Origin: Xanthomonas sontii | GTDB taxonomy: Bacteria > Pseudomonadota > Gammaproteobacteria > Xanthomonadales > Xanthomonadaceae | DNA: 64,000 nt | Reading direction: 5' to 3' | Assembly: GCF_040529055.1 (NCBI RefSeq) | Contig: NZ_CP132342.1 | Span: 3,656,001-3,720,000, forward strand | In this document: positions 1-64,000 of the stretch, in pieces | Layout of the letters: each line of letters opens with the position of its first letter | How positions within the stretch are numbered: position 1 is the first letter of the stretch | Notes under the pieces: model-generated | What the model was told of the DNA's origin: nothing | Database searches by the model: none | The model's input: the letters and a program-made list of their open reading frames with translations, nothing else | Made by a program: the position numbers and the translations under genes

Positions 1-664
1 CGCGGCCAGCGCCGCGCCGACGGCGTTGCAGATCGCCGCGGTCGACAGCGTCCCGGCCGACCTGCTGCGCCGGCGCCCGGACATCGCCACGCGCGAAGCC
101 GAGGTGCTGAGCGCGGCCGGCGCGCTGGATCTGGCCCGCGCCGATCAGTACGGCAGCATCGGCCTGGGCGGTTCGATCCGCTGGTCGACCACCCTGCTGA
201 GCCATCGCCGCACCGCCACCCACGGTATCGCCTCGTTCGGCCCGGTGATCGACATTCCGCTGTTCGACTGGGGCATCCGTCATGCCAAGGCCAAGGCGCG
301 CGGCGACCTGCTGGAAGCGGCTACCCTGGCCTACCGGCAGACCGTGCTGGAGGCAGTCAACGAGGTCGAGGACGCGCTGACCGCACTGGAACAGCAGCGG
401 CGCAACGTCGAAACCCAGCAGCAGGTGCTGCAGGCACAGCAGCAGGCCAGCGAGGTCGCGCAGCAGCGCCGGCGGCTGGGCCTGGGCAGCGACCTGGACG
501 TGGCCACGCAGCAGGCCGCGCGCGACCAGGCCGCCCTGGAACTGCTGGAAGCGCAGCGCCAGCGCGACCTGGCCTACGTCGCCCTGCACACCGCACTGGG
601 CAGCGCCACTGCGCCGATCCCCGGCACCGGCGCCGTCAGCAACCACGAAGGCGCGCAGCCCTGA
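1..664 (+). CDS. Outer-membrane efflux protein (TolC/NodT family), C-terminal part
   Basis: The open frame enters from the left edge and runs about 220 residues to a TGA at 662-664. Near its start is VPADLLRRRPDI, the hallmark that separates the two structural repeats of RND/ABC-type outer-membrane factors, followed by long alpha-helical stretches rich in Gln, Ala and Arg (roughly residues 120-190) expected of the periplasmic tunnel. Such proteins form the outer-membrane exit duct of tripartite exporters. The stop overlaps the ATG of the next gene (ATGA), so it is translationally coupled to the ABC permease. Its N-terminus, and so any lipobox, lies outside the window. The family call is firm; the substrate is unknown. 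Confidence 0.9.
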   Translation, partial: AASAAPTALQIAAVDSVPADLLRRRPDIATREAEVLSAAGALDLARADQYGSIGLGGSIRWSTTLLSHRRTATHGIASFGPVIDIPLFDWGIRHAKAKARGDLLEAATLAYRQTVLEAVNEVEDALTALEQQRRNVETQQQVLQAQQQASEVAQQRRRLGLGSDLDVATQQAARDQAALELLEAQRQRDLAYVALHTALGSATAPIPGTGAVSNHEGAQP

Positions 665-1797
665 TGGTCGCGCTGGCCCGCCAGACCCTGCGCTACGAGT
701 GGCGCCGCTTCCTGCCGGTGGTGGTATCCGTGGGCTTCGCCAGCCTGTTGCTGCTGCTGCAGACCGCACTGGTGCTGGGCATCTTCGGCAGTGCCAGCGT
801 CTATGTGTCCGGCTCCGACGCCGACCTGTGGCTGGGCTACCCCGGCACGCAGAGCGTGGACCAGGGCCGCGCCATCGATCCGGACGCGGCCGCGCCGCTG
901 TACCTGGACCCGCGGGTGGCGCAGGTCGAGCCGTTCATCTGGTTCGACGGCGACTGGCGCGGCCCCGGCGACACCGGCGCGGTGTCGGTCTACATCTCCG
1001 GCATCGACACCCGCGACGGCGGGCTGATGTTCTCCCGTCTGCTCAGCCCCGCCCTGCGCGCGGCGCTGCGCGAACCGGACACCGTGGTGGTGGACCGCGC
1101 GGAACTGGACAAGCTCGGCGTCGGCGTCGGCAGCAGCGCGCGCATCAATGGTCATCGCGTGCGGGTGATCGGGGTCGGCCGCGGCCTGCGCGCGCTCGGC
1201 GGGGTCAACGTGCTCGCCTCGCTGGACACCGCGCGCGCGCTCAACAGCGACACTGCGCATCCGGACTGGCCGACCTACATGGTGGCCAGGCTGCGCCCCG
1301 GCGCCGACCCGCAGGCGGTGGCGCAGGCGATCGACAGCGCGGTCACGCGGCCGCGCGTGGAAGCCTGGAGCGCGGACGATTTCGCCCGGCGCAGCATCCT
1401 GTTCTGGATGTTCGACACAGGCGCCGGCTCCGGCGTGCTGTTCCTCGGCGGCATCGTGCTGCTGGTCGGCGTGGCCATCACCAGCCAGACCCTGCTCGGC
1501 ACCGTGCTCGGCGCCGCGCGCGAGTACGCCACGCTCAACGCGCTGGGCGTGAGCATGCGCAACCTGCGCTGGGTGGTGCTGGAACAGGCCGCCTGGGTCG
1601 GTGCGCTGGGCCTGATCGGCGCCAGCGCGCTGGGCGCGGCGCTGGTCGCGCTGGCCCGCGCGCACGACGTGCCGGTGGCGTTCAACGCCAGCGGCTGGGG
1701 CCTGTGCGTGTGTGCGGTGATGCTGCTGACCGTGGTCTCGGCCCTGGCCGCGCTGCGCGGCCTGCGCCGCGCCGATCCGGCGTTGCTGCTGCGATGA
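664..1797 (+). CDS. ABC transporter permease, FtsX/DevC-like
   Basis: This is a 377-residue inner-membrane protein with the MacB/FtsX-type layout: one N-terminal membrane helix (about residues 18-42), a periplasmic domain of some 200 residues, then three C-terminal helices (about 255-280, 305-330 and 343-365). The absence of a fused ATPase and the separate ATPase and adaptor genes directly downstream resemble DevBCA-type exporters. The start ATG at 664 overlaps the stop of the outer-membrane factor, and its own stop overlaps the next ATG (1794). It probably pairs as a dimer with the ATPase and uses ATP to drive a mechanotransmission cycle. The cargo cannot be inferred. Confidence 0.88.
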   Translation: MVALARQTLRYEWRRFLPVVVSVGFASLLLLLQTALVLGIFGSASVYVSGSDADLWLGYPGTQSVDQGRAIDPDAAAPLYLDPRVAQVEPFIWFDGDWRGPGDTGAVSVYISGIDTRDGGLMFSRLLSPALRAALREPDTVVVDRAELDKLGVGVGSSARINGHRVRVIGVGRGLRALGGVNVLASLDTARALNSDTAHPDWPTYMVARLRPGADPQAVAQAIDSAVTRPRVEAWSADDFARRSILFWMFDTGAGSGVLFLGGIVLLVGVAITSQTLLGTVLGAAREYATLNALGVSMRNLRWVVLEQAAWVGALGLIGASALGAALVALARAHDVPVAFNASGWGLCVCAVMLLTVVSALAALRGLRRADPALLLR

Positions 1798-2558
1798 GCC
1801 GCATCGTCGCCCCCGCCGCGCTGCATCCGGCCGCCGCCACCCTCAGCGGCAGCGGACTGTGCAAGAGCTTCGTCTCCGGCAGCCTGCGCACGCCGGTGCT
1901 GCGCGACGTGGAACTGCAGGTGTGGCCGGGCGAGCTGACCCTGATCTCCGGCCCGTCGGGCTGCGGCAAGAGCACCCTGCTGTCGATCCTCAGCGGCCTG
2001 CAGCGCGCCGACGCCGGCCAGGTGCTGGCGCTGGGCGAGGAACTGGGTGCGCTCGGCGCCACCGCGCTGGAGCAGTTCCGGCTGCGCCACACCGGCTTCA
2101 TCTTCCAGGGCTTCAACCTGTTCCCGGCGCTGTGCGCGCTGGACCAGGTGCGGCTGCCGCTGCAGTACATGGGCCTGGCCCCGGCCGAAGTGCGCAGCCG
2201 TGCGGAGGAGGCGCTGGCCGAGGTCGGCATCGCCCACCGCCAGCACCTGCGCCCGGCCGAACTGTCCGGCGGCGAGAAGCAGCGCGTGGCGATCGCCCGC
2301 GCGCTGGCCAAGCACCCGGCGCTGCTGTTTGCCGACGAACCCACCAGCGCGCTGGACGCCGGCAACGGCCAGATCGTGATCGACCTGCTGCACCGCATCG
2401 CGCGCCGCCACAACACCATGGTGCTGTGCGTGAGCCACGACCCGCGCCTGATCCGCCATGCCGACCGCGTGCTGTCGATGGAGGACGGCCGCATCCTCGA
2501 CGACCGCCGCGTCAACGCGCCGCCCTCGCCCCTGCCCTCACGGAATCCCGCACCATGA
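1794..2558 (+). CDS. ABC transporter ATP-binding protein (MacB/LolD/DevA type)
   Basis: This 254-residue ATPase has a complete nucleotide-binding domain: Walker A GPSGCGKST at about residues 53-61, signature LSGGEKQR at 157-164, Walker B LLFADEP at 177-183 and a switch histidine in CVSHDP. The Q-loop FIFQGFNLFP is of the type found in lipoprotein and macrolide exporters. I chose the ATG at 1794, which overlaps the upstream stop, rather than the long in-frame extension that merely shadows the permease gene. The stop overlaps the ATG of the membrane-fusion gene. Together the four genes encode one tripartite ABC efflux pump. Confidence 0.92.
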   Translation: MSRIVAPAALHPAAATLSGSGLCKSFVSGSLRTPVLRDVELQVWPGELTLISGPSGCGKSTLLSILSGLQRADAGQVLALGEELGALGATALEQFRLRHTGFIFQGFNLFPALCALDQVRLPLQYMGLAPAEVRSRAEEALAEVGIAHRQHLRPAELSGGEKQRVAIARALAKHPALLFADEPTSALDAGNGQIVIDLLHRIARRHNTMVLCVSHDPRLIRHADRVLSMEDGRILDDRRVNAPPSPLPSRNPAP

Positions 2559-3454
2559 AAGCGTTCGCCGCCGCGCCCCTGCTGAGCCTGCTGCTGGCCG
2601 CATGCGCGCCCTCGGACCGCACGCCGGCCCCGGCGCCGGCCGCCACCCCGGCCTACCTGGCGGTGGCGCGCGGCCGCATCGATGTGGAAGGCGGCGTGCT
2701 CAAGCTCGGCCTGCCGGTCGCCGCGACCCTGCGCGAGGTGCCGGTGCACGAGGGCGACGCGGTGCAGAAAGGCGCCGTGCTGGTCGCCGGCGACGACCGC
2801 GCCGCCGCGGTCGAGCTGGACATCGCCCGTACCCGCGCGCAGGCCGCGGCGACCCACCTGAAACAACTGCAGCAGCGCCTGCAAAGCGCCCAGCAGAAGC
2901 AGCGGCGGCTGGCCGAGGCTGCGCGCCTGGGCGCCGGCGACGGGCAGACCGCCGACGACGCCAGCGACGCGGTGCAGAGCCTGGCCGACGCGCTGGACAC
3001 CGCACGCAGCGACGCGGCGCTGGCCGACGCGCAGGTACGGGCGGCAGAGTTGCAGCGCGCGCAGTACCGGCTGCAGGCGCCGGTCGCCGGCCGCGTCCTG
3101 CAGCTGTCGGCCGCGGTCGGCGCGCGCAGCGAGGCCAACGCGCCGCTGCTGACCCTGCTGCCGGACGCGCCGCGCCTGGTCCGCGCCGAATTGAACGAAA
3201 GCTATGCCGGCAGCGTCACCCCGGGCATGGCCGCCGAGGTCATCAGCGACGACGGCCGCCAGACCGTGCTCGGCCAGGCGGTGGTGCGTTGGCTGGCGCC
3301 GGCCTACGGCCCGACCCAGTTGCACGACGACGCCACGCCCGCCGGCAACGACCGCAGCGTGGCCTGCGTGCTGGCCTTCACCCAGCCCTCGACCCTGCGC
3401 CTGGGCCAGCGCGTGCTGGTGCGCTTCCGCAACCCGGCTGCGGCCAAGCATTGA
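2555..3454 (+). CDS. Membrane-fusion (periplasmic adaptor) lipoprotein, HlyD/MacA family
   Basis: This 299-residue adaptor begins with a lipoprotein signal: the lipobox LAAC places the lipidated cysteine at about residue 17. A biotinyl-lipoyl-like half (about 55-85), a coiled-coil hairpin rich in Gln, Ala and Arg (about 85-170), the second lipoyl half with LQAPVAGRV, and a C-terminal beta-barrel segment follow. It would bridge the inner-membrane ABC transporter and the outer-membrane duct. The start was set at the ATG (2555) that overlaps the ATPase stop and gives a signal peptide; the much longer frame upstream is a shadow. A gap of about 90 bases separates it from the next gene, so the exporter operon probably ends here. 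Confidence 0.88.
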   Translation: MKAFAAAPLLSLLLAACAPSDRTPAPAPAATPAYLAVARGRIDVEGGVLKLGLPVAATLREVPVHEGDAVQKGAVLVAGDDRAAAVELDIARTRAQAAATHLKQLQQRLQSAQQKQRRLAEAARLGAGDGQTADDASDAVQSLADALDTARSDAALADAQVRAAELQRAQYRLQAPVAGRVLQLSAAVGARSEANAPLLTLLPDAPRLVRAELNESYAGSVTPGMAAEVISDDGRQTVLGQAVVRWLAPAYGPTQLHDDATPAGNDRSVACVLAFTQPSTLRLGQRVLVRFRNPAAAKH

Positions 3455-3546
3455 GCTTGCACGCCGCCGCGGCGGCGAAAGGCTGCTGAAACGCGCAGCG
3501 GCGACCCTGCACGGATTGCCGAGACTGCGCAGCCGCGCCCATTCAC

Positions 3547-4374
3547 ATGATCCAATCTGCCGAGTTCCACTTCGAAGGCGGCCGCAATGGCGTGCTGCTG
3601 ATCCACGGCCTGACCGGCACGCCCAGCGAAATGCGCCTGCTCGGCAGGAGCCTGAACCGCGAAGGCTTCAGCGTCCACGGCGTGCAACTGGCCGGCCACT
3701 GCGGCGACGAGGACGATCTGCTCGCCACCAACTGGCGCGACTGGTACGCCAGCGTCGAGGCGGCGGCCGCGCGCATGCGCCCACAGGTCGACCGGCTGTT
3801 CGTGGCCGGGCTGTCGATGGGCGCGGTGCTGGCGCTGCGCCTGGCGCAGGAGCGTCCGCAGTGGGTGGACGGGGTCGGCGTGCTCGGCGCCACCTTCCGC
3901 TACGACGGCTGGAACATCCCCAAGCGCGCGCGGCTGGCGTTCCTGCTGCCCTGGTTCAAGCGCCTGGGCATCGGCAAGCGCCGCATGTTCCTGGAAGAGC
4001 CGCCGTACGGCCTGCGCGACGAGCGCATCCGCGCCCAAATCAGCAGCGCGATGCTCGGCGGCGACAGCAGCGCCGCCGGCCTGCCTGGCAACCCCTGGCA
4101 CGCCCTGGCCGAGATGTACCTGCTCGCGCGCGCGGTGCGCCGCGACCTGCCCAAGGTCGTCGCGCCATGCCTGGTCGCGCACGCGACCGAGGACGACATC
4201 GCCGACCTGCGCAATGCGCGGCTGGTGATCGCCAACGTGTCCGGGCCGACGGAGCTGCTGCTGCTGCACGACAGCTATCACATGATCACCCTGGACCGCG
4301 AACGGCGCGTGCTCGGCGCGCGCCTGGCGCAGTTCTTCGCCGCCCTGTGCGTGCCGCAGCAGGCCGCCGCCTGA
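3547..4374 (+). CDS. Alpha/beta-fold hydrolase (carboxylesterase-like)
   Basis: This 275-residue protein has an alpha/beta-hydrolase fold resembling Est30-type carboxylesterases. The oxyanion strand LLIHGLTGTPSE is at about 17-28, the nucleophile elbow GLSMGA has its serine at about residue 90, an acidic residue lies in HATEDDIAD near 220, and the catalytic histidine is in DSYHMITLD near 248. Its stop overlaps the ATG of the first small transporter, so it heads a four-gene plus-strand unit with two EamA-like proteins and a DegT aminotransferase. In that setting it may release or edit an acyl or ester intermediate of the neighbouring ACP/ketosynthase genes. That role is inference only. Confidence 0.85.
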   Translation: MIQSAEFHFEGGRNGVLLIHGLTGTPSEMRLLGRSLNREGFSVHGVQLAGHCGDEDDLLATNWRDWYASVEAAAARMRPQVDRLFVAGLSMGAVLALRLAQERPQWVDGVGVLGATFRYDGWNIPKRARLAFLLPWFKRLGIGKRRMFLEEPPYGLRDERIRAQISSAMLGGDSSAAGLPGNPWHALAEMYLLARAVRRDLPKVVAPCLVAHATEDDIADLRNARLVIANVSGPTELLLLHDSYHMITLDRERRVLGARLAQFFAALCVPQQAAA

Positions 4375-4736
4375 TGGCGATGACCGGCTCGGTAGTGGGC
4401 ATCTGGCTGGCGACGGTGGCGCTCGACACCGCCGGCCAATTGGCCTTCAAGTACGTGGCCAGCCACCCGCAGGGCACCGGCATGGCGCGCTGGCAGCGCA
4501 TGGCGCGGCAGCCGCAGCTGTGGTTCGGCATGGCCTGCTATGTGCTCGAATTCCTCGCCTGGACCGCGTTCCTGTCGCTGGTGCCGCTGGGCCGCGGCGT
4601 GCTGCTGGGTTCGATCAACATCGTGGCGATCATGCTGGCCGGGCGCTGGCTGTTCGGCGAACGCCTCGGGCGCATGCAGGTGGCCGGCATCTGCCTGGTC
4701 AGCGCCGGCGTGGCGGTGGTGGGGCTGGGCTCATGA
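4374..4736 (+). CDS. Small four-helix EamA/SMR-like transporter, first half
   Basis: This 120-residue integral membrane protein has four hydrophobic segments (about 7-25, 45-65, 70-90 and 98-118). It starts at an ATG overlapping the hydrolase stop and ends overlapping the start of a second, similar protein. The size and tandem arrangement resemble ArnE/ArnF, which act as a heterodimeric lipid-linked sugar flippase, or paired SMR exporters. The motif LGRGVLLGSINIVAIMLAG is typical of EamA helices. Next to a DegT-type aminotransferase, a role in flipping or exporting an amino-modified product is plausible but unproven. Confidence 0.8.
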   Translation: MAMTGSVVGIWLATVALDTAGQLAFKYVASHPQGTGMARWQRMARQPQLWFGMACYVLEFLAWTAFLSLVPLGRGVLLGSINIVAIMLAGRWLFGERLGRMQVAGICLVSAGVAVVGLGS

Positions 4737-5131
4737 GCCGGCCGCCGCTGCATCGCTACGCGGTGGGCTTCGCCCTGCTGCTGAGCTTCGACACCCTGGC
4801 GCAGATCGGCTTCAAGCTGGCCGGCACGCACGCGTTCCCGCCGCAGGCCGAACTGGCCTGGGTGCTGCGCCTGCTCGGCAGCCCATGGCTGTACGCGGCG
4901 CTGCTCGGCTACATCGGCGCCTTCTTCACCTGGATGAAGCTGCTCGAGCACGCGCCGATCGGCCCGGCATTCGCCGCCTCGCACCTGGAAGTGGTCAGCG
5001 TGATGCTGCTGTCGGCCTGGTGGTTCAACGAACACATCGGCCTGTTGCAGGCGCTGGGCGCGGCGCTGATCGTCGGCGGCATCGTCTGCCTGGCGATCGG
5101 CGAGCGCGCGGACCCCGCCGATGCGCACTGA
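4733..5131 (+). CDS. Small four-helix EamA/SMR-like transporter, second half
   Basis: This 132-residue membrane protein has four predicted helices and the EamA-type stretch HAPIGPAFAASHLEVV. Its start overlaps the first half-transporter by 4 bases and its end overlaps the aminotransferase start by 11 bases, so both halves would be made in step. The two proteins are clearly related in layout (an LLSFDTLAQIGFKL motif here against TVALDTAGQLAFKY upstream), as expected for partners in an antiparallel or parallel heterodimer. The substrate is unknown. It could also be a generic drug/metabolite exporter. Confidence 0.8.
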   Translation: MSRPPLHRYAVGFALLLSFDTLAQIGFKLAGTHAFPPQAELAWVLRLLGSPWLYAALLGYIGAFFTWMKLLEHAPIGPAFAASHLEVVSVMLLSAWWFNEHIGLLQALGAALIVGGIVCLAIGERADPADAH

Positions 5132-6374
5132 AATCCCACCGACCGCCGGCCTGCCGCTGCAGTGGGGCGACCTGTGGCCAGGTCGGCCGCGCGAACGCCT
5201 GGCCAGCGCGCTCGGCCTGCCGCAGGCGCTGCTGACCTGCTCGGGCACCGCCGCGCTGATCGTGGCCCTGCGCACCCTGACCGCGGCCAACCGGCGCCGG
5301 CAGGTGCTGGTGTCGGCCTATACCTGCCCACTGGTGGCGCTGGCGGTGGCGCACTGCGGCCTGCAACTGGTGCTGTGCGATCTGCTGCCCGGCTCGCTGG
5401 AACTGGACCCGGTGCAGCTGGCGCAGCGCTGCGGCAGCGACACCCTGGCCATCATCGCCACCCATCTGGGCGGGCGCCTGATCGACCTGGCGCCGCTGCG
5501 CCGCGCCGCCGAAGGCTGCGGCGCGCTGCTGATCGAGGACGCGGCGCAGGCGCTGGGCGGCGTGCATCCCGACGGCCGCCCGGCCGGCCTCGGCGGCGAC
5601 ATCGGCTTCTGCAGCCTGGCCGCCGGCAAGGGACTCACGCTGTACGAAGGCGGGCTGCTGATGTCGCGGCATGCGCCGCTGCAGCGCAGTCTGGCCGACA
5701 CCGCCGCGCGCCTGGGCCAGCGCGACTGGCGCTGGGAACTGCGGCGCAGCCTGGAACTGCTCGGCTACGCCGCGCTGTACCGGCCGCAGCAGTTGCGCTG
5801 GGCGTACGGCGCACCGGTGCGCCGCGCGCTGCGCCGCGGCGACCGCATCGGCGCGGCCGGCGACCGCTTCGGCACGGCCATCGCCCAGCACGCGGTCGGC
5901 GCCTGGCGCGAAGGCGTCGGCGTGCGCGCCAGCGCGCGCTGGCCGGCATTTCTTGCGCAGATCCGCGAACAGGGCCGGCGCCGCAGCGCACGCCTGGCCA
6001 GCATCCCCGGCCTGAGCGTGATCGCCGATACCCCCGGCGCCCAGGGCAGCTGGCCGATCCTGATGGTGCTGCTGCCCGATGCCGCCGCACGCGAATCGGT
6101 GCTGGATGCGCTGTGGCCGCGCGGACTCGGGGTGGCGGTGCCGTTCGTGCATGCCCTGCCCGACTACGACTACCTGGACGGCATCGTCGAACGCACGCCC
6201 ATGCCCAACGCCAGCGACTTCGCCGCGCGCTGCCTGAGCATCAGCAACAGCCCCTGGCTGGACGAGGCGCGCTTCGAGACCATCGTGGCCACGCTGCAGG
6301 CGGCCTGCGCCGGCGCGGTCGGGCCGGCGCCGCTGGATGTCGACCTGGTGCACGCCGCTGCGCCGAGCGCTTGA
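5121..6374 (+). CDS. DegT/DnrJ/EryC1/StrS-type PLP aminotransferase
   Basis: This 417-residue fold-type I PLP enzyme resembles sugar aminotransferases. LLTCSGTAAL (about 37-46) would bind the cofactor phosphate, IEDAAQALGG carries the PLP-pyridine aspartate (about 140), and SLAAGKGLTLYEGG carries the Schiff-base lysine (about 170). Enzymes of this family usually transaminate keto-sugars, but other carbonyl substrates are known. The C-terminal part, where substrate specificity lies, is less typical. It is the last gene of the plus-strand unit and faces the arginase-like gene across a palindromic repeat. The start was chosen at 5121, overlapping the upstream gene by 11 bases. Confidence 0.85.
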   Translation: MRTEIPPTAGLPLQWGDLWPGRPRERLASALGLPQALLTCSGTAALIVALRTLTAANRRRQVLVSAYTCPLVALAVAHCGLQLVLCDLLPGSLELDPVQLAQRCGSDTLAIIATHLGGRLIDLAPLRRAAEGCGALLIEDAAQALGGVHPDGRPAGLGGDIGFCSLAAGKGLTLYEGGLLMSRHAPLQRSLADTAARLGQRDWRWELRRSLELLGYAALYRPQQLRWAYGAPVRRALRRGDRIGAAGDRFGTAIAQHAVGAWREGVGVRASARWPAFLAQIREQGRRRSARLASIPGLSVIADTPGAQGSWPILMVLLPDAAARESVLDALWPRGLGVAVPFVHALPDYDYLDGIVERTPMPNASDFAARCLSISNSPWLDEARFETIVATLQAACAGAVGPAPLDVDLVHAAAPSA

Positions 6375-6440
6375 TCGGGCGACGTGCGACTTCGCCAGCG
6401 TCGCGATGACAACGCGCCGGTCGTAACGACGACAAAATCC

Positions 6441-6507
6441 TGCAGGCGCGGCTTCATCCGCGAGAAGCGATACCGGTCATGCCCTCGCGGTTGAAGCCGC
6501 GCCCACA
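6441..6507. repeat. REP-like palindromic intergenic repeat
   Basis: Two imperfectly complementary arms (GCGCGGCTTCATCCGCGAG and CTCGCGGTTGAAGCCGCGC) surround a central AAGCGATACCGGTCATGCC. It sits between two convergent genes, as REP elements often do, and could act as a bidirectional transcription terminator. Related 'GCGGCT..AGCCGC' arms recur at 56645-56712. Confidence 0.7.
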
Positions 6508-6520
6508 GAAACGGGCCGCG

Positions 6521-7399
6521 CTAGCCGACGCTGGCCGCATCCAGCGCCGCCAGCAGCCGCAGGTTCAACGCGTGCTGCTGCGCCTGCCACGCCGACAGGT
6601 CCGCCGGCGACGGTTCGGGTTGCGCATCCAGCGCCGCCAGTTTTCGCTTCCACCATTGCGGGTAATGGGCCAGCGAGACTTCGCCGGTGATGTCGCTGCC
6701 GCACACCTGCCCGCGCAGCGCCTCGATCGCCTGCAGCAACTGCGGTATGCGCAGTTGGCCCTGGTCCCAGTTGGTGCGCACGTCCTGCGGATCCAGCACG
6801 TCCTTGTCCAGCGACAGATAGGTCGGCATCGGCGTGCGCCGCAGGTGCTCGACGAACGCGTCGCTCAGCGCGCTCACGCTGTCGAAACCGCGCACCGCCT
6901 GGCCCAGGCCCAGCCGCCGCGCCCAACCCACGTCCACGCCGCTGCACCAGTAGCGCAGCTTGCCGCGGTACAGCGGCAGCAGATGGTTTTCCCAGGCATG
7001 GCCGGGGCCGACGTCGCCGGAGGTGATGCCGGCCACCTCGACCTGCGCCACCTGCGGCAGCGCGGCGATGCGGCGCACCCACGAGCCGCAGTGCACGCCG
7101 AACGGGAAGCGCATGTTGTCCGGATGGTTGTCGAACACCACCACCCGCAACGGCGCCTGCGCGCGCTGCGCCAGGCGTACGATCAACGGCAGGCTCAGGT
7201 GATGGAAATCGCCACTGCCCAGCAGCACGGTGCCGTACTGCGCCGGCAGCGCCTGCTCCAGCGCCGCGCCGAAGCGGCGCAGCCGCGCCATCGAGCAGGC
7301 GAAGCGCAGGCCGTCGCACCAGTCGCGCAACGGCAGGCGCACGGCGTCGGGCACTGCGCCCAGCGAAGCGTCGAGATCGAGCAGGACCGGGGTGCGCAT
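6521..7399 (-). CDS. Arginase/ureohydrolase-fold protein (divergent)
   Basis: This 292-residue protein retains the binuclear-metal motifs of the arginase/agmatinase/deacetylase fold in altered form: GSGDFHH (about 61-67) in place of GGDHS, DNHPD (about 90-94) in place of DAHxD, and SLDKDVLDP (about 196-204) matching SxDxDxxDP. Metal-dependent hydrolysis of a guanidino, amide or similar C-N bond is therefore likely, but the substrate pocket differs from true arginase. The start is the ATG at 7399, two bases from the stop of the FemAB-like gene; the upstream in-frame ATG would only overlap that gene. The two genes form a minus-strand pair in the unrecognised biosynthetic block. Confidence 0.82.
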   Translation of the reverse strand: MRTPVLLDLDASLGAVPDAVRLPLRDWCDGLRFACSMARLRRFGAALEQALPAQYGTVLLGSGDFHHLSLPLIVRLAQRAQAPLRVVVFDNHPDNMRFPFGVHCGSWVRRIAALPQVAQVEVAGITSGDVGPGHAWENHLLPLYRGKLRYWCSGVDVGWARRLGLGQAVRGFDSVSALSDAFVEHLRRTPMPTYLSLDKDVLDPQDVRTNWDQGQLRIPQLLQAIEALRGQVCGSDITGEVSLAHYPQWWKRKLAALDAQPEPSPADLSAWQAQQHALNLRLLAALDAASVG

Positions 7400-7400
7400 C

Positions 7401-8468
7401 TCAGTCCTCCTCGGCGGCATCGGCGGCCGGCCCGACGTCGTCGGATTCGAACAGCGGCCGCAGCCGCCGCAGCACGGCGCGCAGCAGCGGATTGCGCAGG
7501 TACACCGCATGCCAGGTGTAGGTGAAGCTGGCGCCGAGCTGGGCCTTCACCTCCGGATCGGTCCAGCCGGCGACGTAGGCGGTGAGGCCATGGCGGCAGG
7601 CATAGTCGAGGTTCTCGATCCAGCTCAGCGCGTACAGGTTGTGGTCGCGCGCATCCGGGTAGTGCAGACCGATGTACTTGTCGATCAGCCGACCCTCGTG
7701 CACGTAGCACAGATTCCAGCCGATGATGCGGCCCTGGTGCCGGTACACGAACACCTGCCCGCCCGAGTCGGCGTCGGTCAGCAGCGCGTCGAAGAACGGT
7801 TCGGTCAGCAGGTCGAAATGGATCTCGCTCTGCGCGTACACCTCCTGGTACAGCGCATAGCAGTGCGCGCGCAGCGCCGGATCGGCGAAGGCCGGGCCGG
7901 TCGGCAGCACCTCGATCTCCAGATCGGCGCGCGAGCGCAGCTTGCGGCGGATGTTGCGCCGGCGCCCGCGCGAGAGCCGCGCCAGGTACTCGTCGGTGGA
8001 GGCGAAGTCGATCGGCACCCAGGCCAGCGCCTGCCCGCGCAGCAGCACGTAGCCGTTGCGCTCGCAGGCGTCCAGGAACGCCTGCGCCCAGGCGTTGTCG
8101 GCCTCATCCAGCAGCGGCGAGCGCTGCGGCACGTCCTTGACGATCATCAGCGCGCGGCGCCGGCCCAGTTGCGTACGCCACTGCCGCGGCAACTGCACCG
8201 GGTCGGCCGCGCGCGGCAGCCAGGCGTATTCGCTGACGGTGCTGCCGACGAAGCTGGTGCGCGGCCGCAGCAGGCGCTGCCACAGCCGCTGCAGCGGCAG
8301 CCGCGCCACCTTCGCGCGCAGCGCGGGTTCGGCGGTGGTGAGCAGGTCGAAATCGGCCTCGAAGGCCGGCACCCCGTGCTCCAGGGGCTGGATCAGGAAA
8401 CCGGCTGGCGGGTGCTGCAGGAACTGCCGCTGCAAGGCCTGCGGCTCGAGTTGGTTGACGAAAGGCAT
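7401..8468 (-). CDS. FemAB/GNAT-like acyltransferase
   Basis: This 355-residue protein has no signal peptide. Its C-terminal half resembles the FemAB-like/GNAT fold: RRNIRRKLRSRADLEIEV (about 195-212), GQVFVYRHQGRIIGWNL, and LIDKYIGLHYPDARDHNLY with the strand-helix order of acyl-transferring N-acyltransferases. Members use acyl-CoA, acyl-ACP or aminoacyl-tRNA donors. It is divergently transcribed from the acyl carrier protein gene with about 110 bases between starts, so it may share a control region and use that ACP as donor; this is inference. The ATG at 8468 was chosen because everything further upstream in frame is antisense to the ACP and ketosynthase genes. Confidence 0.78.
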   Translation of the reverse strand: MPFVNQLEPQALQRQFLQHPPAGFLIQPLEHGVPAFEADFDLLTTAEPALRAKVARLPLQRLWQRLLRPRTSFVGSTVSEYAWLPRAADPVQLPRQWRTQLGRRRALMIVKDVPQRSPLLDEADNAWAQAFLDACERNGYVLLRGQALAWVPIDFASTDEYLARLSRGRRRNIRRKLRSRADLEIEVLPTGPAFADPALRAHCYALYQEVYAQSEIHFDLLTEPFFDALLTDADSGGQVFVYRHQGRIIGWNLCYVHEGRLIDKYIGLHYPDARDHNLYALSWIENLDYACRHGLTAYVAGWTDPEVKAQLGASFTYTWHAVYLRNPLLRAVLRRLRPLFESDDVGPAADAAEED

Positions 8469-8580
8469 CTGCAAGATTGATCGTCTAGCGTGGAGAATGG
8501 ATGCTGCGGCCCAGGCCGCAGCGTGCGATCCACCGGCGGCGGGCGCCGCGCGGTGGCCCTTCATTTCGCGGAGCACTGCC

Positions 8581-8856
8581 ATGACCCCGTCCATCGAGTC
8601 GCAAATCCACAGCATCGTCGCCAAGCATGGCGAGATCGACCCGGCGCGCCTGACCCCCGATGCCAAGCTGCAGGACCTGGGCGTGGATTCGCTCGAGGCC
8701 ATCGAAATCCTGTTCGACATCGAAGAACACTTCGACATCACCTTCCCGCAGCGCGACCCGAACCTGGACGACGGTTCGCTCGGCAAGCTGGTGCAGGCGG
8801 TCGAGGACGCGCTGGCGGCCAAGGCGGCGGCCGGCGCGGCGCAACCGGCGCACTGA
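8581..8856 (+). CDS. Acyl carrier protein (stand-alone)
   Basis: This 91-residue protein carries the phosphopantetheine site LGVDSLEAIEI, with the modified serine at about residue 37, and an acidic helix II/III surface (FDIEEHFDITFP) typical of type II ACPs. An alanine-rich tail follows. The ATG is preceded by GGAG with 9 bases spacing. Six bases separate its stop from the ketosynthase start, so the two form one unit and presumably one elongation module. It is clearly not the housekeeping acpP, which normally sits in the fab cluster. Confidence 0.93.
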   Translation: MTPSIESQIHSIVAKHGEIDPARLTPDAKLQDLGVDSLEAIEILFDIEEHFDITFPQRDPNLDDGSLGKLVQAVEDALAAKAAAGAAQPAH

Positions 8857-8862
8857 CGCGCC

Positions 8863-10101
8863 ATGGGCGCCTCCCCGCACGCGCGGCGCGTCGTGGTCAC
8901 CGGCATGGGCGCGGTCAGCGCGCTCGGCCTGGGCGCCGAGGCGCTGTGGAGCGCGATGCGCGAGGGCCGCAGCGGCATCGCCGCCCTGCCCTCGCCCGAT
9001 CCGCTCAGCACGTTGAAGATGCGCGTGGCCGCGACCCTGCAAGGGTTCGCTCCGGATGCCACGCAGACCGGCGGCATCGCCCCCGGCCAACTCGACCGCA
9101 TGACCCAGATGGCGCTGGTCGCCGCCCGCGAGGCGATCGCCCAGGCCGGCCTGCCGCACGGCGATGCCGCGCTCGGCGCGCGCTGCGCGGTGGTGGTCGG
9201 CACCGGCGTCGGCGCCGAACTCAGCCGCGACGAACAATCGCGCCGGCTGTACCGCGACCAGGCCGAACGCCTGCATCCGCTGACCATCGTGCGCAGCATG
9301 GCCAACGCGCCGGCCAGCCAGATCAGCATCGCCTTCGGCCTGCGCGGCCCGGCCTTCGCCGTCTCCAGCGCCTGCGCCTCGGCCAATCACGCCTTCGCCC
9401 AGGCCGCGCTGATGGTCCGCCATGGCCTGGCCGATGTGGCCATCGCCGGCGGCAGCGAAGCCTGCCTGAGCCTGGCGCTGATCCGCGCCTGGGAAGCGAT
9501 GCGGGTGGTCAGCGACGACACCTGCCGGCCGTTCTGCGCGCAGCGCAGCGGCCTGGTGCTGGGCGAAGGCGCCGGCATGTTCGTGCTGGAAAGCGCCGAG
9601 CACGCGGCCGCCCGCGGCGCGCTGCCGCTGGCGGAACTGGCAGGATTCGGCATGAGTTCCGATGCCGGCGACATCGTCGCGCCCAGCGTCGACGGCGCCA
9701 CCACGGCGATGCGCCTGGCGCTGCAGGACGCCGGCCTGGCGCCGGAACAGATCGATTACGTCAACGCCCACGGCACCGGCACGCAGGCCAACGACCGCTG
9801 CGAAACCCAGGCGCTGCGTCAGGTGTTCGGTGCGCACGCCGAGGCGCTGGCGGTCAGCTCGACCAAGGCGGTGCACGGCCATGCGCTCGGCGCGGCCGGC
9901 GCGCTGGAACTGGTGGCGGCGATCGGCGCGCTGCGCGAGCAGGTGGTGCCGCCCACGGCCAACTTCCTCGATGCCGATCCCGAATGCGATCTGGACTACG
10001 TGCCCAACCAGGCGCGCGCCCGCAACGTGCAGGCGGTGCTGAGCAATTCCTTCGCCTTCGGCGGACTCAATGCGGTGATCGCGCTGCGCGCGGCGGGCTG
10101 A
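8863..10101 (+). CDS. Beta-ketoacyl-ACP synthase, FabF-like (KAS II type)
   Basis: This 412-residue thiolase-fold condensing enzyme has all three catalytic residues: the cysteine in SSACASANHAF (about 171), the histidine in NAHGTGTQAND (about 303) and the histidine in KAVHGHALGAAG (about 340). It should therefore decarboxylate malonyl-ACP and carry out a Claisen condensation, rather than act as a chain-length factor. Directly downstream of its own ACP and without ketoreductase, dehydratase or enoyl reductase neighbours, it may carry out a single condensation, with reductions borrowed from fatty-acid synthesis. It converges on the class III aminotransferase gene. Confidence 0.93.
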   Translation: MGASPHARRVVVTGMGAVSALGLGAEALWSAMREGRSGIAALPSPDPLSTLKMRVAATLQGFAPDATQTGGIAPGQLDRMTQMALVAAREAIAQAGLPHGDAALGARCAVVVGTGVGAELSRDEQSRRLYRDQAERLHPLTIVRSMANAPASQISIAFGLRGPAFAVSSACASANHAFAQAALMVRHGLADVAIAGGSEACLSLALIRAWEAMRVVSDDTCRPFCAQRSGLVLGEGAGMFVLESAEHAAARGALPLAELAGFGMSSDAGDIVAPSVDGATTAMRLALQDAGLAPEQIDYVNAHGTGTQANDRCETQALRQVFGAHAEALAVSSTKAVHGHALGAAGALELVAAIGALREQVVPPTANFLDADPECDLDYVPNQARARNVQAVLSNSFAFGGLNAVIALRAAG

Positions 10102-10105
10102 AGCG

Positions 10106-10129
10106 CCCGCCGCCGCAAACAACGGCGGG
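10106..10129. terminator. Possible bidirectional terminator hairpin
   Basis: CCCGCCG (10106-10112) pairs with CGGCGGG (10123-10129) across a 10-base loop, in the short gap between convergent genes. There is no U-tract, so the call is weak. Confidence 0.35.
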
Positions 10130-10166
10130 AGGCAACGCGAACCGCGCGCGTCGTCTCCCGCCCGGC

Positions 10167-11639
10167 TCATGCGACCTGCTTGGCGCGGGTCAGCAACTGG
10201 TCCAGCAAGGACAGGCCCAGGTCGATCTCTTCGTGGCTGATGTGCAGCGACGGCGCCAGCGTGATCACGTTCTTGTAGTAACCGCCCACGTCCAGAATCA
10301 GGCCGATGCGCTTGCCGTTGTGGCGCAGTTCGCCTTCCAGGCCCATGTCGACCATGGTGTCGAGCAGCTTGCGGTTCGGCGTGAAGCCGTCCGCCTGGCA
10401 GATTTCCGCACGCAGGGCCAGGCCCAGGCCGTCGACGTCGCCGATTTCCGGGTGGCGCTTCTGCAGGTCGCGCAGGCCGTCCAGGAAGTGCGCGCCCTTG
10501 GCCATCACCATCGACTCGTAGTCGGTCTCGGCCAGCATGCGCATGGTTTCCAGGCCGACCGCGGTGCCCAGCGGGTTGGAAGCGAAGGTGGAGTGGGTCG
10601 AACCCGGCGGGAACACGGTCGGGTTGATCAGCTCCTCGCGCGCCCAGATGCCGGCCAGCGGGTTCAGGCCGTTGGTCAGCGCCTTGCCGAACACCAGTAC
10701 GTCCGGGGTCACGCCGAAATGCTCGATCGCCCACAGCTTGCCGGTGCGGAAGAAGCCCATCTGGATTTCGTCCACCACCATCAGGATGCCGTACTTGTCC
10801 AGCACCCGCTTCAGGCCGGTGAAGAAGTTCGGCGGCGGGATCACGTAGCCGCCGGTGCCCTGGATCGGCTCGACGTAGAACGCCGCGTACTCGCACTGCC
10901 CGGCCTTGGGATCCCACACGCCGTTGTACTCGGTCTCGAACAGGCGCTCGAACTTGGCCACGCACTGCTCGCCGTACTCTTCCTTGGACATGCCCTTGGG
11001 GCCGCGGAAGTGGTACGGGAATTCGATGAACTGGGCGCGGTCGAAATGACCGAAGCGACGGCGGTAGCGGTACGACGAGGTGATCGCCGAGGCACCGAGG
11101 GTACGGCCGTGGTAGCCGCCTTCGAAGGCGAACACCAGGCTCTTGCCGGCGCTGGCGTTGCGCACCAGCTTCAGCGAGTCTTCCACCGACTGCGCGCCGC
11201 CGACGTTGAAGTGCACGCGGCCCTTGCGGCCCCACTTGCGCTCGGCGTCGACCGCGATGGTCTTGGCCAGCTCGATCTTGGTCGGGTGCAGGTACTGGCT
11301 GGCGACCTGCGGCAGGGTCTCGATCTGGCGGGTCAGCGCCTGGTTCAGGCGCGGATTGGCGTAGCCGAAGTTGACCGCCGAGTACCACATCTGCAGGTCC
11401 AGGTACGGCACGTCTTCGGTGTCGTACAGGTAGCTGCCGTCGCAGCGGCCGAAGATGCGCGGCGGCTCGCTGTAGTGCACGGTGTCGCCGTAGGAGCAGT
11501 ACTGGGACTCGTCGGCCAGCATCTGCGCATCGGTCAGCGCGCGCTGGTGGTCGGCACCGGTGCGCAGCAGCGCCTCCGGATCGGGCGCGGCATCGCCATG
11601 CAGCGGTGCGAGCGAGGAAAGCGAAACATTCCGGTTCAT
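10167..11639 (-). CDS. Class III PLP aminotransferase (acetylornithine/GABA aminotransferase family)
   Basis: This 490-residue class III aminotransferase has a phosphate-binding NVGGAQSVEDSLK (about 145-157), FEGGYHGRTLG (about 172-182), the cofactor aspartate in VVDEIQMGF (about 290) and the Schiff-base lysine in LVFGKALTNG (about 319). It should move an amino group between an omega-amine or amino acid and a 2-oxo acid or aldehyde. An N-terminal extension of about 60 residues precedes the usual start of the family. It lies 5 bases downstream of the HAD phosphatase gene and belongs to the unrecognised biosynthetic block. The start ATG at 11639 was chosen; the longer frame is antisense shadow within the HAD gene. 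Confidence 0.88.
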   Translation of the reverse strand: MNRNVSLSSLAPLHGDAAPDPEALLRTGADHQRALTDAQMLADESQYCSYGDTVHYSEPPRIFGRCDGSYLYDTEDVPYLDLQMWYSAVNFGYANPRLNQALTRQIETLPQVASQYLHPTKIELAKTIAVDAERKWGRKGRVHFNVGGAQSVEDSLKLVRNASAGKSLVFAFEGGYHGRTLGASAITSSYRYRRRFGHFDRAQFIEFPYHFRGPKGMSKEEYGEQCVAKFERLFETEYNGVWDPKAGQCEYAAFYVEPIQGTGGYVIPPPNFFTGLKRVLDKYGILMVVDEIQMGFFRTGKLWAIEHFGVTPDVLVFGKALTNGLNPLAGIWAREELINPTVFPPGSTHSTFASNPLGTAVGLETMRMLAETDYESMVMAKGAHFLDGLRDLQKRHPEIGDVDGLGLALRAEICQADGFTPNRKLLDTMVDMGLEGELRHNGKRIGLILDVGGYYKNVITLAPSLHISHEEIDLGLSLLDQLLTRAKQVA

Positions 11640-11644
11640 CGGGA

Positions 11645-12337
11645 TCAGGCTCGTTGGGTGACGGGAAGCGGGAAGGACACGGTGGTGGTCGCCGGCACCG
11701 CCAGGTCGGGCAGCAGGGCGATGGCGTCGTCGAAACCGGTGATCGCGCAATGGGCGATCCCGTTGGCGCGGCAATGGCGCAGCAGACCGTCCTTGGCGAA
11801 CACCAGGTCGGCCTTGCCGGCCAGGCAGAAATCGGAACGACCGTCGCCGATCAGCAAGGTGGCGCGCTCGGGCGGCTGCTGCGCCATGACCGCGCACTTG
11901 CAGGTGCCGCTGGGGCAGTCCGGGCGCGCATGCGGCGAGGCCATGCGCCATTCGCCCGCGTCGGTACGCAGCAGGCGGTTGGCGATGATCGGCAGGTGGT
12001 GCAGGCCGTGGCGGGCCAGGATCCGGGCGATGCCGTAGTCCAGGCCGTCGCTGACGATGCTCAGCGGGATGCCCAGGCGTTCGGCCAGCGCCACGAAGCG
12101 CACGAAGGCCGGGTCGATCCGCACCGCATCCAGCACCCGGTGCAACGCATCGACGTCGCCGTCGAGCAGCGCGACCTGCTTGCTCATGCACTCGCGGGCC
12201 CCGATCCGACCGGCGACCCAGTCGTCTTCCAGCTCCTGCCAACCGGGGCGCCCGAGGTGCTCGAGCAGGCTGTCGGTCACGTCCTGCAGGGACACGGTAC
12301 CGTCAAAATCGCAAAGGATGTTCCATTGGGCGCGCAA
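11645..12337 (-). CDS. HAD-IB phosphatase, MtnX/SerB-like
   Basis: This protein of about 230 residues has HAD motifs: CDFDGTVS (motif I, nucleophile Asp), SIVSDGLDYG (motif II, Ser) and IGDGRSDFCLA (motif IV, the acidic pair). The helical cap after motif I and the overall size match MtnX-like phosphatases and phosphoserine phosphatases. I chose a TTG start at 12337, 8 bases after GGAG, because it begins just before the core strand NILCDFDG; an in-frame ATG at 12424 would add 29 residues unlike the family. It is followed 5 bases later by the aminotransferase, so a phosphorylated intermediate may be dephosphorylated in the same pathway. Confidence 0.8.
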   Translation of the reverse strand: MRAQWNILCDFDGTVSLQDVTDSLLEHLGRPGWQELEDDWVAGRIGARECMSKQVALLDGDVDALHRVLDAVRIDPAFVRFVALAERLGIPLSIVSDGLDYGIARILARHGLHHLPIIANRLLRTDAGEWRMASPHARPDCPSGTCKCAVMAQQPPERATLLIGDGRSDFCLAGKADLVFAKDGLLRHCRANGIAHCAITGFDDAIALLPDLAVPATTTVSFPLPVTQRA

Positions 12338-12527
12338 GGTGGCTCTCCGGCTGATGGGGGCAGAGCCTAGGCACGCTGTCTTTCGCACTCCTTTCGGCGA
12401 GGTGAAAGAAAGCGGAGCGTTCACATTGGGCGTGGTAGGTCGGGCGCCACCGCACCTCCTCGCAAGGAGCCTGGATCGGTCGCACAGTTCCCAATTCGAC
12501 CGCGATCGGGCAACCTACTCCTACCAG

Positions 12528-12614
12528 GCCCGGATGGCGAAACTGGTAGACGCATCGGACTTAAAATCCGCCGGGGGCGACCCCATGCCGGTTCGATTCC
12601 GGCTCCGGGCACCA
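12528..12614 (+). tRNA. tRNA-Leu (anticodon TAA)
   Basis: The acceptor arms GCCCGGA and TCCGGGC pair, the D-loop, anticodon loop (CTTAAAA with TAA), long variable arm and T-arm (CCGGTTCGATTCCGG) are all present, and CCA is encoded. The 87-base length is right for a class II tRNA. It reads UUA codons. Confidence 0.97.
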
Positions 12615-12923
12615 CGTATTGGCAGGCGGAACCGACAGGCCACATCAGGCACGGCCCCCCAGCTCTACCGCCTCGGCACGCCAATCATCCCGATCACCAC
12701 AGATGCGCCGCATGCACGGTGGTGTTTGACGCCCAGGCTGTTCGCTGGCCGAGCGCAGCGTTTGCCCCACGGCCAGTCGGCGGAAAGCGCCGGGAAAGCG
12801 CATCCATTGTGGGATGACCCGCAAACTGTCCGAACGCAAGCGACAGGCACTGCATCGCCCCCGGACGACATCGTGCTAGAAACATTGCCACACCAGCCGC
12901 GCCGGCTGCTTGGGGAGAAGCGA
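12615..12923. other. Intergenic region without a supported gene
   Basis: About 310 bases follow tRNA-Leu without any reading frame that looks real on either strand and without a clear terminator. tRNA 3' ends are common integration sites, but I see no repeat of the tRNA tail, integrase or att-like duplication here. Confidence 0.5.
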
Positions 12924-13154
12924 GTGAACGAGACCTACGAGAGAGAAAAGCGCGCGCGTACGTTCGCCCAATACATCAGGGACACGTGGAGTGGCCCGCT
13001 TTCCCGCGACGAAAAGAAACAGCTGGGCGAGGAAATCCGGGACGAAGTGGATGGAGCACCGGATCGCGACAGCCTGGAGTCCATCATCATCGGCGCGCTC
13101 AGAGAGAAGGATATCGATCCCGACGAACTGGGCATCCGCTGGTCATTTGATTGA
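12924..13154 (+). CDS. Small charged hypothetical protein
   Basis: This is a 76-residue, highly charged protein starting at a GTG with GGAGAAG about 7 bases upstream. It is probably helical (YEREKRARTFAQYIRDTW, then RDEKKQLGEEIRDEVDG) and ends in an acidic segment ending IRWSFD. No membrane segment or signal is visible. I do not recognise a family. The start was picked for its ribosome binding site; the long frame further upstream runs back through the tRNA gene and is not real. Two hairpins follow it. Confidence 0.6.
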   Translation: MNETYEREKRARTFAQYIRDTWSGPLSRDEKKQLGEEIRDEVDGAPDRDSLESIIIGALREKDIDPDELGIRWSFD

Positions 13155-13161
13155 GATCGAA

Positions 13162-13185
13162 CCCGGCGCCCGCACGGGCGCCGGG
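13162..13185. terminator. Strong GC hairpin, possible terminator
   Basis: CCCGGCGCCC and GGGCGCCGGG form a perfect 10-bp stem with loop GCAC, eight bases after the stop of the small hypothetical gene. No U-tract follows. A second, imperfect hairpin (CCCCGG..CCGGGG) lies at 13265-13295 before the hemN stop. Confidence 0.5.
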
Positions 13186-13264
13186 CAGCTGGAGTGCCAG
13201 ACACAAGATCTCCAGGCCCTCCCGCGGAATGGCCTTGGATATCGCGCCCCCGCCACCGAAAAGT

Positions 13265-13295
13265 CCCCGGCACCGCCGCCACGGCGGCACCGGGG
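13265..13295. terminator. Imperfect GC hairpin, possible hemN-side terminator
   Basis: CCCCGG..CCGCCG and CGGCGG..CCGGGG form two 6-bp stem segments separated by a two-base mismatch, with loop CCA. It lies in the gap between convergent genes and could stop minus-strand transcription of hemN. Confidence 0.4.
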
Positions 13296-13324
13296 ATGCC
13301 AACGGCAAGCATGACGCACGGCGC

Positions 13325-14731
13325 TCAGATCGCGCGCGAGTAGCGCGCCGGCTGGTCGGGCTGGCGCAGGTAGCGGTCGAAGCACATGGCGATCAGGCGC
13401 AGCAGCGGGCGGCCGCGCGCGGTGGCCTGGACCACGCCGTCGCGGTAGTCGGCCAGGCCGTCCGCGCACAGCGGCGCCAGTGCGCGCAGTTCCTCGCGGA
13501 AGTAGCTGGCGAAGTCGATGCCGTGGCGCCGCGCCACCGCCGCCACGTCCACGCTTCCCTGGCACATCAGTTGCTGGATCAGCTCGGCGCGCAGGGCGTC
13601 GTCGGCGCTGAGCTGCAGGCCGCGCAACACCGGGCTGTCGCCGGCGTCCACGGCCGCTTCCCAGGCCGGCAGGTCGCGCTGGTTCTGGCTGTAGCTGGCG
13701 CCGATGCGGCTGATCGCGCTGACGCCCATGCCCAGCAGGTCGGTGTCGGCGTGGGTGGTGTAGCCCATGAAGTTGCGGTGCAGGCTGCCCTGCCGCTGCG
13801 CGCGCGCCAGGTCTTCCTGCGGCAGCGCGAAGTGGTCCATGCCGATGTACTGGTAGCCAGCCGCCGAGAGCCTGCTGACCGCCAGGCCGAGCAGCGCCAG
13901 CTTCTGCTCGGCGTCGGGCAAATCGGCGTCGGCGATACGCCGCTGCGCCCTGAACAGCTGCGGCATGTGCGCGTAGCCATAGACCGCCAGGCGGTCCGGG
14001 CGCGCCGCGATCACCGTCTCCAGGGTCTGTTCGAACCCGGCCAGGGTCTGCCGCGGCAGGCCGTAGATCAGGTCGACGTTGACCGAGCGCATGCCGTGCA
14101 CGCGGCAGGCGCGCAGGATGTCCAGGGTCTCGTGCACCCCCTGGCGGCGGTTGATCGCCTGCTGCACCAGCGGGTCGAAATCCTGGATGCCCAGGCTGGC
14201 GCGATTGAAGCCCAGTTCGGCCAATGCGGCGATGTCCTGCGGCGTCACCGTGCGTGGGTCCAGTTCGATGGACATCTCGCGGTCCGGCGCCTGGCTGAAG
14301 CGGAACAGCCCGCGCAGGCCATGCACCAGTTCGCCCAGCAACTCGGGAGCGAGGAAGTTGGGGGTACCCCCGCCCAGGTGCAGTTGCACCACCTCGCGCT
14401 CGCCCTCGAAACACGCGGCCATCATCGCGGCCTCGCGCAGCAGCCGCTGCACGTAGGTGCGGCCGCGCTGCGGGTCGCGGGTGATCACCCGATGGCAGCC
14501 GCAGTAGAAGCAGGGATTGCGGCAGAAGGGCACGTGCACGTACAGCGACAGCGGCCGCCGCGGATCGCTGGCCTGGACCGCGGCGAACAACTGCGCCGGG
14601 CCGAAACCGGTCTGGAAATGCGGCGCGGTCGGGTACGAGGTGTAGCGCGGGCCGGGACGGTCGTAGCGGCGCAGCAGGTCGGCGTCGAAGGTCCAGGCGG
14701 CGGAGGGATCGGGCGCGGTCAGGATGTCCAT
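13325..14731 (-). CDS. hemN: Oxygen-independent coproporphyrinogen III oxidase
   Basis: This 468-residue radical-SAM enzyme of heme synthesis has the cluster motif CRNPCFYCGC (about residues 63-72), the GGGTPNF SAM-binding motif and the GLPRQT stretch, plus the N-terminal PRYTSYPTAPHF typical of HemN itself rather than HemW-like paralogues. It converts coproporphyrinogen III to protoporphyrinogen IX without oxygen in the cytosol. The ATG at 14731 gives the usual family length. An FNR-type box ends 35 bases upstream, overlapping the end of the globin gene, so anaerobic induction is likely. Confidence 0.95.
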   Translation of the reverse strand: MDILTAPDPSAAWTFDADLLRRYDRPGPRYTSYPTAPHFQTGFGPAQLFAAVQASDPRRPLSLYVHVPFCRNPCFYCGCHRVITRDPQRGRTYVQRLLREAAMMAACFEGEREVVQLHLGGGTPNFLAPELLGELVHGLRGLFRFSQAPDREMSIELDPRTVTPQDIAALAELGFNRASLGIQDFDPLVQQAINRRQGVHETLDILRACRVHGMRSVNVDLIYGLPRQTLAGFEQTLETVIAARPDRLAVYGYAHMPQLFRAQRRIADADLPDAEQKLALLGLAVSRLSAAGYQYIGMDHFALPQEDLARAQRQGSLHRNFMGYTTHADTDLLGMGVSAISRIGASYSQNQRDLPAWEAAVDAGDSPVLRGLQLSADDALRAELIQQLMCQGSVDVAAVARRHGIDFASYFREELRALAPLCADGLADYRDGVVQATARGRPLLRLIAMCFDRYLRQPDQPARYSRAI

Positions 14732-14765
14732 GCCCCGAGCATGCGCGGCGCCCGGCACGGCCGCC

Positions 14766-14779
14766 TTGACCTGGATCAA
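14766..14779. promoter_or_regulatory. FNR/ANR-type box upstream of hemN
   Basis: TTGACCTGGATCAA differs by one base from the FNR consensus TTGAT-N4-ATCAA. Its centre is about 41 bases before the hemN start codon, and it overlaps the stop codon of the globin gene. Confidence 0.7.
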
Positions 14780-15219
14780 TCCGCGCACGCAGCCGGCGGC
14801 AGCGGCGATGCCGGCTCGAACGGGCGCCAGCTCATCTGGTGGCGGCGCCAGAACGTCTCGGCGATGCGCTGGGCGATGTCGTCGGCCAGCAGCCGCATCG
14901 GCGTGTTGGGCAGCTCGGCGGTGGTGGCGCGGAACAGGCCCAGCCAGCGCTGGAACAACAGTGCGCTGAGTTCGCGCATGGCCATGTGCCGCGGCATCGG
15001 CGCGCCGCGGAAGCGGCGGGTGCCGCGCAGCATCGCCGACCAGAAATCGCACAGCTGCTGCTGGTGCGCGTCCCAGTCCTCGATGCGCGCGGCGAACACC
15101 GCCGACAGATCGGCGTCGGCGCGCACGCGGCGGTAGAACGTCTCCACCAGCGCCTGCACCTCGGCCTCGCTGCACAGGTCCGGCCCCGGCAAGGGCATGC
15201 CCTCGATCTGGTCCTGCAT
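14776..15219 (-). CDS. Group III truncated hemoglobin
   Basis: This 147-residue protein fits group III truncated globins: an N-terminal helix with VETFYRRVRADADLSAVF, a central FRGAPMPRHM containing the region of the proximal histidine, and LFQRWLGLFR. These small heme proteins are linked to oxygen or nitric-oxide chemistry at low oxygen in the cytosol. The start ATG at 15219 was chosen because upstream in-frame codons lack a ribosome binding site and would cover the FNR box. It lies between two FNR-type boxes and upstream of hemN, with 44 bases between the genes, so the pair is probably co-induced. Confidence 0.87.
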   Translation of the reverse strand: MQDQIEGMPLPGPDLCSEAEVQALVETFYRRVRADADLSAVFAARIEDWDAHQQQLCDFWSAMLRGTRRFRGAPMPRHMAMRELSALLFQRWLGLFRATTAELPNTPMRLLADDIAQRIAETFWRRHQMSWRPFEPASPLPPAACAD

Positions 15220-15274
15220 GGTCCGCTCCACGTCGCTCGACGCGGACAGTCTCCACGCCGCCACCGCGGCGGCC

Positions 15275-15288
15275 TTGATCAGGATCAA
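15275..15288. promoter_or_regulatory. FNR/ANR-type box, perfect palindrome
   Basis: TTGATCAGGATCAA matches TTGAT-N4-ATCAA exactly. It is centred about 62 bases before the globin start on the minus strand and about 150 bases before the plus-strand membrane-protein gene, so it could serve either or both. Confidence 0.8.
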
Positions 15289-15433
15289 TGTCGGCACGGC
15301 CGGCACTGCCTAGTCTGCCGCTGCGGCATGCGCCGACGCCGGTGTCGACGGGGGATCGGCGGCCAGGCGGCTGGCAGGCGCGGCGACGTGTGTGGCGCTG
15401 CCCCCTTGGCGCATGCCGCATCCTCCTTTCGCG

Positions 15434-15754
15434 ATGGAATCCACCGTCATGGCCTCTCCCGACGATCCGCTGCTCGACCCGCTCGATCCCGGTACGCCAC
15501 GCCCGCTGGTGCAGCGGCTGGGGGTGATCCTGTGGCCGAGCTTCCTGGTGGCCGGCGCGATGAGCGTGCTGTTCTTCGCCCTGGTCGATCCGCTGGCGCT
15601 GCGCGACATCACCTTCCCCGGCCGCCAGCTGAGCCGCGAGCTGGGCTATACGGTGGGCTTCTTCATGTTCTGGCTGGCGACGCTGGCCTCGAGCCTGCTG
15701 ACCGGCTTCCTGTTGCGTCCGGCGCCGCACGGCGACGCCGCGCCGCTGTCCTGA
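15434..15754 (+). CDS. Small two-helix membrane protein next to a CcoG-like gene
   Basis: This protein of about 106 residues has two hydrophobic segments (about 32-55 and 74-96, LGYTVGFFMFWLATLASSLL) and a short polar tail. Its function is not known to me. The start could be the ATG at 15434 or the one at 15449; neither has a strong ribosome site. Eleven bases separate it from the CcoG-like gene, so they are likely co-transcribed, and the FNR box upstream suggests low-oxygen expression. The gene context, not its sequence, hints at a link to cytochrome oxidase or copper handling. Confidence 0.65.
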   Translation: MESTVMASPDDPLLDPLDPGTPRPLVQRLGVILWPSFLVAGAMSVLFFALVDPLALRDITFPGRQLSRELGYTVGFFMFWLATLASSLLTGFLLRPAPHGDAAPLS

Positions 15755-15765
15755 GCCGGCTGCCG

Positions 15766-16887
15766 ATGCCTCGCCCGATCCACTTGCATGTCGTCGCCTC
15801 GCCCGCAGCCACGGCAGGACCGGCGCCGCCACATCGGTACACGCAGTTCCGACGCGTGGTGCTGTGGCTGCTGTTCGCCGCCTTCTACCTGCTGCCGTGG
15901 CTGCGCTGGCAGGGCCGACAGGCGCTGCTGCTGGACCTGCCGGCGCGGCGCTTCGACGTGTTCGGCTGGACCCTGTGGCCGCACGACGTCGGCTGGCTGC
16001 TGCTGGCGCTGGGCGCCGCCGCGGCCTCGCTGGCGGTGCTCACCACGCTGGCCGGGCGCCTGTGGTGCGGCTTCGCCTGTCCGCAGACGGTATGGAGCCA
16101 TGCCTTCGCCTGGATCGAACGGCGCTTCGCCGACTGGCCGGCCGCGGCACGGCACCTGCTGTGGGCGACCGTGGCGCTGTGGACCGGGGTCAGCTTCGTC
16201 GGCTATTTCGTGCCGATCGCCGACCTGGTCGCGCGCCTGCATCCGTTCGCCTGGAGCGGCGGGGAGACGTTCTGGGTGCTGTTCTATGCACTGGCCACCT
16301 GGGGCAACGCCGGCTTCCTGCGCAGCCAGGTCTGCCGCTACCTGTGCCCGTACGCGCGCCTGCAGCCGCTGCTGTGCGACCGCGACACGCCACTGGTCGG
16401 CTACGACGCGATGCGCGGCGAACCGCGCGGCGCCCGCGCCTGCGGCACTGGCAGCATCGCCCAGCGCGGGCGGCGCCTGCTCGACCCCGTCACCGCCCGC
16501 GACTATGCCGTGCGCGCCAGCATCGCCCAGCTCGCCGGCCAGGGCGGCAGCCGCGGCGAGGCCCTGGCCGCGTATGCCGGCACCCTGCCCAAGTTCAGCG
16601 CCGAACAACTCGGCGACTGCGTGGCCTGCGACGCCTGCGTACAGGCCTGCCCGGCCGGCATCGATCCGCGCAATGGTGCGCATTACGCCTGCACCGCCTG
16701 CGGCGCGTGCGTCGAGGCCTGCGACCGCAGCATGGATCGCCACGGTTTCGCCCGCGGCCTGTTGCGCCTGGCCGGTGCCAATGCCATCGATCGCCAGCCG
16801 CGGCACTGGTGGCGCCGGCCGCGGCTGCTGGGCGGCGCCGCCACGCTGCTGGCGGCGTCGCTGGCGTGGTGGTGGCTGGCGGCGTGA
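15766..16887 (+). CDS. CcoG/RdxA-like membrane ferredoxin, lacking the usual C-terminal domain
   Basis: This 373-residue polyferredoxin has an N-terminal membrane part (helices at about 25-45, 75-100, 120-145 and 155-180) with WCGFACPQTVW and CRYLCPYARLQ, then a soluble two-cluster domain, CVACDACVQACP and CTACGACVEACD, each of [4Fe-4S] type. These are the signatures of CcoG (FixG), which handles copper reduction for assembly of cbb3 oxidase. The family is normally about 470-490 residues with a periplasmic Ig-like domain at the C-terminus; here the protein stops right after one more helix. No ccoNOP genes are in the window. Function as a truncated CcoG is uncertain. Confidence 0.82.
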   Translation: MPRPIHLHVVASPAATAGPAPPHRYTQFRRVVLWLLFAAFYLLPWLRWQGRQALLLDLPARRFDVFGWTLWPHDVGWLLLALGAAAASLAVLTTLAGRLWCGFACPQTVWSHAFAWIERRFADWPAAARHLLWATVALWTGVSFVGYFVPIADLVARLHPFAWSGGETFWVLFYALATWGNAGFLRSQVCRYLCPYARLQPLLCDRDTPLVGYDAMRGEPRGARACGTGSIAQRGRRLLDPVTARDYAVRASIAQLAGQGGSRGEALAAYAGTLPKFSAEQLGDCVACDACVQACPAGIDPRNGAHYACTACGACVEACDRSMDRHGFARGLLRLAGANAIDRQPRHWWRRPRLLGGAATLLAASLAWWWLAA

Positions 16888-17022
16888 ACCGGGCCGAGTC
16901 GACCGTGGCGACTCATTGGGCGCGGCGGAACCGCTGCCGCCCCCTGGGGCAGCGACGGACATTTTTTTGCAACGAAGGGCTAGCGCACCTGCTGGCAGGC
17001 GTGTAGAATGCGCGGCTCCCAA

Positions 17023-17098
<76 letters not shown>

Positions 17099-17137
17099 AA
17101 TAGCGTCACTTGCTTTCTACGATGCAAGTGAACCACC

Positions 17138-17165
17138 GAAAAAAGGAGCCCAGGCTCCTTTTTTC
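17138..17165 (+). terminator. Rho-independent terminator of tRNA-Gly copy 1
   Basis: GAAAAAAGGAGCC and GGCTCCTTTTTTC form a 13-bp hairpin with a CA-centred loop and a T-run, 40 bases after the tRNA. Being symmetric, it could work in both directions. Confidence 0.9.
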
Positions 17166-17243
17166 GTTTTCGCGGTCTGCGGACTCGACAGCGACGCTGC
17201 CCGAATCAGCGCCGATCCGCCAATCCGCCGCGCAGCGAACCTC

Positions 17244-17660
17244 TCACTTCAGCGGATTCTCCGGCTCCCTGCCCCGCAGTGCCTTGTCCTGCCGGCAGGT
17301 CTTCAAGGGCTGGGCCGTCGCCGACTCGATCGCGGTCACCTCGCGGGTGTCGTCGCGCGCATGCACCTTCAGGCAGGCGCAGCCGTAGCCGGCGCTGCCC
17401 GTCCCGGTCGCCACCCAGCGCGCCTGGGAGAACGTCGGCCATGTGCCCTCGGCCTGGTGCCCGCCCTGCTGGCCGACCGTCCACTCGCCGTCCTTGTCCA
17501 CGAGCGTGGCGTTGCCTGGCGAGGGATTGTCGAACCAGCCGCAACGCGTGACGGCACCGGCAGGCGGCGTGGCATCGGCGACAGCGCACAGGCCGGTCAT
17601 GGCAACCAGGGCCGCACCGAACACGCTGGCGAAACGCAAAACAGGTCGCGATGGATTCAT
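17244..17660 (-). CDS. DUF4087-type secreted protein
   Basis: This 138-residue protein has a signal peptide (about 30 residues, ending VADA) and a mature domain beginning TRCGWFDNPSPGNATLVDKDG with Trp/Cys-rich motifs (GYGCACLKVHARDD, CRQDKAL). I recognise the pattern of DUF4087 proteins, small periplasmic proteins of unknown role. It is a single gene with no close partners; the tRNA-Gly terminator lies just beyond its 3' end. The ATG at 17660 is the only start that yields a clean signal peptide. Confidence 0.75.
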   Translation of the reverse strand: MNPSRPVLRFASVFGAALVAMTGLCAVADATPPAGAVTRCGWFDNPSPGNATLVDKDGEWTVGQQGGHQAEGTWPTFSQARWVATGTGSAGYGCACLKVHARDDTREVTAIESATAQPLKTCRQDKALRGREPENPLK

Positions 17661-18048
17661 GACATCAGGATCGAGGGACGAGACCGGCATCATCGCAAAT
17701 CGGCGCCCGCCGGCGCTGCCGGGAGGCCCAGCAGGCGGCAAGGCACAGCGCCGATGCCGCCTCTCCTGTTCGATGCGATGCCGCCGCGCGATCGTAGTGC
17801 CGTCGTGTAGCCGTTCTACGCCCTGTCCTGGTTCGACACCGTCGGCCGCCAGCGGTTCGTGCAGTACAAGCAGCGCTTCTGGGCGGCGGCGCCGTAGCGG
17901 CGACGCAGCGTCGCCGGCGCCGGGCGCACCGCGGTCGCGGTAGGGAAAACCGCAGCTGGCTCGTCTATCTACCGCAACGTCGCCCTGCGGGAGACGCTGC
18001 CGCGCGCTGCTGCCGGGTCCCGCACCGTCTTTCCAGAGCATCCGCTGC
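17661..18048. other. Non-coding gap with a possible short gene remnant
   Basis: No intact gene is visible. On the plus strand, 17811-17897 encodes a 28-residue stretch containing SWFDTVGRQRFVQYKQRFW and ending in a stop. It looks like a genuine protein C-terminus cut off from its 5' part, but I cannot assign a family. The rest is featureless GC-rich sequence. Confidence 0.35.
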
Positions 18049-19719
18049 ATGCAGACCCTGATCCAACGCGGCATGGCCGCCCTTCGCCAGGACGACGTCG
18101 ACGGCCTGTACAGACTGTGGTCCGGCACGACCGTGCTCAACCATCTGCAGGAGGCCGACCTCGATGTGCTGATGCAGCGCTGCGACGCCCGGATCCAGGC
18201 CGCGCCGGGCGACCCGGCGCCATGGCGGCTGAAGTGCCTGATCTACCTCGACCGCAGCGCGCACTTCACCAGCGACCGCCGGCAGGCGCTGCGCACCGTC
18301 GCCGAGTGGGCCGGACGCGCGATCGGCCTGGTCCCGCACGACGCCGAGGCGCACCGCCTGCTCGGCAGCGCGCACTACTGGCTGGACGAACCCGCATCGG
18401 CGATCAGCGCCTACCGCAACGCCCACGCGCTGCAGCCGCAGGTGGACCTGCAGGTCCGGCTGTTCGAGATGGAATCGCTGCCTGCCGGGCAGTCGCCGCA
18501 GCTGCTGCAGTTGGACTTCCGCGACAGCAACGCCTGCCACTACTACAGCGCCGGCGTCTCCATCGGCAAATGGAAACACGCCGGGATGGAGCCGGCCGAT
18601 GCCGGCTACGTCGACGCGGTGCAGTTCGCCCTCTACGAGCACGGCACCACGCTGTTCCGGCAAGCCCTGGAACTGGGCGAGGCCGCCACCTGCAATACCG
18701 ACCCCCATACCTTCGCGATGTGCTGCAACAACCTCGGTCTGCTGTACCTGGACCGGGGCCTGTACGCGCAGGCGCAGGCCATCCTCGAAGAAGGGCTGCG
18801 CCACAGCCAGTTCCAGTTCCTGTACCAGAACCTGCGCGGGGCCTATCGCCAGCAGGGCATGCGCGCCGAGGCTGCGGATATGGCGCTGACCCTGATGATG
18901 GACTACGAACTGGACACGCCGCTGTTCCTGGATTGCGCGCAGGCGGCATGCAGCCATCTCAACCGCGTCGGCCGCCATGCCGACGTGCTGGAAATCGCCG
19001 ATGCGGCGCAGGAAGAGTTCGAAGCGCTGCCCGACCAGGCCCAGGCCGATCGGGAACTGCTGCGGATGTATGCGCTGGTGCAGGCGCACCACCGTCTCAC
19101 CGCGGCGCGTGCGCTGGGCCGGCTGCAGCCGGAGCATGTGGATACCGCCCTGTCGCAGGCGGCAGCGGAGGCGAATCCGCACGACCTGGACACGCTGTTC
19201 GTGCACGCCAGCGCACTCGGCGAGGCGCGCGACTACCCGGCCGCGGTCGATGCCTACGCCTCTGTGATCGCCGAGGCCACGCAGCAGCAGGACCTGCAGG
19301 CGCTCAAGCGCGCTCGGCACGGACGCGGCTACCTGCTGCTGTACCATCTGCCCGACGCCAAGGCCGCACTGCAGGACTTCCTCGCCGTGCAGCGCGACGG
19401 CACGGACGACTTCTACACGCACTACTACCAGGCCAACTGCCATTACGTGCTCAAGGACTACCGCAGCGCACTGCCGGCCTGCGACGCGGCACGCGCCCTG
19501 CTCGACGACGCCGTGGTGCAGGCGGACCCCGGCTCGGCGGCGCAGCTGTACATGATGGAAGCCAATTGCCACATGAACCTCGGTGCCTATCCCGCGTCGA
19601 TCGCCGCCTTCGAGCGCTCGCTGGCGCTGCACGAACGTGCGGACGTGCGCGAGAGCTACGAGCTGGCCCGGCAACTGGCCGCCAAGCCGAAGAAGCGGCT
19701 GTTTGGGCTGTTCTCGTGA
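18049..19719 (+). CDS. TPR-repeat protein of unknown function
   Basis: This 556-residue soluble protein has no signal peptide or membrane segment and is built of helical repeats. Clear tetratricopeptide-like units occur at about 100-135 (HRLLGSAHYWLDEPASAIS), 220-260 (NNLGLLYLDRGLYAQAQAI), 380-410, 440-475 and 495-530 (EANCHMNLGAYPASIAAFE), and it ends in a basic KPKKRLFGLFS. Such solenoids bind protein partners. No enzyme domain is visible. The ATG at 18049 has no obvious ribosome binding site, so an alternative start is possible. It stands about 100 bases before the DUF3142 gene. Confidence 0.75.
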   Translation: MQTLIQRGMAALRQDDVDGLYRLWSGTTVLNHLQEADLDVLMQRCDARIQAAPGDPAPWRLKCLIYLDRSAHFTSDRRQALRTVAEWAGRAIGLVPHDAEAHRLLGSAHYWLDEPASAISAYRNAHALQPQVDLQVRLFEMESLPAGQSPQLLQLDFRDSNACHYYSAGVSIGKWKHAGMEPADAGYVDAVQFALYEHGTTLFRQALELGEAATCNTDPHTFAMCCNNLGLLYLDRGLYAQAQAILEEGLRHSQFQFLYQNLRGAYRQQGMRAEAADMALTLMMDYELDTPLFLDCAQAACSHLNRVGRHADVLEIADAAQEEFEALPDQAQADRELLRMYALVQAHHRLTAARALGRLQPEHVDTALSQAAAEANPHDLDTLFVHASALGEARDYPAAVDAYASVIAEATQQQDLQALKRARHGRGYLLLYHLPDAKAALQDFLAVQRDGTDDFYTHYYQANCHYVLKDYRSALPACDAARALLDDAVVQADPGSAAQLYMMEANCHMNLGAYPASIAAFERSLALHERADVRESYELARQLAAKPKKRLFGLFS

Positions 19720-19817
19720 TCGCCAGCGCATGAGCCACGCTTCGCACACTGCTCGCGCGAAGGTGCAGTGGCAACGCTGCGGCCGCGTGTGGCCGCGCGT
19801 GTCCTGACCCGGCCGTC

Positions 19818-21014
19818 GTGTCGCTGCGCTGCGCGCTGCTCGGGCTGAGTCTGCTGCTTGGTGGCTGTGCGGCATCGGCCCCGACGCCGCTGCAACACCA
19901 GGTCTACGTCTGGCAGCGGCAATGGAGTGGCGCGCACGCGGTGGCGCTGGCACAGACCCGCGCGGACTTCTCGACGTTGCGCGTACTCGCGCTGCAGGCG
20001 CATCCGCGCGCCGGCTGGGGCCCCGCCGCGGTGGATCTGCGGCAGCTCGCCGCCGATGGCCGCCCGGTGATCGCGGTGGTGCGGCTGGACGGGCAATTGC
20101 CGCAACTGGACGCGACGCGCATCGACGCCGAGGTGCTGCACGTGGTGCGCACTTGGCGCGCCGCCGGCGTGGCGCTGCGCGGCGTGGAGATCGACCACGA
20201 CTGCGCCACCGCGCGCCTGCCCGCCTATGTCGCCCTGCTGCGGCAACTGCGCGGCGCGCTGCCGGCCGACCTGGCGCTGAGCATCACCGCCCTGCCCGCC
20301 TGGTTGGACAGCCCCGCGCTGACGTCGCTACTGCGCACGGTAGACAGCTCGGTGCTGCAGGTGCATGCGGTGAATGCACCGACGGCCGGCCTGTTCGATC
20401 CGGTGCAGGCGCGACGCTGGGCCGACCGTTACGCCCAGCGCAGCGCCACGCCGTTCTGGCTGGCCCTGCCCGCCTACGGCGTCGCCCTGATCGACGGCAC
20501 CGACGCCGACGCCGCACCGCTGATCGAAAGCGAGGTACCGCTGGCGGCGAGCGGCGCACGCCGCGAACTGCAGGTGTCGCCGCAGCAGCTCGCTGCCTTC
20601 GTCGATGCGCTGCGCGCCCACCGCCCGCCACACCTGGCCGGCATCGTCTGGTTCCGCCTGCCGCTGCCGGGCGACCGCCGCGCCTGGCCGCTGGCGACGC
20701 TGCAGGCGGTGGTGCACGGACGTCCGTTGCAGGCGGCCGTGCAGGTGCAGGCCAGCGGCACCGGCCCGGTCTACGACCTGACGCTCGCGAACGATGGCAC
20801 GACCGCCGCCACGCCGCCGCAGCGCGTGGTCCTGCGCGGCAGCGCCTGCGAAGCCGGCGACGCACTCGGCGATTACCGGCTGCAATGGCCGGCACCGTCG
20901 CCCCGCTTCGAACGCACTCGCGCATCCCACCCCCTGGCCGCCGGAGAACGCCGTGCGCTCGGCTGGGTCCGCTGCCGCCGCCTGCACACAGGTGCCATCG
21001 ATGTCCTGCCGTGA
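19818..21014 (+). CDS. DUF3142-type lipoprotein
   Basis: This 398-residue protein starts at GTG with a lipoprotein signal whose lipobox LLGGC puts the lipidated Cys at about residue 17. The mature protein begins with HQVYVWQRQWSGAH and contains VIAVVRLDGQLPQLD, GVEIDHDCATARLP and GIVWFRLPLPGDRRAW, which fit DUF3142, a TIM-barrel-like family of unknown activity. The acidic EIDHD motif could be catalytic. Its 3' end overlaps the next gene by 14 bases, and the pair is probably translated together. It is likely anchored in the outer membrane facing the periplasm. Confidence 0.75.
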   Translation: MSLRCALLGLSLLLGGCAASAPTPLQHQVYVWQRQWSGAHAVALAQTRADFSTLRVLALQAHPRAGWGPAAVDLRQLAADGRPVIAVVRLDGQLPQLDATRIDAEVLHVVRTWRAAGVALRGVEIDHDCATARLPAYVALLRQLRGALPADLALSITALPAWLDSPALTSLLRTVDSSVLQVHAVNAPTAGLFDPVQARRWADRYAQRSATPFWLALPAYGVALIDGTDADAAPLIESEVPLAASGARRELQVSPQQLAAFVDALRAHRPPHLAGIVWFRLPLPGDRRAWPLATLQAVVHGRPLQAAVQVQASGTGPVYDLTLANDGTTAATPPQRVVLRGSACEAGDALGDYRLQWPAPSPRFERTRASHPLAAGERRALGWVRCRRLHTGAIDVLP

Positions 21015-23214
21015 TCCCCGACCCGCGGCCACGCTTGCCGCCGCGCTGATGCTGCTCCTGCTGCCGCTGGGCGGCGCCCGCGCCTGCGGCCCGGAGTTCC
21101 CGTACCGCCTGCTCGACGACCGTGCCGGCGCGCTGGCGCAATTACCCGAAGGCAGCTTCGCTCGCGAAGTGCAGCGCCTGGGCGCACCGATCGACGGCCT
21201 CGGCCGCGCCGGCACCGCGACCCTGCCGCGCTACTGGGACGCCAGCGCGCAGTTCCCGCAGCAGCGCGACGACGTCGAACGCCGGCAAGTGGGCACCGCG
21301 CGGTTCGCCCGGATCGAACAACTGCGCGCGCTGGACGACGCGCAGCAGGCCGAGCGCGACGGCGCCGACCTGCCACCGGAACTGCGCCTGTACACCGCCG
21401 GCGCGGTGGCGTTCGCGCAGAGGCATTATCCACAGGCAACGGACTACTTTCGCCAGGTGCTGGCCCTGCCCGAGGCACAGCGCCGGGCGCGCAGCACGTG
21501 GGCCGCCTATTCGCTGGGACGCAGCCTGGCGCTGGCCGCCGACGGCGCGCTGGCCGGTGATGCCGTGGCGCAGCGGCAGGCGTACCGGCAGCAGGCGCGG
21601 CAGGCCTTCCAGCAGACCCGCACGTTGCGCCTGGCCGGATTCGACGATCCGCTGGAGCTGGGCATCGCCAGCCTCGGCGAGGAGGCGCGTCTGCTGCTCG
21701 CCAGCGGCGACTGGAACGGCGCGATCGGCCTGTACGCGGTGCAGGCGGCACAGGGCTCGGACACCGGCATGAGTTCGCTCAAGCAGGTGGCCGCCGATCT
21801 CGCCCGCCGCAGCGATGCCGAACTGGCGCCGCTGCTGCGACAGCAGGCGGTGCGGCGGCTGTTGATCGCCCGGCTGCTCAGCGACAGCCACGCCTTCGAT
21901 GCCGACTCCGGCAGCGTGCTGACCTCGGCGCGCTTCCTGAACCTGTTGCAGGACGCCGCGGGCGATCCGATGGAAGACGCCGACCGCCTGGCCGCGCTGG
22001 CCTATCGCCAGGGCGATTACCCCGGCACCGCGCGCCTGCTCGCGCATGCCAGCGACAGCGGCCTGGCGTGGTGGCTGCGCGCCAAGATGGCACTGCGCGA
22101 CGGCGACGCCGCGCGTGCCGCACAGGCCTACGCGCAGGCATCCCGGCGCTTTCCGCCGAACGAGAACTGGGGCACGCGCCGCAATGGCGACTGGAGCAAC
22201 GAGACGCTCAAACCGCAGTGCCGCATCGAGGGCGAAGCGGCGATCCTGGCGCTGCAACGCGGCAGCTACGTGGAGGCGTTCGCACAGCTGTACCGCAGCG
22301 GCGACCTCTACTGGGAAGACGCCGCCGCGGTCGCCGAGCGCGTCCTCACCGTGCCGGAACTGCAGGACTACGTGGATCGCCACGTGCCCGGCACGCCGCC
22401 GTCCACCGCGAACGCGGCACAGGAGTATTGGGAACGGACGCCGGCCCTGAAACTGCGCGAACTGCTGGCGCGCCGGCTGATGCGCGACGGCCGTTACGAC
22501 GCGGCGCTGCCCTACTTCGCCCAGCCCGAATTGCGCGAGGCGGCGCGCCGCTATCGCGATGCGCGGCAGCAAGGCACATCGGCCTGGACCGGCATCGGCC
22601 GCGCCGAGGGCAATTACCGGGCCGCCCTGATCGCGCGCCGCCAGGGCATGGAACTGCTGGGCTACGAACTGGGGCCGGACAACCGGGTCTACGCAGGCAA
22701 CTATGCCGAAGCCACGGCGCATGCGCAGCTGCGCCCCGGCGGCCTGATCGCCGCCGCCGAAGCGCAGCGCTGGAACGCCACCGCCGCGCAGCCTTACCGC
22801 CGCTACCACTACCGCTGGATCGCCGCCGCCCTGGCCGATCGCGCCGCCGACGACCTGCCCGCACGCAGCCAGGCCTACGCCGCCGCGCTGTGCCAGGCGA
22901 CCGACTGGCTGATCACCCTCGACCCCGCGCAGGCGCGTCGGTCCTACCAGCGCTATGTCGCGCACGGCGCACTCAATCCGGTGCCTGGCAAGGCCTATGT
23001 GTTCGGCGTAGGCGCCTGCGAGACGCCGGATTTCGAGGGCGCGCGGCGGCGCCTGTGGATCGAGCGCGGCCAGGCCGTACGCCAGTTCGTGCACAAGCAT
23101 CGGCTCGCCCTGTGCGCGGCCGGCCTGGCGCTGCTGGCCGCGGCAGGCTGGCTGGTGCGCCTGCGCATGCAGCGCAAGGCGCGGACAGTCGCAGCGCAAA
23201 CGCCGCAGGACTGA
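21001..23214 (+). CDS. Large secreted/membrane-anchored helical-repeat protein paired with the DUF3142 lipoprotein
   Basis: This 737-residue protein has an N-terminal signal peptide (about 28 residues, cleavage before CGPEF) and a single C-terminal membrane helix (about 698-718, LALCAAGLALLAAAGWLV) followed by a basic cytoplasmic tail. In between are many Ala-rich helical pairs of TPR/Sel1 type (for example AVAFAQRHYPQATDYFRQV and LAYRQGDYPGTARLLAHA). It may be a periplasmic scaffold held to the inner membrane and reaching the outer-membrane DUF3142 lipoprotein encoded just upstream with a 14-base overlap. The biochemical role is unknown. Confidence 0.7.
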   Translation: MSCRDPRPAATLAAALMLLLLPLGGARACGPEFPYRLLDDRAGALAQLPEGSFAREVQRLGAPIDGLGRAGTATLPRYWDASAQFPQQRDDVERRQVGTARFARIEQLRALDDAQQAERDGADLPPELRLYTAGAVAFAQRHYPQATDYFRQVLALPEAQRRARSTWAAYSLGRSLALAADGALAGDAVAQRQAYRQQARQAFQQTRTLRLAGFDDPLELGIASLGEEARLLLASGDWNGAIGLYAVQAAQGSDTGMSSLKQVAADLARRSDAELAPLLRQQAVRRLLIARLLSDSHAFDADSGSVLTSARFLNLLQDAAGDPMEDADRLAALAYRQGDYPGTARLLAHASDSGLAWWLRAKMALRDGDAARAAQAYAQASRRFPPNENWGTRRNGDWSNETLKPQCRIEGEAAILALQRGSYVEAFAQLYRSGDLYWEDAAAVAERVLTVPELQDYVDRHVPGTPPSTANAAQEYWERTPALKLRELLARRLMRDGRYDAALPYFAQPELREAARRYRDARQQGTSAWTGIGRAEGNYRAALIARRQGMELLGYELGPDNRVYAGNYAEATAHAQLRPGGLIAAAEAQRWNATAAQPYRRYHYRWIAAALADRAADDLPARSQAYAAALCQATDWLITLDPAQARRSYQRYVAHGALNPVPGKAYVFGVGACETPDFEGARRRLWIERGQAVRQFVHKHRLALCAAGLALLAAAGWLVRLRMQRKARTVAAQTPQD

Positions 23215-23559
23215 GCCTGCGGCGCGGGTCGGCCGCGATCCGCGCACGAGCGCACTGCTTGCCACCACCGGCGAAACCGTCAGGCCCGCACTGCGCCGCC
23301 CCGACCAATCCCCAATCCCGACTCCCCAATCCCGAAGGTAGGGATCGCCGCCCCCGCTCGTCTCTTCAACAGGACTTTCCTGTTTACCGCTGGAATCGCG
23401 TCGATGCACGCGGCGCCGGCCGCTCTGTCGTCCTGGACGACCGTTCTCCCGATGCAGCACCGCACCACGCGCGACAAGGACGTCATCGCTCGCAGCATGC
23501 GCCGCGTGGCGTTCACGTGCCTGCGTCAGTCCCGCAGACACGCGGCCTGGAGCCTGCGC
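23215..23559. other. Intergenic region with a repeat fragment
   Basis: No gene is supported between the helical-repeat protein and the next minus-strand gene. The only recognisable feature is the short 'AATCCCCAATCCCG' repeat block near 23306-23337. Confidence 0.5.
23306..23337. repeat. Xanthomonad-type 'CCCCAATCCCG' repeat, half element
   Basis: CAATCCCCAATCCCGACTCCCCAATCCCG-like tandem units are the same motif family as the arrays at 57658-57692 and 60539-60629. Only one arm of the inverted element is present here. Confidence 0.65.
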
Positions 23560-23868
23560 TCAGTTCCAGCAGTACCAGGCCAGGCAGGCGATCGCCAGCG
23601 CAACCAGGCAGCACAGGCGCACGCTGCGGCGGCGGCTCAGCAGCGCGTGCACGCCCTGCAACAGCACCAGCACCGCCAGCACGCACAGGCCAACCAACCG
23701 CCCGTTGCCGCTGTCCTGGAAGTTGGCCGAGGACAACTGCGGATCGGCACCGTCTACCCATGCGTACGGGCTACCGGACACGGCATACAGCAGCAGCATG
23801 CCCAACGCATAGCCGCTCCAGGACAGCACCTGCGCGGCGATCGCCACGGCCTTGCGCGCAGCTGCCAT
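23560..23868 (-). CDS. Small membrane protein of unknown function
   Basis: This 102-residue protein has three hydrophobic segments (about 8-30, 58-76 and 82-101) and a short polar loop with YAWVDGADPQLSS. No family is recognised. Its start is 10 bases from the stop of the STY0301-like gene, so the two form a minus-strand pair. The protein ends in CLAWYCWN. Confidence 0.6.
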   Translation of the reverse strand: MAAARKAVAIAAQVLSWSGYALGMLLLYAVSGSPYAWVDGADPQLSSANFQDSGNGRLVGLCVLAVLVLLQGVHALLSRRRSVRLCCLVALAIACLAWYCWN

Positions 23869-23877
23869 CGCGCGGCC

Positions 23878-24342
23878 TCACTCGCAGACGAACAAGGTGC
23901 CGGCAACCGGATCGGCACTGCTCGGACGCAGCGGCTTCGCTTCGCAGCGCGCGACGTCGCCGACACGCCGCGAGACCTGCACCCTGCCGTCAGGCCCGTA
24001 TCCGCACACCAGATAGAGGCCATGCGGATCGGGCGCATCGAAGCGCCAGACCGACACGCCCGCATCGCCGGGGCGGCGCGCGTCCTCGTTGCTCGGCACC
24101 AGCGCAGCCATCTCGCGCGGCGGCCCGGAATAGACATTGCTGGAGAACAGCCGCATCGGCGGCGCGGCGGCGAGATCGACGCGGACATCGGCTGGCACGT
24201 CGGGACTCTGCAGCTGTGCCTCGGCGATGCGCAGGCGTTCGGGGCACTGCAGCATCTCCCTGGCCGCGGCGGGCGCAGCGGACACGGCGATGAGCAGCGG
24301 CAGCGCGCAGCGCGCCGTGGCAGACATTCCCTTCGACACCAT
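23878..24342 (-). CDS. STY0301-like secreted protein
   Basis: This 154-residue protein has a signal peptide (MVSKGM..APAAA, about 28 residues) and a mature part with CPERLRIAEAQLQSP, FSSNVYSGPPREMAAL and CEAKPLRP. These fit the STY0301 family, small periplasmic proteins with paired cysteines and no known role. I set the start at the ATG at 24342, preceded by AGGGAG at good spacing; the longer upstream frame lacks a signal peptide. It is followed 10 bases later by a small membrane-protein gene. Confidence 0.65.
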   Translation of the reverse strand: MVSKGMSATARCALPLLIAVSAAPAAAREMLQCPERLRIAEAQLQSPDVPADVRVDLAAAPPMRLFSSNVYSGPPREMAALVPSNEDARRPGDAGVSVWRFDAPDPHGLYLVCGYGPDGRVQVSRRVGDVARCEAKPLRPSSADPVAGTLFVCE

Positions 24343-24747
24343 CACACGCTCCCTGTCGACTGCAGGATCGAGACCGGCAAAGACCTCGGCCTTCGCCTCG
24401 CACGCCCGGCGGCACAGCCGACCACTGCTGCAGGCCACATCGCCAGGCCGCGCATACGGTGCCTCCGACATCGCCAAAGGTCAACGCGACGACACGACGC
24501 GCAGCCGACGTCATCGCGCGCGCTGGCGCCATTCTCTGCGTCCCCCCCCGCCTCATCACCCGCAAATGCCGGTCGGCATGACCGCCAACTACGCCTACTA
24601 CCTGGACGAGGTGAAGGGCAGCACCAGCTGGAACCCGTTCGAAGGCATCCGCTGGCAACCGATCCCGCCCACATCGTTTTGCATGCGCATCGGTCCGCCG
24701 CCGCAGCGAAGGAGTCGCCTGATGTCACCCACGTTAGCTGCACACCG
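24343..24747. other. Degenerate region without an intact gene
   Basis: About 400 bases hold no intact gene. A plus-strand open stretch from the ATG at 24566 reads MPVGMTANYAYYLDEVKG and beyond. It looks protein-like for about 40 codons and then loses sense, so it is probably a fragment of an unrecognised gene joined to the TonB-receptor remnant that follows in a different frame. Confidence 0.4.
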
Positions 24748-25098
24748 ACCGTGGAAGTGACCGCCAGCAGCAACCCGCGCGAGCTAGGCAAGCCGCTGTC
24801 GGCGGTGTCGCGCCACGCCGCGGCACTGTGGGCCGACTACCGCTTCGACAGCGGCATCCGGCTCGGCCTGGGCGCGCGCTATACCGGCGCCAACCGTGGC
24901 GACCTGGACGCCGCACGCGCCGAAGTGCCGGCGTTCACCCTGTTCGACGCGCTGCTCGGCTACGACCGCGACCGCTGGAGCCTGGCCTTGAACGTGCACA
25001 ATCTCGCCGACAAGACCTACCTCAGCAACTGCGACGCCTACGACAACTGTTACTACGGCGAGCAGCGACGCGTCATGGCCACGGCCACGTATCGCTGA
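24748..25098 (+). pseudogene. TonB-dependent receptor, C-terminal remnant
   Basis: An open stretch of about 116 codons reads like the last strands of a TonB-dependent siderophore receptor: LWADYRFDSGIRLGLGARY, LFDALLGYDRDRWSLALNVHN, LADKTYLSNCDAYDNCYYG, ending MATATYR. A normal receptor is 650-800 residues with an N-terminal plug; here nothing upstream in any frame continues the barrel. It has neither start nor signal peptide and is therefore a remnant. Confidence 0.8.
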
Positions 25099-25254
25099 TG
25101 AGGCAGCGCGGGCGCGATGGCAGCCTGTGCCATCGCGCCCGCGTCTGCTGCAGGTCGATGCGCAGGCTGCGCCTCGGGTGCCGCTGGCGGCATTGCATGC
25201 CAGGCAGACAGGTCTGCCACCGGCAACCGGCGACTGCGGGCGCGACGCAGCCCC

Positions 25255-26439
25255 TCAATCGCCCGGTTGCGTCGCCCTGAAACCCGCATGCCCGCAGGCC
25301 GCGTCGTAGGCGTAGTCGCCCGCGGCGAGCAGGTGACGGCCGCTGTTGATTTGCGCAGGTGGCGTCTTCAGCGGACCGCGCCACTGCACGCTGTCCGGGG
25401 TCGCCGCCTTGCCATCGCCGACCGCAAAGCTGTAACCGAACACCGATTGCCCCTTCGCGTCGACGACGTCGAGCCGCAGCTGGGTGGCATCCGGCACCAC
25501 GCGCGTGGGATGGCCCGCCATCTCCACGGTCTGTTGCAGGCTGGTGGGCGTGGCGGGCGGCACCACCGGGTTGAGCATCATGTAGGACACGCCGGTATCG
25601 GGCAGCAACTTGCCGCAGACGCGGTAGTCGCTGCCGCTGCCGGGAAAGCTGGCGCAGGCACTGGGCGCTTGCCAGTCGCCCGGCGCGTCGGCGGTGGCGG
25701 CGCCGCGCTGCAGTGGCACCAGTGCGAACCCCTTCAGCGCCGGCTGGCTGACGCCCAGGGTGATGCCCTTGGCACTGACGATGTAACCGGGGCTCATGCG
25801 CTGCGCGCGCATCTGCGCCAGGTTGAGGAACGGATTGCGCGCGGCGTCGACGACGCGGTCATAGCCCACGCCCATCATGCCGAAGGTCGGCGAGATGGTG
25901 CTGCAGTTGCGCAGCACCTGGGTGCTGCTGCTCAACGCGGGGCTGCCATCGTAGCCGGCGCAGGTGGCCGGCACCTGTGCCAGCGGCTTGGGTGGCCGGG
26001 CCACGCTGGCGACATCGCAGGTGCACTGCGCGGCCAGCACGGTGATGCGGTCCACCCGCGCGGCGGCGCGTTTGCCGTCGGGCGAGACACCGAGTTGCAT
26101 CGGCACGTCCACGTACTTGCCGGGGTGATATTTGCTGTCGCTCGAGTAAAAGATGTGGCCGGGCGTGCTGGACGCGTCCCAGGCACTGCGCAACGCGTCG
26201 CTCAGCGGCACCACAACGCCGGTGGAACCGGTATCCACCTCCAGCACCTGACTCCCCTTGCTGCGGCCGTCGGCATCGCTGCCGAGCTGCACCCGCACCT
26301 GGTAAGCGAACTTGGGCGTGGCCTTGGAGGCCAACGGCAGGTCCACCGTCTGCGTCTGCAGCGCGCAGGTCTGCGCGGCGGCGGTGGCGCTCGCGGCCAG
26401 GCACAGCGCGGTCCCGCTCCAGCGTGTCCATCGGTTCAT
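25255..26439 (-). CDS. Secreted pepsin-like (bilobal aspartic peptidase-fold) protein
   Basis: This 394-residue protein has a signal peptide (about 22 residues, ending AAAQ). It carries two Asp-Thr-Gly motifs 212 residues apart, VDTGSTGVVVP (about 68-78) and LPDTGVSYMML (about 279-289), and a pepsin-like SPTFGMMGVGYDRV (about 183-196) after the first lobe. Two DTG motifs in one chain is the layout of pepsin-type aspartic peptidases, which are rare in bacteria. The second motif reads DTGV-S rather than DTG-S/T, so activity is uncertain. It may instead belong to the DUF3443-type group, which shares the first motif. It has eight cysteines in the mature part and is likely disulfide-bonded and periplasmic or secreted. 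Confidence 0.65.
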   Translation of the reverse strand: MNRWTRWSGTALCLAASATAAAQTCALQTQTVDLPLASKATPKFAYQVRVQLGSDADGRSKGSQVLEVDTGSTGVVVPLSDALRSAWDASSTPGHIFYSSDSKYHPGKYVDVPMQLGVSPDGKRAAARVDRITVLAAQCTCDVASVARPPKPLAQVPATCAGYDGSPALSSSTQVLRNCSTISPTFGMMGVGYDRVVDAARNPFLNLAQMRAQRMSPGYIVSAKGITLGVSQPALKGFALVPLQRGAATADAPGDWQAPSACASFPGSGSDYRVCGKLLPDTGVSYMMLNPVVPPATPTSLQQTVEMAGHPTRVVPDATQLRLDVVDAKGQSVFGYSFAVGDGKAATPDSVQWRGPLKTPPAQINSGRHLLAAGDYAYDAACGHAGFRATQPGD

Positions 26440-26638
26440 GGCGATGTCTCGTTTGGGTGTGGCGCCATGCTAGAGCGCGGCAGCACGCCCATCGTGCGTG
26501 GATCCGCACGATGCGGCGCTTGTCTACGGCCGCTGGCGTGGCGCTGTGGTCGGCATTCCAGTGACGACGCGACGCCACATGCACACGCGAGACGCGCATC
26601 AGGATCCCGGCAACGCCTGCGCGCGCGCAATCCAGGGT

Positions 26639-26667
26639 TGCCAAGCCGGGGAGCTTGGTACACAATG
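26639..26667 (+). promoter_or_regulatory. Candidate sigma-70 promoter for the small RNA
   Basis: TTGCCA (26639-26644) and CACAAT (26662-26667) are 17 bases apart, predicting a start near 26673. No protein gene follows on this strand before the terminator at 26762-26786. Confidence 0.55.
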
Positions 26668-26672
26668 CAGTC

Positions 26673-26786
26673 CGTTGTGCGCCGGGCTGGTTCAAAAACA
26701 TCTTTTGAATCAATGCGTTGGACGAGAGCCGCAAGGCATCGTCCGGTTCCCGCCGCAAGGGCCCCGGCAGCGGGGCTTTGTTTTGT
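26673..26786 (+). ncRNA. Candidate structured small RNA with three hairpins
   Basis: About 114 bases between a promoter-like pair and a rho-independent terminator contain three perfect or near-perfect stems. TTCAAAA/TTTTGAA spans 26692-26710. A stem of GGACGA/TCGTCC closes an inner GCC-GCAA-GGC with a GNRA tetraloop (26721-26745). The terminator stem GCCCCG/CGGGGC with loop GCAG spans 26762-26777 and is followed by TTTGTTTT. No reading frame with a ribosome site is present. The stacked helices, tetraloop and own terminator argue for a stable trans-acting or protein-binding RNA rather than a leader, since the next gene is tRNA-Cys. I do not recognise a named family. Confidence 0.6.
26762..26786 (+). 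terminator. Rho-independent terminator of the candidate small RNA
   Basis: A perfect 6-bp GC stem (GCCCCG/CGGGGC) with a four-base loop is followed by TTTGTTTTG, in the gap just before tRNA-Cys. Confidence 0.8.
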
Positions 26787-26824
26787 CGGACGCCACAGGC
26801 GTTGCGGCGAGACGTCAGTCCACC

Positions 26825-26898
26825 GGCCTGGTGGCAGAGTGGTTATGCAGCGGACTGCAAATCCGCGTACGCCGGTTCAATTCCGACCCAGGCCTCCA
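26825..26898 (+). tRNA. tRNA-Cys (anticodon GCA)
   Basis: This is a 74-base cloverleaf with acceptor GGCCTGG/CCAGGCC, anticodon GCA in the loop CTGCAAA, T-arm CCGGTTCAATTCCGA and encoded CCA. It lies 39 bases after the small-RNA terminator. Confidence 0.97.
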
Positions 26899-26913
26899 TC
26901 TTGTTTCGACGCC

Positions 26914-26938
26914 ATGGGCCGCTTGCTGCGGCCCATTT
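26914..26938 (+). terminator. Terminator hairpin after tRNA-Cys
   Basis: ATGGGCCGC and GCGGCCCAT form a perfect 9-bp stem with loop TTGCT and a short T-run, 15 bases after the tRNA. Confidence 0.75.
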
Positions 26939-27090
26939 GCGTTGGTGGCTTGCGGTGCGATCGCCTGCCCCACGCAGGCGCCGCGATCGCGCTGCACCTG
27001 CCCGCCTTCACTTCGCGTACGCAGTACCGCCGACGCCGCATTTAGACCGGCCTGCATAGGGTCGATGTTCCGCCCGACCTGCCGATCGCG

Positions 27091-28380
27091 ATGACCCCAC
27101 CCGCCGCGCATGCCGAGCCCGCGCCTACCCGGCGGCGCGTGCTGTTCCGTCTGCTGGGGTCCGGCGTGGTCACCGGCGCCGCCGACGACGATCCGTCCGC
27201 CATCGGCACCTACGCCAGCGCCGGCGCGCGCTACGGCTTCGCGTTCCTGTGGATCGCGCCGGTGCTGTTGCCGATGATGTACCTGGTGGTCTACCTGTCG
27301 GCGAAGCTGGGGCGGGTGACCGGCAAGGGGCTGTTCGCGATCATCCGCGACCGCTATCCGCGCTGGGTGCTGTACCCGGCCGTCGGGTTCGCCTTCGCCG
27401 GCAACGTGATCGAAGCGGCGACCAATCTCGGCGGCATCGGCGCGGCGCTGAACCTGCTGATCCCGCTGCCGGTGCCGGCGATCGTGGTCGCAGCGGCGCT
27501 GGCGATCTTCCTGCTGCAATTCTTCGGGTCCTACCGCCTGCTGAAACGGATCTTCCGCTGGCTGGCGCTGGCGCTGTTCGCCTACGTGGCCGCTGCGCTG
27601 CTGGCGCGCCCCGACCTGCGCCAGGTGTTGCGCGGCACCTTGGTGCCGTACGCCGAGTTCAGCCGGGAGTATCTGTCGATGATCGTCGCCTGCATCGGCA
27701 CCTCGTTGTCGGCCTATATCTTCACCTGGCAGTCCAACCAGGAAGTGGAAGAACAGATCGCCGCCGGACGGCGCAGCGTGGCCGCGCGCCAGGGCGCCAG
27801 CGCCGGCGAACTGCGCCGCACCCGTCGCGACGTCCTGGTGGGCATGCTGTTCTCCAACATCATCCTGTACTTCATCCTGCTCTCCACCGCCGCCACCCTG
27901 CACCGCTCCGGCCAGACCGAGATCGCCACGGCGGCACAGGCCGCGGCCGCGCTGGAGCCGTTGGCCGGGCCCGCGGCCAAGTGGCTGTTCGCGCTGGGCG
28001 TGGTCGGGGTGGGCTTCCTGGCGGTCCCGGTGATGACCACCGGCGCTGCCTACGACCTGGTGCAGGGCATCGGCCACAAGGGCAGCCTGCACGCACAGCC
28101 GCGCGAGGCGAAGCTGTTCTACGCGACCATCGCGCTGGTCACGGCGATCGCGGTGGGGCTGAACTTCCTCGGCGTCAACCCGATGAAGGCGCTGGTGCTG
28201 TCTGGCATCGTGCAAGGCATGACGGTCCCGCCGTTGCTGTTGCTGATGATGCGGATGAGCAACGACCGCACGCTGATGCGCGGCCGCGTCAACAGCCGCC
28301 TCACCAACGCGCTCGGCTGGATCGCCGTGACGGTGACCTTCGCCGCCGGCGCCTGCCTGCTGGTCACGCTGCTGCGGTAG
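27091..28380 (+). CDS. NRAMP-family divalent metal transporter
   Basis: This 429-residue inner-membrane protein has about eleven hydrophobic segments and the NRAMP metal-site region TGAADDDPSAIGTYASAGA (about 28-46), where the canonical DPGN reads DPSA. The second half-site region is PVMTTGAAYDL near 320. The family moves Mn2+, Fe2+ or, in divergent branches, Mg2+ by proton coupling or uniport. The loss of Asn and the replaced Gly suggest a branch distinct from MntH, so the metal is uncertain. It stands alone; no riboswitch-like or Fur/MntR-type site was evident upstream. Confidence 0.85.
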   Translation: MTPPAAHAEPAPTRRRVLFRLLGSGVVTGAADDDPSAIGTYASAGARYGFAFLWIAPVLLPMMYLVVYLSAKLGRVTGKGLFAIIRDRYPRWVLYPAVGFAFAGNVIEAATNLGGIGAALNLLIPLPVPAIVVAAALAIFLLQFFGSYRLLKRIFRWLALALFAYVAAALLARPDLRQVLRGTLVPYAEFSREYLSMIVACIGTSLSAYIFTWQSNQEVEEQIAAGRRSVAARQGASAGELRRTRRDVLVGMLFSNIILYFILLSTAATLHRSGQTEIATAAQAAAALEPLAGPAAKWLFALGVVGVGFLAVPVMTTGAAYDLVQGIGHKGSLHAQPREAKLFYATIALVTAIAVGLNFLGVNPMKALVLSGIVQGMTVPPLLLLMMRMSNDRTLMRGRVNSRLTNALGWIAVTVTFAAGACLLVTLLR

Positions 28381-28527
28381 GCGCGCAAAAGCTGCGCGAC
28401 TGAAAAACTTTCGCTGGCGCGCGCCGCTGGCTGCGCGGCGCAGGGCGCAACGACGCACTGGGAGGGAAGAAGAAGATGCTGGCACGCGTCCTGCGTCCAC
28501 AAGGCATCCGCTTTCGGCCGCACCGCG

Positions 28528-29112
28528 ATGATCCTCAGCTTTCTGCAATCCCGCCTGCCCGCCTGGCCGGTGCAGGATCCCGTCACCGCCGGACGTACCA
28601 GCGAGATCGCTGCCGGCCAGCAAGCGCAGATCCTGGTGCTGTGGGGCGGCGAAGTGCGCAACGAGCGCGCCCTGTTCGGGCGCCGCGATGCGCCGCAGGA
28701 TCCGCTGATCACCAGCGAACGTCGCGAACGCGCCTGGCAGGGCGCGCAGACCGCGGTGTGGGAAACGCAGCGCTGCCTGGTGCCGATCGCCGGCTTCCGC
28801 AGCGCCGACGCCGCGCGTGGCGGCCCCTGGATCTGCGAAGACCCGGGTCCGCTGTTCGCCGCCGGGTTGCGCAGCAGCATGCAGACCCAGGAGGGCTTTC
28901 ATCTCTCCTGCTTCTCACTGCTCACCGAGGCACCTGCAGTGCCCGCACTGCCGGACGAAGTGCCGGTCCTGATCGGCGCCGACGACGTCATCGAATGGCT
29001 GTACCTGGATGGGCAGGACGCATTGCGGCGACTGGATGTCGCGCAGCAGCGGCGCTTCGTCAGCGTCGATGCCCTGCTGCGCGGTCCGTTGCCACCCGAG
29101 CGCATGCATTGA
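28528..29112 (+). CDS. Degenerate SRAP (SOS response-associated peptidase) domain protein
   Basis: This 194-residue protein is recognisable as an SRAP/HMCES-like domain by the order of conserved elements: RCLVPIAGF (about 82-90) for the family's RCLVPADGF, LFAAGLRSS (about 109-117) for FAGLW, FHLSCFSLLTEAPA (about 124-137), and PDEVPVLIGADDVIEWL (about 142-158) for DRMPVIL..W. SRAP proteins crosslink to abasic sites in single-stranded DNA through Cys2. Here the MCGR start, the YEW glutamate and the catalytic histidine are all missing, so crosslinking and protease activity are probably lost. No upstream in-frame start restores them. Confidence 0.65.
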   Translation: MILSFLQSRLPAWPVQDPVTAGRTSEIAAGQQAQILVLWGGEVRNERALFGRRDAPQDPLITSERRERAWQGAQTAVWETQRCLVPIAGFRSADAARGGPWICEDPGPLFAAGLRSSMQTQEGFHLSCFSLLTEAPAVPALPDEVPVLIGADDVIEWLYLDGQDALRRLDVAQQRRFVSVDALLRGPLPPERMH

Positions 29113-29219
29113 GCGCAGCCGCGCGCGGTCGGGAATGTGCCGGATGCCGCAGGCAGGATACGGCGTCGCGCACAGGCGGTGCTGCAGAGCTGCTCCATGG
29201 ACACGCGCGTTGCACACAT

Positions 29220-29248
29220 TGCTGAAGCGACCCGAATCCGCTTCAGCA
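29220..29248. promoter_or_regulatory. Long perfect inverted repeat upstream of the sigma-54 activator gene
   Basis: TGCTGAAGCG and CGCTTCAGCA are perfect complements 9 bases apart, about 90 bases before the activator's start. It may be an operator (autoregulation) or a terminator of the upstream gene, though no T-run follows. Confidence 0.45.
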
Positions 29249-29336
29249 TGATGAGGGCTCGAATCAGGACGTTTTCGCCTTGCGCTCACACATGCGGAGG
29301 ACGATGGAATGACCTGATTCGCGGAGTACAACCCGC

Positions 29337-30668
29337 ATGACCAAACCCCTGCTTGCGATCGTGGATGGCAACAGTTCGTTGTCGGACCATGTGTCCACCT
29401 TCTCCCAGCGCCGCGGCCTGGCGCTGACCCGCCTGCCCTCGCTCGAACACGCGCGGCACTGGCTGCAGCAACAACGCGCCGACCTGCTGCTGCTCGACGG
29501 CGACGCCGAGCGCGGCGCGGCGATGGACCTGATCAACGGCCTGGCCGGCCGCTCGGACGCGCGCGTGGTGCTGCTGGCCACCGAGGCGCAGATGCCGAAA
29601 TGGCGCGGGCTGGCCGGCGACAGCGTGGAGCTGCTGCAGCGGCCGCTGCCGTGGACGCAGTTCGACGGCCTGCTCGATCAGATCCTGTGCCGCCTGCCGC
29701 CGCGGCGCGGGATGGCACGCTTCGGCCTGGTCGGCGAATGCGCGGCGATCGCGCGCGTGCAGCGCGACATCGCCCGCGTCGCGCCGTTGGACATCTCGGT
29801 GTTGGTCGCCGGCGAAACCGGCACCGGCAAGGAACTGCTGGCCAAGGCCATCCACGAGGCCAGCGGCCGCAGCGGGCGCCTGGTCGCGGTGAACTGCGGC
29901 GCGATTCCGCCGGAACTGCTCGCCAGCCAGCTGTTCGGCCACGAGCGCGGCAGCTTCACCGGCGCCAACCAGCGCCACGCCGGCTATTTCGAACAGGCGC
30001 AGGGCGGCACGCTGTTCCTGGACGAGATCGGCGAGATGGCGCCGGAACTGCAGGTGTACCTGCTGCGTTGCCTGGAAACCGGCGCGATCACCCGCGTCGG
30101 CAGCGACGCGGAAGTCCGCCTCGACGTGCGCATCGTCGCCGCCACCCACCGCGACCTGCTGGGCGAGGCCAGCACCTTGCGCCGCGACCTGTATTACCGG
30201 CTGTCGCAGTACGTCATCGAGTTGCCGCCGCTGCGCGAGCGCGGCGACGACGTGCACCTGATCGCCGACACGCTGCTGGACACGCTCAATCGTCGCTATG
30301 GGACCAGCAAGCAGTTCGACACGTTCTCGCGGACCGTGCTGGGACGGCACCGTTGGCCGGGCAACGTGCGCGAACTCTCCAGCGCAGTGACGCGCGGCTA
30401 TTACCGTGCCGACGGCGAGGTGGTGACCATCGAGCCGCTGCTGCACGGCGAGGTGCCCATGGCGCAAGACGTGCCTTGCCACTGCGGCAACACCGGCGAC
30501 GCGGTGACGTTCCGCGTGGGCACGCCGCTGAAGCAGATCGAACAGGAGATGCTGGTGCGCACCCTGCGCATCACCGGCGGCGACAAGTCCGCGGCGGCGC
30601 GCAGCCTGGGCATCAGCGTGCGTACCATCTACAACCTGATGTCGCGCGGCGACCGTGACGTCAACTGA
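29337..30668 (+). CDS. Sigma-54-dependent transcriptional activator with degenerate receiver domain
   Basis: This 443-residue bacterial enhancer-binding protein has an N-terminal receiver-like domain (about 1-115, with IVDGN instead of an acidic pair but an Asp at about 54). An AAA+ core follows: Walker A GETGTGKE at 159-166, sigma-54 contact loop GSFTGA at 205-210 and Walker B LFLDE at 226-230. A Fis-type helix-turn-helix ends it (SAAARSLGISVRTIYNLMS, about 415-433). GSFTGA instead of GAFTGA is a tolerated variant. It would remodel sigma-54 RNA polymerase at -24/-12 promoters. The convergent glycan operon has just such a promoter (42579-42593), which makes it the likely target. Confidence 0.92.
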   Translation: MTKPLLAIVDGNSSLSDHVSTFSQRRGLALTRLPSLEHARHWLQQQRADLLLLDGDAERGAAMDLINGLAGRSDARVVLLATEAQMPKWRGLAGDSVELLQRPLPWTQFDGLLDQILCRLPPRRGMARFGLVGECAAIARVQRDIARVAPLDISVLVAGETGTGKELLAKAIHEASGRSGRLVAVNCGAIPPELLASQLFGHERGSFTGANQRHAGYFEQAQGGTLFLDEIGEMAPELQVYLLRCLETGAITRVGSDAEVRLDVRIVAATHRDLLGEASTLRRDLYYRLSQYVIELPPLRERGDDVHLIADTLLDTLNRRYGTSKQFDTFSRTVLGRHRWPGNVRELSSAVTRGYYRADGEVVTIEPLLHGEVPMAQDVPCHCGNTGDAVTFRVGTPLKQIEQEMLVRTLRITGGDKSAAARSLGISVRTIYNLMSRGDRDVN

Positions 30669-30671
30669 GCG

Positions 30672-30704
30672 CGGCAGGGCGCGCCGTCGCGGCGCGCCCT
30701 GCCG
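30672..30704. terminator. Very stable 15-bp hairpin between convergent genes
   Basis: CGGCAGGGCGCGCCG and CGGCGCGCCCTGCCG form a perfect 15-bp stem with loop TCG, four bases after the activator stop and 40 bases before the methyltransferase stop. It is probably a bidirectional terminator without a U-tract. Confidence 0.65.
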
Positions 30705-30745
30705 GGCGATCTGCAGCCACGGCGGTCAGTGCGCGGCCGGGCGGA

Positions 30746-31525
30746 TCAGTCCAGGCCGCAGGCCGCGCGCAGTTCCTCTTCGATCGGTGCGACCTGGCCG
30801 GGCGGCCGCTGCTGCGGCCGGCATAGGTAGGTTTCCTCGGCGATGCGCGCGTCCACCGCGAACCCCGCGCTGCGCAGCATGGCTTCCACGCCGGCATGGT
30901 TCGGTGCCCACCAGTTGGTGGGATCGTCGGCCAGGCGATGCTCGATGAAGGCCATCTTCGGCCAGCCGGGCTCGCACATGCGCCCGCGCTCTAGCATGCC
31001 GATGTCGCGCGGCGCCGGATAGACCTCCTCGCCGGGCATGGTCATGGTCTGCAACACCAGCATGCGGCGACACAGGCGACGCACGATGTCCAGGGCCAGC
31101 AGCGGATGCCGCAGGTGGTACAGCACGCCCATCATCCACACCAGGTCGTACTGCTCGGCTTCGCGCGCCAGCGCATACAGCTGCATCTGCCGGAAACGCA
31201 CGTGGCGCTCCAGCCCGAACTGCGCCGCTGCCCATTGCGCCTGCCGCAGGTAGTGCGGATTCATGTCGATCGCCACCACCTCGGCGCCGCGCCTGGCCAG
31301 CTCGAAGCTGTAGAAGCCGGCGTTGCAGCCGATGTCCAGCACCCGCCAACCGCGAAGATCGGCCGGGACATGCGGCGCGATCTGCCGCCACTTGCAGGCC
31401 GGGAAATCGCCGTACGGATGCGTCGGCAGGGTCTGCCGGCCATCGGGCAGGTGCAGGTTGTGGAACCACGGCCCCAGCGCCTGCATCGGATCGACCGGGT
31501 CGAGGGACGGAACGGCGGATTGCAT
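30746..31525 (-). CDS. SAM-dependent methyltransferase (TIGR04290/mo5U34-like)
   Basis: This 259-residue class I methyltransferase has SAM motif I VLDIGCNAGFYSFELA (about 62-77), motif II EVVAIDMNPHYL, and DLVWMMGVLYHLRHPLLALD. The N-terminal WFHNLHLPDGRQT and the VLYHLRHP stretch resemble CmoB-like enzymes and the TIGR04290 family, which is found with glycan gene clusters. The substrate is probably a sugar or glycoconjugate rather than tRNA, given its place as the last gene of the glycan operon, 31 bases after the 90-residue gene. The start ATG at 31525 was chosen over the in-frame extension, which shadows the upstream gene. Confidence 0.82.
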   Translation of the reverse strand: MQSAVPSLDPVDPMQALGPWFHNLHLPDGRQTLPTHPYGDFPACKWRQIAPHVPADLRGWRVLDIGCNAGFYSFELARRGAEVVAIDMNPHYLRQAQWAAAQFGLERHVRFRQMQLYALAREAEQYDLVWMMGVLYHLRHPLLALDIVRRLCRRMLVLQTMTMPGEEVYPAPRDIGMLERGRMCEPGWPKMAFIEHRLADDPTNWWAPNHAGVEAMLRSAGFAVDARIAEETYLCRPQQRPPGQVAPIEEELRAACGLD

Positions 31526-31556
31526 GGCGGTCTCCCGGGAAGGCGCCGAGCGCGGC

Positions 31557-31829
31557 TCAGCGGTTGACGAACTTGAAGAAGCGGCTCTGGCTGCCGTCGC
31601 TGGTCTTCTCCTGATACAGGAAGGCCAGCTCTTCTTCTTCGAACTTGTCGAAGAAGTCGTCCCAGCTGATTTCTTCCAGCGCCGCATCGTCGCGGAACAG
31701 GATGCGCAGCACGCCGGCATCCTCGTCGGCTTCGGTGCCGCGCACGCTGGCCGGACGGCCGCTGCGCGCCTCGGCCCAGCGGCGGATCTCGTCGTGATCG
31801 GTGGTGGTCTTGGCGTCATGCGAGGGCAT
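31557..31829 (-). CDS. Small conserved acidic protein in the glycan operon
   Basis: This 90-residue protein is acidic and soluble: HDEIRRWAEARSGRPASV, then RILFRDDAALEEISWDDFF and DKFEEEELAFLYQEKT. I associate this pattern with short proteins often mis-annotated as 1,4-alpha-glucan branching enzyme, although no glycosidase domain is possible at this size. Its start overlaps the upstream glycosyltransferase by 14 bases. The structured motif with Trp/Phe and a run of acidic residues may bind a partner protein. The function is unknown. Confidence 0.7.
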   Translation of the reverse strand: MPSHDAKTTTDHDEIRRWAEARSGRPASVRGTEADEDAGVLRILFRDDAALEEISWDDFFDKFEEEELAFLYQEKTSDGSQSRFFKFVNR

Positions 31830-32931
31830 GCGAGGATCTCCTGGCGGAGGTGGATGGCGCCGCGTCGGCGACGCGGTCGAGGGCATCGTGCAGGGCCTGC
31901 GCGCGATGCGCGGCGGTGTGTTCGGCGAGCACGCGGCGGCGCCCCGCCTCGCCGATCGCCATGCGCTGCGCTTCCGGCAGCTCGCGGAGCCAGCCCAGTA
32001 CGTCGGCCGCACGCCGTGCGATCAGGATTTCCCTGCCAGGCGCGAACAGCGTTTCCAGGCCTTCCCAGGGATCGGAGATGATCGGCGTGGCGCAGGCCGC
32101 CGCTTCGAACAGGCGCACGCTGGGCGACCAGCCGGCCAGCACCATGTCGGCACGGGTCAGATTGAGGGTGAAGCGCTGCTGGTTGTAGAAGTCCATATGC
32201 TGCGCCGGCGGCAGGTGCGCGCAGCGCTGCACGTTGTCCGGCCAGACGATGTGCGGCGGATACAGCGGACCGGCGATCACGAAGCGGCCCTGCGGCCAGG
32301 CCAGCGCCGGCTGCAGCAACAGCCGCTCCAGCGGCGGCTGGCGGTCGTCGCTGTAGGTGCCCATGTAGCCCAGGTCGTAACGATGCGCCTGCGGCTGCGG
32401 CCGGTATTGCTCCGGATCGAACGCGCAGTACAGCGGCACCGCGCGCGGCGCGCCGTAGACGCGTTCCAAGCGTTGCAGGGTCGGGCCGCCGGTGAAGGAC
32501 AGATACAGGTCATAGTGCGGAATCAGCGCCGGCGACAGGTAGGCGCAGTCGCCGCGCTGCAGCGCCGTCAGGGTCACCGGGGTGTCGATGTCGTAGAACG
32601 CGACCACGCCGCGCGCGGTCTGCTGCACCCACGTGCCCACGGCGATGCCGTTGGGCACGTAGGAACCCACGATCACCAGGTCCGCCGCGGCGATCGCGGC
32701 GGCGTGCCGATCCTGCAGTTCCTCGAGGCTGGCATACAGCACCGGCGCGCACGGCAACTGCGCCGGCGGATCCTGGTGCTCGGCGTACCAAGGCACGTCG
32801 CGCTCCAGGAACAGCACGCGGTCGCCGCGCGCCTGCAGCGCGGCGATCAGTCCGCGGTAGGTGGTGGCATGGCCGTTGCCCCAGGACGAGCGCAGGCTCA
32901 GGCCGAGGATGACGATATCGCGCGCGGCCAT
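31816..32931 (-). CDS. CgeB-like glycosyltransferase, third of three tandem copies
   Basis: This 371-residue GT-B-fold protein has no signal peptide. The N-terminal motif SSWGNGHATTYRGLIAAL (about 14-31) and the C-terminal donor-site block RLFEAAACATPIISDPWEG followed by APGREILIA are shared, in the same places, with the two preceding genes, so these are ancient tandem duplicates. The family (CgeB/DUF3880-like) includes spore-coat and surface glycan transferases with unknown sugar specificity. The start ATG at 32931 overlaps the stop of the second copy by one base. Confidence 0.8.
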   Translation of the reverse strand: MAARDIVILGLSLRSSWGNGHATTYRGLIAALQARGDRVLFLERDVPWYAEHQDPPAQLPCAPVLYASLEELQDRHAAAIAAADLVIVGSYVPNGIAVGTWVQQTARGVVAFYDIDTPVTLTALQRGDCAYLSPALIPHYDLYLSFTGGPTLQRLERVYGAPRAVPLYCAFDPEQYRPQPQAHRYDLGYMGTYSDDRQPPLERLLLQPALAWPQGRFVIAGPLYPPHIVWPDNVQRCAHLPPAQHMDFYNQQRFTLNLTRADMVLAGWSPSVRLFEAAACATPIISDPWEGLETLFAPGREILIARRAADVLGWLRELPEAQRMAIGEAGRRRVLAEHTAAHRAQALHDALDRVADAAPSTSARRSSHALA

Positions 32932-34022
32932 CACGCCGCCTCCCGCTGCCGCGCGTCCAGCAAGGCTTCCACCTCGCGCGCACGGTGCGTGTAGGTGTGG
33001 TCGCGCAACAGGCGTTGCCGTGCCCGCGCGCCAATCGCCTGCGCCTGCGCGGCGTCGATGCGTTGCAGGTAATGCGCCACCTGCTCGCTGTCGTGCGCGA
33101 CCAGCACCTCGCGCTGCGGTTCGAGGAACGCCTCGATCCCTTCCCAGGCATCGACGATCAGGCAGGCGCCGGCGCCGGCCGCCTCGAACACCCGCGTCGG
33201 CGGCGACCAGCCGAAGCGCGCCATGCTGTCGCGGTTGACGTTGAGCACCATGCGCACGCTGCAGTTGAAGGCGTTGTGGTCGCGCGTGGACACGTGGCCG
33301 AGCGTGCGCACGTTGTCCGGCAGGTCTGCGTCCCAACCGCTGCCGCCGAGCAGGAATCTCGCGTCAGGCAGGCGCCGCGCCGGTTCCAGGAAGAACTGCC
33401 GCACCCGCGCCTCGCGGTCCGGCAGGCGGTTGCCGAGGAAGCCCAGGTCGGCGGCAAAATCCCGCTGCGCCGGCGACGGATGGTGGCTCGAGGGGTCCAG
33501 CGCGTTGTAGATCGGCACGCATTCGGCCGCGCCCAGTGCGCGATAGGCAGAGACCACGCGCGGCCCGCCGCCGTAGGTCAGCACCAGGTCGTAGCGCGGG
33601 ATCTGCGCGCGGAACGGGTCGTCCGCATCGGCCTGCACCCGCTCCAGCGTCGCCGGCGCGTCCACGTCCCAGAACAGCACCTGGGTGCGCGGCGAGCGCA
33701 GGCCCAGCACTTCGCGCTCCAGGAACGCATCGAACACGCCGACGCCGCTGGCCTTGACCACCACGTCGGCGCCGCGCGCCTGCTCCAGCGCGCGCGCCGC
33801 ATCGGCCTCGGCGGCCCCGGGATACACGGTGACCTGCGCCCACTCCGGATCGTCGATGTCGCGGTGCTGCTGGCGCCCGAACGCATCGGGCTCGAAGAAG
33901 TGGATGCGGTGGCCGCGCTGCGCCAGTGCATGCAGCAGGCCGCGGTAGTAGGTGGCCGCCCCGTTCCAATACGAGGACACCAGGCTGGAACCGAAGAAGG
34001 CGATCTGCAACGGGCTAGGCAT
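32931..34022 (-). CDS. CgeB-like glycosyltransferase, second tandem copy
   Basis: This 363-residue glycosyltransferase-like protein has SSYWNGAATYYRGLLHAL (about 12-29) near the N-terminus, a middle segment TLGHVSTRDHNAFNCSVRMV, and the donor block RVFEAAGAGACLIVDAWEG. It is closely similar in layout to the genes on both sides. The start overlaps the first copy's stop by 8 bases. Distinct donor-pocket residues among the three copies suggest different donor or acceptor sugars, so they may add sequential residues to one glycan. Confidence 0.8.
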   Translation of the reverse strand: MPSPLQIAFFGSSLVSSYWNGAATYYRGLLHALAQRGHRIHFFEPDAFGRQQHRDIDDPEWAQVTVYPGAAEADAARALEQARGADVVVKASGVGVFDAFLEREVLGLRSPRTQVLFWDVDAPATLERVQADADDPFRAQIPRYDLVLTYGGGPRVVSAYRALGAAECVPIYNALDPSSHHPSPAQRDFAADLGFLGNRLPDREARVRQFFLEPARRLPDARFLLGGSGWDADLPDNVRTLGHVSTRDHNAFNCSVRMVLNVNRDSMARFGWSPPTRVFEAAGAGACLIVDAWEGIEAFLEPQREVLVAHDSEQVAHYLQRIDAAQAQAIGARARQRLLRDHTYTHRAREVEALLDARQREAA

Positions 34023-35139
34023 GACTGAGGCTCCGGTGGTCGTGGCGCGCGGCGGGCGCGTCGAGTTCGGCGAGGACCGCCAGCAGTTCGTCGACGCGGT
34101 GCGCGCAACTGTGGCGGGTGCGGATGGTGTGCAGACCGTGCATGCGCAGCGCCGCGGCCAGCTCGGCGTCGTGCAGCACGTCGTGCAGGTGGCGCTGCAT
34201 CTGCGCACCGTCGCGCGCCACCAGGTAATCGCGGCCGGGCGCGAACAACTGTTCGGCGTCCTCCCACGGCGCGCACACCAGCGGAATGCCGCAGGCCAGC
34301 GCCTCGAACACGCGGATCGTGGGAATGCCGGGCAAGGCGCGCACGTAGGGCCGCCGCGGCACGTGCACGGTGACGCGGAAATGCGCGAACGCCTGCGGCG
34401 CGCGATGGTTGGGCAGCCAGCCGGCATAGTCGATGCCGGCCGCGGCCAGCGCCTGCAGGGCCTGCGGCGGATAGCGCACGCCGTGGATGCGCGCGCGAAG
34501 GCGCAGGCGCCGCACCGGCTGGATCAGGAAGGTATCCAGTTCCTGCGCGCGCTCGTCGTCGCCCCAGTTGCCGATCCACAGCAGGTCGCCCTGCTGCGCC
34601 TGCCCGAGCTGCGGCTGGAACACGCGCAGATCCGCCGCCTCGTGCCAGGTCCACACGCGCGCGCTCCAGCCATGGCGCAGATACTGCTGGCGCACCGCTT
34701 CGCCGAAGGCGAGTACGCCGTCGTAGTCGGACAGGTCGAACTGCGCCATCTCGTCGGGGGCGCTGACCGAGCGGTGGTGGGTGTCATGGAACAACACGCG
34801 ACATCCGGCAGGCGCCTCGCGGCCGACCCGCGCGATCAGCGCCGGCGCGTTCCATTCGTGTACCAGCACCACGTCGGCACCATCCAGCACCTGCGTCAGA
34901 TCCAGCGTGGCCAGGTCGTAGCGCGTGCTGCGCAGCTGCGGAAAGGCATCGGCGAAGGCCTGCAACGGCGCTTCGCCCTCCTCCGCCTGCAGTTGCGCAC
35001 GGCTCCAGCTGTCGTGCGGCTCGTACACCGCCACCGCGTGCCCGCGCGCCTGCAGTTCGGCGACGATGCCGCGCAGGAAATGCGCATTGCCGTGGTTCCA
35101 GTCCGACACCAGCGAGTGATAGAACAGCACGAATTTCAT
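34015..35139 (-). CDS. CgeB-like glycosyltransferase, first tandem copy
   Basis: This 374-residue protein has N-terminal SDWNHGNAHFLRGIVAEL (about 12-29), LLWIGNWGDDERAQEL where the middle of the fold begins, and the donor block RVFEALACGIPLVCAPWED followed by APGRDYLVA. It is the most divergent of the three tandem copies. It starts at the ATG at 35139, overlapping the GT4 gene stop by 4 bases, consistent with translational coupling. The sugar specificity is unknown. Confidence 0.8.
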   Translation of the reverse strand: MKFVLFYHSLVSDWNHGNAHFLRGIVAELQARGHAVAVYEPHDSWSRAQLQAEEGEAPLQAFADAFPQLRSTRYDLATLDLTQVLDGADVVLVHEWNAPALIARVGREAPAGCRVLFHDTHHRSVSAPDEMAQFDLSDYDGVLAFGEAVRQQYLRHGWSARVWTWHEAADLRVFQPQLGQAQQGDLLWIGNWGDDERAQELDTFLIQPVRRLRLRARIHGVRYPPQALQALAAAGIDYAGWLPNHRAPQAFAHFRVTVHVPRRPYVRALPGIPTIRVFEALACGIPLVCAPWEDAEQLFAPGRDYLVARDGAQMQRHLHDVLHDAELAAALRMHGLHTIRTRHSCAHRVDELLAVLAELDAPAARHDHRSLSHA

Positions 35140-36299
35140 GCACCGACTCCGATCGAGGAAAGCAAGGGGACCGGCGGGCCGGCGCGTCCGGCAACGCGGG
35201 GCGTGCCGCGATGCGCGATCAGCGCCCGATAGCGCTGGCGATAGGCCGCGGCCATGGCGGTGGCGGTGTAGTGCCGCGCCTGCGCAACCGCGCGCCGGGC
35301 CATGCGCTGACGCAGCAGCGGATCGCCGATCAGGCGCTGCAACTGCGCCGTCAGCGCCCGTGCGTCGTCCGGCGCGACGTACAGCGCCGCATCGCCCCAG
35401 ACCTCGCGCAGGCTGGGGATGTCGCCCAGTACCAGGGCGCAGCCGGCCTGCGCCGCTTCCAGCGCCGACAGCCCGAACGGCTCGTAGCGCGCCGGCAGCG
35501 CATACACGCTGGCGCGGGCCATCCAGCGGCGCAGGCGCGACGGCGACAGCTGGCCCAGCCGCAGCGCCGGCGCGATCGCCGCGGTGCCGCCGTCCGGATG
35601 CGCCGCTTCGCCGGCAATGCGCAGCGCCCACGGCAGCTGCGGCGCCACCGCGGCCAGCGTCCGCAGATTCTTCGCCTCGTCCCACAGCCGTCCTGCCGCC
35701 AGCACCAGGGGTCGCTTGGCGCTGGCCGGCACCGGCCGCGACAGCGGCGCGGTGCCATTGGCGATCACGCTGCACGGCACGTCCAGCGGATACTGCGCGC
35801 GCAAGGCCGCCAGCATCGCCTGGGTCGGCGCGACCACGTGATCGGCCGCCGCAAGGCCCGCAGCGACCGTCGCGCGGTAGTGATCCCACTCCGGCGGCAG
35901 CGCCTCGCCGCGCACCGCCTGCCACCAGGAGCCGACGCAGGAATGCGCGGTCATCAGCACCGGCGCAGGCCACGCCAGGGCGCCGTGCGCATAGTCGTTC
36001 AGATGCACCACGTCCGGACGCACCTGCGCCGCCAGTGCCTGCAGCCAGCGCCCGGCGGCGGCAACGTCGGCCCAGGGATCGTCCATCCACAGCAGCCGGT
36101 AGCCGCTGGCATGCACGCGCAGTCCCTGGATCGCCGCGGCCTCGCGCCACTGCGCCGGCGTGGGGGTCGCGCCCATCGTCGCCAGTTCCACGCGATCGCC
36201 CTGCGCGGTCAGCACCCGGCACAGGCTCAGCGCGTACTGCCACACGCCGCCGACGGTGTCGGCGGTCATCAGGATCCGCAGCGGGCGCTCAGCGTCCAT
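35136..36299 (-). CDS. GT4-family glycosyltransferase
   Basis: This 387-residue GT-B transferase of family 4 has the N-terminal MTADTVGGVWQYALSLCRVL (about 10-29), acceptor-side HLNDYAHGALAW and VLAAGRLWDEAKNLRTL, and the E-x7-E retaining-transferase block PARYEPFGLSALEAAQAGCA (about 280-299). It is cytosolic or peripheral and probably begins or extends the glycan with a nucleotide-sugar donor made by the operon's sugar enzymes. The ATG at 36299 overlaps the Gfo/Idh stop by 11 bases. Confidence 0.88.
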   Translation of the reverse strand: MDAERPLRILMTADTVGGVWQYALSLCRVLTAQGDRVELATMGATPTPAQWREAAAIQGLRVHASGYRLLWMDDPWADVAAAGRWLQALAAQVRPDVVHLNDYAHGALAWPAPVLMTAHSCVGSWWQAVRGEALPPEWDHYRATVAAGLAAADHVVAPTQAMLAALRAQYPLDVPCSVIANGTAPLSRPVPASAKRPLVLAAGRLWDEAKNLRTLAAVAPQLPWALRIAGEAAHPDGGTAAIAPALRLGQLSPSRLRRWMARASVYALPARYEPFGLSALEAAQAGCALVLGDIPSLREVWGDAALYVAPDDARALTAQLQRLIGDPLLRQRMARRAVAQARHYTATAMAAAYRQRYRALIAHRGTPRVAGRAGPPVPLLSSIGVGA

Positions 36300-37302
36300 A
36301 GAGCGCGTCCACGGTGCGGGCGACCTCGAGCAGATGCAGCGCCGCCGGGTCGAAACCGGGGTCGGTGGCCAGGCGCTCGGCCCAGTCCAGCAAGGCGCGC
36401 CCGCCCCAGGCGTCCGGTGGCGAAGCCAGGCGCTCGCAGCGCGTGCCGTCGAAGCGGTCCACGGTGAAGTCGAAGAACGAGCCGTCGACATTGCGCAGTG
36501 CCGCGCCGCCACCGGTGCCGTACACGTTGGCCTGGATCACCGCGTCGCAACCGGCCGGCAGCCGCCACGAGCAGGCCATGCGCACGCTGGCGCCGTTGTC
36601 CATGCGCCACTGCGCGCTGGCGTAGTCCTCCACCTGCCGCACCGGCCGGGTCAGCGGCCGGCCTTGCGCGTACAGTGCCGCCTGCAGCTCGTGATGGCCG
36701 CCGCTGCCGGTGAGCCACATCGCCAGGTCCAGCAGATGGATGCCCAGGTCCATCACGCAGCCGCCACCGGAACGGGCGATGTCGTAGAACCAGTCCTTGT
36801 CCGGGCCGTAGGCGTTGTGGAACAGCAGGTCGATCGCGAACACCTCGCCCAATGCGCCCTGCGCGATCTGCTCGCGCAGCGTCGCCATGCCCTTGGCGAA
36901 GCGGTAGCTGAAATCCACCGCGAGCAGGCGGTCGTGGCGTCGCGCCAGCGCCAGCACCTGCTCGGCTTCGGCGGCGGTGCGGGTCAGCGGCTTCTGGCAG
37001 AACACCGCCAGGCCGCGCTGCAAGGCCGCGGCGGCCTGCGCCGCGTGCGCGCCACTGGGCGTGGCGATGACCAGGCCGTCCAGGTCCTCGCGCGCCAGCA
37101 GCGCCTCCAGGTCGGGCAGCAGGTCGGCGGCCGGTGCGTCTTGGCGTGCGTCGTGCAGCGCCGTCGCGCTGGCATCGGCGATCGCCACCACCTCGCCGAG
37201 CCCGCTGTCGGCCAGGGCGCGCATGCGCGCGCGGCCGATCCAGCCGACCCCGAGGAAGCCCAGCCGTGGCGCGCGCCAGCGCGGTTGCGCGTACGCGTTC
37301 AT
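36289..37302 (-). CDS. Gfo/Idh/MocA-family NAD(P)-dependent oxidoreductase
   Basis: This 337-residue Rossmann-fold enzyme has the dinucleotide motif GFLGVGWIGRARMRAL (about 15-30), the family's KP motif in CQKPLTRTAAEAEQ (about 107-120) and GGGCVMDLGIHLLDLAMWL (about 188-206), with the His that usually serves catalysis. Such enzymes oxidise or reduce hydroxyls of sugars or inositol. With the alcohol dehydrogenase next door (4-base overlap) it could interconvert a sugar alcohol and keto-sugar as donor precursor or modification. The substrate is unknown. Confidence 0.85.
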   Translation of the reverse strand: MNAYAQPRWRAPRLGFLGVGWIGRARMRALADSGLGEVVAIADASATALHDARQDAPAADLLPDLEALLAREDLDGLVIATPSGAHAAQAAAALQRGLAVFCQKPLTRTAAEAEQVLALARRHDRLLAVDFSYRFAKGMATLREQIAQGALGEVFAIDLLFHNAYGPDKDWFYDIARSGGGCVMDLGIHLLDLAMWLTGSGGHHELQAALYAQGRPLTRPVRQVEDYASAQWRMDNGASVRMACSWRLPAGCDAVIQANVYGTGGGAALRNVDGSFFDFTVDRFDGTRCERLASPPDAWGGRALLDWAERLATDPGFDPAALHLLEVARTVDALYGR

Positions 37303-38261
37303 GCCAGCACCACGGCTTTGAGGAACCCATCCGGGCGCGCGTCCATTGCCGCGAATGCCTGCGGCAACTGGTCCAGCGCGTAGCGATGGGTCAACAGCGG
37401 GAACGGATCCAGGCGCCCGTCGGCGACCGCCTCCACCGCCTCCTGCAAGCCGCGCAACGCCACCCGCGGATCGCGTTCGTGCGCGTTGACCACGTCCAGG
37501 CCGCGCCAGTTCCACTGCTGCATGTCGACCTGGCGCGGGCCGTCCTGGTGGTAGCCGGCGATGACCAGGCGCCCGCCCTCGCCGCACAGCGCGCTGGCGA
37601 TATCCAGGGTGACCTGCTCGCCTGCGGCCTCGATCACCCGCAGGCAGCCGCTGCCGCCGGTGAGTTCGTGCACCGCACCGATCGCCGCGTAGCGATCCTC
37701 GGTGGCCAGCGTGGCGCTGGCGCCGCACTGGCGCGCGACCTGCAGGGCGTAGTCGCGCCGCGACAGCGCGATCACCTGCGCACCCAGGCCGGTGGCCAAC
37801 TGGATCAACAGCGCGCCGATGAAGCCCACTCCGACCACCGCCACGGTCTGGCCGGGGCGGATGTCGCTGCGGCGCAGGATGTTCATCGCACAGGCCAGCG
37901 GCTCGCCAGGCAGGTCGCGGCCGTCCAGCGCCGGCGGCAACCGCACCAGCGCATCGGTCTCGGCCAGGTCGTACTCGGCGTAGGCCCGGCCGGACAATAG
38001 CGCGACTCGGTCGCCCGGCGCCCAGCCCTGCACCTCGGCACCGACCGCGTCGATCTCGCCCCAGCCTTCGTGGCCCGGCGCACCGGGTTCGAACGGATAG
38101 GCGAACCAGGGCCGGCCGGCCCACACCGGCAGATTGGACGCGCACACGCCGCAGCCCTGCAGGCGCACCCGCACCTGCTGCGGGGCGGGTTCGGGACGCG
38201 ACTGGCGCTGCGTGACGATGCGGCCCGGGCCTTCGAACACGGCGGCATGCATGCTGTTCAT
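37299..38261 (-). CDS. Medium-chain alcohol dehydrogenase-like oxidoreductase
   Basis: This 320-residue MDR-fold enzyme keeps the catalytic-zinc ligands: Cys in GCGVCASNLPVW (about 40), His-Glu in PGHEGWGEID (about 64-65) and the Glu of GEPLACAMN (about 118). The Rossmann motif is VVGVGFIGALLIQLA (about 142-156). The four-cysteine structural zinc lobe is absent. It resembles sugar-alcohol dehydrogenases. The start ATG at 38261 overlaps the fusion gene stop by 4 bases; the ATG three codons later is an alternative. It probably works on the same small metabolite as the Gfo/Idh enzyme. Confidence 0.85.
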   Translation of the reverse strand: MNSMHAAVFEGPGRIVTQRQSRPEPAPQQVRVRLQGCGVCASNLPVWAGRPWFAYPFEPGAPGHEGWGEIDAVGAEVQGWAPGDRVALLSGRAYAEYDLAETDALVRLPPALDGRDLPGEPLACAMNILRRSDIRPGQTVAVVGVGFIGALLIQLATGLGAQVIALSRRDYALQVARQCGASATLATEDRYAAIGAVHELTGGSGCLRVIEAAGEQVTLDIASALCGEGGRLVIAGYHQDGPRQVDMQQWNWRGLDVVNAHERDPRVALRGLQEAVEAVADGRLDPFPLLTHRYALDQLPQAFAAMDARPDGFLKAVVLA

Positions 38262-40378
38262 GCGGCGTGGATCCTCCGTTGCGGTGGGGAAACAGGTGCG
38301 GCGCGCTCGGCCTGCGTGTGCAGCCAGCGGTGCAGCCGGGCGATGCCGGCCTCGGCGCCGACGCGAGGTGACCAGCCGGTGGCCGCGGCGAAGGCGCGGG
38401 TGTCGGAGACGTAATAACGCTGGTCGCCGACCCGCGGCGCCGCGTGCGCCAGTTCCAGGCGATGGCCGACCAGCGACTCGATCCGGCGCAGCACCTCGCG
38501 CAGGCTGGCGGCGTTGGCGGGGCCGCCGCCCATGTTGAACGCCCGCCCGGACAGCCGCGGCATCTGCGCCTGGCATTGCAGGAACGCCTCGACCAGGTCG
38601 TCCACGAACAACAGATCGCGGACCTGGCGGCCATCGCCGTATACGGTGATCGGCTGCCCCTGCAGCGCGCGGATCAGGAAATGCGCGACCCAGCCCTGGT
38701 CTTCGTTGCCGCATTGGTGCGGGCCGTAGATGCAGCTCATCCGCAGCACCACCGCCTGCAGGCCGAAGCTGCGCGCATAGTCCAGCACGTACTGGTCGGC
38801 ACCGCCCTTGGAGCAGCCGTAGGGGCTGTGGAAATCCAGCGCGCGGCGCTCGTCGATGCCGCGCGCGCGCAGCAGCGGATCGCTCGGCTGGTAGCGCTGC
38901 GCGTCGGCTTCCAGAGCGACGTCGTCCAGCGCGCCATAGACCTTGTTGGTGGAGGTGAACAGCAGCGGCGGCGGGCGCCGCGCGCCGCGGATCGCCTCGA
39001 GCACGTTGAAGGTGCCGCGCAGGTTGACCTCGAAGTCGTGCGACGGATCCTCCAGGCTGGAGGTCACCGCCACCTGCGCGGCCAGGTGGAACACCTGCGC
39101 CGCCTGCGCCACTGCATCGCCGAGCAGATGCCGATCGCGCACGTCGCCCACTTCCACCTGCAGACGCTCGCCGGGATAGTGGCGACGCAGCCACTGCAGG
39201 TTGTGCTCCACGCCCGGGCGCGACAGGTTGTCGTAGACGATGACCCGGCGTCCGCTGTCGAGCAGGCGCGCGGCCAGATTGGTGCCGATGAAGCCGGCGC
39301 CGCCGGTGATCAGCACCGCATCCTGCCCACGCGACCGCGGCAGGGTGTGGATCGGCGCGTGCGCGTCGGCGCGTGGCGCGACCGTCGGCGCCGGCGCGAG
39401 GTCCGGGCGCGGCGCGCGCGACAGGTTGGCGCCGTGCTCGTGGTGCAGCGACGCCAGCGCCTGGATGCCGTCGTAGCCCTGCTCGGCCCACAGCCGGTAC
39501 AGCAGCTTGGCGCGGCCGCGCTCGTCGCGCAGGCCGAAGTGATAGTGGCGCTCGTCCTCGTGGAAACCGTCCTGGTGGCTGATGCTGCCGTGCAGGTCGC
39601 GCGCGGCATACCAGTACAGCCGCTCCACCGGCGCATCCAGGGTCTCGCGCAACTGCCGTACCTGCTCGATCTCGTCATGCCGCCAGGTCGAATACCCGGT
39701 CTCGCTGAGCCAGACCTGCGGCTGCAGACCGTGCGCGGCCAGCACCGCGCGGACGTCGCCGAGCACCTCCGCCCACGGCCGGCGGCGGAAATCCCAGGTG
39801 CCGGGAAAGCCGTGCACGCCGACCGCGTCGATGTGCGCCAGCGCCCCACGCTGCGCCATCAGCGCCAGCCAGTTCGGATCGGTCGGGCACATGCCGCCGA
39901 GCAGGGTCTTCTTGCCCAACTGGTGCGCCCAGTGCGCGGCCTGGCCGATCATCTCGGCGAAGCGCTGCCAGTCGTGGTCCAGGTGCCAGTCCCAGTCGTT
40001 GAGGTTGTTCGGCTCGTTCCACAGTTCGATCCACTCGAAGCCGGCGCCGAAGCGACCCACCACCTGGTCGATGAAATCGGCGAAGGCCTTGCTGTCGCGC
40101 GGCGGCGACGCCGTGCGCGGCTCCAGCCCCAGCGATGGCGGGGTGTAGCAGAAGCACGGCAGCACCTCGCAGTGGGCGCTCAGCAGCGGCATCAGCCAGG
40201 CGTACCAGCGCTCGCCTTCGGCGGTGTGCCAGTCGGCCCAGGAGAACTGGGTGCGCAGCCGGCGCACGCCGAGCTCGCGCATGTCGCGCAACAGCGCATG
40301 CACCGCATCCTCGTCGCCGATGCGCAACCATTCGATCAGGCCGATCTCGGCCAGCCGTTCGCGTGCCTGTGCGCTCAT
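38258..40378 (-). CDS. Fusion of a clan-A glycoside hydrolase-like domain and an NDP-sugar epimerase
   Basis: This is a 706-residue, two-domain cytosolic protein. Residues 1-320 form a TIM-barrel glycosidase-like domain with the acid/base Glu in IELWNEPNNLNDW (about 122) and the nucleophile Glu in VWLSETGYSTW (about 226), as in GH39/GH5-type enzymes. After a proline-rich linker (about 320-350), residues 353-706 form an extended SDR: GGAGFIGTNLAA (359-370), then FTSTNKVYG and HSPYGCSKGGADQYV with the Tyr-x3-Lys pair. The epimerase half resembles UDP-glucose 4-epimerase/tyvelose epimerase. No frameshift or internal start with a ribosome site was seen between the halves, so the fusion looks real. 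Confidence 0.85.
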   Translation of the reverse strand: MSAQARERLAEIGLIEWLRIGDEDAVHALLRDMRELGVRRLRTQFSWADWHTAEGERWYAWLMPLLSAHCEVLPCFCYTPPSLGLEPRTASPPRDSKAFADFIDQVVGRFGAGFEWIELWNEPNNLNDWDWHLDHDWQRFAEMIGQAAHWAHQLGKKTLLGGMCPTDPNWLALMAQRGALAHIDAVGVHGFPGTWDFRRRPWAEVLGDVRAVLAAHGLQPQVWLSETGYSTWRHDEIEQVRQLRETLDAPVERLYWYAARDLHGSISHQDGFHEDERHYHFGLRDERGRAKLLYRLWAEQGYDGIQALASLHHEHGANLSRAPRPDLAPAPTVAPRADAHAPIHTLPRSRGQDAVLITGGAGFIGTNLAARLLDSGRRVIVYDNLSRPGVEHNLQWLRRHYPGERLQVEVGDVRDRHLLGDAVAQAAQVFHLAAQVAVTSSLEDPSHDFEVNLRGTFNVLEAIRGARRPPPLLFTSTNKVYGALDDVALEADAQRYQPSDPLLRARGIDERRALDFHSPYGCSKGGADQYVLDYARSFGLQAVVLRMSCIYGPHQCGNEDQGWVAHFLIRALQGQPITVYGDGRQVRDLLFVDDLVEAFLQCQAQMPRLSGRAFNMGGGPANAASLREVLRRIESLVGHRLELAHAAPRVGDQRYYVSDTRAFAAATGWSPRVGAEAGIARLHRWLHTQAERAAPVSPPQRRIHAA

Positions 40379-41518
40379 CCCTGCAACCCCCGCCGCGCCA
40401 GCTCGGCATTGGCCGCCTCCACGCCGTCGGCGGCGGTCTGCTCGCGCAGCCACTCCACCAGTTCTTCCAGGCCCTGCTGCAGGTCCACCTGCGGCGCATA
40501 GCCGATGCGTTCGCGGGCCAGCGCGATATCGGCGAAGCAGTGGCGGATGTCGCCGACCCGGTAGTTGCCGGAGACCTGCGGCGGCAGATCGTCGATGCCC
40601 ATCGCCGCGGCGATGCGCTGCCCCACTTCGTTGATGCTGACCGCCTGGCCGCTGCCGACGTTGAGCGCCAGGCCGGCGGCGCTTTCGCATTCGTAGGCCA
40701 GGCGGCAGGCGCGCGCGACGTCGCTGACATGGACGAAATCGCGGCGTTGCGCACCGTCCTCGAAGATCACCGGCGGTTTGCGGTTGAGCAACCGCGCCGC
40801 GAAGATCGCCAGCACACCGGTGTAGGGATTGGACAGCGCCTGGCGCGTGCCGTAGATGTTGAAGAAGCGCAACGCGGTGGTCGGGATCGCATACGCCTGG
40901 CCGACGATCAGGCACAGGCGTTCCTGGTCCAGCTTGGACAGCGCGTACACCGAGGAAGGTTCGGCCGGCTTGCGTTCGTCGGTCGGCACCGGCTGCAGCG
41001 GGCGCCCGTCCACGCTCGGCTCCCACTGCGCGCGGCGCAGTTGCGCCAGCGGGCGCTCGCGCACCGGCACCGGCGTGCCGTCGGCATCGACGTAGGCGCC
41101 CTCGCCGTAGATGCTCATGCTCGACGCCACCACCAGCCGCTGCACCGGCCGCTCCACCAGCGCTTCCAGCAGCACCGCGGTGCCGAGATTGTTGGTATGG
41201 GTGTAGTGCGCGATCTGGTACATGCTCTGGCCGACGCCGACTGCCGCGGCGAGGTGAAACACCCCGTCCACATCGCGCAGCGCAAGCCGTACCGCCACCG
41301 GATCGCAGACGTCGCCGACCATCAGCTCCACGTCCTCCGCGAGATACGCCGGTCGCGCGGCCTGCATGCCGTGCACCTGCGCGCACAGGTTGTCCAGCAC
41401 CCGCACCCGGTAGCCGTGGGCAAGCAGTTCGTCGGCCAGATGCGAGCCGACGAAGCCGGCGCCACCGGTGATCAGCACGCGCTTGCCGGCCTGCGCGCGG
41501 CTGGCGCTGCTCCTGAGT

Positions 41519-41532
<14 letters not shown>
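40375..41532 (-). CDS. NAD-dependent NDP-sugar epimerase/dehydratase (extended SDR)
   Basis: This 385-residue extended SDR has NAD motif ITGGAGFVGSHLADELL (about 20-36), HLAAAVGVGQSMYQI, the active Ser in VASSMSIYGEGAYV and the Tyr-x3-Lys in SSVYALSKLDQERL. It is most like UDP-glucose 4-epimerase family members. It begins at a GTG (41532) that overlaps the upstream decarboxylase by 14 bases. It likely supplies an epimerised donor sugar for the downstream glycosyltransferases. The exact reaction cannot be read from the sequence. Confidence 0.85.
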
Positions 41533-42529
<997 letters not shown>

Positions 42530-42578
42530 CGACTCCTCGCAGAGGCCGGGCGTCATCGCCTGGCGTGGGAGACTCAGC

Positions 42579-42593
42579 GCAAATCGCGTGCCA
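42579..42593 (-). promoter_or_regulatory. Sigma-54 (-24/-12) promoter of the glycan operon
   Basis: Read on the minus strand, TGGCACGCGATTTGC matches the sigma-54 consensus TGGCAC-N5-TTGC exactly. The transcript would start near 42567, about 38 bases before the ATG at 42529. A dyad ACGCA-A-TGCGT at 42694-42704 lies about 115 bases upstream, at a usual distance for an enhancer, but it is short. Confidence 0.85.
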
Positions 42594-42982
42594 AGTACCG
42601 GCGAAACCGCAGCGCAATGCGGCGGACGGCGTCGCTGCGCGCGATGCCGCGGACGTTTCGGCGACGGCCTGTCCCGTTCTGTGACCGACGCGTACGCAAT
42701 GCGTGCATGCGCGCGTGGGCGTGACGTGAAGTCAGCCGCGCGCCTGCAAGGCGCGAAGGAAAAAATTGCCGGGCTGGGGCCGCGTCAGCGCGTAACCTGC
42801 GCCAGCGGCGCGGCCCATGCTGCAACGGTCGCGAATGCTCGGCCAACGGGGCCGCAGTGAGGGAGGCGGGACGTTCTCGCCTCCGCGCGGCTGGCACGAC
42901 AATCGGGACGGCGCATCCGCACCGGCGATGCGCCATGCCCCGGGTCAGGCGAGCGCCGTGGCTTCGGCCGGCATGCGGGCAT
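42594..42982. other. Non-coding upstream region of the glycan operon
   Basis: No gene is supported between the sigma-54 promoter and the tRNA-Gly terminator. Apart from the weak dyad at 42694-42704 and general GC-rich sequence, nothing distinctive is visible. The length suits an enhancer and DNA-bending region. Confidence 0.5.
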
Positions 42983-43007
42983 GAAAAAAGGGCCGAAGCC
43001 CTTTTTC
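42983..43007 (-). terminator. Rho-independent terminator of tRNA-Gly copy 2
   Basis: On the minus strand, GAAAAAGGGC, loop TTCG and GCCCTTTTTTC form a tetraloop hairpin with a T-run, 44 bases after the tRNA. Confidence 0.9.
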
Positions 43008-43050
43008 GGACATCCTGTGCATCTGCACTGGATGTCGGTACTGCTGAATG

Positions 43051-43126
<76 letters not shown>

Positions 43127-43138
43127 TTGAGGCCGCGA

Positions 43139-43166
43139 ATTCTACCGGGACCACGCAGCCTGTCAA
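43139..43166 (-). promoter_or_regulatory. Sigma-70 promoter of tRNA-Gly copy 2
   Basis: On the minus strand, TTGACA (43166-43161) and TAGAAT (43144-43139) are 16 bases apart. The -35 box overlaps the pgsA stop codon, so the tRNA is not solely dependent on pgsA transcription. Confidence 0.8.
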
Positions 43167-43798
43167 CCGTTGCCTTCGATTTTTTTCGCGTTCTTTTCCG
43201 CCACCGCCGCGCGCTCGTCGTCGCGCAGGCTCGGCCAGGCCGCATGCAGGTACTGGATGCCCGACAACAGGGTCAGGATCGCGGCGATCGCCAGGGTCCA
43301 GTCGCCGACGTGGAAGACGAACAGGCCCATCCACACGCTCTCCGGCGGCGAGCCGTCGGGCATCACCGAGTACAGCAGGCACAGCAGCGCCACCATCTGC
43401 GCGGTGGTCTTGATCTTGCCGATCATCGCCACGCGCACCTTGGCGCGCTGGCCGATCTCGGCCATCCATTCGCGCAGCGCCGACACCGCGATCTCGCGGC
43501 CGACGATCACCGCCGCCCAGAACGCCATCCACGGCGTCGGGTGGCCCTGCACGATCAGGAACAGCGCCACCGCCACCATCAGCTTGTCGGCCACCGGATC
43601 CAGGAACGCACCGAACGCGGAGTACTGGTGGTAGCGCCGCGCCACCCAGCCGTCCAGCCAGTCGGTGAACGCGGCCAGGCCGAAGATCGCCGCCGAGGCG
43701 AAGTTGGTCCAGGTGTACGGCAGATAGAACACCAGCACCAGCACGGGGATCATCACGATCCGCAGCAGCGTGAGCCAGGTGGGGATGGTCAACTTCAT
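43163..43798 (-). CDS. pgsA: CDP-diacylglycerol-glycerol-3-phosphate 3-phosphatidyltransferase
   Basis: This 211-residue inner-membrane enzyme commits CDP-diacylglycerol to phosphatidylglycerol. The CDP-alcohol phosphotransferase signature DG-x2-AR-x8-G-x3-D-x3-D is seen in DGWVARRYHQYSAFGAFLD and continues to PVAD (about 45-67). Five hydrophobic segments surround it. The C-terminal tail is charged (RAAVAEKNAKKIEGNG), longer than in E. coli. It follows uvrC by 9 bases, the same order as in enterobacteria, and is followed by tRNA-Gly. Confidence 0.95.
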   Translation of the reverse strand: MKLTIPTWLTLLRIVMIPVLVLVFYLPYTWTNFASAAIFGLAAFTDWLDGWVARRYHQYSAFGAFLDPVADKLMVAVALFLIVQGHPTPWMAFWAAVIVGREIAVSALREWMAEIGQRAKVRVAMIGKIKTTAQMVALLCLLYSVMPDGSPPESVWMGLFVFHVGDWTLAIAAILTLLSGIQYLHAAWPSLRDDERAAVAEKNAKKIEGNG

Positions 43799-43807
43799 TG
43801 CGCTGCT

Positions 43808-45667
43808 CTACTCGCCTGCCGGATCGGGTACCGGCAGCCCGTGCAGGTTAGCGTAGATTCGTGCAGCCAGTGCGTCATTGATCCCTTCCACCCGCGCGAT
43901 CTCGGCCTCGCCGGCGGACTTGAGCCCGGCCAGTCCGCCGAAGTGCTTGAGCAGGCTGGCGCGGCGGCGCGGGCCGATGCCGGGGATATCCTCCAGCTTG
44001 CTGGTCATGCGCGCCTTCTGGCGGCGCCCGCGGTGGCCGGTGATGGCGAAGCGGTGGGCTTCGTCGCGCACCTGCTGGATGAACTGCAGCGCCGGCGAAG
44101 CGGCGCCCGGGCGCAGTTCGCGCCCGTCCGGCATCACCAGGGTCTCGTGGCCGGCGCGGCGCTCGGCGCCCTTGGCCACGCCGATCAGCAGCACCCCGTC
44201 CACGCCCAGGTCGGCCAGCGCCCCGGTGGCCTGCGCCAGCTGTCCGGCGCCGCCGTCGATCAGCAACACGTCCGGCAGCACCACGTCGCCCTTGCCCTCG
44301 CCTTCGGCGGCGCGACGGAAGCGGCGCTCGATCGCCTGGCGCATCGCCGCGTAGTCGTCGCCCGGCTCGATGCCGCTGATGTTGTAGCGCCGGTACTGGC
44401 TGCGCACCGGGCCGCTGGCGTCGAACACCACGCACGAGGCCACCGTGGCCTCGCCCATGGTGTGGCTGATGTCGAAGCACTCCACCCGCTTGACCGGCTC
44501 GGCCAGGCCGAGCATCTCGCGCAGCGCCTCGCTGCGCGCGTGCTGGGCGTTGCGGCTGGTCAGTTCGGTGACCAGGGTGGCCTGGGCGTTGCGGCTGGCC
44601 AGCTCCAGGTAGCCGGCGCGCTCGCCGCGCACGTTCCACTTCAGCTGCACCTTGCGCTCGGCGGCCGAGCTCAGCGCCGCCTCGATCAGCTCGGCGTCGG
44701 GAATCTCGCGGTCCAGCAGCACCTCGCGCGGCGGCGCGTGCTCGACGTAGTACTGCGACACGAACGCGCCCAGCACCTCGGCGGCACTGTCCTCGCCGTT
44801 GGTCTTGGGGAAGAACGCGCGGGTGCCGAGGTTGCGGCCGTCGCGGAACGCCAGCAGCAGCACGCAGGCGTTGGCGCCCTGGGTGGCGCAGGCCAGCACG
44901 TCGAGGTCGGCGGCACGGCCGTCCACGTATTGCCGGCTCTGCATGCTGCGCAGCGAGCCCAGCAGATCGCGCAGGCGCGCGGCGCGTTCGAACTCCAGAC
45001 GTTCGCTGGCGGCCTGCATCGCCTGCACCAATTCCTCGCCGAGCTGGTCGCTGCGCCCTTCCAGGAACAGCGTGGAGCGGCGCACCGCCTCGGCGTACTC
45101 GTCGGCCGCCACCAACGCCACGCACGGCGCGCTGCAACGGCCGATCTGGTACTGCAGGCACGGCCGCGAACGATTGCGGAACACGCTGTCCTCGCAGCTG
45201 CGCAGCTTGAACAGCTTGTGCATCAGGTTCAGCGTCTCGCGCACCGCGGTGACGCCGGGATACGGCCCGAAATAGCGGCCGGGCACCGCGCGCGGGCCAC
45301 GGTGCAGGGTGATCCGCGGCCACTCCTCGCGGGTCAGCAGCACGTAGGGATAGCTCTTGTCGTCGCGCAGCGACACGTTGTAGCGCGGCGACAGCGACTT
45401 GATCAGCTGGTTTTCCAGCAGCAGCGCCTCGCCCTCGCTGCGGGTGACGGTGACGTCCATGCGCGCCACCTGCGCCAGCATGGCCATGGTCCGCGCATTC
45501 TTCGGCGAGCCGCTGAAATAGCTGGACACGCGCTTGCGCAGCGCGCCGGCCTTTCCGACGTAGAGCAAGGTGTCGTCGGCGGCGTACATGCGGTAGACGC
45601 CGGGCGCGGTACTGAGGTTGGCGGCAAAGGCCTTGCCGTCGAACGCGGGCAATGCGGGGGTGCTCAT
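43808..45667 (-). CDS. uvrC: Excinuclease ABC subunit C
   Basis: This 619-residue nucleotide-excision-repair nuclease has the GIY-YIG domain at the N-terminus (GVYRMYAADDTLLYVGKA, about 23-40), a UVR helical pair near 200-235, the RNase H-like C-terminal nuclease with FDISHTMGEATVASCVVF and LLIDGGAGQLAQA, and a terminal helix-hairpin-helix pair (IPGIGPRRRASLLKHFGG). With UvrAB it cuts on both sides of a DNA lesion. The start ATG at 45667 overlaps the NHL-protein stop by 4 bases. Confidence 0.96.
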   Translation of the reverse strand: MSTPALPAFDGKAFAANLSTAPGVYRMYAADDTLLYVGKAGALRKRVSSYFSGSPKNARTMAMLAQVARMDVTVTRSEGEALLLENQLIKSLSPRYNVSLRDDKSYPYVLLTREEWPRITLHRGPRAVPGRYFGPYPGVTAVRETLNLMHKLFKLRSCEDSVFRNRSRPCLQYQIGRCSAPCVALVAADEYAEAVRRSTLFLEGRSDQLGEELVQAMQAASERLEFERAARLRDLLGSLRSMQSRQYVDGRAADLDVLACATQGANACVLLLAFRDGRNLGTRAFFPKTNGEDSAAEVLGAFVSQYYVEHAPPREVLLDREIPDAELIEAALSSAAERKVQLKWNVRGERAGYLELASRNAQATLVTELTSRNAQHARSEALREMLGLAEPVKRVECFDISHTMGEATVASCVVFDASGPVRSQYRRYNISGIEPGDDYAAMRQAIERRFRRAAEGEGKGDVVLPDVLLIDGGAGQLAQATGALADLGVDGVLLIGVAKGAERRAGHETLVMPDGRELRPGAASPALQFIQQVRDEAHRFAITGHRGRRQKARMTSKLEDIPGIGPRRRASLLKHFGGLAGLKSAGEAEIARVEGINDALAARIYANLHGLPVPDPAGE

Positions 45668-47085
45668 TCGCCGATCGCGACGTCGTGCAGTTCGCCACTG
45701 GCGATGTCGTAGCGCAGCACCGCATGCGCATCGGTCTCGGCGATCCACACCGTGCCGGCGCTCACCGCCAACCCGCCCGGGCCATGCAGGCGCCGCGGCA
45801 AGGCCGCGGTGGACAGTTCGCCGCCGCCCAGACGCAGGCTGCGCAGACTGCCGTTGCCGCTGTCGGCGATCCACAGCAGCGGCGCGTCCGGGCTCAGCGC
45901 GATCGCCTGCGGGAACTGCAGGCGGGCGCGGCTGCGCGGCCCGTCCTCATTGCCGAAATCCCACGGCCCCTGGCCGCCGAGCAGGGTCTGCACCAGGTCG
46001 CCGCGCAACTGCATCGAGCGCACCGCCGAGCCCAGCGCATCGCACACGTACAGCACCTGCTGCACCGCGGCCAGGCTGCACGGCTGCGCGAACGCGGCCA
46101 GGTGGCCGCTGCCGTCGCGCAGCTCCAGCGCGCCTGCACCGGCGCGCCAGCGCAGGCTGCGGCTGCCCAGGTCGTAGCTCCAGATGCGGTTATCGCCGGC
46201 CATCGCCAGGTGCACCTGGTTGTCGGCGATCACCACGTCCTGCGGATGGTTCAGCGGCGCCAGCAGCGGTTGCTCCACCGGGCCTTCGACCGGCTCGCCG
46301 GCGCGGCCGTTGCCGCACAGCGTGTCGACCTGGCCGGTGAGCAGGTTGATCCGGCGCAGCGCATGGTTGCCGGTGTCGGCCACGTACAGCACGCCGCGCT
46401 CCAGCGCCAGCCCGCGCGGGCGGTGGAACGCCGCCTCGCCGATCGCGCCGTCGATGAAATCCGCGGTGCCGATGCCGAACTGGCGCAGCACGCGGCCGCT
46501 GGTGCTGCATTCGAGGATGCGGTGATGGCCGCTGTCGGCGACGTACAGGCGATCCTCGGCCACCGCCAGGCCGGTCGGGAAGCGCAGCGGCAGGCGCGGC
46601 TCCGGCTGGGTCTCGCGGGCGTCGCGCAGGTCCTCGTCCAGCGGCAGCGGCTGCCCGGCGCAGAGCGCGTGCAGCGCCTTGTCCAGTTCCGCGCCGCCGA
46701 TCCCGACCAGGCGCTCGCGCTCCACGCCGCCGGCGTCGATCAGCACCAGGGTCGGCCAGGCCTGGATGTCGAAGCGCTGCCAGGCGGCCCAATCGGCATC
46801 GAGCAGGATCGGCGCGGACACGCCCTGGCTGCGCAGCAGCTTCAGCGCCCGCTGCGGCTCGCGCTCGCTGTCGAAGCGCGGCACCTGCACCACGATCACC
46901 TGCAGCCGTCCGGGATTGCGAGCCTGCCACTGGCCGAGTTCGGCCAGACGCTGCGCGCACCACACCGAGGCGGCATTGACGAAGGCCAGCACCAGCGCCC
47001 GCCCCTGCAGATCGCGCAGGCGGATCGGCTCGGCGTTGAGCCAGGCGCCGGACGCGGGGAGTTCCAGGGCGGCGATGGAATTCAT
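45664..47085 (-). CDS. Thioredoxin-fold and NHL-repeat protein
   Basis: This 473-residue protein has an N-terminal thioredoxin-like domain (about 10-140; FVNAASVWCAQRLAEL, with a single Cys where AhpC/ResA-type proteins have two). A beta-propeller of NHL repeats follows (about 165-470): RFPTGLAVAEDRLYVADSGH, HRPRGLALERGVLYVADTGN, FPQAIALSPDAPLLWIADSG and HGPGGLAVSAGTVWIAETDA. The arrangement resembles the animal NHLRC2 type. No signal peptide is seen. A redox role is doubtful without the second Cys. It is coupled by 4-base overlaps to both neighbours. Confidence 0.85.
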   Translation of the reverse strand: MNSIAALELPASGAWLNAEPIRLRDLQGRALVLAFVNAASVWCAQRLAELGQWQARNPGRLQVIVVQVPRFDSEREPQRALKLLRSQGVSAPILLDADWAAWQRFDIQAWPTLVLIDAGGVERERLVGIGGAELDKALHALCAGQPLPLDEDLRDARETQPEPRLPLRFPTGLAVAEDRLYVADSGHHRILECSTSGRVLRQFGIGTADFIDGAIGEAAFHRPRGLALERGVLYVADTGNHALRRINLLTGQVDTLCGNGRAGEPVEGPVEQPLLAPLNHPQDVVIADNQVHLAMAGDNRIWSYDLGSRSLRWRAGAGALELRDGSGHLAAFAQPCSLAAVQQVLYVCDALGSAVRSMQLRGDLVQTLLGGQGPWDFGNEDGPRSRARLQFPQAIALSPDAPLLWIADSGNGSLRSLRLGGGELSTAALPRRLHGPGGLAVSAGTVWIAETDAHAVLRYDIASGELHDVAIGE

Positions 47086-47570
47086 CGGCCGATTATGCCG
47101 GAGCCGAGGTCGGCGGACAGTCGCGCCACGCTGCCGGCGGCGGCTTCGTCTACCAGTTGCCAGACCTGCTCGAACTGGGCGCTGCCGCCGGTGTACGGAT
47201 CCGGGATCTCACGGTGGCCGTGCACCCCGGCCCACGGCAGCCACAGCGCCACGCGCTCGTGCGCCGCCGCCGGGGCGCGCTGGCGCACGTCGCGCAGGTT
47301 GGCCGCGTCGGCGCACAGGATCCAGTCGAACTCGGCAAAGTCGCGGTCGCGCAGTTGCCGGGCGCGCAGGCCGGCGATGTCCACGTCATGGGCGGCGGCG
47401 CAGGCGACCGCGCGCCGGTCCGGCGGCTCGCCGCGGTGCCAGTCGCCGGTGCCGGCCGAGTCGACCTCCACCACACTCGCCAGCGGCGAGCGCTGCAGGT
47501 GGTGGCGCAGCGCGCCCTCGGCCATCGGCGAACGGCAGATGTTGCCCAGGCACACCAGCAGCAGCTTCAT
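47082..47570 (-). CDS. Low-molecular-weight protein-tyrosine-phosphatase
   Basis: This 162-residue cytosolic phosphatase has the P-loop [14 protein letters not shown] (about 6-19) with nucleophile Cys and Arg of CX5R(S/T), and the general-acid loop PDPYTGG (about 123-129). Such enzymes dephosphorylate tyrosine kinases that control polysaccharide export, or other proteins. It lies between kdsB and the NHL-repeat gene with overlaps of 4 bases on each side. The ATG at 47570 gives the normal family length. Confidence 0.93.
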
Positions 47571-48343
47571 GCCTGCCCCTGCAGGTAGGCCTCGGCGCGC
47601 GCCAGGTCCTCGGGCGTGTCCACGCCCGGCGGGAACGGCGCCGGCGACAACGCCACCGCGATGCGGAACCCGGCTTCCAGCACCCGCAACTGCTCCAGCG
47701 ACTCGATCCGCTCCAGCGTGCCCGGCGGCATCGCCGCGAACCGGCGCAGGAAGCCGGCGCGATAGGCGTAGATGCCGATATGCCGCAGCCACGGGCCGGG
47801 CAGCGGCAACTGCGTCTGCGAGGCGAAGGCGTCGCGGTGCCAGGGGATCGGCGCGCGGCTGAAGTACAGCGCATCGCCGGCGGCGCTGCGCACCAGCTTG
47901 ACCACGTTGGGATCGAACAGGTGCTCGGCCGCGTCCACCGGCGTGCCCAGGGTCGCCATCTCGGCGCCGCTGTCGGCCAGGGTCCGGGCCACCGCGACGA
48001 TGCCGGCGACCGGTGCGAACGGCTCGTCGCCCTGCAGATTGACCACCAGGGTCGCATCGTCCCAGCCGGCGATGTCGGCGCACTCGGCCAGGCGGTCGGT
48101 GCCGGAGGCGTGGTCGGCAGAGGTATTGGCCACATGCACGCCGTCCAGGTCGGCCACGGCGGCGGCGATGCGGGCATCGTCGGCGGCTACCCACACCTGC
48201 GTGGCACCGGCGGCGAGCGCACGCCGCGCCACGTGGCGGACCAGCGGCTCGCCGCCGAGCGCACGCAAAGGCTTGCCCGGCAGCCGCGAGGCGGCGTAGC
48301 GGGCCGGGATGGCGACGACGAACGGCGGCACGGCGGCGCTCAT
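47567..48343 (-). CDS. kdsB: 3-deoxy-manno-octulosonate cytidylyltransferase
   Basis: This 258-residue enzyme activates Kdo as CMP-Kdo for LPS inner-core assembly. It begins with the nucleotide-binding [18 protein letters not shown] (about 9-26) and has [12 protein letters not shown] (about 100-111), [10 protein letters not shown] and [13 protein letters not shown], all typical of KdsB. It starts at the ATG at 48343 without a strong ribosome site and follows lpxK after a gap of about 520 bases. Confidence 0.95.
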
Positions 48344-48861
48344 GCGCGGGTGGCGCCGGCAGCGGCGCGCGTGCGCCGGGGATATCGCGAGAAGACCGTC
48401 ATCGAAAGCTCTCCGCATGGTTGGCCGAAACGGCCTGGTGGGCGCCGGGCAGCGGCCCGGTGGCCGCCGCACGCCGCAACGGCACTGAGGGTCATTGTAT
48501 CGACCGCGCCGGGATCGCCGGTGTGCAGGTGGTGGCGCCGGCCGGCGACCGCACGCGCGCCTTGCCCCGCGGCGCGGAAAGCGTCGGCGTGCTGCGGCTT
48601 GCGCTCACGTCGCGCGCGCCGCACGCGCGCCGTGTTGGCGCCCATCTGTGGCGAGGAAGCGCGAGGAGGTGGTTCGCCCCTCACCCCGTAGCGATGACAC
48701 GGCGTCGTGCGCGCAGCACCAGTGCCCTGGGGGCTGAAGATGGCGGACGCACCGCTGGGGCCGCAGCTTGGATGCGACCAATGGCCAGGCTACGCCACGC
48801 GCGCCGATGGCGCTCCTGCAGGCCAACCGCGGCGCGGCATACTCGGGAATTGGTGACCCGC
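48344..48861. other. Gap between lpxK and kdsB without a supported gene
   Basis: About 518 bases hold open frames on both strands, but none has plausible protein composition, a ribosome site or a recognisable motif. In many proteobacteria a small Trm112/YcaR-type gene lies here. I looked for its CPxC-type cysteine pattern on the minus strand and did not find it. Confidence 0.5.
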
Positions 48862-49896
48862 CTAGTCGCCGGTCCCGCCCGCGCGGCCGCGCAGCTTGTC
48901 CAGCCGGTCCAGCAGGCCGATCCAGAACGCCGCCGGCAGCTCGGCGACCAGCGGCACGCTGAAGCACCAGTCGTTGACGAAGGCGGCGCACTTGACCGCG
49001 TCCTTCTCGGTCATCAGCACCGGCAGTTCGCTGCCGAAGGCCAGGTCCGCGGCGCGGTACTGGTGGTGGTCGGGAAAGGCATGCGGGACCACGCCGATGC
49101 CCTGCGCGCGCAGCATGTCGAAGAAGCGCTGCGGATGGGCGATGCCGGCGACGGCATGCACGCGCTGGCCGGCGAAGCTGCGCAATGGCCGCGCACGGCC
49201 GCCGCGCAACGGTTGCGCGCTGTCGATGCGCAGGCGCATCGCCCATTCGCCGAAGCCGACTTCGAGCGCGCCGCTGTCGCTGGCCTGGCCCAGATTGATG
49301 ACCCGGAAATCGCATTCGTTGCCGCGCGCCACCGGCTCGCGCAGCGGCCCGGCCGGCAGCAGGCGGCCGTTGCCGTAGCGGCGCTGGCCGTCCACCACCT
49401 CGATCTCGATGTCGCGCTGCAGCCGGTAATGCTGCAGGCCATCGTCGCAGACCACGATGTCGCAGCCGGCCTGCAGCAGCGCGCGCGCCGCGGCCACGCG
49501 GTCGCGGTCCACCCGCACCGGCACGCCGGTCTTGCGCGCGATCAGCACCGGCTCGTCGCCGCCCTGCTCGGCCGAGGTGCCCGGCTCGATCCAGCGCGGC
49601 TCCTGCGGCTGGCTGCGACCGTAACCGCGGCTGGCTACACCCGGGCTCCAGCCGGCGTCGCGCAGGCGCTGCACCAGGGCGATGGTCAGCGGCGTCTTGC
49701 CGGTGCCGCCGGCGGTCAGATTGCCCACCACCACCACCGGCGCGGCGATGCTGTGGCGCTTGCGCCAGCCGCGCCGGTACAGCGCGCGGCGCAGCGCGAT
49801 CGCCGCCGCGTACAGCGGGGTCAGCACGCGCGCGTGCAGCGGCGGCGAACCCGTGCCGTACCAATAGGCGGGGGTGTGCGGCCCGCGCTCGCTCAT
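48862..49896 (-). CDS. lpxK: Tetraacyldisaccharide 4'-kinase
   Basis: This 344-residue inner-membrane-associated kinase phosphorylates the 4' position of the lipid A disaccharide. The Walker A is [18 protein letters not shown] (about 58-75), followed by the catalytic [12 protein letters not shown] (about 155-166) and the late [13 protein letters not shown] (about 300-312). A hydrophobic N-terminal helix anchors it. The ATG at 49896 overlaps the msbA stop by 4 bases, so it is translated as part of the exbB-exbD-msbA-lpxK run. Confidence 0.95.
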
Positions 49897-51665
49897 CCGA
49901 ACTGCCTTTCGCGGAACTGCATGCTGTGCAGGTGCGCATACACCCCGCCAAGCGCCAGCAGCTCGTGGTGGGTGCCGCGCTCGACGATGCGGCCGTGGTC
50001 CATCACCAGCACCTGGTCGGCGTGTTCGATGGTCGACAGGCGGTGGGCGATGACCAGCGTGGTGCGGTCGGGCATCAGCCGGTGCAAGGCGTCCTGCACC
50101 AGCCGCTCGGATTCGTTGTCCAGCGCCGCGGTGGCTTCGTCGAGGATCAGGATCGGCGCGTCCTTGAGCATGGCGCGGGCGATCGCCAGGCGCTGGCGCT
50201 GACCGCCGGACAGGCGTCCGCCCTTGGCCCCGACCTGCGCCTGCAGGCCGTCCGGCAGGTGCTCGACGAACTCCATCGCGTTGGCATCGGCGATCGCCTG
50301 CTGCAATTGCGCAGGGCCGGCCTCGCGCATCTCGCCGTAGGCGACGTTCTCGGCGATGCTGCCATCGAACAGCATCACCTGCTGGCCGACCAGGGCGATC
50401 TGCCGGCGCAGATCCTCCAGGCGGTACTCCTGCAGCGGGTGGCCATCGAGCAGGATCTGCCCGGATTGCGGGTCGTAGAAGCGCGGGATCAGCTTGACCA
50501 GGCTCGACTTGCCGCTGCCGGAGCGGCCGACGATGGCGGTGACGGTGCCGGGTTCGGCGACGAAGCTGACCTCGGCCAGCGCCGGCCGCGCCTGCCCCGG
50601 ATAGGCGGCGGTGACCTCGCGGAACTCGATCCGCCCCTGCGCGCGCTCGATGCGGCGGGTGCCGCTGTCCTGTTCCTCGGGCGCATCCAGCACCACGAAC
50701 AGCCGCTGCGCCGAGGCGACGCCCCGCTGCAGCATGTTCTGCACATTGGTGAGGTTCTTCAGCGCCGGGATGATCGCCATCATCGCGGTCATCAGCGAGA
50801 CGAACTCGCCGGCGGTCAGGCGCCCGGCCAGCGCCTCGTGGCCGGCGATCAGCAGCAGCGCGGCCAGGCCGATCGCGCCCAGCAACTGCACCGCGGCCGA
50901 GGAGATGCCGCGGGTGGACTCGACCTTCATCGCCAGGTGCAGGTTGGTGTCGGCCAGGTGCTGGTAGCGCTCCATCTCGCTGGCGCGCGCGCCGTAGACC
51001 TTGACCTCCTGGTTGCCGGACAGGGCCTGCTCGGCGGACTGCATCAGCTCGGCGTTGCTCTCCTGGATGCGGTGGCTGACCCGCCGGTAGCGCTTGGCCA
51101 CGCGGTCCATCACCCACGCCAGCGGCGGCGCCACCAGCAGGATGGTCACGGTCACCGTCCAGCTGTACCACAGCATCACCGCCAGCGCGCCGACGATCTG
51201 CAGGGTCTGCTGCACCATCACCTTCATCGCGTCGACCGCGGCCTGCGCCACCTGCTCGCTGTCCGACCCCAGCCGCACCAGCATCGACGCCACCGGCTCG
51301 GCATCGAAGCGGCTGCCCGGCAGGCGCAGGTACTTGTCCAGCACGTTGACCCGGAAATCGCGGGAAATGCTCCGCGCCGCGCGCCCCATCGACATGTCGG
51401 TGACGTAGCCGGCGATACCGCGCAGCACGAACAGGCCGACGATCTGCAACGGCAGCCACATCGCCACCTCGCGGTTGCGGGCGATGAAGGTCTCGTCGGT
51501 GATCGGCTTCATCAGCGCCAGGAAGCCGGAGCCGGCCAGCGCTTCCAGCAGCGCGCCGACGGCAGCGATCAGCAACAGGCCGCGGTAGCCGCCGGCATAG
51601 GACAACAGGCGGCGATAGGTCCGCCAGGGGGAATCCTGGACGGGCACGTCGGTGGGTACATTCAC
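49893..51665 (-). CDS. msbA: Lipid A export ABC transporter (MsbA type)
   Basis: This 590-residue half-transporter has six membrane helices in the first 320 residues and an ATPase domain with Walker [15 protein letters not shown] (about 378-391), signature [14 protein letters not shown] (about 482-495), Walker [15 protein letters not shown] (about 501-514) and the switch His in [12 protein letters not shown]. It flips lipid A-core to the periplasmic face as a homodimer. Its position between exbD and lpxK fits MsbA rather than a drug exporter. Confidence 0.94.
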
Positions 51666-52099
51666 TTGGAGCTTCCGTCCCTGTTGACTTCGGGGGCAGT
51701 GGCGATGGCGATGCGGCGGAACCCGAGCTGGCCCAGCGCGTCCTGCGCGGTGACCACCGCCTGGTACGGCGTGCGCGCGTCGGCGCGCAGCAGCACCGGC
51801 TGCTCGCGGTCGTCGCCGGCGACCTGGGCGATGCTGCGCTTGACCGACTCCACGTCGGTGCGCAGCACTTCCTGGTCGTTGATGAAGTAATGCCCGTCGG
51901 CGTTGATCAGCACGCTCAGCGCGCGCGCTGGCGGCGGCGCGTTGCGGTCGCTGGCGTTGGGCAACTGCAGTTGCAGCGTCGAACGCGCATCGAAGGTGGT
52001 GGTCACGACGAAGAAGATGATCAGCACCAGGATGACGTCGATCAACGGCACCAGGTCGATGTGCGGCTCGTCCTGGCCACGGTCGTCGCGGATCCGCAC
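51662..52099 (-). CDS. exbD: ExbD/TolR-family biopolymer transporter
   Basis: This protein of about 145 residues has one N-terminal membrane helix with the proton-pathway Asp in [19 protein letters not shown] (about 12-30) and a periplasmic domain. I chose a GTG start at 52099 (encoding VRIRDDRGQ) because it is 4 bases after the exbB stop and fits family length; an in-frame ATG further upstream lies inside exbB. With ExbB it forms the proton-driven motor, here next to msbA, not tonB. Confidence 0.88.
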
Positions 52100-52103
52100 C
52101 GGC

Positions 52104-52766
52104 TCAGCCCTTGGCCGACGCGGCGTTCGACGCGGCGCCGCGTGCCGCCGGCGCCACGGCACGGCCGTGGCCATCCAGCGCATCGGTCAGCGCGGTGGCT
52201 TCCTGCTCCATCTCGATCACGTAGCCGGCGATGCGGCCCTTGAAATGGCGATGGAAGATCAGCGCCGGCACCGCGATGATCATGCCTGTGGCGGTGCACA
52301 CCAGCGCCTTGCCGATGCCGCCGGCGAGCTGGTTCACGTCGCCCAGGCCATGGTCGAGGATGCCGAGGAACATCTGGATCATGCCGACCACGGTGCCGAG
52401 CAGGCCGAGCAGCGGCCCGGCCGAGGCGATGGTGCCCAACGCGTTCAGGTAACGCTCCATGCGGTGCACGACGTGCCGGCCGGTGTCCTCGATGCGCTCG
52501 CGCACGATCTCGCGCGGACGGTTGCGCACATCCAGGCCGGCCGCGAGCAGCGCGCCCAGCGGCGAATTGCGCCGCAGCGATTCGATGTGGGTGGGGTCGA
52601 GCTTGCCGCGCGTGGCCCAGTTGCGCACTTCCTGGCCCAGTCCCGGCGGCAACACCTCGCTACGGCGCAGGCTCCAGAACCGCTCCAGGACGATCGCCAG
52701 CGCGACCACGCCCAACAGCAGCAATGGCACCATCGGCCAGCCACCGGCCTTGACCAGTTCCCACAC
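52104..52766 (-). CDS. exbB: ExbB/TolQ/MotA-family proton channel
   Basis: This 220-residue protein has three membrane helices (about 8-28, 105-130 and 145-170) and the family core GPLLGLLGTVVGMIQMFLGI and GGIGKALVCTATGMIIAVPA. It starts at a GTG (52766) with an ideal GGAGG seven bases upstream. The first 107 bases lie inside the 3' end of comEC. It heads the exbB-exbD-msbA-lpxK run, and its promoter must therefore lie within comEC. Confidence 0.92.
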   Translation of the reverse strand: MWELVKAGGWPMVPLLLLGVVALAIVLERFWSLRRSEVLPPGLGQEVRNWATRGKLDPTHIESLRRNSPLGALLAAGLDVRNRPREIVRERIEDTGRHVVHRMERYLNALGTIASAGPLLGLLGTVVGMIQMFLGILDHGLGDVNQLAGGIGKALVCTATGMIIAVPALIFHRHFKGRIAGYVIEMEQEATALTDALDGHGRAVAPAARGAASNAASAKG

Positions 52767-55224
52767 GTCGCAACCCTCCGGCACGCTCGGCCGTTTGTTC
52801 ACTGGCCGATAGGATAGCAGCCGCCCGCGCCCGCTCCGCCGCGTCCCACAGCCGCGCCCGCCAGGGCCGCCGCTCGCGCAGTTGCAGGCCGGCGCGCCCC
52901 AGCCACACGCGCAGCGCACCGCCCTGCGGCGTGCCGGCGACCTCGGCGCCGGCGGCCTGCCAGCGCGCCACCACGCCCGGATGCGGATGACCGAAGCGGT
53001 TGCCGTAGGCCGCCGACACCAGCACCAGCCGCGCACCGGTGGCGGCGACGAAGGCCGGCTGCGAGGAATGCGCGCTGCCATGGTGCGGCGCCACCACGAC
53101 GTCGGCGCGCAGCGCCTGCGGCGCCTCGCGCAGCAGCGTGCGCTCGACCACGTCGCCGATATCGCCGGCCAGCAACAGCGCGCCATGCACGGTTTCCACG
53201 CGCAGCACGCAGCTGGATTCGTTGCGCAGATACGGAAAGTGCGGCGCCGGATGCAGGAACCGGAACCGCACGCCATCCCATTCCCAGGCATCGCCGGCCA
53301 CGCAGGCCCGGTCCACCGGCAACGGCGCACCAGCCGGGGCCTGGACCAGGCCGATCGGCAGCGCCGCGCGCACCGCGGCCAGGCCGCCGGCGTGGTCGTT
53401 GTCGCCATGACTGATCACCGCGCGATCCAGCCGCGCCACGCCAAGCGCATGCAGCGCCGGGACCACCACCCGTTCGCCAGCGTCGTAGCCGTCCTCGACC
53501 GCCGGCCCGGTGTCGTACAGCAGTTGATGGTGGGCGGTGCGGACCAGCAACGACAGGCCCTGCCCCACGTCGAACATCACCAGATCGACCTCGCCTGGTC
53601 GCGGTCGCTCCAGCGGCGGGTGCAGCAACGGCAACCACAGCAGCGCCGCCAGCGGCTTGCCCGGCACCGCGCGCGGCAACAGCAGCCAGAACGCGCCGAG
53701 CAGGGCCAGCGGTAGCGCCCAGTCGCGCGCCTCCGGCAACCAGCGCAGGGCGAAGCGGCTCTCGCCCAGGGCGACGAACAACGGCCAGGTCAGGTCGAAG
53801 CAGGCCGCGGCCAGGCGCCACAGCCAGGCGCCGGCACCGGCACCGGCACCGGCATGCAACGCCTCCAACGCGGTGCCGAGCAAGGCCAGCGGGACCACCA
53901 CCAGGCTCCACCACGGGATCGCCAGCAGGTTGGCCAGCGGCCCGACCACGGAGGCCTGCCCGAAGAGCATCGTGCTCACCGGCAGCAGGCCGACCGTGGC
54001 CACGCCCTGCGCGGTCAGGAAACTGCGTAGCGTCTCGCGCCAGCCGCGCCCGGCGTCGGGCATGCACCAGGCCAGCCAGGCGACGCCGAGGAAGCTCAGC
54101 CAGAAGCCGGCCGAGAGCACCGCCAGCGGGTCGCAGAGCAGCATGGCGATCGCCGCCAGCGCCAATGCGTCGACCACCCGCACCGGCCGCCGCCACAGCC
54201 GTGCCGCCACCACCACCGCGATCATCAGGGCGGTGCGCACGGTCGGCAGGGCCATGCCCGACACCAGGGTGTAGCCGCCGGCGCCGAGCAGCGCCAGCGC
54301 GGCAGCCGCCTGGCGCCGCGGCCAGTAGCGGCCCAGTTGCGGCCACAGCCGCCACAGTCCGCCACCGAGCAAGGCGAAGGCGCCTGCGACCAGGCCGACA
54401 TGGAAGCCGGAAATGGCGATGAGATGGGTCAGGCCGGCGGCACGCAGGATGCGCCAGTCGCGATCGTCCAGGCGCCGCGTGTCGCCCAGCGCCAGTGCCT
54501 GCACGTAGCGCGCCGAGGCCTGCGGCACGGCCGCGGCGATGCGTGCGGACATGTCGGCGCGCCAGGCGTCGATGCCCTGCCCCGGCGTCAATTGCGCTGC
54601 CGCCTGCGGCGCCACCACATAGCCGCTGGCGCTGATCCGCTGCGCCAGCGCATAGGCCTCGGCATCGAAGCCGCCCGGATTGCTCAAGCCGCGCGGCGCG
54701 CGCAGGCGCACCTGCAACTGCCAGCGCGCGCCGGCGCTCAGGGCGCTACGCGGCCCGGCCTGGTGCGTGCCGAAGTCGTCGTACCACGCCAATTGCAGCA
54801 GGCGCCCGCGCAACGGCGCCGGCTGCGCCGCGTCGCTGTCCACCCGGAACAGGAAGCGGGTGCGGCGGGTCTCCGCCTGCGGCAGTTCCACCACCTGGCC
54901 GCGGACGTCGACCACGCGTTTTTCCCAGTCGGCCGGCAACTGCCGCGCCAGCACCATGCCGGCGATCAGCGCCAGCCAGCCGGCGCCGATCGCGAAGGCG
55001 CCCAGCCAGCGCCAGCGCGGCGCCGCCACGTACAGCGACGCCCCGGCGAGCAGGATCGCCACGGCCAGCGGCCAGGGCAGCAGGCGCGGCAGCCACAGCG
55101 CGGCCAGCACGCCGGCGGCGAGGCTGGCCGCGACCGCAGCGCCGAACGGCGCCGGTGCCGGCCAGCGGGCAGCGCGAGCCGCGGCGGGGCCCTGGCGAGG
55201 CACCGCGTCTGCCGACGGTTGCAT
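52660..55224 (-). CDS. comEC: DNA internalisation channel ComEC/Rec2
   Basis: This 854-residue membrane protein of natural transformation has an N-terminal OB-like domain (about 60-190) after two helices, the competence membrane domain with LTHLIAISGFHVGLVAGAFA (about 265-284) and eight or more further helices. A C-terminal metallo-beta-lactamase-type domain follows: VDLVMFDVGQGLSLLV (about 572-587), VISHGDNDHAGGL and APHHGSAHSSQPAF. The start ATG has AAGGAGGG upstream at good spacing. The last 35 codons overlap exbB in another frame. Confidence 0.92.
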   Translation of the reverse strand: MQPSADAVPRQGPAAARAARWPAPAPFGAAVAASLAAGVLAALWLPRLLPWPLAVAILLAGASLYVAAPRWRWLGAFAIGAGWLALIAGMVLARQLPADWEKRVVDVRGQVVELPQAETRRTRFLFRVDSDAAQPAPLRGRLLQLAWYDDFGTHQAGPRSALSAGARWQLQVRLRAPRGLSNPGGFDAEAYALAQRISASGYVVAPQAAAQLTPGQGIDAWRADMSARIAAAVPQASARYVQALALGDTRRLDDRDWRILRAAGLTHLIAISGFHVGLVAGAFALLGGGLWRLWPQLGRYWPRRQAAAALALLGAGGYTLVSGMALPTVRTALMIAVVVAARLWRRPVRVVDALALAAIAMLLCDPLAVLSAGFWLSFLGVAWLAWCMPDAGRGWRETLRSFLTAQGVATVGLLPVSTMLFGQASVVGPLANLLAIPWWSLVVVPLALLGTALEALHAGAGAGAGAWLWRLAAACFDLTWPLFVALGESRFALRWLPEARDWALPLALLGAFWLLLPRAVPGKPLAALLWLPLLHPPLERPRPGEVDLVMFDVGQGLSLLVRTAHHQLLYDTGPAVEDGYDAGERVVVPALHALGVARLDRAVISHGDNDHAGGLAAVRAALPIGLVQAPAGAPLPVDRACVAGDAWEWDGVRFRFLHPAPHFPYLRNESSCVLRVETVHGALLLAGDIGDVVERTLLREAPQALRADVVVAPHHGSAHSSQPAFVAATGARLVLVSAAYGNRFGHPHPGVVARWQAAGAEVAGTPQGGALRVWLGRAGLQLRERRPWRARLWDAAERARAAAILSASEQTAERAGGLRRVGTGQGRWLADGAIAAVGRGRAGDRPGAVLEPAP

Positions 55225-55482
55225 GTGCTTGCCCTCCTTGGCATCGATGGATCGGAAGCAGCGAGACGAAGCGGCGCGACATGCGCATCGCGCGACACCG
55301 TCTTTATCGCGATGCCAGCGTCGCATCCAGCCTGGACGCGAGCCATCGGTCCATGCCGCGGCACCGCGTCAGAATTCGCCTAACGCGCGAGCGCGCGCCG
55401 CGTCACAGTCCCGACGCAGTTCTCCGCAGCTTCATCGCCCCGCGCCTAAGGTGCGATACCCCACGTCGTAAGGAGTTCGCGC

Positions 55483-56547
55483 ATGCGCAAGGGCATCGCA
55501 TTGATCGTCGGAGTCACTGGCATCTCCGGCTACAACCTCGCCAACGTGCTGGTCGCCGAGGGCTGGACCGTCTATGGGCTGGCACGCCGTCCGGTGCCGC
55601 AGGAAGGCGTGATTCCGGTGGCGGTCGATCTGCTCGACCGCGACGCCACCATCGCGGCGCTGCGCGGGCTGCCGATCACCCACGTGTTCTTCTGCACCTG
55701 GACGCGGCGCGACACCGAGAAGGAGAACGTCGCCGCCAACGGCGCGATGTTGCGGCACCTGTGCGAGGGCCTGGACGGCGCGACGCTGCAGCACATGGCG
55801 CTGGTCACCGGCACCAAGCATTACCTGGGCTCGTTCGAGCACTACGGCAGCGGCAAGGCGGAGACGCCGTTCCGCGAGAGCGAACCGCGGCAGCCGGGCG
55901 AGAATTTCTACTACACGCTGGAAGACCTGCTGTTCGACGCCGCCGCGCGCCATGGCTTCGGCTGGAGCGTGCACCGCTCGCACACCATGATCGGCCAGGC
56001 CAACGGCAGCAATGCGATGAACATGGGCGTGACCCTGGCGGTGTACGCGACGCTGTGCAAGCACACCGGGCAGCCGTTCGTGTTCCCCGGTTCGCGCGCG
56101 CAGTGGGACAGCCTCACCGACCTCACCGACGCCGGCCTGCTCGGCCGCCAACTGGCCTGGGCCGCGACCAATCCGGCCGCACGCAACCAGGCCTTCAACA
56201 CGGTCAACGGCGACGTGTTCCGCTGGCGCTGGATGTGGGGCGAGATCGCCGCGTTCTTCGGCCTGGACCCTGCCCCTTATCCGGAGGCGCCGATGCCGCT
56301 GCAGCCGCGCCTGCAGGACACTGCGCCTGCGCTGTGGCGCGAGATCGCCGAGCAGCATGGGCTGGTGCAGGCGGATGTGAACCAACTGGCGTCGTGGTGG
56401 CATACCGATGCCGATCTGGGCCGCGAGATCGAGTGCGTCAACGACATGACCAAGAGCCGCGATCTCGGCTTCCTCGGCTACTACGACAGCCGCGCCTCGT
56501 TCCTGGAGCTGTTCACGCGGCTGCGCGCGCAGCGGGTGATTCCCTGA
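55483..56547 (+). CDS. PRISE-family (progesterone 5-beta-reductase-like) SDR reductase
   Basis: This 354-residue SDR has NADPH motif GVTGISGYNLANVL (about 10-23), HVFFCTWTRRDTEKENV (about 67-83), TGTKHYLGSFEHYG (about 105-118) and the PRISE hallmark ENFYYTLEDLLF (about 141-152). PRISE enzymes reduce activated C=C bonds of enones such as steroid or iridoid analogues. It is a single plus-strand gene, divergent from comEC, with AAGGAG just before the ATG. The physiological substrate in bacteria is unknown. Confidence 0.87.
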   Translation: MRKGIALIVGVTGISGYNLANVLVAEGWTVYGLARRPVPQEGVIPVAVDLLDRDATIAALRGLPITHVFFCTWTRRDTEKENVAANGAMLRHLCEGLDGATLQHMALVTGTKHYLGSFEHYGSGKAETPFRESEPRQPGENFYYTLEDLLFDAAARHGFGWSVHRSHTMIGQANGSNAMNMGVTLAVYATLCKHTGQPFVFPGSRAQWDSLTDLTDAGLLGRQLAWAATNPAARNQAFNTVNGDVFRWRWMWGEIAAFFGLDPAPYPEAPMPLQPRLQDTAPALWREIAEQHGLVQADVNQLASWWHTDADLGREIECVNDMTKSRDLGFLGYYDSRASFLELFTRLRAQRVIP

Positions 56548-56644
56548 GGGACGAGGCTTGGTCAGGCGCTGTCGGCAACCGGGGCCGACGACATGGTCGG
56601 CTGCGTTCGTCGCAATGAAGTCGCTCCCGCATGCGGTTGCACTT

Positions 56645-56712
56645 GCAGGAGCGGCTAAGCCGCGACAGGGGCTATCGGTAACGTTCGTGTCGCGGCTGAC
56701 GCCGCTCCTACC
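56645..56712. repeat. REP-like inverted repeat, GGAGCGGCT family
   Basis: AGGAGCGGCTAAGCCGCGACA and TGTCGCGGCTGACGCCGCTCCT-like arms flank a 27-base centre. The form is typical of xanthomonad REP/BIME elements in gaps between convergent genes. Confidence 0.75.
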
Positions 56713-56750
56713 GCACGACGATGCGCCGGCGTACCTGTGAGAAGGATCTC

Positions 56751-56777
56751 CCTGTGGGAGGGACTTCAGTCCCGACG
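56751..56777. repeat. Second palindromic repeat, GGGACTTCAGTCCC family
   Basis: GGAGGGACTTCAGTCCCGAC contains the perfect dyad GGGACT-TC-AGTCCC. Together with the upstream element it makes a mosaic repeat cluster. Confidence 0.65.
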
Positions 56778-56950
56778 CGGCCTGCGTCAGCCGCAGGACA
56801 GCGCTGTCGTCGGGATCGAAGGACGGCCACGGGAAGCATGGCTGCCACGCCAGCCCCCCCCTGAAAGAGGCTTGAGCCCCTCGCGATCGTCAGGCCGCGA
56901 TCATGCTCGACCACCCGCGGTTCGGGGCCGCCGTGCGGCAGCCTCCCCAT

Positions 56951-57703
56951 TCAAACGTCCGCAGGCGCCAATTCGCGCAGCTTTCCCTGGTGCAGTTCCA
57001 GCACCCGGTCCAGCTTGCGCGCGAGGCTGCGGTCGTGGGTGACCAGGACCAGGCTGGTGCGCTGCGCGCGGTTGAGTTCGAGCATCAGCGCGAACACGTT
57101 GGCCGCGGTCTTGTCGTCGAGGTTGCCGGTCGGCTCGTCGCCGAGTACGCAGGCCGGACGGTTGACCAGCGCACGCGCCACCGCGGCACGCTGGCGCTCG
57201 CCGCCGGACAATTCGCCCGGCTTGTGCTCTAGGCGATGGCCCAGGCCCACCGATTCCAGCAGCGCGCGGGCGCGGGCATCGGCGTCCTGGATCGGCGCGC
57301 CGCCCAGCAGCACCGGCATCATCACGTTCTCCAGCGCGGTGAACTCGGGCAGCAGGTGATGGAACTGGTAGACGAAGCCCAGCGAACGGTTGCGCAACTG
57401 CCCGCGCGCCGCGTCGGTCAGCGCCGACATGCGCTGGCCGGCCACGTAGACCTCGCCGGAGGTCGGCACGTCGAGGCCGCCGAGCAGGTGCAGCAGGGTG
57501 CTCTTGCCGGCACCGGAGGCGCCGACGATGGCCACGGTCTCGCCCGCCGCCACGCTCAGCTCCAGGCCGTCGAACACCGGCGTGCGCATCTTGCCTTCGG
57601 CGTAGGTCTTGGCCAGGCCTTCGGCGCGGATCGCCGCGTCCGCTTGTCGCTTCTGCATTCCCGATTCCCGATTCCCCATTCCCGATTCCCGGTTCTCATT
57701 CAT
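56951..57703 (-). CDS. lolD: Lipoprotein-releasing ABC transporter ATPase
   Basis: This protein of up to 250 residues has Walker [17 protein letters not shown] (about 59-74), [18 protein letters not shown] for the Q-loop, [15 protein letters not shown] and Walker [14 protein letters not shown]. With LolC/E it extracts lipoproteins from the inner membrane. The ATG at 57703 overlaps the lolC stop by 8 bases and has GGAGG upstream, but residues 1-15 ([13 protein letters not shown]) are encoded by an intergenic-type repeat; the next ATG at 57658 gives a normal-looking N-terminus. Which start is used is uncertain. Confidence 0.92.
57658..57692. repeat. 'GGGAATCGGGAATGGGG' repeat at the lolC-lolD junction
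   Basis: Tandem ATTCCCGATTCCC-type units run through the 5' end of lolD in frame, giving two copies of the peptide NRESGM. Other copies are at 23306-23337 and 60539-60629. Confidence 0.75.
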
Positions 57704-58940
57704 AGCGCAGCGCCTCCGCCGGCTGCGTGCGCGCCGCGCGCCAGGCCGGGTACAGCGTGGCCAGGAAGCTCATCAGCAAGGCGACGATGGTGATCACCAT
57801 GACGTCGTGCGGCTGCATGTCGGTGGGCAGGCCGGTGATGTAGTAGACGTCCTCCGGCAGCAGCTTGATGTTGAACACCGCCTCGATGCCGGCCAGGATC
57901 CGCTCCAGGTTGAGCGTCAGCACGATGCCGCCGATCACGCCGGCGACGGTGCCGATCACGCCGATCAGCGTGCCCTGCACCATGAACACCTGCATCACCC
58001 CGCCCGGGCTCAGTCCCAGCGTGCGCAGGATCGCGATGTCGGCCTGCTTGTCGGTCACCAGCATCACCTGCGAGGACACCAGGTTGAACGCACCCATCGC
58101 GATGATCAGCGACAGCAGGATGCCCATCACCGTCTTTTCCATCTTCAGCGACTGGTAGAGGTTGGCGTTCTCACGGGTCCAGTCGCTGACCATGTACGGG
58201 CCGTGCAGGTTCAGCGCCAGGTCGCGCGCCACGTTCCAGGCCTGGTCCATGTCGTACAGCTTCAGGCGCACGCCGGTGACGCCGTCGCCCATGCGCAGCA
58301 CCCGCTGCAGGTCGGGCATGCTGGTCACCGCCAGGCCGCGGTCGATCTCGTTGTAGCCGGCCTCGAAGATGCCGCTGACGGTGAAGCGCTTGTAGCGCGG
58401 CACCATGCCCATCGGGCTGGCCTGCGGCTCGCCGAGCATCACCACCACCTTGTCGCCGACGCCCACGCCCAGCCACAGCGCCAGTTCCTGGCCGAGCAGG
58501 ATGTTGTACGACCCCGGGGTCAGGCTGTCGACCGAGCCCTGCTTCATCTTCTGCGCCAGCACCGAGACCTTGGCCTCTTCCTTGGGCAGGATGCCGCGGA
58601 CGATCGCCGGCTGGTTGCGCTGGCCGGTGAGCAGGGCCTCTTCCTCGACGTAGGGCGCGGCGCCGGCGACGCGCTTGTCGCGCATGGCCACGTCCACCGC
58701 GTGCTGCCAGTCCTCCATCGGCGCGCCCTGCGCGCTGACCGTGGCGTGCGCGGCCATCTGCAGCAGGCGGTCGCGAATCTCCTTCTGGAACCCGCTCATC
58801 ACCGCCAAGGTGGTGATCAGCACGGTCACGCCCAGGGCGATGCCGAGGATCGAGGCCATGGAGATGAAGGAGATGAAATTGTTGCGGCGCTTGGCGCGCA
58901 GATAGCGCAGGCCGATGGCCACGGGTAAGGGTTTGAACAT
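57696..58940 (-). CDS. lolC: Lipoprotein-releasing system permease (LolC/LolE)
   Basis: This 414-residue FtsX-type permease has one N-terminal helix (about 22-48), a periplasmic domain of some 220 residues and three C-terminal helices (about 270-300, 318-345 and 375-400). The N-terminal [20 protein letters not shown] is typical of LolC/LolE. It is the only permease gene beside lolD here, so it may act as a LolF-type single permease; no lolE is in the window. The stop overlaps lolD by 8 bases. Confidence 0.92.
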
Positions 58941-58963
58941 GCGCAGCCACCATCCAGGGAGCG

Positions 58964-59416
58964 CTATGGTGCCATTTGCGGCGGCGCAGACGAAGCGGCA
59001 TGGGCGGCAGCGGCCAGACGCAGTTCACGTCGTGCCGCCGGTGGCAGCGTGTCCGGCCACCACGCCAGGCGCTGGGTGCGCCCCTGCGCATCGCGCCAGC
59101 GCACGAACGCCAGCGGTCCGCGCCAGTCGACCTGCAGCGCGCTCACCGCCACGCCATCGATGCTGGGCGTACCGGCACCGGCGGGAACCAACAGCATGCG
59201 CGGCGCCCGCCCGGCCTCACGGCGCAGCAGCCACGCCGCGTACAGCAGCGCCAGCGCGGCCGCCGGCCAGGCCAGGTGCGGCGGCAGGTCGGAGCCGAGC
59301 AGCGACAGCGGCGCCAGCGCGCCGAGCAGGGTCAGCGCGGCCAGCAGCCAGCGCGACGGGCGCCAGTCAAGCCGGCATGGCGCGGATGGAAGCGATGAGA
59401 TCGGCGGCGCGCGCAT
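58964..59416 (-). CDS. YgfX-like membrane protein
   Basis: This 150-residue protein has two hydrophobic segments near the N-terminus (about 22-42 and 47-65) and a soluble C-terminal domain with [20 protein letters not shown] and [16 protein letters not shown], the pattern of YgfX. Its adjacency to sdhE repeats the ygfY-ygfX pair of E. coli. The ATG at 59416 lies 50 bases inside sdhE; I saw no better start further down. The role is uncertain: it has been linked to cell-division toxicity in E. coli and may cooperate with SdhE. Confidence 0.75.
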
Positions 59417-59615
59417 CGGGACAGGCCTCGTAGCCCATGAACCATCGCCACAACTTATCGTCCTCGCAATCGAGCAGGTATAGGAAAACCCCGCGCTCGT
59501 CCTCGGAAGCTTCCCCCCAGCGCCGGTCCAGGTAGCGGCCGAACAACTGGTCCAGTTCGCGCATGCCGCGCCGGCAGCGCCAGCGCAGCTTCTTCAGTTC
59601 GGTGCTCTCGTCCAT
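59367..59615 (-). CDS. sdhE: Succinate dehydrogenase flavinylation factor SdhE
   Basis: This 82-residue cytosolic protein has the RGxxE motif in [16 protein letters not shown] (about 15-30), needed for covalent FAD attachment to SdhA, and the later [16 protein letters not shown]. It lies downstream of sdhB on the same strand, about 127 bases away, so it probably belongs to the same regulon. The start ATG at 59615 was chosen; an in-frame ATG 20 codons upstream would add an atypical N-terminus. Confidence 0.9.
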
Positions 59616-59742
59616 CGCATGCGCCCTTGCCTGGGGGCGGCGCCGCACGGCAGCCGCCGAAAACGAACGCGGCACCGAACCCGAAAGCCGGTGCCGCGCG
59701 GTCGGCGGGCAGGCCCGCCGCTTGGAACGTGCGCCGTTGCGA

Positions 59743-60525
59743 TCAGGCGCGGCGCGCCATCATCAGCTTCTTGATCTCGGCGATCGCCAGCGCCGGGTTC
59801 AGCCCCTTCGGGCAGGTCCGCGCGCAGTTCATGATGGTGTGGCAGCGGTACAGCTTGAACGGATCTTCCAGATCGTCCAGGCGCGCACCGGTGTCCTCGT
59901 CGCGCGAGTCGATGATCCAGCGGTAGGCCTGCAGCAGGATCGCCGGGCCCAGGTAACGCTCGCCGTTCCACCAGTAGCTCGGGCAGCTGGTCGAGCAGCA
60001 CGCGCACAGGATGCACTCGTACAGGCCGTCGAGCTTCTTGCGGTCCTCCGGCGACTGCAGCCGCTCGCGGTCCGGCGGCGGCGGGGTCTGGGTGCGGATC
60101 CACGGCTTGATCGAGGCGTACTGCGCGTAGAAGTGGGTCAGGTCGGGCACCAGATCCTTGACCACGCTCATGTGCGGCAGCGGGTAGATCGGCACTTCCT
60201 TCTTGCCGCAGTCGGCGATCGCCTTGGTGCAGGCCAGCGTGTTGGTGCCGTCGATGTTCATCGCGCACGAGCCGCAGATGCCCTCGCGGCACGAGCGGCG
60301 GAAGGTCAGGGTCGGGTCGATCTCGTTCTTGATCTTGATCAGCGCGTCCAGAACCATCGGGCCGCACGCGTCCAGGTCCACCTCGTAGGTGTCGGTCCGC
60401 GGGTTGCTGTCGTCGTCCGGATTCCACCGGTAGACCTTGAAGGTCCGCACGTTCTTCGCGCCCTTGGCGGGAAAGTGCTTGCCCTTGCCGATCTTGGAAT
60501 TCTTGGGGAGGGTGAACTCTGCCAT
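59743..60525 (-). CDS. sdhB: Succinate dehydrogenase iron-sulfur subunit
   Basis: This 260-residue subunit has the three cluster sites: [2Fe-2S] in [16 protein letters not shown] (about 78-93), [4Fe-4S] in [16 protein letters not shown] (about 170-185) and [3Fe-4S] in [17 protein letters not shown] (about 228-244). It carries electrons from SdhA to the quinone site in the membrane subunits. The order of genes is sdhC-sdhD-sdhA-sdhB. About 110 bases holding an inverted repeat element separate it from sdhA. Confidence 0.97.
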
Positions 60526-60538
60526 GGCTTTAAAATCC

Positions 60539-60629
60539 GGGAATGGGGATTGGGGAATGGGGAATGGGAAGCGGGAGCGAAGAGCGCATGCGCTGTTCTC
60601 GATTCCCGATTCCCTACTCCCGTTTCCCG
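60539..60629. repeat. MITE-like inverted repeat element between sdhA and sdhB
   Basis: A G-rich arm of GGGAATGGGGATTGGGG-type units (60539-60576) is opposed to a C-rich arm with GATTCCCGATTCCC (60601-60628), centred on the perfect palindrome AGCGCATGCGCT (60583-60594). The transcript would fold into one long hairpin between two co-transcribed genes. Confidence 0.75.
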
Positions 60630-60636
60630 GCTGTGG

Positions 60637-62427
60637 TCAGTAAACGCGCGGCTTCGGCGGCACCACGTCCACGTCCTTGCTGAGCGTGTACATGTGCACC
60701 GGGCGGTAGTCGAAGCTGCACTGGCCCTTGTCGTCGACGGTGACCAGCGTGTGCTTCTGCCAGTTGACGTCGTCGCGGTCGGGAAAATCCTCGTGGGCGT
60801 GCGCGCCGCGGCTTTCCTTGCGCTGTTCGGCCGAGTTGATCGTCGCCACCGCGTTGAGCAGCAGGTTGTTCAGCTCGTAGGTCTCGATCAGGTCGGAATT
60901 CCACACCAGCGAGCGGTCGGACACCTTGACGTCCTCGAAGCTGGCGAAGATGTCGGCCATCTTGTCCACGCCTTCCTTCAGCGTCTTGCTGGTGCGGAAC
61001 ACCGCCGCGTCGGACTGCATGGTGCGCTGCATCTTGTCGCGGATCACCGAGGTCGGGGTGCTGCCGTTGGCGTTGCGCAGCTTGTCCAGCAGGCCCAGCG
61101 CCTTGTCGCAGGCGTCGCCCGGCAGGCCCTTGTGCGGGGCGCCGGTCTTGATCGTCTCGGCGCAGCGGTTGGCCACCGCGCGGCCGAACACCACCAGGTC
61201 GAGCAGCGAGTTGGAGCCCAGGCGGTTGGCGCCGTGCACCGACACGCAGGCGGCCTCGCCGATGGCGTACAGGCCCGGCACCACCGCATCAGGGTTGTCG
61301 CCGTCCTTGCGCACCACTTCGCCGTGGTAGTTGGTCGGGATGCCGCCCATGTTGTAGTGCACGGTCGGGATCACCGGGATCGGCTGCTTGTGCACGTCGA
61401 CACCGGCGAAGATGCGCGCGCTCTCGGCGATGCCCGGCAGCTTGTCGTCGATCACGCCCGGGCCGAGGTGGGTCAGGTCGAGCAGGATGTGGTCCTTGTG
61501 CTCGCCGACGCCGCGGCCTTCGCGGATCTCGATGGTCATCGAACGCGACACCACGTCGCGCGAGGCCAGATCCTTGTAGTGCGGTGCGTAGCGCTCCATG
61601 AAGCGCTCGCCGCTGCTGTTGCGCAGGATGCCGCCTTCGCCGCGCACGCCTTCGGTGATCAGGCAGCCGGCGCCGTAGATGCCGGTCGGGTGGAACTGCA
61701 CGAACTCCATGTCCTGCATCGGCAGGCCGGCGCGCATCACCAGGCCGCCGCCATCGCCGGTGCAGGTGTGCGCGGAGGTGGCGCTGAAGTAGGCGCGGCC
61801 GTAGCCGCCGGTGGCCAGCACCACGCCGTGGGCGCGGAACAGGTGCAGCGAGCCTTCGGCCATGTCCAGGGCGAGCACGCCGCGGCAGGCGCCTTCCTCG
61901 TCGAAGATCAGGTCGAGCGCGAAGTACTCGATCATGAAGCGCGCGTTGTGCGCCAGCGACTGCTGGTACAGCGTGTGCAGCATGGCGTGGCCGGTACGGT
62001 CGGCGGCGGCGCAGGTGCGCTGCGCGGACGGGCCTTCGCCGTACTTAGTGGTCATGCCGCCGAACGGACGCTGGTAGATCTTGCCGTCCTCGGTGCGGCT
62101 GAACGGCACGCCGTAGTGCTCCAGCTCGATGATCGCGGGGATCGCCTCGCGGCACATGTACTCGATGGCGTCCTGGTCGCCCAGCCAGTCCGAGCCCTTG
62201 ATGGTGTCGTAGAAGTGGTAGCGCCAGTCGTCCTCGCCCATGTTGCCGAGCGCGGCGGAGATGCCGCCCTGCGCGGCCACGGTGTGCGAACGGGTCGGGA
62301 AGACCTTGGTCAGGCAGACGGTCTGCAGGCCCTTCTGGGCCAGGCCGAAGGTGGCGCGCAGGCCGGCGCCGCCGGCGCCGACCACGACCATGTCGTACTT
62401 GTGTTCGGTGATCTTGTAAGCGGACAT
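60637..62427 (-). CDS. sdhA: Succinate dehydrogenase flavoprotein subunit
   Basis: This 596-residue subunit has the FAD-binding [18 protein letters not shown] (about 15-32), the covalent-FAD histidine in [15 protein letters not shown] (about 47-61), HTCTGDGGG (about 224-232), and active-site residues in [12 protein letters not shown] and RGEGGILRN. It oxidises succinate to fumarate in the TCA cycle. It follows sdhD by 33 bases and precedes sdhB after a repeat element. Confidence 0.97.
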
Positions 62428-62460
62428 CGAAATGTGGTTCCTAGAGGGGGCGCCGATGGA

Positions 62461-62847
62461 TCAGGCGATGCCCAGCGCGATGCGCGCCACGGCGAAGATG
62501 CTGACGATGGCGCCGAGCACGGCGACGAAGCGCACGATGGTCTGCGCGGCCAGGGCCAGCAGCGAGGTGTGCACGTAGTCTTCCAGCACCACCTGCATGC
62601 CGAGCTGGGCGTGCCAGAACGCGGCGATCAGGAAGCCGACCAGCAGGATCGCGTTCCACGGCTTGGCCACGGCCTCGGTGGCGGCGACGTAGTCCGAACC
62701 GAGCAGGCTCAGCACGAAGATCAGGAACCAGATCGACAGCGGCACCAGCGCGGTGGCGGTCAGGCGCTGCAGCACGAAGTGCTCGGTGCCGGTCTTGGCC
62801 GCGCCCAGGCCGCGGACGTTCTTCAACGGGGTGCGATAGCGGCTCAT
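62461..62847 (-). CDS. sdhD: Succinate dehydrogenase membrane anchor subunit
   Basis: This 128-residue membrane subunit has three helices (about 29-50, 62-85 and 100-125). WHAQLGMQVVLEDYVH (about 76-91) has the histidine and Asp-Tyr that take part in heme b binding and quinone reduction. An N-terminal LKNVRGLGAAKTGTEHFVLQ is typical. It starts at the ATG at 62847, overlapping the sdhC stop by 4 bases. Confidence 0.93.
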   Translation of the reverse strand: MSRYRTPLKNVRGLGAAKTGTEHFVLQRLTATALVPLSIWFLIFVLSLLGSDYVAATEAVAKPWNAILLVGFLIAAFWHAQLGMQVVLEDYVHTSLLALAAQTIVRFVAVLGAIVSIFAVARIALGIA

Positions 62848-63236
62848 GCGGTGGCTCCCAGCAGCACGTAGGCCCACACCGCGGCGGTCAGCACGAAGCT
62901 GAGCACGACCGACAGCCAGCCGATGGTGACGAAGGCGCGGACGGCGTAGCCCTGGCCGAAATCCTGCAGGATGTGGCGCAGGCCGCCGAACAGGTGGAAG
63001 GCGAAGCACCAGGTCCAGCCGAACAGGAACACCTGGCCGTACCAGGCGCCGGCGATGTCGCGGAAGCAGTTCCAGGAGGCGGGGCCGAGCATCAGCGCCA
63101 ACAGGCCGGCGGCGATGATCAGGGCACCGATCGACAGCACGATGCCGGTGGCTCGATTCAGGATCGAGGTCACCATCTGGATCTGCCAGCGATAGACCTG
63201 CAGATGCGGGGAAAGAGGACGTTCGCGCGTAGCCAT
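62844..63236 (-). CDS. sdhC: Succinate dehydrogenase cytochrome b556 subunit
   Basis: This 130-residue membrane subunit begins with the signature RPLSPHLQVYRWQIQMVTSI (about 6-25) and has three helices. The heme-binding histidine lies in FAFHLFGGLRHILQDFG (about 78-94). The start ATG at 63236 gives this signature at the N-terminus; an in-frame upstream ATG would add 18 atypical residues. It is the first gene of the sdhCDAB operon. Confidence 0.94.
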   Translation of the reverse strand: MATRERPLSPHLQVYRWQIQMVTSILNRATGIVLSIGALIIAAGLLALMLGPASWNCFRDIAGAWYGQVFLFGWTWCFAFHLFGGLRHILQDFGQGYAVRAFVTIGWLSVVLSFVLTAAVWAYVLLGATA

Positions 63237-63296
63237 TCGCTGGGCTCGTTGTCTCGGCTGGGCGGCGTGCTTAAGGCCGCGTTGGCTCAAAGCTGC

Positions 63297-63467
63297 TCAA
63301 AAATCGATGCAGCGTCCGTTTTTCTCCCAGTCGCCGTAGCGCGTCGGCTCGAGGCCGCCGCGCCCGCCGATCTCCCGCGGCGCAGGCTCGGTCTGCGGAG
63401 GGGTGTCCTCGGCGGGCCGCTGCGTTTCGGGATCGGACTCGGGTGTGGGGGTTGGTTGGCCTATCAT
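63297..63467 (-). CDS. DUF1674/SDHAF4-type succinate dehydrogenase assembly factor
   Basis: This 56-residue protein has an unstructured Pro/Glu/Thr-rich N-terminus and the highly conserved tail EIGGRGGLEPTRYGDWEKNG followed by RCIDF, the DUF1674/Sdh8 signature. In mitochondria the homologue SDHAF4 binds flavinylated SdhA and promotes assembly. It lies 60 bases upstream of sdhC on the same strand, so co-expression is likely. The start was set at the ATG at 63467. Confidence 0.85.
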   Translation of the reverse strand: MIGQPTPTPESDPETQRPAEDTPPQTEPAPREIGGRGGLEPTRYGDWEKNGRCIDF

Positions 63468-63506
63468 GCGGGTCTCACAACTCGTCAATTTTAGTCCTCC
63501 CCTCTC

Positions 63507-64000
63507 GTGCCTGACAACCTGAATCTGGAATCCGGCGGTTTTTCCGCCTTGCCACACCTGCAATACGTCGCATTGCGCGGTCCGGATGCAGCGGCCTTCG
63601 CCCATGCGCAATTCGCCAACGACGTGCAGGCGCTGGCCGTGGGCCAATGGCAGTGGAACGCCTGGCTCACCGCCAAGGGCCGGGTGATCGCGGTGTTTGC
63701 GCTGCTGCGCCAGGCCGACGACGCCTTGCTGATGCTGCTGGCCGACGGCGGCGCCGAGGAACTGGCAACGGCACTGGGCCGCTTCGTGTTCCGGCGCAAG
63801 CTGCGCGTCACGGTCGAGGACACGCTGCATGCTTTCGGTCGTTTGAGCCTACCCGAGCAGGCCCGCGGCGCGACGTCGACGCACGATGAGGCCGGCGTGA
63901 TCGAACTGGACATGGGCGGCGACGGCCTGCCGCGCACCCTGCGCCTGGTGCCGACGCCGGTCGCGGATGCGCCGGCCGCCGACCCGGCACTGGCGGAGGC
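63507..64000 (+). CDS. YgfZ/GcvT-like folate-binding protein, N-terminal part
   Basis: About 164 codons reach the right edge of the window. The start GTG at 63507 gives PDNLNLESGGFSALPHLQYV, then ALRGPDAAAFAHAQFANDVQ and WQWNAWLTAKGRVIAVFALL, as in the N-terminal domain of YgfZ. YgfZ helps maintain iron-sulfur enzymes and needs tetrahydrofolate. The characteristic KGCYxGQE motif would lie beyond the edge. It is divergent from the DUF1674 gene. The exact start is uncertain as no ribosome site is visible. Confidence 0.85.
   Translation, partial: MPDNLNLESGGFSALPHLQYVALRGPDAAAFAHAQFANDVQALAVGQWQWNAWLTAKGRVIAVFALLRQADDALLMLLADGGAEELATALGRFVFRRKLRVTVEDTLHAFGRLSLPEQARGATSTHDEAGVIELDMGGDGLPRTLRLVPTPVADAPAADPALAE

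Follow-up and report, generated by a model that had tools for sequence, protein, structure and literature searches.

A modular gene cluster in Xanthomonas sontii, conserved well beyond that genome, may build an amine-bearing lipid that is charged with arginine, trimmed to ornithine and moved to the cell surface; this is the explanation we favor, tentatively and at less than even confidence. HAD, ABH and AMT3 (Table 1) co-localize as a core, and FEM and ARG are near-inseparable within the order. From the genes alone we infer the substrates, the product and the roles of the core and of the FEM-ARG charging module. The gene set is present in bacteria associated with plants and animals as well as in soil bacteria, across several phyla, and we found no product assigned to it; it would be a sign that a membrane lipid or metabolite has been overlooked.

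Organization of the cluster

The window, the whole 64,000-nucleotide stretch of contig NZ_CP132342.1 analyzed here, carries ten adjacent genes between positions 3547 and 12337, each with an open and intact reading frame, and Pfam agrees with the labels that an earlier note had given to all ten. The same ten genes stand in identical order in the annotated record of X. sacchari R1. That note had also divided the block into three transcription units, but the genes form four same-strand runs. A search of 3300-12700 gave no sigma-70-type promoter, and the two terminator-like sites there are not in excess of shuffled sequence (mean 3.2). The window has a perfect inverted repeat at 8503-8522, which more distant Xanthomonas do not conserve. 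Nor can 3547 be kept as the start of the block: because other genera also have the upstream TolC-permease-ATPase-adaptor set alongside the cluster, the cluster starts to the left of this position.

The exporter set ends at 3454, 92 bp upstream of ABH and on the same strand. Its channel gene has a counterpart in X. sacchari R1 annotated as TolC family. The sole NCBIfam match of the permease is devC (67.4 bits over near-full length, cut-off of 290.35 not reached), and no solved structure matched it at E<=0.001; DevB is among the matches of the adaptor (35.4 bits against a cut-off of 129). A sensor kinase gene lies farther upstream, left of the window, and two-component genes adjoin the cluster in many of the loci read.

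Table 1. Genes of the cluster and of the exporter set on its left flank, with positions in the window
Gene	Position	Strand	Evidence
TolC/NodT-type outer-membrane channel, 3' part (gene begins left of window)	1..664	+	PF02321 and outer_NodT over 26-664
ABC permease, DevC-like	664..1797	+	MacB_PCD and FtsX (Pfam)
ABC ATPase, best match DevA family	1794..2558	+	TIGR02982 219.6 bits, under cut-off 295.8
HlyD-type periplasmic adaptor	2555..3454	+	PF13437; syntenic with cluster in other genera
ABH, S33 alpha/beta hydrolase	3547..4374	+	PF12146 (Hydrolase_4) 73.9 bits; GLSMG motif
EamA-1, EamA/ArnE-like half transporter 1	4374..4736	+	PF00892 29.2 bits
EamA-2, EamA/ArnF-like half transporter 2	4733..5131	+	PF00892 39.8 bits
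DegT/DnrJ-type PLP aminotransferase	5121..6374	+	PF01041 (DegT_DnrJ_EryC1) 125.3 bits; PLP lysine motif GKGLTLYEGG
ARG, ureohydrolase-fold metalloenzyme	6521..7399	-	Pfam Arginase; metal motifs present
FEM, tandem-GNAT Fem/MprF-fold transferase, predicted aminoacyl-tRNA-dependent	7401..8468	-	Pfam FemAB_like/Acetyltransf_6
Stand-alone ACP	8581..8856	+	PF00550 (PP-binding) 42.2 bits; DSL serine, GVDSLE motif
KS, FabF-like ketosynthase	8863..10101	+	PF00109 and PF02801 (ketoacyl-synt N and C)
AMT3, class III PLP enzyme, distinct highly conserved family	10167..11639	-	PF00202 (Aminotran_3) 258 bits
HAD, HAD-IB phosphatase (MtnX-like)	11645..12337	-	TIGR01489 96.7 bits, cut-off 81.55; DFDGT motif

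Recurrence in other genomes

Co-occurrence outside the source genome, the check for which the earlier note had asked, is strong: among 299 genomes of the order, ARG occurs in 76, FEM in 77 and both in 75, on the same contig every time (the counts retain weak matches, namely ARG in G033 at E 8.6e-4 and FEM in G230, as fragments, and in G248 at E 2.8e-11). Nine of the 80 order genomes with AMT3 are without ARG, and five of the 76 with ARG are without AMT3. Among the matches listed, ARG is unlabeled at 3/39 FEM loci and FEM at 4/40 ARG loci, although the window and L150, both among those four, do carry FEM. Co-occurrence and synteny rule out a chance neighborhood.

AMT3 recurs across several phyla. 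Its loci were compared in a set composed of the best 80 of 580 confirmed matches, 17 hand-chosen loci and the window; of these 98, 96 have an AMT3 match and 95 fall in the AMT3 cluster. HAD is near in 78/95 and ABH in 66/95, fractions that, because of the best-match and hand-chosen selection, do not represent a random sample, and neighbors were labeled with a home-made ORF filter, which overlooked some genes (in the window, for example, FEM, HAD and the ABC genes). At some loci (L126 and L130) just HAD, AMT3 and ABH are present together with two-component genes, and the arginine module is therefore optional. A fuller set is labeled in Pseudomonas mandelii 6A1 (L195), with ARG, EamA, HAD, AMT3, ABH and FEM. 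ABH is patchily distributed, with matches at E<=1e-30 in 31/398 phylum genomes and 6/369 class genomes.

The earlier note's interpretation is partly supported: its gene set, with a flippase-like pair, PLP enzymes and hydrolases, is conserved, and the label of "unrecognised" holds for the open-licence literature, in which no description was found, neighboring topics (serinol, ceramide and tRNA-dependent ligases) included; subscription journals could hold one.

AMT3 and HAD

AMT3 has the Aminotran_3 domain and the catalytic lysine of class III enzymes. Throughout the 95 clustered loci (best 80 of 580 plus those chosen), AMT3 has lysine 319 and the GRT arginine, and threonines (T262 and T460) occupy the class III Glu and Arg positions, so that the Glu/Arg pair for alpha-carboxylate donors, which we take to be E211/R398 of GabT, is absent from all 95. 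In the alignment, chain 7vno shows both Glu and Arg, and GabT shows the Arg, its chain having Ser at the Glu position. Loss of the pair makes the reaction uncertain and ordinary glutamate-driven transamination doubtful. Judged by these residues, AMT3 may belong to a different kind of PLP enzyme from the aminotransferases. An aminomutase, lyase or racemase-like activity, with the amine supplied by DegT or already in the precursor, is a possibility that we nonetheless doubt: class III does take in racemases and lyases, and the two threonines would fit, but the invariant lysine and GRT arginine argue against it, as does the finding of no DegT within the distance read at many AMT3 loci. Such an activity would be compatible with the lipid readings. 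In either case, fixed residues that set AMT3 apart from ordinary class III aminotransferases pose a clear question for enzymology. A stretch RYRRR is conserved in AMT3 as well.

HAD passes the TIGR01489 cut-off and contains the DxDGT motif, as expected of an MtnX-like HAD-IB protein. On the way to the aminolipid that we favor, AMT3 and HAD would together aminate a phosphorylated precursor and strip it of its phosphate, to give for example a serinol-like amino alcohol.

FEM and ARG

The transferase had been taken to join an acyl chain to an amine; the fold of FEM is close to those of aminoacyl-tRNA-dependent transferases, and the added group may therefore be an amino acid and not an acyl chain. 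The models of FEM and ARG used 24 and 22 sequences, respectively, chosen from the listed AMT3 loci and the window. FEM shows the tandem-GNAT Fem-type fold and is nearest to the tRNA-dependent MprF, FemX and streptothricin transferases, which score 16-18; other tandem GNATs or N-myristoyltransferase reach at most 14.8, with the exception of one protein without known function at 16.4. At E<=1, PF04339 and PF13480 are the only Pfam matches, the FemAB_like match is limited to residues 133-334, and the LPG_synthase_C domain PF09924 was not found; the best sequence match to any solved structure is no better than E 0.55. GNAT folds use CoA or ACP donors too, and the modeled likeness to MprF and FemX predicts tRNA use by FEM short of proving it.

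ARG has the arginase (ureohydrolase) fold, and its metal ligands H66/H67, D90, H92, D94, D198 and D200 (His, DxHxD, DxD) are present in 22/22 sequences, as is the unusual motif DKD. None of the named ureohydrolase models scores above its cut-off, the agmatinase models giving 17.5 and 18.1 bits (cut-offs 174.3 and 302). The fold suggests guanidine trimming, which narrows the generic editing by hydrolases that the earlier note had supposed. In a different system, arginase is among the ornithine-generating enzymes found in operons with tRNA-synthetase paralogues, according to excerpts of PMC2922099.

Could FEM instead move an ACP-bound acyl group to an amine set by AMT3 or DegT, yielding an N-acyl aminolipid of the OlsB/CerS kind on whose guanidino or amidino head group ARG acts? 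In the window, as in several Xanthomonadales loci, the ACP gene adjoins FEM; Legionella has a fusion of ACP with ABH; PF13480 in FEM is a GNAT domain; and there is a parallel in proteobacterial ceramide synthesis, in which an acyl-ACP synthetase and an N-acyltransferase work with a dedicated ACP (excerpts of PMC11324152). We consider it unlikely, since the rhizobial, Pseudomonas and Desulfovibrio loci read have no ACP annotated or labeled close to FEM (small genes can be missed), tRNA-dependent transferases outscore the other folds with the one exception given above, and the near-inseparability of FEM and ARG would be left unexplained. On the favored arginine-then-ornithine reading, Arg-tRNA would supply the arginine that FEM attaches to an amine, which DegT may have introduced, and ARG would then hydrolyze the guanidine to leave an ornithyl group. 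In Legionella sp. PATHC038, DegT is fused to a FEM-like domain.

Acyl supply

KS has the complete FabF-type Cys-His-His triad (C171, H303 and H338 by motif), in agreement with its description as fully catalytic. The idea of a block built on ACP and KS survives as a conserved set around acyl-ACP; ACP and KS themselves look accessory, KS being near in only 24/95 AMT3 loci (best 80 of 580 plus chosen). A short acyl chain on ACP is not supported. ABH is predicted to act on acyl-ACP, and in Legionella sp. PATHC038 it is fused to FAAL-ACP (39% identity). An AMP ligase is added to ACP-KS at Acidobacteria loci, and at rhizobial loci a desaturase or CFA synthase lies beside the cluster, with no ACP or KS annotated within the stretch read. 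ABH would pass on the ACP-carried acyl chain or set it free; that chain is predicted to come from ACP-KS here, and in certain other lineages a FAAL or an AMP ligase would contribute.

Transport and export

In the favored pathway, the EamA pair would flip the product and export would run through the DevC/DevA-like ABC-HlyD-TolC set, with the neighboring two-component genes in control of the cluster. An Arn-like sugar route is very unlikely; in it, DegT would aminate a sugar, ARG would take off an N-formyl-type group, and a lipid-linked amino sugar would be flipped by the ArnE/ArnF-like pair. The EamA pair does resemble ArnE/ArnF and DegT does resemble sugar aminotransferases, and an Acidobacterial locus (L148) adds DegT, polysaccharide deacetylase, glycosyltransferases and a gene that looks epimerase-like by eye; yet the scores fall far under the Arn equivalog cut-offs (ArnE 28.9 vs 92, ArnF 28.3 vs 99 and ArnB 45.2 vs 631 bits), the ten genes include no nucleotide-sugar or ArnC/ArnT-type gene, and DegT is labeled in 17 loci of the AMT3 set (best 80 of 580 plus chosen).

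The exporter raises the alternative of a secreted specialized metabolite, a fatty-acyl amine leaving through ABC-TolC while the two-component system senses a cue or competitor. The ABC exporter and TolC accompany the cluster in several genera, and FemX-type tRNA-dependent ligases are known in antibiotic pathways such as that of streptothricin. Against this, the presence of ARG in 19/20 Xanthomonas genomes looks closer to what a cell-envelope function would show, lipid-modifying and outer-membrane genes adjoin the rhizobial copies, and the permease cluster is labeled in only 10 loci of the AMT3 set (again best 80 of 580 plus chosen); we regard secretion as quite unlikely.

A bolder version of the aminolipid proposal, which we rate as unlikely, is a new class of cationic membrane lipid common to Proteobacteria and other phyla, in which a new class III PLP family (AMT3) and HAD make an amino-alcohol lipid core. 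This would be arginylated from Arg-tRNA and trimmed by a dedicated ureohydrolase to an ornithyl lipid, the split EamA pair would flip it, and a two-component system of its own would switch it on.

Comparison with known systems

Membership in the known OlsB, Arn or MprF systems is rejected: PF13444 is absent from the ten genes, the Arn cut-offs are missed and PF09924 is elsewhere. DevBCA exports heterocyst glycolipids; the permease and ATPase here match Dev models best, although all three proteins score under the Dev cut-offs and the cargo here is only predicted. With the aminoarabinose pathway (ArnB/ArnE/ArnF) the cluster shares a DegT aminotransferase and two EamA-like half transporters, but counterparts of ArnA, ArnC and ArnT are absent among the ten genes.

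In the serinol routes (RtxA; Cj1437/Cj1435), as given in excerpts of PMC3222319 and PMC11800397, dihydroxyacetone phosphate is aminated and the phosphate later removed, in C. jejuni after serinol phosphate has been joined to sugar. AMT3 and HAD may act similarly to that aminotransferase and phosphatase, although AMT3 is without the class III Glu/Arg pair. The OlsB/OlsA ornithine lipids (OlsB route in excerpts of the review PMC11631085) resemble the product predicted here in bearing ornithine and in the use of acyl-ACP, but the PF13444 N-acyltransferase is encoded elsewhere in the genome and not among the ten genes. The streptothricin ligases Sbb17 and Sba18, which are aminoacyl-tRNA-dependent, are the nearest solved structures to FEM, at 15-18% identity and from another gene cluster.

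An MprF-type gene with PF09924 also lies elsewhere in the source genome, and with MprF-type and OlsB-type genes both present, the cluster is no simple substitute for either. MprF and FEM have in common the tandem-GNAT Fem-type fold, adjoining transporters and a cationic lipid, predicted in our case; here, however, the genes are separate, the transporter belongs to another family, the partner is a ureohydrolase, and the same cluster is predicted to make the acceptor. If the arginine-then-ornithine step is true, this would be a second tRNA-dependent route to cationic lipids, built unlike MprF.

The ten-gene block and its counterpart in X. sacchari R1

The ten genes belong to a pathway family that is real and conserved and, as far as searches of an open-licence literature library show, undescribed. 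All ten are intact, and their open reading frames, Pfam and NCBIfam matches and motifs bear out the types assigned in an earlier note; in place of the three transcription units proposed there, we count four same-strand runs (see table). The tandem-GNAT Fem/MprF-fold transferase (FEM) and ureohydrolase-fold protein (ARG) genes diverge from those of the ACP and FabF-like ketosynthase (KS) across a 112-bp gap. Genes for an adaptor, an ATPase, a permease and a TolC channel directly adjoin the block on the left, and a sensor kinase lies further left, outside the window. Within the FEM/ACP gap lies a perfect inverted repeat; it recurs in the X. sacchari-like genomes that we read, but its conservation does not extend to the more distant Xanthomonas that we compared. 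A tRNA-Leu gene (TAA anticodon) near the end of the cluster with the HAD-IB phosphatase (HAD) is a possible island boundary. Elsewhere, the same genome encodes a full-length FemAB_like protein (444 bits), separate from FEM.

X. sacchari R1 carries the ten genes in identical order, with a regulator, sensor kinase and TolC gene on the left side, and matches the window at 97.3% over 4.2 kb; its ABC permease reading frame is split in two pieces and is absent from the annotation table. In R1 the cluster and hemN are part of a 508-kb sequence submitted as a plasmid, whereas the window's genome has the cluster on a single 5.0-Mb contig, of which the window spans 3656001-3720000; the R1 record may be a piece of chromosome.

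Features of the cluster and of related loci
Feature	Record	Position	Strand
Ten-gene block	window	3547-12337	
Run 1, ABH-EamA-EamA-DegT	window		+
Run 2, FEM-ARG	window		-
Run 3, ACP-KS	window		+
Run 4, HAD-AMT3	window		-
FEM/ACP gap	window	8469-8580	
Inverted repeat	window	8503-8522	
tRNA-Leu	window	12528-12614	
FemAB_like protein (L199)	window's genome, G000:C1	3285123-3286211	
Cluster with hemN (L108)	X. sacchari R1, NZ_CP010410.1	428000-452000	
MBOAT and another gene	Divergent version, L052	6779-9221	
Desaturase-like gene	Divergent version, L053	4201-5106	
Desaturase-like gene	Divergent version, L054	4469-5377	
AMT3-FEM-ARG, MBOAT, AlgX/SGNH-like	Bartonella plasmid, L109	8998-15001	
245-residue protein	Magnetococcales, L117	12251-12988	
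245-residue protein	Magnetococcales, L097	8720-9457	
FEM-DegT fusion	Legionella sp. PATHC038, L150	7388-9601	
FAAL-ACP-hydrolase fusion	Legionella sp. PATHC038, L150	12125-15244	

Conservation within the Xanthomonadales

The gene set, which the earlier note could not match to a pathway, is conserved well outside this genome and more widely than could be seen there. Among 299 Xanthomonadales genomes, ARG occurs in 76, FEM in 77 and both in 75; in all 75 the two share one contig, at most 1449 bp apart and in 71 no more than 300 bp. The class III PLP enzyme (AMT3; E<=1e-100) is found in 80, together with ARG in 71 (nine have AMT3 without ARG and five the reverse), and the two lie within 10 kb in 56. 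In nine of the other 15 they fall on separate contigs and in six the distance exceeds 10 kb, which, contig breaks aside, shows that some lineages have a split cluster.

ARG is present in 19/20 Xanthomonas genomes. When 20 stretches of 15.7-19.9 kb, one per genome, were compared, 15 held eight or more of the ten, in varying order; two (L044, L045) had HAD-AMT3-FEM-ARG only, and three (L052-L054) a divergent version with ARG, FEM, the S33 alpha/beta hydrolase (ABH), ACP, KS and two EamA-type genes, in which DegT, AMT3 and HAD were absent within the stretch read. In L053 and L054, which belong to this divergent Xanthomonadaceae version, a gene that by eye resembles a fatty-acid desaturase follows KS directly. 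In L052 an MBOAT gene and another gene stand just ahead of ARG-EamA-ABH-FEM-EamA-ACP-KS, resembling the partners on a Bartonella plasmid from bat faeces. ABH is patchy in wider samples (31/398 phylum and 6/369 class genomes, E<=1e-30).

AMT3 loci outside the order

A search with 11 aligned AMT3 proteins, 65-75% identical to the first of them, yielded at least 580 loci from named genomes. Represented among the best 80 are Magnetococcales, Alpha-, Beta- and Gammaproteobacteria, Desulfovibrio and other Deltaproteobacteria, Acidobacteria, one Gemmatimonadaceae genome and one Riflebacteria genome. With 17 hand-chosen loci and the window they form a set in which, by ORF labels that missed some genes, HAD lies near AMT3 in 78/95, ABH in 66/95 and KS in 24/95, with EamA in 44 loci, ARG in 40, FEM in 39; 38 loci share one sensor-kinase cluster, 17 have DegT, 17 have MipA and 10 have the ABC permease. 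Small sets such as those at L126 and L130 consist of HAD-AMT3-ABH and a two-component pair. Several Acidobacteria have ACP-KS-glycosyltransferase-AMP ligase-HAD-AMT3, the glycosyltransferase matching MGDG synthase in Pfam, and diglucosyl-diacylglycerol synthase models below cut-off.

On the Bartonella plasmid, the neighbours of AMT3-FEM-ARG are genes for an MBOAT acyltransferase and for an AlgX/SGNH-like protein, and in two Magnetococcales loci a conserved 245-residue protein adjoins ABH (for L117, no Pfam match at E<=0.001). Two Pseudomonas-like copies (L100, L101) adjoin genes resembling an acidic amino acid transporter and its NtrC-type regulator, in addition to the cluster's own sensor and regulator.

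Seven rhizobial plasmid copies read HAD-AMT3-ARG-EamA-ABH-FEM-EamA with regulator and kinase adjoining, and add a desaturase (5), a CFA synthase (4) and MipA (5), or, in two, a TolC-ABC set in place of MipA; one adjoins a lipid A phosphoethanolamine transferase and a diacylglycerol kinase. These neighbours point to a lipid product. In Legionella sp. PATHC038, the one genome of this kind read closely, a single polypeptide of 1039 residues contains fatty acyl-AMP ligase, ACP and ABH, and another of 737 residues combines a FEM-like domain with DegT, tying ABH to acyl-ACP and FEM to DegT; a 1011-residue L. steigerwaltii protein begins in the same way as the former.

Conserved residues of AMT3

Neither the PLP lysine nor the arginine of GRT varies among the 95 aligned AMT3 proteins of the same set, and within the arginine-rich residues 191-195 only R194 does (kept in 94/95). 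Threonine occupies, in 95/95, two positions that are Glu and Arg in 7vno, the nearest solved relative, and that correspond to Glu211 and Arg398 of GabT. These fixed residues set the family apart and leave ordinary glutamate-driven transamination not assured; AMT3 may not transfer amino groups.

A proposed pathway

From the genes, their linkage, predicted folds and conserved residues we infer every enzymatic step of the following scheme. AMT3 and HAD would supply an amino backbone, and ACP with KS, elsewhere ACP with ligases, an acyl chain that ABH would hand over. FEM would add arginine from Arg-tRNA and ARG would convert it to ornithine, a step suggested because FEM and ARG are near-inseparable and because of both folds; FEM could use acyl-ACP instead. 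The putative arginine module is optional. The EamA pair would then act as flippase and the DevC/DevA-like ABC set as exporter, under predicted two-component control; no nearest named model matched the ABC or EamA proteins above cut-off.

MprF-type and OlsB-type genes in the window's genome count against this scheme, as do the points above on AMT3, on the donor of FEM, on the arginine module and on the ABC and EamA models. The family would belong among charged-lipid systems. Serinol may exemplify the backbone, by analogy with the known amination-and-dephosphorylation routes described in PMC3222319 and PMC11800397.
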